From contig JAGHUL010000049.1 in the NCBI GenBank assembly GCA_018064825.1, positions 1 to 34,589 on the forward strand: 34,589 bases of DNA, read 5' to 3'. The DNA comes from Candidatus Colivicinus equi. Its GTDB lineage: Bacteria; Bacillota_I; Bacilli_A; Erysipelotrichales; Erysipelotrichaceae. Below the pieces are notes generated by a model that was not told the DNA's origin, searched no databases, and worked only from the letters and a program-made list of their open reading frames with translations. Below are positions 1 through 34,589 of this stretch, piece by piece; positions within the stretch are counted from its first letter, which is position 1, and every line of letters begins with the position of its first letter. The position numbers and the translations under genes are program-made.

Positions 1-521
1 TCAAATTCTGGAGAGAAATGGTGACCATAGATAATGATATTTTCATCATCTAATGTATTTCTATAATCCATGAATATTGAGCCACCATGTTCCATCTTGT
101 CATATTCCATTGTTTCCCAATATGTCCATAGATAAACATCGTTACCTGTACATGCATAATCATCGCATCCATATTCTGCATCTTCTTCTAGAATTCTATT
201 TCCATCAATATCATAGAATGTATAGAATTGACCATCATCATCGTAGATATCTTCCGCTTGAACAAATGGTAAATCAATAATTCCAGAATCAAATACAATG
301 TGTCCTAGATAGTCATCGCTAATAGCTTTGTTATCTAGATATCTTTGCCTTAAGTCGGCATCCATCTTATTATCTTCTGGTTCAACTACTGGCGTAGGTT
401 CTTCGGGTGTTGGAGTTACCTCTTTGTTACTAGAGAAAACCATCACACCTAATACAATGCCTAGTACAGCAATAGCAGATAATAAAATGATTATTATTTT
501 TTTCTTTCTATTACCTTCCAT
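1..521 (-). CDS. Sortase-family protein (class B-like), C-terminus truncated by window edge
   Basis: Reverse-strand ORF starting ATG at 521: MEGNRKKKIIIILLSAIAVLGIVLGVMVF (signal anchor) ... VYLWTYWETMEYDKMEHGGSIFMDYRNTLDDENIIIYGHHFSPEF, resembling the sortase region around the active-site His. Open to window start. Not in the ORF track because it runs off the edge. Confidence 0.7.
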   Translation of the reverse strand, partial: MEGNRKKKIIIILLSAIAVLGIVLGVMVFSSNKEVTPTPEEPTPVVEPEDNKMDADLRQRYLDNKAISDDYLGHIVFDSGIIDLPFVQAEDIYDDDGQFYTFYDIDGNRILEEDAEYGCDDYACTGNDVYLWTYWETMEYDKMEHGGSIFMDYRNTLDDENIIIYGHHFSPEF

Positions 522-525
522 CTTC

Positions 526-612
526 TTACCTCATTATAAATGGCAATACCGATACAACAACCATCAATATTACTATCACTATAATTACAAATTTTCTTGT
601 ATTTTGAGACAT
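526..612 (-). CDS. 28-aa single-pass membrane microprotein, Prli42-like
   Basis: ATG(610-612)...TAA(526-528): MSQNTRKFVIIVIVILMVVVSVLPFIMR. Start overlaps the deoD stop (TAATG). Length and layout resemble the Firmicutes Prli42 family. Confidence 0.5.
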   Translation of the reverse strand: MSQNTRKFVIIVIVILMVVVSVLPFIMR

Positions 613-1328
613 TATTCTTTTACAGCCTCTAATGCAATCTTAATCATGTTGATTAAGGCAACTCTTCTTTCTTCATGAGTTGTTTCTTCTTTAGTTTCTA
701 AGTTATCAGAAATCGTTAATAGGCAAGCTGCTTTTTTGCCTAGCACTTTTGCGTTGTGGAATAAACCGAATGATTCCATTTCTGCGCACACAACACCAGC
801 TTCCTTGGCTATTTGGATATATTTTTCTGCAGCACCTGCTTCTGAATAGAAAGCATCTGATGAATGTACTAAGCCTGGATGAATTTCAATATTTAATTTT
901 TTGGCTGCTTCAATTATATTGTCATTTAATTCTTTACTTGGATATTGAATCTTTTCATGATCATCAGATTGTACAACAGCATATGTTGAATCTGAATATG
1001 CACCAGTAGCTAATACAACATCATAAATCTTTAAATCTTTATAATAAGCTCCAGCAGAGCCAATACGAATAATACACTCAACACCATATTGTGTAAATAA
1101 CTCGTGAGAATAAATACCGATAGATGGGATTCCCATACCTGAAGCCATTACTGACAATTTCTTACCGTTATATGTTCCTGTGTAACCAAAAATATTTCTT
1201 ACACTATTGAATTGAACAGGATTTTCTAGAAATGTTTCTGCGATGAACTTTGCACGTAGTGGGTCTCCTGGCATTAATACTGTTTTTGCGATATCGCCCA
1301 TTTCGGCTTGATTATGTGGTGTAGACAT
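612..1328 (-). CDS. deoD: Purine nucleoside phosphorylase DeoD-type
   Basis: MSTPHNQAEMGDIAKTVLMPGDPLRAKFIAETFLE...; full-length, TAA stop. Confidence 0.95.
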   Translation of the reverse strand: MSTPHNQAEMGDIAKTVLMPGDPLRAKFIAETFLENPVQFNSVRNIFGYTGTYNGKKLSVMASGMGIPSIGIYSHELFTQYGVECIIRIGSAGAYYKDLKIYDVVLATGAYSDSTYAVVQSDDHEKIQYPSKELNDNIIEAAKKLNIEIHPGLVHSSDAFYSEAGAAEKYIQIAKEAGVVCAEMESFGLFHNAKVLGKKAACLLTISDNLETKEETTHEERRVALINMIKIALEAVKE

Positions 1329-1330
1329 TT

Positions 1331-2521
1331 TTATTTCCTCCTATAACTGTCTAAAACGCTTGTTTTGAATGAGTATGTCATTTTTTCTTTTTTTGCATAT
1401 CTTCTTAGTGCGTTTTGAATCAACATTTCACATTCTTTATCAAATTCAATTCCATTTTCTTTCCATAAATAGAAAGCAAGTGAACCAGGAATTGTGTTTA
1501 TCTCATTGCAATATACTTTGCCTGTTGACTTATCAATCATAAAGTCGATACGAACACATCCATGAGCATTTAATATCTTGAACACTTTTGTTGCGATAGT
1601 TTCAATCTTTGCCTGTTGAACTTTCGTGATATTTGCAGGAATCTTTCTAGCAGTTGACGCCATTCCTTTAGATCCTTCTTGTTTGCAACCGACTTTAGAA
1701 GGAATCTTCTTGCTAGATTTGCCTCCGCCCATATACTTCTTGTTGTAATCTAAGAATCCGTTAGTTACTTCTTCGATAACTGATACTTTGCAATCTTCTA
1801 TGCCACCGATAACAGATATATTAACTTCTTTAAGTTTAGCTATCATCTTTTCAACAACAACTTTGAAATCATAAGTTAAGCAATTTTCAATCTTCTCTTT
1901 GAATTCCTTTTTTGTTTTGATTACTTCGATACCTATAGAAGAACCAAGATTAGCTGGTTTTGCGATTAGTGGATAGCCAATCTTGTCGGCTAGTTTTTGA
2001 TATTCACTGCATTTATCCGCAAAATCATTTTGATAAACAACGAAATAGTCAACCATTGGAATGCCTTCAGCTTTAAAGATATCCTTCATAACCACTTTAT
2101 CTTGGCCTATTGCACCACCTAATACATCACATGATGTATAAGGAATATCTAACATTTGAAGAAAACCTGCTAAGGTTCCGTCTTCTGCATTAGTTCCGTG
2201 AACTACAGGAAAAGCAATATCGATATATCCTATCTTATTGTTAAAAAGAGACTTTTTAATTGGAGCAACAACCACTCTATTGCCATCTTTATAAATGGTG
2301 ACTTTAGTAAGTGAGGCTGCTGGATCATTGATGAACTCTGAATAATTGCTTAAATCAAATAACAAATTTGAACAATAAAACTCATTATTTTTTGAAATAT
2401 AAATAGGCAAAACATCGTACTTATCTTGGTCGATTGCATTAAGCACTTGATTTGCACTAATACAACTTATTTCGTGTTCGGTAGATTTTCCACCAAAAAA
2501 GACTCCAACGCTAATCTTCAT
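1331..2521 (-). CDS. ddl: D-alanine--D-alanine ligase
   Basis: VFFGGKSTEHEISCISANQ..., VVHGTNAEDGTLAGFLQ, IAKPANLGSSIGIE, CNEINTIPGSLAFYLW. Confidence 0.92.
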   Translation of the reverse strand: MKISVGVFFGGKSTEHEISCISANQVLNAIDQDKYDVLPIYISKNNEFYCSNLLFDLSNYSEFINDPAASLTKVTIYKDGNRVVVAPIKKSLFNNKIGYIDIAFPVVHGTNAEDGTLAGFLQMLDIPYTSCDVLGGAIGQDKVVMKDIFKAEGIPMVDYFVVYQNDFADKCSEYQKLADKIGYPLIAKPANLGSSIGIEVIKTKKEFKEKIENCLTYDFKVVVEKMIAKLKEVNISVIGGIEDCKVSVIEEVTNGFLDYNKKYMGGGKSSKKIPSKVGCKQEGSKGMASTARKIPANITKVQQAKIETIATKVFKILNAHGCVRIDFMIDKSTGKVYCNEINTIPGSLAFYLWKENGIEFDKECEMLIQNALRRYAKKEKMTYSFKTSVLDSYRRK

Positions 2522-2539
2522 ACTATTAATTATACTATC

Positions 2540-4102
2540 TTACATAGAAAATGCATCAGGTAAGTCATTCTCTAACAGAATAGTGTCTTTGCTAGAGAAA
2601 TTGCCATATACATATGCCAACGCTTCTTTTGCCGACTTAACTACTAATACGTTTTTCATATTGTATTTACTATCGTTTAATCCGTTATAGATATATTGTG
2701 TTTGTTTTTCACCAACTAATATTACAAAGTCAGCTCTATTTTTCATGTAGTTTCCAAATTCATAATTATAATCATTCTCTTTTTCACCTAAATCAATCAT
2801 GCCTGGAGTAACTATAACTCTCTTGCCAGGCATCATCTTTAGAACATCAAGAGCCATTTTTGAACCAACAGGATTAGAATTGAACGCATCATCTATAAAT
2901 GTATAATTGTTTATTTTCTTAACTTCTAGACGATGTTCAACCTGTTTAACTGCTTTAACATTCTTTACTATTTCTTTAGCTGATATGCCTAATTCATAAG
3001 CCAAAGCAATTGCAGCTAATAAATTTGTGATATTGTGTTCACCAAGTAAACATGTTTCAAAAGTATAATTTCTTCTTCCTAATTTAACCGTAAATGATGA
3101 ACCGTCTTTGCTATATTCGATGTTTTTCGCAACATAATTTGCATTCTTATTATTAATTCCGACAGAAACAACTTTTACATTGTTTTTTATTTTATAGTTC
3201 TCTATAAATTCATTATCCAAATTAATTATGCCTAGACCATCTTGAGGTAACATTTCAATCATTCTCATCTTTTCATTGATGATGTTGTCCATAGTCTTGA
3301 ATGTCAATAAATGCTGAGGACCGATTGAAGTTACAATACCATATTTAGGTTTCACAAAATCCATTAGATAAGAAACTTGTCCAACTCTAGTCGCACTTAT
3401 TTCGCAAACAAATACTTCGTGAATTGGTTTCATCATTTCTCTAATTGTTCTTGTGATACCCATTGGTGTATTGTAACTAGCTGGAGTCATTAAAGTATAA
3501 TATGTTTCTCCAAGCACACTAGATACTATATTCTTAGTACTAGTTTTGCCATAAGATCCAGTAATGCCAATAGTGATTAAATCTTTCATGCTATAAAGAA
3601 TCTTCTTTGCATCATCTTCATAGTGTTTCTTTATTAGATTTTCTACTGGCTCAGTAAGTGCTCCAATTAAGAATACTAATAAATATGGTCCATATATTGC
3701 GATGAATCCATCAAGCCAAATAGGCATAATTCTTGTATATGCATAAGTCAAAATAATAGATAAGATTGTTGTTAAAACAATTTGTCTTTTTACTCTAGAA
3801 GTAATTACTAAAGGCTTAATATATTGCGTATCAAGTTCCGTAACGATTAAATAGATTGCAAAGATGATGCTTAATAATAAACCAATTAATATCTCTGCAA
3901 TATCTTTAAAAATAAGACATTCAATAATCATTAACGCAAGATAAACCAAAGTCAAAGAAAAACGAATGTTATTCTTGTTAAATAACCATTTCGCATAGCG
4001 ATATAATTCGTAATGATTTTGTTGAAACATATGCAAGGCATTCTTTATAAATACAAAAGAAAGCGATAAGAAAACAATTACAAAGATTACACTGATAGTC
4101 AT
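2540..4102 (-). CDS. murF: UDP-N-acetylmuramoyl-tripeptide--D-Ala-D-Ala ligase (MurF-like) with N-terminal membrane segments
   Basis: ITIGITGSYGKTSTKNIVSSVL..., Mur ligase motifs, ..FIDDAFNSNPVGSKMALDVL; adjacent to ddl. Confidence 0.85.
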   Translation of the reverse strand: MTISVIFVIVFLSLSFVFIKNALHMFQQNHYELYRYAKWLFNKNNIRFSLTLVYLALMIIECLIFKDIAEILIGLLLSIIFAIYLIVTELDTQYIKPLVITSRVKRQIVLTTILSIILTYAYTRIMPIWLDGFIAIYGPYLLVFLIGALTEPVENLIKKHYEDDAKKILYSMKDLITIGITGSYGKTSTKNIVSSVLGETYYTLMTPASYNTPMGITRTIREMMKPIHEVFVCEISATRVGQVSYLMDFVKPKYGIVTSIGPQHLLTFKTMDNIINEKMRMIEMLPQDGLGIINLDNEFIENYKIKNNVKVVSVGINNKNANYVAKNIEYSKDGSSFTVKLGRRNYTFETCLLGEHNITNLLAAIALAYELGISAKEIVKNVKAVKQVEHRLEVKKINNYTFIDDAFNSNPVGSKMALDVLKMMPGKRVIVTPGMIDLGEKENDYNYEFGNYMKNRADFVILVGEKQTQYIYNGLNDSKYNMKNVLVVKSAKEALAYVYGNFSSKDTILLENDLPDAFSM

Positions 4103-4854
4103 TAATAATCACTCCTCAAAAAAGCATCAAGCACTCTAACGAATCTTGCGGATTCATTAAAGTATGCAAAATGGTCGTCATTTTCAAAAATAATCAAAGC
4201 GGCGTTTGGCATAAGTTTTTCCATCATACGTCCCTTTTTTACAGGAGTAGCTGTATCGTTTTCGCCAAACACTAATAACGTTTCACAATCTACGTGTTCT
4301 AGAAGTGGAGTTGTATCTTCGTTAACAACTTTCACAAATGTTGTTTTCATGACTCCACTAGTATTTTTATAATCTTCACTTCCAGCTTTGCTTTCAAATC
4401 TTTCTTTATATTTTTCAAATGGTTTCAAGCTTAGTATTTTCTTACCAAGTTTGTATGAATATACTTTAAAATACCACTTTAGTGTGCGCTTATCTCTAAT
4501 TCCGGCAGCTCCTGTTAAGCACATCTTATATGCACCGTATTTATATGCGTATCTGACAGCAATTCTGCACCCAAAAGAATGGGCGATAATAATAGGATTT
4601 TCTATTTTTTTCTTAATGCAGAAATCGTGAAGAAAATCAGTATAGTCATTAGTATCCCAAGCTTGTTTTGGTTCATCAGAAAGACCGAAACCAGGAAAAT
4701 CAATATTATATACAACAAAATGCTTCTTTAGACTTTCGGCTATAAACGCCATCATCGAAATATTTTGTCCCCAACCATGAAGAAGGATAACTTTCTTACC
4801 CTTTGTTCCTGACTTTTCATAATTAATATTCAATCCATTTATGTTGACTATCAT
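4102..4854 (-). CDS. Alpha/beta hydrolase
   Basis: VILLHGWGQN, IIAHSFGCRIAVRYAYKYG, ENDDHFAYFNE. Confidence 0.85.
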   Translation of the reverse strand: MIVNINGLNINYEKSGTKGKKVILLHGWGQNISMMAFIAESLKKHFVVYNIDFPGFGLSDEPKQAWDTNDYTDFLHDFCIKKKIENPIIIAHSFGCRIAVRYAYKYGAYKMCLTGAAGIRDKRTLKWYFKVYSYKLGKKILSLKPFEKYKERFESKAGSEDYKNTSGVMKTTFVKVVNEDTTPLLEHVDCETLLVFGENDTATPVKKGRMMEKLMPNAALIIFENDDHFAYFNESARFVRVLDAFLRSDY

Positions 4855-6209
4855 GACTCAATTATACCCTTTTTACTTGCCTTTTTCTTTGATGGCTTTT
4901 TGAATTTTCTTACAGCATATACTCTAAATACAACGCCGTTGTCCATGTTTTCGCCAACTACATTATATCCATATGTTTCAGTTACTTTTTTGACAATTGA
5001 TAGTCCTAATCCAAATTTACCTTTTGTGCCTTTTTCATATGGTTTAAATAGTTTGTCGATACGATCTTTGCTTAGTAATTCGCCATCATTGAAAACTTCT
5101 AATAAATCTTTATTAAGCTTTATTGTAATGGTTGTCTTTGCGTATCTAATGGCGTTGTCCAAAAAATTTTCGACTACTACTCGCCATGGCTCTTCTTCGC
5201 CATGAAAATATACATCGTCATCTATTTCTGTTTCAATGCTGATATCATTTCTTAATACCTCGCATGAAAGAATTGCTTTTCTAATTACTGGAGCCATCTT
5301 CAAATTAAGAACATCTTCATTTTCATCAACTAGATATCCTAATTTATTGAAAGTTATCAAACTATAAACTTTCTTTTCTAATCTGTTGGCATGTTCAAGT
5401 ATTACGTCGACAGATTTCTCTAAAGTATCATATGGATAAATGCCATCTTTGATTGACTCTGAATATGATTTGATTGTTGCGATTGGTGTTTTTAAATCAT
5501 GTGAAATGTTTTGAATCATTTCTTGACGTATATGTTCTTGTTGATTCAATTCATTCTGCATGCTCACTAATGCTTCAGCAACCTCGCCTATTTCATCACG
5601 TCTATTTATCTGCAGTTCCGCATCTTCTCCGGCTTTTATTTTGTTGATATAGTTTCTTATTGAATTTAGCGGTCTAATCAAAGATACGACCCACATCATG
5701 ATGAAGATTACTAAAGCAACAACCATATACAACGTGACATTTACAACACCAGTAAACAGAGCGCTTTTGAACTCGTTACGATACCCTTGTTTAACAATTG
5801 AAAGAAGATGGTAATAATCGTTATAAGCTCTAATAGAATAAACAATTTCATCATCGTAATATTCAATATGCCCATCAAATAATTCGTCTTCGACTTTAGG
5901 ATCAATTCTTAAAATGATGCCTCTATATTCACTAGGAATTTCGCTTAAATATTTGTTTGATAAATCACTATAAACAAAATGCACAACATTCGTGTCAGTA
6001 TATTCATCTTTTTTGCTGTTAGATGACAATAGATAATCATCTTGAGCACGATGAATATATGAATGCATTTGCGCATTTACGAAAGTATCAATATTGTTTG
6101 TTAAAGAAGTGAAAATAAAAAAGATTAAGGTTGCAATTGTTAAAAAACCAATTGTTAAAAATTGTTGTAATAATGTGAAGTTACTTAACCAAATTCTTAT
6201 TCTTTTCAT
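4851..6209 (-). CDS. Sensor histidine kinase with HAMP domain
   Basis: IRQEMIQNISHDLKTPIATIKSYSESI, N/G1 boxes (VVENFLDNAIRYA, GKFGLGLSIVKKV). Stop is TGA followed directly by in-frame TAG. Confidence 0.93.
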   Translation of the reverse strand: MKRIRIWLSNFTLLQQFLTIGFLTIATLIFFIFTSLTNNIDTFVNAQMHSYIHRAQDDYLLSSNSKKDEYTDTNVVHFVYSDLSNKYLSEIPSEYRGIILRIDPKVEDELFDGHIEYYDDEIVYSIRAYNDYYHLLSIVKQGYRNEFKSALFTGVVNVTLYMVVALVIFIMMWVVSLIRPLNSIRNYINKIKAGEDAELQINRRDEIGEVAEALVSMQNELNQQEHIRQEMIQNISHDLKTPIATIKSYSESIKDGIYPYDTLEKSVDVILEHANRLEKKVYSLITFNKLGYLVDENEDVLNLKMAPVIRKAILSCEVLRNDISIETEIDDDVYFHGEEEPWRVVVENFLDNAIRYAKTTITIKLNKDLLEVFNDGELLSKDRIDKLFKPYEKGTKGKFGLGLSIVKKVTETYGYNVVGENMDNGVVFRVYAVRKFKKPSKKKASKKGIIES

Positions 6210-6859
6210 CCAAGTCTATAGCCAAATCCATATATTGTTTGGATATTTAAATCAGGCATTTTCTTTCTTAATCTTCTTAATGTGTCATCCACTACTCTAT
6301 CGGAACCGTAATAGTTTTCATCCCAAATACGTTCCAATATCTGATTACGTAAGAAAGCTGTGCCTTTGTTTCTAACAAATAACATCATCAAATCAAATTC
6401 TTTTGTTGTAAGTTCAATTTGCTGTTTTCCTTTATATACGATTCTTTGTTGTTCATCTATTGAATAGCCATTTATTTCGATACGATTATCATCTTTATAT
6501 ACACGTTTCATAATGGCGTTTATTCTAAGCACTAATTCTTTTGGTGAGAAAGGTTTTGTTATATAATCGTCGCTTCCTTTTTCTAAGCCGATGATACGAT
6601 CAAATTCTTTATCACGAGCCGACATAAAGACAACTGGTGTATTTTGATTACGCGCTTTAACTTCTTCAATTAAGTCAAAGCCTGATTTATCATCTAACAT
6701 GATATCTAATATCCAAAGATCGCAACTATCATCCAAATGAGAATATGCCTCATCAAAAGTAAGATATGAATTGACGACATATCCCTCTTTTTCTAAATAT
6801 GATTTAACTAATTCATTTAAATCTTTTTCGTCTTCAACAACATTAATTATTTTTTTCAT
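6206..6859 (-). CDS. OmpR-family response regulator
   Basis: REC domain (DLWILDIMLDDKSGFD) plus winged helix ending IQTIYGFGYRLG. TGA stop overlaps kinase start (ATGA). Confidence 0.93.
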   Translation of the reverse strand: MKKIINVVEDEKDLNELVKSYLEKEGYVVNSYLTFDEAYSHLDDSCDLWILDIMLDDKSGFDLIEEVKARNQNTPVVFMSARDKEFDRIIGLEKGSDDYITKPFSPKELVLRINAIMKRVYKDDNRIEINGYSIDEQQRIVYKGKQQIELTTKEFDLMMLFVRNKGTAFLRNQILERIWDENYYGSDRVVDDTLRRLRKKMPDLNIQTIYGFGYRLG

Positions 6860-6880
6860 AACTACGACCTCTAATTATAT

Positions 6881-6906
6881 AAAGGCTATGATTCCGCATA
6901 GCCTTT
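6881..6906. terminator. Inverted repeat at glmM 3' end, possible bidirectional terminator
   Basis: AAAGGCTATG-attccg-CATAGCCTTT(TT), 10-bp perfect stem. Confidence 0.5.
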
Positions 6907-8229
6907 TTCTTTAATCATATCTATAACTTGATAAACATATTTGTTGCATAGTTCATCGTTTTCAGCTTCTACCATTACTCTAATTAACGGTTCTGTGCCT
7001 GAAGGTCTAACCAAAATTCTACCGTTACTTCCTAGTTCTTCTCCAATCATTTTAATGGCATTATTTATTTCTTCATCTTCCAAAACGATTTTCTTATCTT
7101 TTACTTTTTCATTAACTAGTAATTGTGGATATATTCTTAATTCTTTAACTGCATCTTTTAAACTGCAATCATAATGTTTTAAAGCTTCTAACAATAATAA
7201 CGCTGTCTTTAAACCATCGCCAAAATATGAATCGTTAGAATAAATGATGTGGCCAGATTGTTCACCACCGATAACAAAACCATTTTTAACAATTGAATCT
7301 ACAACATGTTTGTCACCAACTGGTGTAACATCATATTCTATACCAAGTTTATCTAAAGCTTTGAACAAACCTATATTTGACATTACTGTAGTAACTAATG
7401 TATTTTTGTTTAATTTACCTACTTCTTTTAAATACTTAGATAGTAAATACATAATGTTATCACCATCTACTACTTCGCCATCACTATTCACAAATAGCAC
7501 TCTATCTGCATCGCCATCAAAGGCAAATCCCAAATCGTATTGTCCAGCTTTTATACTAGCTGTTAAACTTTCTAAATGTGTTGATCCACATCCATTGTTG
7601 ATGTTAATACCAGTAGGCTCATCATTAATATATGTTATTTGTGCGTGAGTGTTATCTAAAACATCTTTGGCCGTGTAGCAGTTTGAACCATTACACAAAT
7701 CAACTACCATCTTCATTCCTGATAAATCTAATGAATATAGATTTTTTAACCACTCTTGATAAGAAATGATAGCTTGTTTGTAATCAATAATCTTCCCTAT
7801 TTCATCATCTGCCTTGTATTCAATTGTTGTTGGATTATCAATGTAATCTTCAATTAAACTTTCGATATCATCTTTTATTTTTAGGCCATCATTGCCGAAT
7901 ATTTTTACTCCATTATCATAATAAGGATTATGTGAAGCACTAATCATAACACCACAAGAAAATTTTTCATTCATTGTTGTATATGCTAAGCATGGCGTTG
8001 AACAATAACCGATTAAATATACATCAGCACCTGAACTAGACATAGCAGAAGCTAAAGCAAATTCAAACATTGAACTAGATAGTCTTGTGTCCATACCAAT
8101 AGCAATTCTAGCTTTTTCTTTTTGGCCATAGTAATAACCTACAAATCTACCGATATTGTAGACAGTTTCAATATTTAATGTTTTATTAGCACGACCTCTA
8201 ACACCATCAGTGCCAAAATAGCGACCCAT
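6886..8229 (-). CDS. glmM: Phosphoglucosamine mutase
   Basis: MGRYFGTDGVRGRANKTL..., VMISASHNPYYDNGVKIFG, FDGDADR, RPSGTEPLIRVMVEA. Confidence 0.96.
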   Translation of the reverse strand: MGRYFGTDGVRGRANKTLNIETVYNIGRFVGYYYGQKEKARIAIGMDTRLSSSMFEFALASAMSSSGADVYLIGYCSTPCLAYTTMNEKFSCGVMISASHNPYYDNGVKIFGNDGLKIKDDIESLIEDYIDNPTTIEYKADDEIGKIIDYKQAIISYQEWLKNLYSLDLSGMKMVVDLCNGSNCYTAKDVLDNTHAQITYINDEPTGININNGCGSTHLESLTASIKAGQYDLGFAFDGDADRVLFVNSDGEVVDGDNIMYLLSKYLKEVGKLNKNTLVTTVMSNIGLFKALDKLGIEYDVTPVGDKHVVDSIVKNGFVIGGEQSGHIIYSNDSYFGDGLKTALLLLEALKHYDCSLKDAVKELRIYPQLLVNEKVKDKKIVLEDEEINNAIKMIGEELGSNGRILVRPSGTEPLIRVMVEAENDELCNKYVYQVIDMIKEKGYAES

Positions 8230-8231
8230 TA

Positions 8232-9575
8232 TTATTCACCAGCCTCAACGAAAGTAATGTTTACAACATTCTTAGATAAAGCGAATGATACGTATGGATT
8301 TGAATCGCATTCAATTATTAGTGGCAATTCATATGTTCCTGGTTCAATTCCTTCACAATCAAAGTATACAGATACACTCTCATCATCAAATGCATCTAAG
8401 TTAGCTTGTGAACCAGTTACGATAACATCTACCTTATCAACATCAATAGCTGAAACAGCTAAGTTGTTGTTATTGTTCTTATATAATAGCGATACATCTT
8501 TAATAGTTTTTGTAGTAACTTCCGCAAGTTCAACTTTTACGTTAACCATAGTTACATCTGATGATGAAACATTTGCAGGAAGTGATACTGGAAGGATAAT
8601 TTCTGCTTCATTAGTGATAGTAGATAAATCAAAATCTACATATACTTCATTGATTGTAGCTAAAATAGCTTCTGAAGCATATATTTCGGTTGTTTGGTGA
8701 TCCATTGAAACAGAGTCAACAGCTAATCCTTCTGGCGCTTTGCCTGTTGGTCTTAATTTGATATCCACGCTCTTGTGTGGAGATGAAACTTTAACTTGAG
8801 CAGTTACAGTGCTAGGCACTATTTCTGCATCAACGACCTTACCGTTCTTATCATAAGCAACTAATGGTGCTTCTATTTCAAAATCTGCTGTTTGGCCAGA
8901 AACATCTATTAGTGCCTTTACTAGAGAAATAGAATTCAAAGTATCTTGAGAAGCACGAATATTAATCTTTGAGCCTGATAAGAAAGTTGGCTGTGACAAG
9001 ATATATTTAGAATCTAAAGCATTTTGATTGATATAGTCATATGACAAATCAAATTGCATTGTTGTCTTTTTCTTTAATGTGACTGAAACTTCGCTAGGGT
9101 TAACTACTGCGCTTACGCTATCGCCATAGCCACTAGCTGTCATCTTAACAGTATGTGTTCCTTCAGTATATCCTTCAAGATTAATTGAACAATAGCCTTT
9201 CTTTGTTGCAGCATTTGTAACGTTTGCAGCCTCACCAGATAAGACAATTTCGCAACTACTTGGTGCACCTAATAACTCAAACGACTCAGAATTGTATCTT
9301 GCTGAAATTGAAACATTGTTTAAAGTCTTAGAACTACTTAACGCAGCTGCTGAAGAATTATCGTATGTAACAACGAAATAAGAAAGACACGCAAGTAATA
9401 GTGCAAATAAACCTGTATATTTTTTCGAATAGAATAAACGATCTATTATTGAAGAAATCCATCTAAAAAACTTGAATATAGTTTCTTCAATTGATTCATA
9501 TATTGTTCTAACTTCATTACTAGATTTTGAGGCAATCTTTTTGGCTTGTTCAACCTTGCGCTTATCTTCAGCCAT
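8232..9575 (-). CDS. cdaR: YbbR-domain protein (CdaR, regulator of CdaA)
   Basis: N-terminal TM, repeated YbbR-like beta domains, located between cdaA and glmM. Confidence 0.85.
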   Translation of the reverse strand: MAEDKRKVEQAKKIASKSSNEVRTIYESIEETIFKFFRWISSIIDRLFYSKKYTGLFALLLACLSYFVVTYDNSSAAALSSSKTLNNVSISARYNSESFELLGAPSSCEIVLSGEAANVTNAATKKGYCSINLEGYTEGTHTVKMTASGYGDSVSAVVNPSEVSVTLKKKTTMQFDLSYDYINQNALDSKYILSQPTFLSGSKINIRASQDTLNSISLVKALIDVSGQTADFEIEAPLVAYDKNGKVVDAEIVPSTVTAQVKVSSPHKSVDIKLRPTGKAPEGLAVDSVSMDHQTTEIYASEAILATINEVYVDFDLSTITNEAEIILPVSLPANVSSSDVTMVNVKVELAEVTTKTIKDVSLLYKNNNNNLAVSAIDVDKVDVIVTGSQANLDAFDDESVSVYFDCEGIEPGTYELPLIIECDSNPYVSFALSKNVVNITFVEAGE

Positions 9576-10669
9576 TAGTCGTCCTCCCTTCTAGTGTTAT
9601 CTTCAATGATGACCATTTCATTATCTTCGATTTCGATACTATCATTGTCATTATCGCTATCATTATGAAGATTATCGTACTTGATACGATTGTTTGTAGG
9701 AACTTTCATATCAAGTTCCTTTTCTTCATCTAAGTTAATATCTTCTGTTTCTTCTTCTGCTTTCTTTTTCTTCTTTAGTCTAGAGAATAATCCACGATTA
9801 TCGTTATCTTCTTTAGATATTAGTAAACCCGATTCATCTTGAATTAACAAACTATTTCTTTGCTTAGAATGTTTTTCAATCGTGATTTCATCATTACAAA
9901 TCACTCTTCTTAAGTAATCTTTTAATTGTTGTTCATCAACAGAGAATATCTTGCCGTTTTCAGCGATTGAAATAGCACTTGTTTCTTCTGAAACAACAAT
10001 GGTTAAAGCATCAGATACTTCAGCTATACCTAAAGCAGCACGGTGTCTAGCGCCATATCTAGAAGATAAATTAACGTTTGTTGGTGGGAAATAAGCACTC
10101 GCGCACGCCACTTTATCACCTTGAATGATAACAGCACCATCATGTAATGGAGTTGTTGTCATAAAGATAGAACATAATAATTCTTTTGTGACGTTGGCGT
10201 TTACATTAATGCCCGTCTTTATATAATCTTGTAGAGATTGAGATTGTTCAATTGAAATTAATGCACCAGTTCTTGATTTAGATAAAGTGATTGTTGCTTC
10301 ATATAGTTCTTCAACAAGTTTTTCTCTTTCATTTGATAACAAAGATGATATTCGAGAGAAGGCATTGGTCTTGCCTATCTTCTCTAAGAGCCTTCGTATC
10401 TCTGGCTGGAAAATAATGATACAAGCTAATAGCCCCCAGTTAATGAACATATCTGTAAAATATGTAATTGTTTGTAGACCTAATAGTTTGGAAATACCAT
10501 TTATTGCGACTATCGCAATAATACCTTTGAATATTTGAATAGTTCTTGAATTGTTACGAACTGCCTTGATGGTATAGTAAAAAACAAACCACATTACGGC
10601 TATATCTATCAAGACTCTAAAGACTGTCCATATATTTTGGATGGTCAGATTAATATTATAATCAGCCAC
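9575..10669 (-). CDS. cdaA: Diadenylate cyclase CdaA
   Basis: Three TMs, then DAC domain TTTPLHDGAVII...YGARHRAALGIAEVSDALTIVVSEETSAIS. Confidence 0.95.
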   Translation of the reverse strand: MADYNINLTIQNIWTVFRVLIDIAVMWFVFYYTIKAVRNNSRTIQIFKGIIAIVAINGISKLLGLQTITYFTDMFINWGLLACIIIFQPEIRRLLEKIGKTNAFSRISSLLSNEREKLVEELYEATITLSKSRTGALISIEQSQSLQDYIKTGINVNANVTKELLCSIFMTTTPLHDGAVIIQGDKVACASAYFPPTNVNLSSRYGARHRAALGIAEVSDALTIVVSEETSAISIAENGKIFSVDEQQLKDYLRRVICNDEITIEKHSKQRNSLLIQDESGLLISKEDNDNRGLFSRLKKKKKAEEETEDINLDEEKELDMKVPTNNRIKYDNLHNDSDNDNDSIEIEDNEMVIIEDNTRREDD

Positions 10670-10720
10670 AGATCCTCCTAACTAAAATACTCTTTATATT
10701 ATAACATAATAGCCTTATAT

Positions 10721-10770
10721 CAAAAAAACTGAACGTCATCCATTTCAGTTAGTTTTTAGATAACGTTCAG
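10721..10770 (-). terminator. Rho-independent terminator downstream of HAD gene
   Basis: Minus strand: CTGAACGT...ACGTTCAG then TTTTTTT; a nested alternative stem AACTGAA/TTCAGTT shares the same T-run. Confidence 0.6.
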
Positions 10771-10778
10771 TCTACTTA

Positions 10779-11471
10779 TTAATGCTTTTTCTTGCTGTTT
10801 TCTTTGGCAATGATATCAAATAGTTCTTCCATATTGTGTATGCGATAACCGTTATAGTAATCTGCAGGTCTTTCATAATCTGTCGTAATCCATACAGGTA
10901 TCATGTTTGCTCTCATAGATCCTAATATATCGCTAGAGAATACATCACCGACAAATAAGCATTCGTTGCATTTTACTGATAATCTATCAGCCATTATTTC
11001 AAAGATTCTTTTATCTGGCTTATTGATACCGATATCGCCAGATACCATAATGTCATCAAAATATTTAGCTACTCCACAATGATCAATTTTATCGTGTTGT
11101 GACTTTGACTGGCCATTTGACAAGATTGCTAATTTGAAATGACCATACAATTTTTCCAATACTTCTATTATTCCCTTTTTCGGCTCAACAGTAGTCCACA
11201 TGTTTTCGTAATAGTGATCAGTAAATTGCTGTTCAAAGTCTTCTGGAAAACGATTATCTTTACTGTATTTATTCATGAATGGTTTCAAACGAAATTTCAC
11301 ATTAGTGGTGCCATTGCAATCATAAGTTAAAAAATCTTGCAACATTGCTTCATATTCCATATCTGTGTAATCAGTAAAATATGGTTTTAAATAATCGTTA
11401 AATATCTCGTAGGCATTTATTTGCCTATTAGAAATTGTTCCATCAAAATCAAAGATAATCGCTTTAACCAT
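10779..11471 (-). CDS. HAD-superfamily hydrolase
   Basis: MVKAIIFDFDGTISNRQ..., LAILSNGQSK, FVGDVFSSDILG; internal Met preferred over the track start at 11489. Confidence 0.88.
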   Translation of the reverse strand: MVKAIIFDFDGTISNRQINAYEIFNDYLKPYFTDYTDMEYEAMLQDFLTYDCNGTTNVKFRLKPFMNKYSKDNRFPEDFEQQFTDHYYENMWTTVEPKKGIIEVLEKLYGHFKLAILSNGQSKSQHDKIDHCGVAKYFDDIMVSGDIGINKPDKRIFEIMADRLSVKCNECLFVGDVFSSDILGSMRANMIPVWITTDYERPADYYNGYRIHNMEELFDIIAKENSKKKH

Positions 11472-11667
11472 TCTCTTCTGCCCTCTCAATCATTTTCTTG
11501 CATTTACGTTCGAATTCGGTTCTTTCCATCATAACGATTGCTCCGCATCCTTCGCATTTTATTTTTATGTCAGCTCCAACTCTAACTATTTTCCAATAAT
11601 GAGATTTTTTACAAGGGTGATCTTTTTTCATCTGCACAATATCATTTAACGCGTAATGGTCTATCAT
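11464..11667 (-). CDS. DUF951-family small protein
   Basis: MIDHYALNDIVQMKKDHPCKKSHYWKIVRVGADIKIKCEGCGAIVMMERTEFERK. Confidence 0.8.
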   Translation of the reverse strand: MIDHYALNDIVQMKKDHPCKKSHYWKIVRVGADIKIKCEGCGAIVMMERTEFERKCKKMIERAEENG

Positions 11668-12113
11668 AAAAGCTCCTTCGAATCGAGAATTATTGTAACT
11701 GGCCCATCGTTTATCAAACTAATTATCATCTCGGCTCCAAAAATACCTTCTTCAACTTTGATATTTAATGAGCGAAGATAGTCATTAAAGAAATGGTACA
11801 GTTTTGTTGCCTCTGTTGGTATCATAGCATTCACAAAACTTGGTCTGTTACCTTTCTTATAGTCAGCGTAAAGCGTAAATTGTGATATGGACAAAATGTC
11901 ACCTCCAACATCTGATAGTGAGAGGTTAATCTTGCCATTTTCATCATCGAAGATTCTTAACTTAACAAGTTTATTTGCCATTTTCATAGCTATTTCTTCG
12001 TTATCTTCTTGTCCAAAACCAACCAAAATCATGTAGCCTTTTTCTATTTTGCCAGTTATCTTATTGTCTACTTCACATTTTGATTTTATAACTCTTTGAA
12101 CAACGATTCTCAT
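11664..12113 (-). CDS. dtd: D-aminoacyl-tRNA deacylase
   Basis: MRIVVQRVIKSKCEVDN..., ILSISQFTLYADYKKGNRPSFVNAM. Stop TGA followed directly by TAG. Confidence 0.95.
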   Translation of the reverse strand: MRIVVQRVIKSKCEVDNKITGKIEKGYMILVGFGQEDNEEIAMKMANKLVKLRIFDDENGKINLSLSDVGGDILSISQFTLYADYKKGNRPSFVNAMIPTEATKLYHFFNDYLRSLNIKVEEGIFGAEMIISLINDGPVTIILDSKELL

Positions 12114-12136
12114 GCCTTCATTTTATCACAAGATTA

Positions 12137-12772
12137 TTACTCGTATTTATCTAGAAATTTCTTTCGCAAATATCTCAGACGATTATATATGCACTTTGGT
12201 GTTGTGCCTATTTTTTCAGCTATTTCTTTAAATGACATATCTTGCTTGCGATAGTTTATTATCGATTTATCTTTTTCTGATAAGCTTTCGATAAATAGAT
12301 TTATGGACTCTTCAAATTCCTTGTTTTTGTGATAAATATAAGCACTATCACATACCCTGTCGACTTGCTTATATACTGCATAGCGATCTACATTCAGTGA
12401 ATAGTACTCTTTCCTATATACCCTTGCGTTACTTGCATAATACGTCATGATGCGAGAGTGAATAACCATATATGCATAGGACTTGAATGACATGCCTTTA
12501 CTTCCGTCGTATTTTATACTTGCTTCATATAGCGCGATTGTTGCGATTTGTTCTAGTTCATCTTTGTCTATTGAATAGTCACCGTATTCTACGGTTTGCG
12601 CATTGACTATTCTTGTTATTAATGAACGATATTCTTCTAATAATGATTCAAATGCTGATGAATCTCCTTCCCTTAGTCTAGTTAATAAATTATCATCCAT
12701 AAGCCCATTATGTAATAAAAAGATGAGAAATTTTTCCCATCTTTTATTCAATTTATTCTCATTTTTTTCCAC
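12137..12772 (-). CDS. sigH: SigH-like sigma-70 family factor
   Basis: Sigma-70 region 2 (LLEEYRSLITRIVN...DELEQIATIALYEASIKYD), region 4 HTH (SFKEIAEKIGTTPKCIYNRLRYLRKKF); near the cysS-mrnC-rlmB block as in Bacillus. Confidence 0.7.
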   Translation of the reverse strand: MEKNENKLNKRWEKFLIFLLHNGLMDDNLLTRLREGDSSAFESLLEEYRSLITRIVNAQTVEYGDYSIDKDELEQIATIALYEASIKYDGSKGMSFKSYAYMVIHSRIMTYYASNARVYRKEYYSLNVDRYAVYKQVDRVCDSAYIYHKNKEFEESINLFIESLSEKDKSIINYRKQDMSFKEIAEKIGTTPKCIYNRLRYLRKKFLDKYE

Positions 12773-12783
12773 ATTAGTGGAAA

Positions 12784-13482
12784 CTATTGTGGATTTCTTT
12801 TTGCTAGGACATTATATATTAGAATTCCCGCAGCTACAGAAGCATTTAAACTTGTGACATGGCCTTTCATTGGAAGCTTTACAATAAAGTCGCACTCTTG
12901 TTTTACAAGTCTTGACATACCTTCGCCTTCAGAGCCGATTATCAAAACTGTATTCATATCATAATTGATATCTGTGTAGTAGTTTTCTCCACTGGCATCG
13001 CTTCCCACAATCCAATAACCAGAATCTTTTAATTTCTTTAATGTATTTACTAGATTAGTTACTTCAACTACTTTCGCATATTCCAAGGCACCACACGCTA
13101 CTTTTGCGACGGTGTCGTTTACTTTAACGCTGTTGTGCGTTTTATATATAATTCCATCAACTCCTGCGCATTCACATGTTCTAATAATCGCGCCTAAATT
13201 GTGGACATCTTTTAAACCATCAAGAACAACTATTAATCCATTTTTGTCTTTGATAATTTCATCGATTGTCGACATCTTGAATTCTTTCACTTCTGCCAAA
13301 AAACCTTGGTGATTACCTGACTTAGACATTTTATCTAAAGTCTTGCGATCAACAATCTTATATTCAATGTTGTCTTTCTTGAAACGTGCAACCATCTTGT
13401 CATCTAAAACATAGGCGCATTTGATACGCTTATTATCTAGAGCTTCAAAGAAAGAGTTTTTTCCATATACTATCTCAGACAT
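12784..13482 (-). CDS. rlmB: 23S rRNA (guanosine-2'-O-)-methyltransferase (TrmH/RlmB family)
   Basis: MSEIVYGKNSFFEALDN..., VVLDGLKDVHNLGAIIRTCECAGVDGII, IIGSEGEGMSRLV; MSEIVYG start preferred. Confidence 0.92.
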   Translation of the reverse strand: MSEIVYGKNSFFEALDNKRIKCAYVLDDKMVARFKKDNIEYKIVDRKTLDKMSKSGNHQGFLAEVKEFKMSTIDEIIKDKNGLIVVLDGLKDVHNLGAIIRTCECAGVDGIIYKTHNSVKVNDTVAKVACGALEYAKVVEVTNLVNTLKKLKDSGYWIVGSDASGENYYTDINYDMNTVLIIGSEGEGMSRLVKQECDFIVKLPMKGHVTSLNASVAAGILIYNVLAKRNPQ

Positions 13483-13858
13483 TTTCGTCACCTTTTTCAA
13501 ATATTTTCTCAAAGAAAAGCTTTAATCTTTCTTTATCTGTTAAATACAAATAGCCAACAATCGCTTCTATTCCTGAGGCAGTTTCATAAGATAAACGATC
13601 ACCGTTTTTTGGAATGTGTGTAATGTGATTACGACCCCTTTTAAATATTTCTAATTCATCTACTGTGAAGAAATTTTCTTCATTTAATTGATTAAAGGCT
13701 CTTGTTTGACCTTTGGCACTATTGTATTTGTTGCATAGCGATTGCAATGTTTTTGAAGCTTGATAGCGACTTTCCACAAAGTGTTTTCTAACCTCTAGGG
13801 TATAAACAGCATCGCCGATAAAAGATAGAGAATTACTGCTATATTCTTTAATATTCAC
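13475..13858 (-). CDS. mrnC: Mini-ribonuclease 3
   Basis: SLSFIGDAVYTLEVRKHFV..., FKRGRNHITHIPKNGD, YETASGIEAIVGYLYL; adjacent to cysS. Confidence 0.92.
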   Translation of the reverse strand: MNIKEYSSNSLSFIGDAVYTLEVRKHFVESRYQASKTLQSLCNKYNSAKGQTRAFNQLNEENFFTVDELEIFKRGRNHITHIPKNGDRLSYETASGIEAIVGYLYLTDKERLKLFFEKIFEKGDENV

Positions 13859-15192
13859 TATAGGATACCTTTCGCGATTAATTGTTGGCGATATTCATCA
13901 GCAGATGCAAAATCTTTTGCTGCCTTTGCTTCATTCCATTTTGCATATATAGTTTTTGTTTCTTCATCCAATGTTACCTTATCAATGTAGATACCCAAGA
14001 TATATAGCATCTTCTTTATTGCGTTGTATTCTTTAGCTACAGCTTGCCAATCGATATCTTTTACTCTTAATGCTTGGTTTAATAGTTTAACTGTGTCAAA
14101 AATTACCATATAAGCATTTGGCGTATTTAAATCATCGGCCATTTGATCCAAGAATTCTTTATACTTAACTTCATCATATTCATCTGCTAGGTCTACGCCG
14201 CTTACAGTTGATTTAACATCAACCTGTTTTAGAACTGTTTCAATTTTTCCTAGTTCAGTTCTTGCGGTGTCAAATGTTTCTGGAGAATAGATTAATGCAT
14301 CTCTATATTTAGCTGACAATAATAACCATCTAGTTAGGTTTGGCCCATTTTTTGCAATAACATCTTTTGCCCATTCGGTATTGCCTAAAGATTTTGACAT
14401 CTTTCCACCAGCTGTTTCTAACATGCCGTTGTGCATCCAATAATTGGCTAGACGATGGTTGTTTACGCATTCTGATTGAGCAACTTCGTTTTCGTGATGT
14501 GGAAATTTTAGGTCTTTTCCGCCACCATGAATGTCTATCATTTCATGATTGAATTCCTTGCCTATCATTACAACACATTCTGTGTGCCATCCAGGTCTTC
14601 CTTCGCCCCATGGAGAATCCCATTTAATACCTTTTTCTGTTTTCTTCCACAATGCGAAATCAAGAGGACTGCGTTTTTGATCGTTTTCTTCAACTCTTGC
14701 GCCCGCATCTAAATCTTCTAATTTTTGGTGTGATAATTCGCCATATTTTGGATCTGAATCAACAGAAAAATAAACATCGCCATTTACTTCGTAGGCATTG
14801 CCGTTTTTAACTAGCTTGTCAATGAATTCTATTATTTCATCCATTGTTTCTGTTACTCTAGGGGTAACATCTAGCGGAATAACATTTAAACTTTTTCTAA
14901 CATCGTTATAGGCATCGATGTATCTTTCAGCAATAACTTTTTCGCTGACATTTTCTTCTATTGCTTTATTGATAATTTTGTCGTCAACATCTGTAAAGTT
15001 TGAGACAAATTTTACTTTGTATCCTAATGCTTCAAGCGTTCTTCTTAGTGTATCAAAAACAACTATTGGTCTCGCATTGCCGATATGAGCGTGGTTATAT
15101 ACGGTTGGGCCACATACATACATTGAAACTTCACCTTCTTTAATTGGTTTGAAATCTTCAACTTTTAACGAATAAGAATTATACAGTTTCAT
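13858..15192 (-). CDS. cysS: Cysteinyl-tRNA synthetase
   Basis: MYVCGPTVYNHAHIGNARPIVVFDTLRR, WHTECVVMIGKEF, GGKMSKSLGNT. Its Trp codons read as TGG. Confidence 0.97.
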   Translation of the reverse strand: MKLYNSYSLKVEDFKPIKEGEVSMYVCGPTVYNHAHIGNARPIVVFDTLRRTLEALGYKVKFVSNFTDVDDKIINKAIEENVSEKVIAERYIDAYNDVRKSLNVIPLDVTPRVTETMDEIIEFIDKLVKNGNAYEVNGDVYFSVDSDPKYGELSHQKLEDLDAGARVEENDQKRSPLDFALWKKTEKGIKWDSPWGEGRPGWHTECVVMIGKEFNHEMIDIHGGGKDLKFPHHENEVAQSECVNNHRLANYWMHNGMLETAGGKMSKSLGNTEWAKDVIAKNGPNLTRWLLLSAKYRDALIYSPETFDTARTELGKIETVLKQVDVKSTVSGVDLADEYDEVKYKEFLDQMADDLNTPNAYMVIFDTVKLLNQALRVKDIDWQAVAKEYNAIKKMLYILGIYIDKVTLDEETKTIYAKWNEAKAAKDFASADEYRQQLIAKGIL

Positions 15193-15379
15193 TTTTCTTT
15201 GTCTCCTTAAAATAAAAACGATAAATGCTATTGCCTAACTTGACATGATGTTTCATATCTTTTGTTGCGACAGCGGCATTCTTACTAATCTTTCCTTCTT
15301 TTATCATTTTGATTAATTCTTCATCAGAGAATAAATCATCAATGCCTTTAATCTTCCAAATCTTGCTCATCTGGATCAC
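15179..15379 (-). CDS. Small hypothetical protein
   Basis: 66 aa; overlaps the 3' end of the HTH/RCC1 gene and the start of cysS. Confidence 0.55.
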   Translation of the reverse strand: MIQMSKIWKIKGIDDLFSDEELIKMIKEGKISKNAAVATKDMKHHVKLGNSIYRFYFKETKKNETV

Positions 15380-17150
15380 TCTCCACTATTTTACAATATT
15401 TGTATTTTACTTTTCGTTTGCTTATTTCACTACGTGTAACTTTTTCGTCTTTTGAAATGCCAGCTATTTCAACAACATAATCATTACTTCCATCACACAA
15501 AGGATCATCTTCTATTTCGCTAGCACTTATATTCTTTTCTGGGATTCCTAGATATGCTAAATAACTATCAAATTGAGCTTTTGGTAATTTTTGTATTTCT
15601 CCGATTGTTATTATTTCTTCATCTTCATCGTCTTCTTTGTCGTCTTTATCGTCATCTTTCTTAGAATCATCAGTTTCGGTTTTGAATAAATAGTTTGTTT
15701 CGTAAGGAGTTGAATCTAAGTAGTCATCATCTCCTAATGCAACAATAGAAATCTTGTAACTTGTTCCTTCTTGCATATTTGTTACATCGAATTTAACTGT
15801 CTCTATCTCGTCTATTGTTTTGTTCAGACCTGTTCCTAAATCGATGCTAACTGAATATCCTGTAGCATTCTTCACACCATCAAACGAAACATATAGATAA
15901 TCTTCATCTTTACTAATTTTTACATTGCTTACTTGTGGCAATATTTGTGTTTTTATTTCTTCGGTTTCAAATTGTTTATATTTGTTCTTTCCTACACCAT
16001 ATATCTTTCTACCATCATAGCCAACTAAATAATCATCTGATGCAGCGATGCAAATTATGTTATTCCAGCTTGATACTTCTTCTTTATATTTTTCGTTTTC
16101 AATATCTATATGAACCTTGCCATATTCATCTAGGGCTGCGACGAAATCGTTGCCGCATGCTACATCAACGATACTATTCCAACCTTCTGCACTTAAGTAA
16201 TTATCTGTATTCTTTGTATAAACATCAATTGTTTTGTCTGTATTTAAGATTGTTAAAACATTGTCACTACCATCGATATCTAATATGTCATCATAGTTCT
16301 TTAAACTCGATGATCCTATGAAAGATCCAGAAAATATCAAACCACCGTCTTGATTTACTACGATAGAACCATCATCAAAGGCAAATATTTTTTTGACATT
16401 TCTTGTTCCTGCTAATTCACATTGTTTATTTGAATTTTCTCCCGTTGAGAATACTCTGCCGCTCGTGTCTAAAGCTAAAATATGATTATCTCCACAAGCG
16501 ATGTCGGTGATACTAGACCAGTCTTCAACTTCTTCGGCATATTTGCTTAATAAACCTATTGAACTAACTGTTCCATCTTCTTGTAAGATGATAGTGAAAC
16601 CTTCGCCTTCGCAAACTTTTATTGCGCCACTACTAGGAAGTAGCGATATTTGCCCATTGCTATTATCTCCTGTTCCTATTACCGCTCCAGAATCATCGAT
16701 GTATACAACATTAGTGCTTGATGATGATAAACGGCTAATGTTTTCTCTTACAATTTCTAATGGCTTATTTGATTTGTTTAATACAATTATCAAAACTAAA
16801 ATAACTACCAATAATGCGAAGATTATTCCTGTTACTAGTTTATTTCTCATTACAAAATTTTTGATATCTCTGAAAACACTTTTCTTTGTGAAATAGGCGA
16901 TATTTAAATCATCTGTTGTACTTCCTGTTGCCTCGTGAAGTGTTATTTTATCATCGTTTCTAAATATCTCTTCTACAGGAACATGATACAAAGATGCTAG
17001 TTTTTTTATCACTGGATAATTTGGAATATCGTTTCCATTTTCATAATTCATATATTTCAATGTGTCTACACCACAAACACTCGCAACCTTAGATTGTGAA
17101 TAACCGTAGTGTTTACGTAGTTTTAATAACTTATTTGGTAAGTAATTCAT
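15348..17150 (-). CDS. XRE-type HTH, single TM, extracytoplasmic RCC1-like repeat and FN3-like protein
   Basis: N-terminal HTH (LRKHYGYSQSKVASVCGVDTLKYMNYENGND), TM (LVTGIIFALLVVILVLIIVLN), RCC1-like repeats (DDSGAVIGTGDNSNGQ, LALDTSGRVFSTGENSNKQCEL, VAALDEYGKV), acidic linker. Confidence 0.75.
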   Translation of the reverse strand: MNYLPNKLLKLRKHYGYSQSKVASVCGVDTLKYMNYENGNDIPNYPVIKKLASLYHVPVEEIFRNDDKITLHEATGSTTDDLNIAYFTKKSVFRDIKNFVMRNKLVTGIIFALLVVILVLIIVLNKSNKPLEIVRENISRLSSSSTNVVYIDDSGAVIGTGDNSNGQISLLPSSGAIKVCEGEGFTIILQEDGTVSSIGLLSKYAEEVEDWSSITDIACGDNHILALDTSGRVFSTGENSNKQCELAGTRNVKKIFAFDDGSIVVNQDGGLIFSGSFIGSSSLKNYDDILDIDGSDNVLTILNTDKTIDVYTKNTDNYLSAEGWNSIVDVACGNDFVAALDEYGKVHIDIENEKYKEEVSSWNNIICIAASDDYLVGYDGRKIYGVGKNKYKQFETEEIKTQILPQVSNVKISKDEDYLYVSFDGVKNATGYSVSIDLGTGLNKTIDEIETVKFDVTNMQEGTSYKISIVALGDDDYLDSTPYETNYLFKTETDDSKKDDDKDDKEDDEDEEIITIGEIQKLPKAQFDSYLAYLGIPEKNISASEIEDDPLCDGSNDYVVEIAGISKDEKVTRSEISKRKVKYKYCKIVESDPDEQDLED

Positions 17151-17214
17151 ACATAAATTTTATCATAATCGCTTGTATTTCATTAATTAGCGTGCTAAAA
17201 TAAACAAGCGATGT

Positions 17215-17290
17215 GCCCGAATAGCTCAGTCGGTAGAGCAATCGGCTGTTAACCGATTTGTCACAGGTTCGAGTCCTGTTTCGGGCGCCA
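17215..17290 (+). tRNA. tRNA-Asn(GTT)
   Basis: Acceptor GCCCGAA/TTCGGGC, anticodon loop ctGTTaa, CCA encoded. Confidence 0.95.
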
Positions 17291-17298
17291 TTGCTTGT

Positions 17299-17375
17299 GG
17301 TAGGTTGGTGAAGCGGCTTAACACACCGCCCTTTCACGGCGGCATTCACGGGTTCGAATCCCGTACCTATCACCA
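17299..17375 (+). tRNA. tRNA-Glu(TTC)
   Basis: GGTAGGT...ACCTATC ACCA, anticodon stem CCGCC-ctTTCac-GGCGG. Confidence 0.93.
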
Positions 17376-17390
17376 CTAAGACCAAGTAAG

Positions 17391-17417
17391 GACTGAAAGG
17401 GCGACCTCAGTCTTTTT
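17391..17417 (+). terminator. Terminator after the tRNA pair
   Basis: GACTGA-aagggcgacc-TCAGTC-TTTTT. Confidence 0.65.
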
Positions 17418-17504
17418 ATTTCCAACAATAAGCCGCGAACATATTGCATCATATTGCTTATATATTGCGACAAGTTGTAGTGACTGTGCTATAATACTCT
17501 TGTT

Positions 17505-17580
17505 GGTCCCCTAGCTCAGCTGGCAGAGCAATTGACTCTTAATCAATGGGTCGTCGGTTCGAATCCGACGGGGATCACCA
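17505..17580 (+). tRNA. tRNA-Lys(CTT)
   Basis: GGTCCCC...GGGGATC ACCA, anticodon stem ATTGA-ctCTTaa-TCAAT. Confidence 0.93.
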
Positions 17581-17592
17581 CTTTAAAAAAAT

Positions 17593-17620
17593 AGAGCATC
17601 TAAAGTGATGCTCTTTTTTA
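17593..17620. terminator. Bidirectional-looking terminator between tRNA-Lys and the ABC transporter gene
   Basis: AGAGCATC-taaagt-GATGCTCT-TTTTTT. Confidence 0.7.
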
Positions 17621-19378
17621 TTGTTCAAATTGAAGTTGATATAGTTTGTAGTAATAGCCTCTATTCTTAAGTAATTCTTGATGGGTTCCTGATTCAATTA
17701 TCTTTCCTTTTTGCAAAACAATGATTTGATCTGAATGTTGAACGGTTGATAGTCTATGTGCAACTATCAACATAGTTCCAATATTTTTCATCTTTTCAAG
17801 TGAAGATTGAATTAGGACTTCTGTTTCTGTATCAATGTTGGCTGTCGCTTCATCAAGAATCATTATTTGAGGTTTATGAATGACAGTACGCGCAAATGAT
17901 AATAATTGTCTTTGTCCTTGTGACAAATTTTCGCCTTTTTGAATCAACTCTTCATTAATACCATTTGGCAATTTGTCGATGAACGAATCGGCATTTACAT
18001 ATTTGCATGCCGCTTCAACTTCTTCATCATTATAGTGTTCATCATGTAATGTCACATTTTCTTTTATTGTTCCACTAAACAAAAATACATCTTGTAACAT
18101 TTGACCAACTGCTTTTCTTAATGAAGAAATCTTAATATCTTTGATGTTTATTCCGTCAATTAATATTTCACCTTTTTGAATTTCATAGTTTCTTACTATT
18201 AATGATAAAATAGTAGTCTTTCCAGCTCCCGTTGCACCTACAAAAGCACATGTTTGTCCCGGCTTAATTTTGAATGAAACATCTTTTAATATCCAATGAT
18301 CTTCACGATATGCAAACCAAACATGTTTAAATTCTATTTCGCCTTTTATTTCCATAGGCTCGACTGCATTTTCCTTATCTAGCACTTCAGGTTTAACATC
18401 TAGCAAATTAAAAATTCTTTCTGATGCTGTGAAGGCTTTTTGTAAGTTGTTTAGTTGATCAGCTAAATTTTGAATTGGATTAAAGAATTTAGATAGGTAT
18501 AAATAGAATGCAACTATTTCTCCTGCAGATAATCCAAATTTAATTCCTAAGATAAAGCATAGAGCAATTGTGCAATTGTAGATTAATGAGATTAGTGGCC
18601 TATATATAGAGAATGCGCCAATTACATTGAAACGTTGTTTTCTTAGCGCTTCGTTCTTTTCGTTAAATTGTTCTTCTTTATATTTTTCCTGATTAAAGAT
18701 TTGTGTTAATTTCATGCCAGATAAATTTTCTGATAAAAATGTGTTGATATCTGATTCGCATGCTCTTTCTTTTCTAAAGATGTTTTTTATTTTGCGTGAA
18801 AAAACAAAGGAAATAACAAAGACAACTATGATTACAAATAGTAACGAGAACGATAGTGATGGTGATATATATATCATGATGACGTATACACCAACTAAAG
18901 TTGAAATATCTTTCAATATTCTTACTAAAACTCCAGTAAATAAATCAGACATATTTGCTGTATACGAAGTTACTCTAGTTACTAGAGAACCAACCGGCAT
19001 TTCATCAAATTGATTTAAAGACATATTTTCGATATGTTCAAATATTTCGTTACGCAGACGGAAAATAATTTTTTGTCCGCATTTTTGTAAAACACGAGCT
19101 TCTATGTATAGGAATGCTTGATTGAAGATAACGATAACAAACGATAATATACATAGAGTGATTATTAGTTTGATATTAATATTTGTTTCTACTAATAAGT
19201 CGGTTATCTTGCTGGTGAATAGTGGTGAAATAGCATCTAATGCAACGTTGAACACTAACAAAACTAGAGCAATTATGAAACTGTTCTTTTCGGGTTTAAT
19301 GTACTCAAGAGTTCTTGAAATAATAACTCTTAGAGGTAACTTCTTGTCACCTTTTAATTTTGCAAGCTCTTCGTTCAT
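17618..19378 (-). CDS. ABC transporter, ATP-binding/permease (heterodimer partner)
   Basis: FVGATGAGKTTILSLI, LSQGQRQLLSFARTVIHKPQIMILDEATANID. Confidence 0.95.
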   Translation of the reverse strand: MNEELAKLKGDKKLPLRVIISRTLEYIKPEKNSFIIALVLLVFNVALDAISPLFTSKITDLLVETNINIKLIITLCILSFVIVIFNQAFLYIEARVLQKCGQKIIFRLRNEIFEHIENMSLNQFDEMPVGSLVTRVTSYTANMSDLFTGVLVRILKDISTLVGVYVIMIYISPSLSFSLLFVIIVVFVISFVFSRKIKNIFRKERACESDINTFLSENLSGMKLTQIFNQEKYKEEQFNEKNEALRKQRFNVIGAFSIYRPLISLIYNCTIALCFILGIKFGLSAGEIVAFYLYLSKFFNPIQNLADQLNNLQKAFTASERIFNLLDVKPEVLDKENAVEPMEIKGEIEFKHVWFAYREDHWILKDVSFKIKPGQTCAFVGATGAGKTTILSLIVRNYEIQKGEILIDGINIKDIKISSLRKAVGQMLQDVFLFSGTIKENVTLHDEHYNDEEVEAACKYVNADSFIDKLPNGINEELIQKGENLSQGQRQLLSFARTVIHKPQIMILDEATANIDTETEVLIQSSLEKMKNIGTMLIVAHRLSTVQHSDQIIVLQKGKIIESGTHQELLKNRGYYYKLYQLQFEQ

Positions 19379-21163
19379 CTATAATTCACTCTCTAGTTTC
19401 TGCAAGTAAACCATCTTCTTGTATGTTGGCGACGTATCTAATAGATCGCTTGGTTTGCCAAAAGCTTCAACTTTTCCAGCATTTAAAACTAATATCTTGT
19501 CTAGCGAAGATACCGTTGAAACTCTTGATGCAATAATAATTGTTGTTTTACCTTTTCGTTTTTCTTTGATGTTATTTAAAATTGTTTCTTCAGTTTTAAC
19601 ATCTACTGCTGAAACCGAATCATCCATAATCATGATTGGAGAATCTTTAATATACGCTCTCGCGATTGAGATTCTTTGTTTTTGACCACCTGATAACGTA
19701 ACTCCTCTTTCACCAGTCATTGTGTAGTAGCCTTCTTGGAAGTCTTTGATATTATCATCTACTGCTGCAAATGAAGCAGCATCTTTTACCTTATCCATCT
19801 CAACCTCTTCATTCGAGAAGATGATATTGTTTTTAATATTATCTGAAAACAAGAAGTTATCTTGCGGAACATATGCAATGTTACTTCTAAGACTTGTTAT
19901 ATCGATATCCATTAAGTCGATGTCATCGATATAAATGCTTTCTTTTTCAATATTGTATAGATGTAGCAAGGAATTAACTAATGTGGTTTTGCCTGCACCG
20001 ATCTTGCCAACAATGCCAATCATTTCTCCTGGCATTATTTCAAAAGATACGTTATCTAATATTGTTCGATCTTTTTTAGGATATATAAAACTGAAATTAT
20101 TGAAAGTTATTTTACCTTTACAGTTTTTAAGTTTAATTGCGTTAGGATTATTTTGAATTTCTTCTTCTTCGTTTAGGAAGTGAACAATTCTTATTAAGCT
20201 AGCTTTAAAGCGAGAATGCATCTGCAAGATTTGTCCCATAGCAATCATTGGCCAAATCAATATGTCAACATATCCTATGAAAGATATTAATTGACTAACC
20301 GACAACATTACTGGCTTGCCAAAGAATACTACAGGATTATTAATAGAGTTACGATATACAAAGAATGCGCCGAAGCCTAGAACCATACTCATGGCTATGC
20401 CGATAATTAATTCTATACAAACATCAAAACCGACTGATAAATTTGCGAATTCTAAATTTTTATCACTGTTTTCTTGAGCAACTTTTTTGAAGGCTTTTTG
20501 TTCTTGCTTTTCTTTGACAAAGGCTTTTATAACACGTATGCCTGTAAAATTTTCTTGAGTGAAATCGTATAGTCTATCATAATAACGTTGTCTTTCTTCC
20601 CACTTATCAGACATTGTTTTTTCAACTTTGTTTCCCCAAATGATTAGAGCGAACATCGGAATGATTGCAATAAGACTTAATGTATAATCTAGAGAGCACA
20701 TTCTGTATATAGCTAAAGAAGATAGAAATAGAGCATCGACAATCATGATTGTTCCCCAACCCGTGAATTCTTCAACAGCTTCTATATCACTTGAGAACCA
20801 CGACATAATGTTTCCGACTTTATTTTCGTGATAATATCTTTGCGACATTCTTTCTGCTTTCATAAACATATCATGTCGTATACCGGCCTCTATTTTATGT
20901 GAAGCCGGCATTATTGCCATTCTAAAAACTATTCTTCCAATGAATAGTATAAAGGCCACAATTATTACTTTGATGACGATGACTTTTATATCGGCAAATA
21001 CGACACCATTTTTACTTGATACTATTTCTACAATCGAACCTAAAAAATCAGGAATATACAGTTGGACAATATCAACTATTATGTCAGCTAATATTCCAAG
21101 CAATAGCAATCCTGAGAATTTAATATAGTAACTTTTAATATACTTTTTATAACTCATATACAA
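19379..21163 (-). CDS. ABC transporter, ATP-binding/permease (heterodimer partner)
   Basis: IVGKIGAGKTTLVNSLL, LSGGQKQRISIARAYIKDSPIMIMDDSVSAVD (degenerate Walker B, D instead of E). Confidence 0.94.
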   Translation of the reverse strand: MYMSYKKYIKSYYIKFSGLLLLGILADIIVDIVQLYIPDFLGSIVEIVSSKNGVVFADIKVIVIKVIIVAFILFIGRIVFRMAIMPASHKIEAGIRHDMFMKAERMSQRYYHENKVGNIMSWFSSDIEAVEEFTGWGTIMIVDALFLSSLAIYRMCSLDYTLSLIAIIPMFALIIWGNKVEKTMSDKWEERQRYYDRLYDFTQENFTGIRVIKAFVKEKQEQKAFKKVAQENSDKNLEFANLSVGFDVCIELIIGIAMSMVLGFGAFFVYRNSINNPVVFFGKPVMLSVSQLISFIGYVDILIWPMIAMGQILQMHSRFKASLIRIVHFLNEEEEIQNNPNAIKLKNCKGKITFNNFSFIYPKKDRTILDNVSFEIMPGEMIGIVGKIGAGKTTLVNSLLHLYNIEKESIYIDDIDLMDIDITSLRSNIAYVPQDNFLFSDNIKNNIIFSNEEVEMDKVKDAASFAAVDDNIKDFQEGYYTMTGERGVTLSGGQKQRISIARAYIKDSPIMIMDDSVSAVDVKTEETILNNIKEKRKGKTTIIIASRVSTVSSLDKILVLNAGKVEAFGKPSDLLDTSPTYKKMVYLQKLESEL

Positions 21164-21190
21164 AATATATTATGCAACATGTTGCTTAAC

Positions 21191-21218
21191 AAAAAAAGAA
21201 GCACCGCGTTTGCGGTGC
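21191..21218 (-). terminator. Terminator of the Bax1-like gene
   Basis: Minus strand GCACCGC-aaac-GCGGTGC then TTCTTTTTTT. Confidence 0.75.
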
Positions 21219-21226
21219 TATATCAA

Positions 21227-21919
21227 TTAGTCTCTTCTTTTTCCAAAGATGCTTAGAACTCTTAAGAATAGATTTATGAAATCAAGATACAATTGGAAAG
21301 CTCCCATTATCATCATTTTTTCTTGCATTTCAGAATCGTATAATCCAGCACTATAGAAACTTCTTAAACGTTGAACATCCATTGCGATTAATACTAAGAA
21401 GATAATAACCATTGCGTATGTGATTAATAAATCAGTAGTAGAAGAATGGAATATTAATGTATTTAATAAAGAAACGATAATCAATACTGATAAGCCAGGG
21501 AATATAAATGAGCTAGCTCTTGTCAAATCGACATTTGTTGTCTTGCCGATAATAGCCATGCATATAAACAAGATTGTTGTTGTTGCAAATGCCATTGTAA
21601 CAGAACCTGCTGTATAGCTTAATAGTACTGTTCCTAATGTAAAACCAGTTACGAATGAATACAAGAAATAGCATATATATGCAGTTTTCTTTGACATTGT
21701 TGATAATTTAGCAGTGAAGAAAATAGCGATGCCTATTTCTGCAATCAACATGATAAGTGAAGATATTGCAACAAATGATAGAAATGCATAACTTATTCTA
21801 CATAGTGTTGATACGCCTACTGAAACAAGTGTTGATAAAAATAAACCTAAAGCAACAATAGAGTATGTTTTGCTCATATAGTCTTTAAAAGAAAGTGAAT
21901 TTGAATAATAATTTGTCAT
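21227..21919 (-). CDS. Bax inhibitor-1/YccA family membrane protein
   Basis: Seven TM-like segments, C-terminal ...MIMGAFQLYLDFINLFLRVLSIFGKRRD. Confidence 0.9.
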   Translation of the reverse strand: MTNYYSNSLSFKDYMSKTYSIVALGLFLSTLVSVGVSTLCRISYAFLSFVAISSLIMLIAEIGIAIFFTAKLSTMSKKTAYICYFLYSFVTGFTLGTVLLSYTAGSVTMAFATTTILFICMAIIGKTTNVDLTRASSFIFPGLSVLIIVSLLNTLIFHSSTTDLLITYAMVIIFLVLIAMDVQRLRSFYSAGLYDSEMQEKMMIMGAFQLYLDFINLFLRVLSIFGKRRD

Positions 21920-21979
21920 TTTGAGTCCTCCTTCATTTCAACAATAATTGTATTAGTTTTTTAGTAAATGTCCAACATC

Positions 21980-23671
21980 TTACAATTTGGAATCGTCAAT
22001 TTTATCTAGCTCTTCTTCCATCTTTTTAGCGACGTCAGTTAAGCATCCTTCTTCAAATGGAACTTTAAGATTAGCAATTTTAACTTGTTCAACAAATGAT
22101 TTTGTTCCACCTAATTTACAAATATTAACGTAATCTTTCCAAGCATTTTCATCTTTATTTAGTATTCTTACGTAGAATTGTAGAGCACATACTTGAGCTA
22201 GCGTGTAGTCAATATAGTAGAAAGGTGTTTGGAAGATATGCCCTTGGCGATAGAAATATCCACCTTTTTCTAAAATTGGGAATCCAGAATAATCGTTGTC
22301 TGGTAAATATATTTTCTCTAGTCTGCTCCAAGTAGCTTTTCTTTCGTCTTTACTCATTTCTGGATGATTGTATATTTCGTGTTGAAAATGGTCGACTAAA
22401 CATCCATATGGTAAAAAGCTCAAACTTTCACTGATGTGGTAATAGTGATATTTATCAGTATCTTGTTTAAAGAATAATTTTGACCATGGGTGAGCAAAGA
22501 ATTCCATTGACATTGAATTGATTTCTGCTGTTTCCATTGTTCCGAAACTCAAATCAGGAATATCTACTTCCTTCATTGTCATATGTGTCTGGAAAGCGTG
22601 ACCAGCTTCATGAGTTAAGGTATCCACATCTTGACTTGTTCCGTTTGAATTCGCAAAGATAAATGGAGCACGATAATCATGTATAGATACGCAATAGCCG
22701 CCCATTTCTTTATTTGGACGGGTAGGCAAATCAAATAATTCTTGATCAACCATCATTTCAAAGAATTCTTTTGTTTCTGTAGACATCTCTGAATACATTT
22801 CTTTTGCCGCTAAAACAAGTTCATCTAAACTTCCGTGTGGCTTTGGATTGCCAGTTTTGAATTTATAACCAAAATCATAACATTCTAGCTTTTCTAAGCC
22901 TAATCTCTTGGCTTGTCTTTGTCTTATTTTTAAGGTGATTGGTACTATATCTTTAACTACTTGTTCGCGGTACTTCGCAACCATGTTTTCATCATAATCT
23001 AATCTATCCATTCTTATGTAGCCCAGTTCGACGTAATTCTTATAGCCTAGTTTTCTTGCAATTTTATCTCTTAATTTAACTAGCTTATCGTAGATGTCGT
23101 CAAACTTATCCTCGTTGTCTTCATAGAATTTTGTAACTGCTGTAAATGCGGCTTTTCTTGTTTCGCGATTATCGTCATCTAATAATGGACCGATTGAAGC
23201 AAGATTATATTCTTTTCCTTCGAAAAATATTTTTGCGCCTGCATTTAATTTTCCGTATTCAGTTATTAATCTATTTTCTTCTTGCAAGTCTTCAATTATT
23301 TCTGGTGAAAATTGCTTTTTCTGATTTTCCAACAACTTAAAATATGTTTCTGGGATATTCAAATCATTTCTAAATGGGCAATTCAAGATAATATCGGACA
23401 TCTTAACCTCATATTCTTGCATAATTGGATTAATGTTGTCCCAGTATCTAGTCTCTTTATCGTAATATTCATCAGCTGTGTTAATGCTGTGTCTAATGGC
23501 ACATAATATCTGCATGGTTTCGATATGTCCTCTAAAGACATTAAATTCTTTGAAGGCATCCATAAAAGATTTCGCATCAGTTGCTTTAGCTAATTTATCT
23601 AAATTTATTTCGTAATTATTTTTTAGATATTCTTCATCTAAATGTTCATATTTAAAATCTTCAAATTTCAT
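21980..23671 (-). CDS. M3-family oligoendopeptidase
   Basis: DVDTLTHEAGHAFQTHM (HEXXH), GTMETAEINSMSMEFF. Confidence 0.93.
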   Translation of the reverse strand: MKFEDFKYEHLDEEYLKNNYEINLDKLAKATDAKSFMDAFKEFNVFRGHIETMQILCAIRHSINTADEYYDKETRYWDNINPIMQEYEVKMSDIILNCPFRNDLNIPETYFKLLENQKKQFSPEIIEDLQEENRLITEYGKLNAGAKIFFEGKEYNLASIGPLLDDDNRETRKAAFTAVTKFYEDNEDKFDDIYDKLVKLRDKIARKLGYKNYVELGYIRMDRLDYDENMVAKYREQVVKDIVPITLKIRQRQAKRLGLEKLECYDFGYKFKTGNPKPHGSLDELVLAAKEMYSEMSTETKEFFEMMVDQELFDLPTRPNKEMGGYCVSIHDYRAPFIFANSNGTSQDVDTLTHEAGHAFQTHMTMKEVDIPDLSFGTMETAEINSMSMEFFAHPWSKLFFKQDTDKYHYYHISESLSFLPYGCLVDHFQHEIYNHPEMSKDERKATWSRLEKIYLPDNDYSGFPILEKGGYFYRQGHIFQTPFYYIDYTLAQVCALQFYVRILNKDENAWKDYVNICKLGGTKSFVEQVKIANLKVPFEEGCLTDVAKKMEEELDKIDDSKL

Positions 23672-23674
23672 TTT

Positions 23675-24370
23675 TTACTCCTTTATCAATTTTTCAAATA
23701 CTATCGAGGCTATATATAAGCCAACACTTCCAACTACAAATATCGATGAGCCTAGAGGATATTTTTCTTTATTGGTACTTCCTTCACACACGATGTTTGT
23801 TTTGATTGCTGGAGAGTCACAATATACAACATCAATTTTCTTTTTATAGTTTTCTTTTTTTACAAGATTTCTAAACGCTTTCGCAAGGGCATCGTTTCTT
23901 GTTTTGTCTAATGTTGTATGTTTTATATTTTCCGGTTTAATTCTTTTTGCACTTCCTAGGCTACTTATGATCGGTATGCCTAATTTATGACTTTTTTTAA
24001 CTAGTGAGAATTTACTCGTCAAAGTATCAATGCAATCAACTACATAATCACATTCTGGAATTTCGGTGTCATCATCAATGAATATGTTTTTGTATACGAT
24101 TTTACTATCAGAAATCTTTTCAAGATGTTTAGCTAATTCTTCGACTTTTATTTTTCCGATGTTGTTTTTGTTTACCATTAATTGTCTATTTATATTTGAT
24201 GAATCAATAACATCATAATCATATAGAATTAATGTTCCTACTCCTGATCTGGCTAGTGCTTCGGCAACGAAACTACCAACACCACCGACACCTGCAATTA
24301 ACACTTTTTTGTTTGTCAGAAGTTTTATTTTATCTTCACCTATTAAGTATTCGAGCCTGCTTAGATCCAT
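23675..24370 (-). CDS. tcdA: tRNA threonylcarbamoyladenosine dehydratase (E1-like)
   Basis: VLIAGVGGVGSFVAEALARSGVGTLILYDYDVIDSSNINRQL, VVDCIDTLTSKFSLV. Confidence 0.85.
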   Translation of the reverse strand: MDLSRLEYLIGEDKIKLLTNKKVLIAGVGGVGSFVAEALARSGVGTLILYDYDVIDSSNINRQLMVNKNNIGKIKVEELAKHLEKISDSKIVYKNIFIDDDTEIPECDYVVDCIDTLTSKFSLVKKSHKLGIPIISSLGSAKRIKPENIKHTTLDKTRNDALAKAFRNLVKKENYKKKIDVVYCDSPAIKTNIVCEGSTNKEKYPLGSSIFVVGSVGLYIASIVFEKLIKE

Positions 24371-25242
24371 TGTTCTACCCTCTTGTATGCCTCTGTAGTG
24401 TTTTCATACCATTCAACATTTAATTGATTTTTGAAATATGTGTACTGTCTTTTTGCGAAGTGATGTGAATTTGTTTTGACATCATTTATACATTCTTCTA
24501 AACTTTTTTCTTTGTCAAAATATGCTTTAAATTCTTTGTATCCAATTCCACTCATTGATTGGTTTTCGAAAGTTATGCCTTTGTCTAATAGAGTTTGTAT
24601 TTCTTCGATTAGACCATCTCTTATCATTGCGTCAACTCTGGTGTCTATTCTTTTATACAAATCATCTCTAGGACACGTTAAGCCAATTATTAAAGAATCA
24701 TATAGAAATTTATGTTCTTGTGCATCTTTTATTTTACTTATTCCAATTTGGTGCTTGTTGTAGATATTTAAGGCGCGTACAAGTCTTTTACGGTTGTTGA
24801 TGTGAATCTTTTCTAATGCTTTTGGATCTTTCTCCATCAGGATGTTATAGATTTCTTGGTTCGTTAATTCATTGAATTGATCATCTTCTTCCGCTTCATC
24901 AAAGAATTCGAAATCATATAAACACGCTTTGATATATAGTCCTGTGCCTCCTACTATGATAGGAAGTTTATTTTGACTTGCGATGTCTTCAATCAGCTGT
25001 CTAGCTTTGTCTTGAAATTGCTTTACAGAATAATTGTCATCTGGTTCTTTAATATCAATCAAATGATGCTTACATTCGCTTAGCTCTTGTTTTGTCGCTT
25101 TGCCTGAACCAATGTCTAAACCTTTATAGATTTGGATTGAATCTCCTGATATTACTTCGCCGTTAAATGCTTTTGCGCATTTAATACCAAAGGATGTTTT
25201 GCCTACAGCTGTTGGTCCAACGATTGTTAATACTTTTTGCAT
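24361..25242 (-). CDS. miaA: tRNA dimethylallyltransferase
   Basis: IVGPTAVGKTSFGIKCAKAFNGEVISGDSIQIYKGLDIGSGK, SGIGYKEF. Confidence 0.95.
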   Translation of the reverse strand: MQKVLTIVGPTAVGKTSFGIKCAKAFNGEVISGDSIQIYKGLDIGSGKATKQELSECKHHLIDIKEPDDNYSVKQFQDKARQLIEDIASQNKLPIIVGGTGLYIKACLYDFEFFDEAEEDDQFNELTNQEIYNILMEKDPKALEKIHINNRKRLVRALNIYNKHQIGISKIKDAQEHKFLYDSLIIGLTCPRDDLYKRIDTRVDAMIRDGLIEEIQTLLDKGITFENQSMSGIGYKEFKAYFDKEKSLEECINDVKTNSHHFAKRQYTYFKNQLNVEWYENTTEAYKRVEQWI

Positions 25243-25265
25243 AATTAAATTGTATCAAAGAAAAA

Positions 25266-25283
25266 GGATACCATTTAGTATCC
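25266..25283 (-). terminator. Terminator hairpin enclosing the stop codon of the 25275-25931 gene
   Basis: Minus strand GGATAC-taaatg-GTATCC-TTTTTCTTTG. Confidence 0.55.
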
Positions 25284-25931
25284 ACTCGCATAATTAAATG
25301 ATTCTTTTTTATCTGGCGTTTTATTAGCACTCCAGTATGATACCGAATCTGATATTTTCCCGCCGACTACTTTTTCTACTTTATCTATATATCCGTGGAA
25401 TAAATCGTAGTTATTATAGTTTCCTTGAAGGACGTATCCATTTGCGTATGTTCCAAAGTATGCTTGAGCTTTATCTGTGTCGATTAAAAATTCAATTACT
25501 GATCCATCATATCTTTGGTAACAACCACCATATACGTCGCCATCTGCTTTACTTTCTGCTTTAACAACAGGGATTACTATTCCTGAATCAAGTGTAAAGT
25601 AATATCTATCACCGATGTTTCCATAATATGATCCTAAGGCTACAGCTATGAAACCATCTTTATCGTAAAGGAAACCTGTATTGTCAACATATAAATTGTT
25701 TCTAATAAAACGATATTGAACAGAAGATGTGTCTGAAGTTAAGCGATAGTCCATGTATGTTTTTACATCGTTGCTGGAACAAATATCAATCTCTTCACAT
25801 TCAAATTCTTTTTGATAATTATATAAATCATTTATATCAAAAGCGATGGTTTCTTCTTCATTAGTGTAGAAAGTAAAACCGCTTAAAAGAATTAATAAAG
25901 CTAGTGCTAATATGTATTTTTTATTGAACAT
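25275..25931 (-). CDS. Secreted/anchored hypothetical protein, possible beta-barrel domain
   Basis: Signal peptide-like N-terminus; KTYMDYRLTSDTSSVQY...FIAVALGSYYGNIGDRYYFTLDSGIVIPVV. Confidence 0.6.
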   Translation of the reverse strand: MFNKKYILALALLILLSGFTFYTNEEETIAFDINDLYNYQKEFECEEIDICSSNDVKTYMDYRLTSDTSSVQYRFIRNNLYVDNTGFLYDKDGFIAVALGSYYGNIGDRYYFTLDSGIVIPVVKAESKADGDVYGGCYQRYDGSVIEFLIDTDKAQAYFGTYANGYVLQGNYNNYDLFHGYIDKVEKVVGGKISDSVSYWSANKTPDKKESFNYASGY

Positions 25932-26048
25932 AGTTAAATTTTACCATTAATCGTTAAAAACTATATTGTTGTAAACGTTTTCATACTTTTTGTATATAAA
26001 AATAGTAGTTTTCATTTGTTAAAATTTAATTGTACGGGGGTTGATACT

Positions 26049-27674
26049 ATGCATCTTTCTGATATATCTTGGGGTTTATTTCTTTGCGGCTTAGGATTGT
26101 TTTTGTTCGGTGTTGTATTAATGGGCGATGGTTTAAAGTCGCTTGCTGGTAATAGATTAAAAGATTTAATTAGTAAATATACTTCAAGCCCTATTCGTGG
26201 TATCTTGGTTGGTGCTGGTTTAACGGCATTAGTACAATCTTCAAGTGCTACTACAGCTATTGTTATTGGCTTTATTCGTGCTGGTTTGATGAACTTATAT
26301 CAAGCTGCTGGTGTTATCATTGGTGCTAATATTGGTTCTACAATCACTTCGTTTTTAATTGGTTTAAATATTTCTGGTTTAGCACCTTATATGATTGTTG
26401 TTGGTGCTTTTATTTTGCTTCTTTCTAAAGAGAAGAAAGCAACTGATATTGGTAATATCCTTGTCGGTTTTGGAATGCTTTTCTATGGCATAGATCTTAT
26501 CGGAGATACTTTGTCACATTTGGGAGAAGTTGAAGAATTTGTTTCATTAGCTAACTTATGCGCAAAGAATCCGTTTGTTGGTTTGATATTAGGCTTATTG
26601 ATGACGATGGCAATGCAATCTTCTGCTGCTGCTATTGCTGTTGTTCAGATTGTTTATGAAACAGGCGCTATCTCATTTGGTGCTGTTGTTCCGTTCTTGT
26701 TTGGTTCGAATATTGGCACATGTATTACTGCTGTTATGACTGCTATTGGTGGTAACCCTGCTTCTAAACAGGCGGCTATATTGCATACCACTTTCAACGT
26801 CATTGGTACTACTATTGGCATGATATGTCTAGCACCTCTTACTAGCCTTGTTACTTCATTTAATTTAAGCCCAATGATGCAGATATCTGTTACTCACATC
26901 ATCTTTAACGTTACAACTACAATTTTGGTTTTCCCATTCATTAATAAACTTTGTCAGTTTGCAGAATTTGTTGTTAAGGAAGACAAATCGAAGAAGAAAA
27001 GTATTGATTTATCAAATTTAAATCCTTCATTATTCCCTGTGGCTTCTGCTGCTTTGACGGTTGGTTATAAATACTTAATTCAAGAAAGAGACTTAGTTGT
27101 TGAGAATTGTCAATTAGTGGAAAAAGAACTGCTTAATCCAGAAAAGAATGATGAATTAATTGAAGAGATTTCAAGCAATGAAGAAATCATTAATAAGATT
27201 GATGCTTCTTTGACTAAATTCTTAACTGATATTAAGACTGATACGTTGTCTGATGATACTAACAAGTTGCAAATTATTTACTTGGATATCAACAAGAATC
27301 TTGAAAGAATTGGCGATATGGCTATCAACATTTTAGATATGTCTAAAATGATTAAAGAAGATAAGGGTGATTTCACTCCTGCTGCTGAAGAAGAGATTTC
27401 TTCAATGTTTAGTACTCTTTATGACATGATTGAAGTTGCTTTCAATTATGTTGAGACAAAGTCAATGGACGTCTATGGTGATTTGATTGTTAAAGAAGAT
27501 CATATGGACTTATTAGAAGAACAATCTAGATCAAATCATTTCGAAAGAATGAAGAGACGTGAATGTAAATCTCCTGTTGCTTCTTCTTTATATGTTGATA
27601 TTGTGTACAATTTGGAACGTATGGCTGACCATAGCTATAACATTGCAAAAACTGTATTCAATAAGTTGAGTTAA
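26049..27674 (+). CDS. Na/Pi cotransporter with C-terminal PhoU-like domain
   Basis: GLFLFGVVLMGDGLKSLAGNRLKDLI, two QSSSA-type motifs (LVQSSSATT, AMQSSAAA), PhoU-like tail; ATG at 26049 preceded by a G-rich RBS. Confidence 0.92.
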   Translation: MHLSDISWGLFLCGLGLFLFGVVLMGDGLKSLAGNRLKDLISKYTSSPIRGILVGAGLTALVQSSSATTAIVIGFIRAGLMNLYQAAGVIIGANIGSTITSFLIGLNISGLAPYMIVVGAFILLLSKEKKATDIGNILVGFGMLFYGIDLIGDTLSHLGEVEEFVSLANLCAKNPFVGLILGLLMTMAMQSSAAAIAVVQIVYETGAISFGAVVPFLFGSNIGTCITAVMTAIGGNPASKQAAILHTTFNVIGTTIGMICLAPLTSLVTSFNLSPMMQISVTHIIFNVTTTILVFPFINKLCQFAEFVVKEDKSKKKSIDLSNLNPSLFPVASAALTVGYKYLIQERDLVVENCQLVEKELLNPEKNDELIEEISSNEEIINKIDASLTKFLTDIKTDTLSDDTNKLQIIYLDINKNLERIGDMAINILDMSKMIKEDKGDFTPAAEEEISSMFSTLYDMIEVAFNYVETKSMDVYGDLIVKEDHMDLLEEQSRSNHFERMKRRECKSPVASSLYVDIVYNLERMADHSYNIAKTVFNKLS

Positions 27675-27777
27675 GAAAGAAATTGTATGGTATGGCAGAA
27701 ATTATATTATTTCTGTAAATATATTTGACTTTGTGCTTAAATTCTAGTATCATAATTAAGCACGCAAGTTAGAATGT

Positions 27778-27854
27778 GGGCCTGTAGCTCAGGTGGTTAG
27801 AGCGCGCCCCTGATAAGGGCGAGGTCGTTAGTTCAAGTCTATTCAGGCCCACCA
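27778..27854 (+). tRNA. tRNA-Ile(GAT)
   Basis: GGGCCTG...CAGGCCC ACCA, anticodon loop ctGATaa. Confidence 0.95.
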
Positions 27855-27885
27855 ATTATTACTTTGTGAACGCAGTAGATTATGC

Positions 27886-27961
27886 GGGGAATTAGCTCAG
27901 TTGGGAGAGCACCTGCTTTGCAAGCAGGGGGTCAGGGGTTCGAATCCCCTATTCTCCACCA
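27886..27961 (+). tRNA. tRNA-Ala(TGC)
   Basis: GGGGAAT...ATTCTCC ACCA, anticodon loop ttTGCaa. Confidence 0.95.
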
Positions 27962-27972
27962 TTATTCAAATT

Positions 27973-27994
27973 AGCCTTGTAAAAGGCTTTTTTT
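27973..27994 (+). terminator. Terminator after tRNA-Ala
   Basis: AGCCTT-gtaa-AAGGCT-TTTTTTT. Confidence 0.75.
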
Positions 27995-28000
27995 AATGCC

Positions 28001-28057
28001 TTTACCCCTATTTATTGCTAAAAATAGCTTGTTTTAGGGGTAAAATATAGGGGTAAA
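28001..28057. repeat. Three copies of a TAGGGGTAAA-type motif (one inverted) upstream of the integrase
   Basis: TTTACCCCTAT (28001-28011), TAGGGGTAAAA (28035-28045), ATAGGGGTAAA (28047-28057). Confidence 0.7.
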
Positions 28058-28085
28058 GATCATAAAACCTATAAGGAGCATTATT

Positions 28086-29753
28086 ATGAAACAGAAACCA
28101 GAATTACTTCCTAATTCACAAAGAAAACAATTTGAGGATTTCAAAGGAAAAAAGAACGAGTGGTTTGTTAGATTTAAGGTTTCTTATGTAGATGATTATG
28201 GAGAGAAACACAACAGCACTACATCTTGGTTTGATAACTGGGATGAGGCACTGGAAGCAAAGAACAAACTTATCCAGAAGCACACATCAGCAAAGCCATT
28301 AGTAAGTGATAAAGACACAATAGAAAAAGCATTAAAGAATTATATTGCTGAACTAAAAGCAAAAGATGATACTGATGTCCCTTCTGTATATGTTAAAAAA
28401 CTAATTGATAGAGCAAAGCACGGAGAACAATTATCCCGTGAAGAAAAGAAAACATTAAAACAATTTGAAGAAGGGAAACCAGTTAAAAACAACTATATTC
28501 ATAAATTAAAAAATGTTAGTTCTCTTTATAAGAACTTCTTTCCTAGTTTTGTTAAAAATGTAAAAGTTAAACAAGTTCAACCAGCTCATTTTGTTAAATG
28601 GTTAAACTGGATTAACAGCGACCAAGCAGAACACACATATATTGGTGGTGCTTCTGTAAAAAGATATGTTAATGCTTTACATAGTTTTAATCATTATCTA
28701 TATGAGCAAGGCTATTATGATATGAACCAAATGATTTTGATTAAAGCAAGTATAACAGCAACCAATGTTAAACCACTAAAAGAAGGTGCGAGAACTGATA
28801 GAGCATATCCACATTATGAAGATTTATTAAGATTTAGTAGATACTACAAAGATAAAGGATTGAACGATTTTAGAAACTTCTATTTCTATACTTTGTGGTA
28901 TGTGCTATTTATGACTGGAATAGCACCAGGAGAAGCCATAGCTTTAAGGTGGTCAGCAATTGATTTCAAAGGTAAAAACAATAATGGTTCAATTTCTATT
29001 GTTGATAGTATTGTTGAAACAGATAAAAGAAAAAATACTATGGCTAGAATTAGAAGTGGTAAAAATGAACCTAAAACAGAAGATAGAAAAAGAACAATTA
29101 CAATGTGGGTAGCTTATAGAGATTTATTAAAAGATTATAAGATGTCTTATAAGAAACATTTCAAAGTTAATAATGAAGAAATGGAAAATATGTTTGTATT
29201 CCCAAATATAACAGCAAGAGATGAAACAAAGAGAACAGAATATCAAAGACACGATAATCTAAACGAAGAATTAAAAAGAGTTTGTAAGCAATTAAAAATT
29301 GAACCAGATTACGATACACAAATGTTTAGACACGCAACAATCAATTTCTTATGTAATGATAAAGGAATTAAAGAAGATGATTGTAGAGCTTTCTTTGGTC
29401 ATTCAATAGAAAGTGAAACAATAGAAAAATTTTACAAAGACAAAGAAAGAGCAAAGAGAGTTAGTAAAGTTGAACTTCAACTTGAAGATTTAATTGATAA
29501 ACCTTTAAGTGATGATTATGATGAAAAGGCAGAAAAGATTACTGATAGATTAAGCAAAAATAATATTTCAAAATTAAATGCTATATCTGGTGTTGAAAGA
29601 GAAGCATTACAAATTGTTAAAGCTGTTAAAAGAGGTCAAAAGGTTTATGAATATAGAAACAAATATAGAAAGCTAATTGAAGTAATTTTAGAAGAGGCAC
29701 CAGAGCTTGAAGATATTATTGAGTTTGTTGAAGTAGATGATGATGAACTTTAA
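28086..29753 (+). CDS. int: Tyrosine recombinase/integrase of an integrative element
   Basis: TGIAPGEAIALRWSAIDF (box I Arg), MFRHATINFLCND (box II), FFGHSIESETIEKFYKD (His and catalytic Tyr); next to tRNA-Ala. Trp codons TGG (8), no internal TGA. Confidence 0.88.
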   Translation: MKQKPELLPNSQRKQFEDFKGKKNEWFVRFKVSYVDDYGEKHNSTTSWFDNWDEALEAKNKLIQKHTSAKPLVSDKDTIEKALKNYIAELKAKDDTDVPSVYVKKLIDRAKHGEQLSREEKKTLKQFEEGKPVKNNYIHKLKNVSSLYKNFFPSFVKNVKVKQVQPAHFVKWLNWINSDQAEHTYIGGASVKRYVNALHSFNHYLYEQGYYDMNQMILIKASITATNVKPLKEGARTDRAYPHYEDLLRFSRYYKDKGLNDFRNFYFYTLWYVLFMTGIAPGEAIALRWSAIDFKGKNNNGSISIVDSIVETDKRKNTMARIRSGKNEPKTEDRKRTITMWVAYRDLLKDYKMSYKKHFKVNNEEMENMFVFPNITARDETKRTEYQRHDNLNEELKRVCKQLKIEPDYDTQMFRHATINFLCNDKGIKEDDCRAFFGHSIESETIEKFYKDKERAKRVSKVELQLEDLIDKPLSDDYDEKAEKITDRLSKNNISKLNAISGVEREALQIVKAVKRGQKVYEYRNKYRKLIEVILEEAPELEDIIEFVEVDDDEL

Positions 29754-29760
29754 AAAACAA

Positions 29761-29790
29761 AAAACATAGTTAATAAAACTATGTTTTTTT
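29761..29790 (+). terminator. Integrase terminator
   Basis: AAAACATAGT-taataaa-ACTATGTTTT-TTT, 10-bp stem. Confidence 0.8.
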
Positions 29791-29826
29791 GTTATAAGTT
29801 AATGGCCTTCTTAGTATATTCTCCAT

Positions 29827-29882
29827 AGCAGATGAAATATTAAGTTTTATATGTTAGAACTTAATCTCCTATTTCATCTGCT
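29827..29882. repeat. Long nested inverted repeat upstream of the recoded module
   Basis: AGCAGATGAAATA / TATTTCATCTGCT (13 bp) enclosing TTAAGTT/AACTTAA. Confidence 0.85.
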
Positions 29883-29908
29883 CACTTATTTGTTGGAGGT
29901 ATAGAAAA

Positions 29909-30235
29909 GTGAAAAGTATAAACGAAGTAATTTCAATCAATCCAGAATGATTAAACAAAGTTGAATTAACCCTTTGTGGCTATAAGTTCAACGAAAAGAA
30001 GAACCTTGTTCAATTACAAGTAGCTATCACAAAGGATAGCAACAAGTATGAAACAGAAGGTGCTTCTAATTTTTATGAAAAGTTCAAAATTAACACACCA
30101 AGTGTTAAGCAAGAACAAATGAGTTCTTTAAAACTTGGTAAGAAAGTAAAACTTGAAAAGATTGAAAACGTAGTCATTTATGGTGATTACGAAAAAAATC
30201 TTTCTATCACATCATCTGTTCAATTCTATGACTAA
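29909..30235 (+). CDS. Small conserved-type element protein (first gene of recoded module), requires TGA=Trp
   Basis: GGAGG (29895-29899) then GTG at 29909; VKSINEVISINPE[W]LNKVELTLCGYKFNEKKNLVQLQVAITKDSNKYETEGASNFYEKFKINTPSVKQEQMSSLKLGKKVKLEKIENVVIYGDYEKNLSITSSVQFYD*, TGA at 29948-29950. Position resembles the small DUF961-type genes upstream of the Tn916 coupling protein; not verified. Confidence 0.75.
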
Positions 30236-31529
30236 TAGAACTTGATTTAGAAATCTGTTTGTAATAGTTCTTTTAGGAAATGTAGTTGTAGGAGCAACTA
30301 CATTTTATTTTTACAAGAGTTTTAATCTTACCTTTCTTTGAACTATTACAAAACTATTTATAATTGCTTTCTTACTTTGTGTTGTAGGTTTATTGTTTTA
30401 TATCTTTGTTATTAAAAAAGGATTACATGATTTTTGAATTGATTTTAAGATTAGAAACAACATTGAGCAGAACTTAATCTCAATAGGTGCTTATTATAAT
30501 AAAACAGATAAGAACATTTACTTTTTACCACCAGTAAAAATAGATGTTGCTAAATCTGTTATTACAATAGTTCTTGATGATGTGAAAATAAGAAAAGCTG
30601 TTGAAACATACATTGATTATTTTAGTTCTGCTTTACCAGATAATTTTGTTATCAAGGATTATTACATCAGCAATTCTGGAAATGAGTTTTACATCTATTA
30701 CAGAGATGAAACAAAAGACAATCAAATCCAATATAACAGTATAAATGAATATTTAACTCATATAGACACTTATAAACCTTTTGAAATTGAAGTTGATAAT
30801 GAACACATCATTAACTTAATAGACAACTCTCATTGACTTCTTAGTGGCTCTTCTGGAAGTGGTAAAAGTTTTCTGTCTCAACTTTTAACAATCCAGTTTA
30901 TAAGAAAAGGATTTGAGGTTTCTATTTATGATGTAAAACAATCTTATTCTGCTTTTGCTGATTACATAGAGGATTATGAAACAAGTCCAGATACAATCCT
31001 TGAAAAACTTTGTGCTGTTGCTGATGAAATGAAGCAAAGACAAAGCACTATAAAGGATTTATTAAAAACAAATCCAAGGGCTTTAGCTGTTGATTATGGC
31101 TACAAGCAAAAAATCATTATCATTGAAGAATACATTGGATTAAAGACAATGTTAGCAAAAGACAAAGACAAAATTAAGCTTCTTGAAAATATCATTAAAG
31201 AAATCTCTGTATTAGCAAGGTCAGTAAATATTTCATTGTTCATAGTGGCTCAATCCTCTTCTGTGGATTTAATAGATGCCTCTATAAAGAACAACTTGAA
31301 TAAAATCTTTCTGGGCTACCTTGCTTCAAATATTCAAGTTTCAACTTTCGGCACAGGTGTTGAAGTTCCAACTTTTAATAAAATCAAAAAAGGTTATGGC
31401 TACATTCAATTAGATAAAGTTGAACAAATTAAAGTGCCTAATGTTGTTTATTCTGTTGAAGAACTCAAAATATTAAAAAATAACCTTTGCGAAGAAAAGG
31501 CAGAAAGCCTTTTCTCGCAAATCAGTTAA
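30228..31529 (+). CDS. FtsK/TcpA-like coupling-protein ATPase, requires TGA=Trp at four positions
   Basis: ATG 30228 overlaps the upstream gene end. In-frame TGAs at 30243, 30339, 30435, 30834. Product has two N-terminal TMs, H[W]LLSGSSGSGKSFL Walker A, KIIIIEEYIGL Walker B and SLFIVAQSS, like Tn916 Orf21/TcpA. Joins track ORFs 30582-30836 and 31029-31529, which share a frame. Confidence 0.85.
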
Positions 31530-31559
31530 GTCCCTTAATCTATTTATAGGGACTTAACT
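31524..31559. repeat. 12-bp perfect inverted repeat between coupling ATPase and Rep; candidate oriT/dso
   Basis: AGTTAAGTCCCT-taatctatttat-AGGGACTTAACT; not followed by a T-run. Confidence 0.8.
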
Positions 31560-31567
31560 CGGACAAA

Positions 31568-32377
31568 ATGAATAAAGATAATCAATATAAAGCAAAGGTT
31601 AAAGAGTTCAACAATGGAAAAATTAAAATCAGAGAATATCAATCTTTAATGACTATTCCAAAAGATAAAACTAAAAACTCTGGTAGCCCAGAATCTCAAA
31701 AAAGAATCTTGAGGGCTAACGGAGAAATCACAAAAAGAAGTTTATCCAGAACAAGACAAACTTTAATTGAACTTGTTGAAAACAATGAAGATAGATTTAA
31801 GAGTTTCATTACTTTAACTTATAAAGAAGATATTGAAAATATAAGTGAAGCATATTCTAATCTTCAAAGCTACATTAGAAGCTGTAAGAGAAACTTTCCA
31901 GATTTTTGTTATGTTGCTGTTCCAGAAATACAGCACCACAGAGCAAAGAAAACTTGTAAATATGTAATCCATTTCCACATCATAACAAATGCCCCAGTAG
32001 GTTCAAAATTGATACCAGAAAGAGAACCTAAACAGATTACTGGAGCAGATTTCAAAGGAACTAAAACAATAACATATTATGATGTTGAATATTGAAACAA
32101 AGGCTTCTCTATTGCCTTGCCTATAATCCAACAAGGAGAGTTTGAACTTTCAAAATATCTTCTTAAATATCTTTATAAGGATTTGGATAATAGGTTCTAT
32201 GGTAGGCAAAAACTATTACATAGTAATAACTTAAAAGCACCAGAGTTTAATTATTATTTAAATGCTGATGAAATCAAAGAAGAAAACAAAAAGGATATTC
32301 AAGAGGTTTATTCCTTGTTAGAGGGAGAAACTCAATACCCTTTCATTGATTACATATACAAAAAAGACAAGGTTTAA
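31568..32377 (+). CDS. rep: HUH-type rolling-circle replication initiator/relaxase (Rep), requires TGA=Trp at codon 176
   Basis: FKSFITLTYKED (motif I), KYVIHFHIIT (HUH motif II), then VEY[W=TGA 32093-32095]NKGFS, then FELSKYLLKYLYKD (YxxK motif III). Track ORFs 31568-32095 and 32117-32377 share a frame. Confidence 0.85.
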
Positions 32378-32407
32378 TTCTTGTCTTTAGTTTTATAAAC
32401 TGGGATT

Positions 32408-32956
32408 TTATTCTCTCTGTTGTTGCATTTTCCAAATATTAGCACTTCTTAGTATATCTTCAATAAAATCACTTTTAGCATTTGTATAAGCAATTCTATC
32501 CTCAGAAAATTTTTCTGCCAAATATACTTTTAATTTTGAATATTCCATAGCTTTATCTTCGTGAGCATTCAAATAATCTCGCATATTAATGTAGTTATTC
32601 CAGGAAGCCTGTCCCCAAATAACCACATGTATATAATGGGTTTGAATATTCTTTTCCAACTCTCCAGAAACATATAGATGTTGCCCAGGATGGTCTTCTC
32701 TACGATATACAATTCCTCTTTGCGCCAATTCATCATTATGTTTGAAGATTTTATCAAAACTACTGACTCCTACAACAATATCTATTATAGGTTTAGCACA
32801 TATTTTTTTTATTGCTGTGCTTCCTATATGCTGAGCATCAATCAAATCCTCTTTCATTACTTCTTTCAAAATCTGTATTGTTTCTTCAGCCAATAGCTCC
32901 CACTTAACTTTGTGTTGTTCTACTGCTACAGTTCCTATTTTCAAACCAGTTGACAT
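32408..32956 (-). CDS. GrpB family (UPF0157) nucleotidyltransferase-like protein
   Basis: LKEVMKEDLIDAQHIGSTAIKKICAKPIIDIVVGVSSFD, HIHVVIWGQASWNNYINMRDYL; Trp codons TGG. Confidence 0.88.
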   Translation of the reverse strand: MSTGLKIGTVAVEQHKVKWELLAEETIQILKEVMKEDLIDAQHIGSTAIKKICAKPIIDIVVGVSSFDKIFKHNDELAQRGIVYRREDHPGQHLYVSGELEKNIQTHYIHVVIWGQASWNNYINMRDYLNAHEDKAMEYSKLKVYLAEKFSEDRIAYTNAKSDFIEDILRSANIWKMQQQRE

Positions 32957-32996
32957 ATATCAATTTCCTTTACAAATTCTAATTTCGTACTATATA

Positions 32997-33228
32997 AGTG
33001 TAGCTGTTAGTGAAACATCTACACTACTTTTATAATAAGGGAAATAGATGGTCTAACGTAATTCTAATTGGGATATCAGTAATTGATACACCCGCGTATA
33101 AACAGTTAGCCATTCCCCTTATTATTATATTCGATTAAGCAGGTTGTGACTTCTGTTAGATAAAAGAAGATTACGTGTCACCAACGAAAATGAGTTTTAG
33201 TAAGTGTGGATGGTCGCCAGCTATTACT
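32997..33228 (+). ncRNA. Candidate IS110 bridge RNA in the non-coding end upstream of the transposase
   Basis: Stem AGTGTAG(32997-33003)/CTACACT(33019-33025); large hairpin ATAATAAGGGAA..ATGGtCTAAC / GTTAGCCATTCCCCTTATTAT (33032-33125) with internal TATCA/TGATA hairpin; second hairpin GTTGTGAC/GTCAcCAAC (33143-33185); weak third AGTAA/TTACT (33199-33228). Confidence 0.55.
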
Positions 33229-33252
33229 TATTGAAGGAGGTGTTTTTTTATT

Positions 33253-34467
33253 ATGATCAGTGTAGGAATTGATGTCTCAAAAGGTAAAAGTACTATTAGC
33301 GCTCTTAAGCCATATGGAGAAGTAGTATTATCGCCTAAAGACTATAAACACTGTATTAGTGATTTGAACTTATTCATTAAAAAACTTGGCCAGTTTAAAA
33401 AAGAAGAAATTCATATCATTATGGAAGCTACAGGTAACTACCATCTTCCAATTTCAAATTACTTCAAAGATAAAGGATATGAAGTAATAATCGTTAATCC
33501 TTTAGAAATGAAGAGATATCGCTATCAGGGAATAAGAAATCCAAAGACTGATAGAATTGATTCTCTTATCATTGCCCAGTATGGTATCGATTATTGGTAT
33601 AAGAAAAATGAAAATTTAATAATGAGCGATGAAAGAGAAGAATTAAGATTCCTAGGAAAACAATATGTTCAGTTTATGAAAACTAGAAGTAATAGAAGCA
33701 TAGCTTTATGTAATCTATTAGATCAGACAATGCCAGGAATCTATGATTTACTTGATGATTTCAATAGAAATAATGGTAAAGATAAGCTTTGTGACTTCGT
33801 GGAAGAATATTGGCACAGAGATTTAATCATCAAATATTCTGAAAACAAATTCATTGAAAGATATAATAAATGGCTAAAGAAAAAAGGATATCGTCTAAAT
33901 GGAAATGAAGCCCACCAGCTATACATTATCTCTAAAGACGCTATCCCTACTCTTAAAGCTGATGAATCAACACATATGGTTGTATTGTCAGCTGTAAGCC
34001 TACTTAAGGAAACTAATACTTCCTTGTTTACTATTTTAGCCAAAATGAGACAACTAGCCAAACAAATGCCAGAATACGAAACAGTTATGGCTATGAAAGG
34101 TGTTGGCGATAGTATAGGACCTAGGCTTATAGCTGAGATTGGTGATCCCAGAAGATTTCATAGTGCTAAAGCTTTAATAGCTTATTCAGGAATTGATGCA
34201 CCACCATATCAGTCAGGACAGTTTACAGGAACTGATAGACACATGTCTAAACGAGGTTCTAAAATTATGAGAAAGCTTGGATATGAACTTATAGATTCTA
34301 TTAATAAACATCAAGTTTCTTATCAAGGAGATCCAGTAACTAATTATTTCCTAAAGAAAAGACAAGAAGGAAAACACTATAGAGTTGCCATGTTTGCGGC
34401 TTACAATAAATTCTTAAGAATATATCATTCTAGAGTATCAGAAGTATTAAATACTTTAGAAGCATAA
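33253..34467 (+). mobile_element. IS110-family transposase (DEDD plus C-terminal Transposase_20)
   Basis: MISVGIDVSKGKSTISAL, IIMEATGNYHLPIS, RNPKTDRIDSLIIAQYG, GVGDSIGPRLIAEIGDPRRFHSAKALIAYSGIDAPPYQSGQFTG. Confidence 0.95.
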
Positions 34468-34509
34468 TTATTTAATTCATCATAGGCCAGATGAAACATA
34501 TTTAAAAAA

Positions 34510-34530
34510 TCAGGAATAAATCCTGACTTT
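34510..34530 (+). terminator. Terminator-like hairpin downstream of the IS110 transposase
   Basis: TCAGGA-ataaa-TCCTGA-CTTTT. Confidence 0.6.
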
Positions 34531-34589
34531 TGGTTGTGATATAAATTTTTTTAAAATTATGCTTGAAAAATATTAGCAGGTTTATCTAT

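Follow-up and report, generated by a model that had tools for sequence, protein, structure and literature searches.

The core of ICEBs1/Tn916-type elements is made up of a HelP helper, an FtsK-type coupling ATPase (ConQ/TcpA), a Rep-type nuclease (NicK/Orf20) and a tyrosine integrase. Stop-codon recoding in standard-code hosts is known, for its part, from large phages equipped with tRNAs of their own. Here, we describe an element of “Ca. Colivicinus equi” that has something of both, located towards the end of a contig (the window, below, is the whole stretch of 34,589 nucleotides that was analyzed). As ICEBs1/Tn916-type elements are generally described, the likeness extends to all four components of their core, i.e., helper, FtsK-type ATPase, Rep-type nuclease and tyrosine integrase, and in the genome G304 the helper, the ATPase and a different initiator are ordered as in that core. 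Unlike these elements, which are written in the standard code, the one described here has an initiator of a different family and part of its genes are recoded; type IV secretion genes were not seen on it. Like the stop-recoded phages (crAss-like and others), it is mobile DNA that resides in a standard-code host and is written in part with a stop codon as sense, but those phages have suppressor tRNAs and further genes for a code shift, and nothing of this kind was seen in the window. Stop-codon recoding in mobile DNA is thus already known as a kind, and the element varies it. What is new is a small integrative element recoded without a code-shift gene in view, in which the boundary between the two codes sits between the integrase and the transfer module.

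Several other described or recoverable systems share parts of this organization. In G187 (contig 55, from the same bacterial family) and G189, homologues of the integrase precede matching genes for the small protein and the FtsK-like ATPase, in the order found here, which supports reading the locus as an element; the G187 copy also adjoins a tRNA gene (tRNA-Val). Both differ from the present element in being written in the standard code and in the low identity of their ATPases (ca. 30%); the initiator of G189 is of another kind, and that of G187 would lie beyond the contig end. The circular plasmid pRGI00142 (HG796265.1, 6.7 kb) carries the small protein, the FtsK-like ATPase and a PF23343-type initiator adjacent to each other and in the same order, but it is a free replicon in the standard code and has no relative of the integrase. 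Finally, the initiators of filamentous phages (inoviruses and plectroviruses) belong to the same family and have a near-invariant Trp, which the copies of G516 and G569 write as TGA. In contrast with these phages, neither coat nor Zot-type genes were recognized on the element (for coat-type genes, by window gene and profile searches). Two filamentous-phage-like contigs of IMG/VR (L114 and L115) code for initiators 39 and 32% identical to that of the element, a link to inovirus-like phage replication.

Integration site and boundaries

The element begins just downstream of a tRNA-Ala(TGC) gene (27886..27961, plus strand, detected by ARAGORN), its presumed integration site. A genome of the same genus (G127) is 80% identical to the window up to where this tRNA ends and bears no relation to it further on, that is, it represents the unoccupied site. 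The tRNA is followed by a tyrosine integrase gene (28086..29753, plus strand; 555 aa; PHROG phrog_1 integrase, E value of 4e-19) in the standard code. No relatives of this integrase appeared in viral contigs and plasmids, and among phages only distant phage-satellite integrases were found. Between the tRNA and the integrase (window 28000-28065) there are AGGGGTAAA repeats in both orientations, possible arm-binding sites of the integrase. A terminator-like hairpin with a T run (29760..29790, plus strand), visible in the sequence and by folding, comes after the integrase gene, and folding also revealed a long stem-loop (29827..29882, plus strand) just 5' of the recoded module, a candidate origin or nick region. 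The folding of 29754-29908 gave a z-score of -7.45, a value joint for the stem-loop and the terminator hairpin. A conserved origin hairpin was considered and set aside: several relatives have hairpins 5' of the small-protein gene, without a clear common sequence.

On the other side of the module there is a GrpB-family gene (32408..32956, minus strand; Pfam GrpB, E value of 8.5e-41), which could be flank or cargo, and an IS110 transposase gene (33253..34467, plus strand; NCBIfam transpos_IS110) that belongs to the right flank, both in the standard code. Copies of this IS110 elsewhere in the host genus are 71-75% identical. A second copy of the tRNA-Ala end (the direct repeat of attR) was not found within the window; the contig ends at 34589 and attR may lie beyond. 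Up to and including the initiator gene, the element measures ca. 4.4 kb from the tRNA. Two different elements with initiators of this family, each in another genus, make use of tRNA-Ala genes (window 27886-27961 and L222:8508-8583); in G241 a pair formed by integrase and initiator adjoins a tRNA-Ala(GGC).

Reading frames and gene content

Three consecutive genes on the plus strand, 810 codons in all, are open only with TGA as sense. Table 4 translation gives full frames of 108 (gene 1, 29909..30235), 433 (gene 2, 30228..31529, with a possible alternative upstream start at 30180) and 269 aa (gene 3, 31568..32377). There are six in-frame TGAs, at window positions 29948, 30243, 30339, 30435, 30834 and 32093, which correspond to W14 in gene 1, to W6, W38, W70 and W203 in gene 2 and to W176 in gene 3. 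An earlier note on this DNA had listed these positions, which match the translation exactly, and had described three TGA-as-sense genes free of internal TAA/TAG, of TGG and of frameshifts, between neighbors that use TGG only. Our counts agree on every point: the three genes end in TAA, and the integrase (8 TGG), GrpB (4), IS110 (3) and cysS (9) have no internal TGA. The difference between the integrase (8 TGG, 0 TGA) and the module (0 TGG, 6 TGA) is significant by Fisher’s test (p = 3.3e-4), and TGA is the terminator of four host genes inside the window. The same note had warned of fragmentation by standard gene callers, and indeed table 11 splits all three genes, so that such elements are missed.

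Gene 3 codes for an HUH-type rolling-circle initiator or relaxase. It scores 38.5 bits against PF23343 (REP_ORF2-G2P; cut-off of 27.8) and matches phrog_3419 with an E value of 3e-19, and both its HUH residues (H135/H137) and Y197, K200 and Y201 of its YxxKYxxK motif (197-204) are conserved. Its structure prediction was poor (mean pLDDT of 46.9) and was set aside. Gene 2, with full-length homologues, codes for an FtsK/TraG-like ATPase that is above the Pfam cut-off for both P-loop_TraG and FtsK_SpoIIIE, matching FtsK/TraG-type families and not Zot, with two hydrophobic N-terminal segments in its hydropathy profile. The small protein of gene 1 matched no Pfam family. It has homologues in G187, G212, G189 and plasmid pRGI00142, each preceding the ATPase gene, and presumably occupies the slot of a HelP/SSB-like helper gene. 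The families of the initiator and the ATPase, together with the homologous gene sets, bear out the idea of a plasmid/IME-like replication and transfer module put forward in the earlier note. The element is integrative and probably a mobilizable, plasmid-like one, for which we infer transfer from these genes.

Meaning of TGA

The decisive site is the TGA at 32093..32095 (plus strand), codon 176 of the initiator, which falls within a W..G motif where nearly all relatives have Trp. By codon comparison across homologues, 18 distinct standard-code genes have TGG at this column, 7 code-4-type copies have TGA and a single homologue has TAT, the seven TGA copies coming from two genomes (G516 and G569) and being called code-4-type from the several in-frame TGAs that each copy contains. 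Further homologues with a residue at this column have TGG in 39 out of 40 cases (a few of them overlap with the first set). The catalytic tyrosines Y197 and Y201 are conserved and located 3' of W176, and a stop at codon 176 would remove them. Given the near-invariant Trp column, with TGG in standard-code and TGA in code-4-type homologues, it is well supported by these alignments that TGA in the initiator stands for Trp, and the same reading is likely across the whole module.

The earlier note had proposed looking for conserved Trp at all the TGA columns. This held for one site out of six, W176; the other five are in variable columns, each uninformative alone, and for this reason only the initiator site was used to establish the identity of TGA. 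Ala and Leu were tried as alternative meanings, and a substitution score over the six columns failed to tell Ala, Trp and Leu apart. Of four FtsK homologues, three are devoid of Trp, so the TGAs of gene 2 do not replace Trp codons that were once conserved. Codons 6, 38 and 70 of this gene flank its two hydrophobic N-terminal segments. Trp is common beside hydrophobic membrane-type segments, and these three codons would be placed where it is to be expected.

Genetic code and tRNA-Trp of the host

The host genome is standard code, not code 4, as had already been claimed. Its RF2 is above the profile cut-off and has the classical CTTTGAC programmed frameshift site, TGA terminates 27 of 293 genes in a 404-kb sample, and the 35 tRNAs found (the genome is a draft and some are missing) include a single tRNA-Trp, with anticodon CCA. 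No tRNA with a UCA anticodon was detected among these 35 or on the element, nor was any suppressor tRNA or release factor within the window, although the element may run past the contig end. In the 404-kb sample no other genes had several internal TGAs; the remaining candidates with internal TGA turned out, on inspection, to be neighboring genes or short tails.

The host tRNA-Trp (G000:C94:1503-1576; L099:504-577, minus strand) has a U27.C43 mismatch that leaves an anticodon stem of 4 bp, together with A24 and C9. Among the full-length tRNA-Trp copies retrieved from the genus, the broken 27-43 pair and A24 are found in all, and C9 in four, including the host. A study from 2026 reported that the 4-bp stem raises UGA readthrough ca. 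2.5-fold in E. coli on overexpression, that G24A and A9C likewise promote it and that ca. 6.5% of standard-code bacteria carry the 4-bp form of tRNA-Trp only (PMC13092985). The host tRNA-Trp(CCA) is a possible natural UGA reader in an RF2-containing lineage, by analogy with variants among which its own 27/43 combination does not figure (PMC13092985). The tRNA-Trp background would be permissive for UGA reading rather than proof of it, and, being common to the whole genus, the trait is not tied to the insertion. By the same analogy, the module may not be dead in its host but throttled. The finding raises the question of how far UGA is read in nature by the widespread 4-bp-stem tRNA-Trp(CCA) genes.

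Relatives and codon usage

The same gene set is present in relatives from the same bacterial family, all of them in the standard code. In the initiator tree, the element is sister to G035 (support of 0.86) within a wider clade (0.99) of standard-code relatives of the same family, and the code-4-type copies of G516 and G569 form a branch separate from its initiator. A truncated initiator relic was found in a genome of the host genus (G112, contig 11, L242:1970-2305, minus strand), 62.6% identical to gene 3 and with TGG at the Trp column. This relic abuts guaA (GMP synthase) at its 3' end, which points to guaA as the integration site of a sister element. Two apparent additional members, each flagged with one TGA, were discarded: the G241 gene is intact in the standard code with no internal TGA, and that of G189 consists of two overlapping frames. 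Across 171 genomes from the order that holds the code-4-type genomes, the FtsK-like gene had no relative along its full length, and the ATPase matches obtained there span little beyond the P-loop domain. For genes 2 and 3, scanning genome and viral collections with single sequences retrieved no close relatives, and no relatives of the element at the DNA level were found among plasmids and phages.

Arginine codons of the CGN type are absent from the module (0 of 22) and nearly so from the integrase (1 of 30), compared with 26.5% in the host, an avoidance that counts against a purely local evolution. AGA-rich codon usage is, on the other hand, common in mobile elements. Residence in a code-4 bacterium explains the full switch to TGA in the module, not the eight TGG codons of the integrase; these would fit such residence if the integrase had been selected for readability in standard-code cells, or exchanged. 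The earlier proposal of a code-4 module in a standard-code carrier can thus be retained for the initiator Trp column, the IME-like genes and the code of the host, and not for the acquisition from a code-4 host. The note had also considered a translational switch, for which the element supplied no suppressor tRNA and the readthrough-prone tRNA-Trp of the genus may provide a basis. An origin in such a host, or adaptation to it, has in its favor the use of TGA for Trp and against it that no donor was found and that the nearest relatives are standard code and from the same genus or family.

Origin of the codon pattern

Among the alternatives, TGA as Trp in an IME-like module is the one that holds best, with a code-4 source unproven. 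We lean, by a little more than an even balance, towards an integrated, probably mobilizable, plasmid-like element with replication and transfer genes in which UGA is Trp and with a standard-code integrase, its codon pattern deriving most likely from residence in a code-4 bacterium. The observations on which this is built are the code content, the Trp identity at W176, the host code and the integration site. The integrase could be produced in any host and would insert the element at tRNA-Ala, and completing the FtsK-like ATPase and the initiator would require a cell that reads UGA as Trp. The present host would offer weak readthrough by the leaky tRNA-Trp(CCA), with the element silent or nearly so; a low-level product is conceivable for the initiator, with one UGA, and practically none for the ATPase, with four. 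Full replication and transfer would take place only in a cell with UGA as Trp. The silence in the host, the activity elsewhere and a selective value of the code boundary between integrase and module are steps that we infer. Counting against this explanation are that a single TGA column out of six is informative, the missing code-4 donor, the TGG in the relic of the same genus and the eight TGGs of the integrase, as well as the genus-wide occurrence of the tRNA trait and the four UGAs of gene 2, from which hardly any product would be expected at the usual levels of readthrough.

A more specific version, to which we give only tentative credit, is that of an element gated by the code, with an integrase readable everywhere and transfer genes readable only with UGA as Trp. 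It would be a silent rider, active in a code-4 cell or when the leaky tRNA-Trp outcompetes RF2. The element in any case raises the question of whether a difference in genetic code can gate the host range of mobile DNA.

Residence in a code-4 bacterium has as its main competitor an origin of the pattern in place, as a translational brake, in which the UGAs keep the transfer genes off until the leaky tRNA-Trp, or some condition that weakens RF2, allows their completion. The TGA-free integrase followed by a TGA-rich module resembles phages that recode their late genes (PMC10746230), the host tRNA-Trp has the 4-bp anticodon stem, A24 and C9, and the closest relatives are indigenous to this genus and family. 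However, no other host gene in the 404 kb uses TGA in this way, the tRNA is genus-wide and yet one element only shows the TGAs, the base after TGA differs with none common to the six sites, and four UGAs in one gene exceed what a brake would need. We regard it as unlikely.

Less probable again is that the element is simply decaying, its TGAs being plain nonsense mutations in genes that have lost their use. Five of the six are at variable, non-Trp columns, W203 can be explained by a TTA to TGA change, and the relatives in G189 and G112 are, for their part, broken or truncated. Nevertheless, given the codon composition of the three genes, a random nonsense change gives TGA in 16-20% of cases, and the probability of six TGAs and no TAA or TAG by random decay is 2e-5 to 6e-5. 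Six nonsense changes would imply ca. 100-160 random substitutions, but there is no frameshift, the Walker A, Walker B, HUH and YxxKYxxK motifs are all intact 3' of TGAs, and TGG is absent from the 810 codons. An assembly chimera or contamination, i.e., the module of a code-4 organism wrongly joined, is very improbable: the genome is a draft of 130 contigs with an estimated contamination of 5.4%, the element is close to a contig end and earlier signals of this sort were caused by contamination (PMC8629427), but the left flank is syntenic with a genome of the same genus up to the tRNA, the order of integrase, small protein and FtsK is a natural one, found in G187 and G189, and the IS110 at the right flank is of the type of the host genus.

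Elsewhere in the window (15348-17150, minus strand) there is a gene for a 600-aa protein that combines what looks like a helix-turn-helix regulator at its N terminus with a membrane segment and a long stretch resembling repeats.
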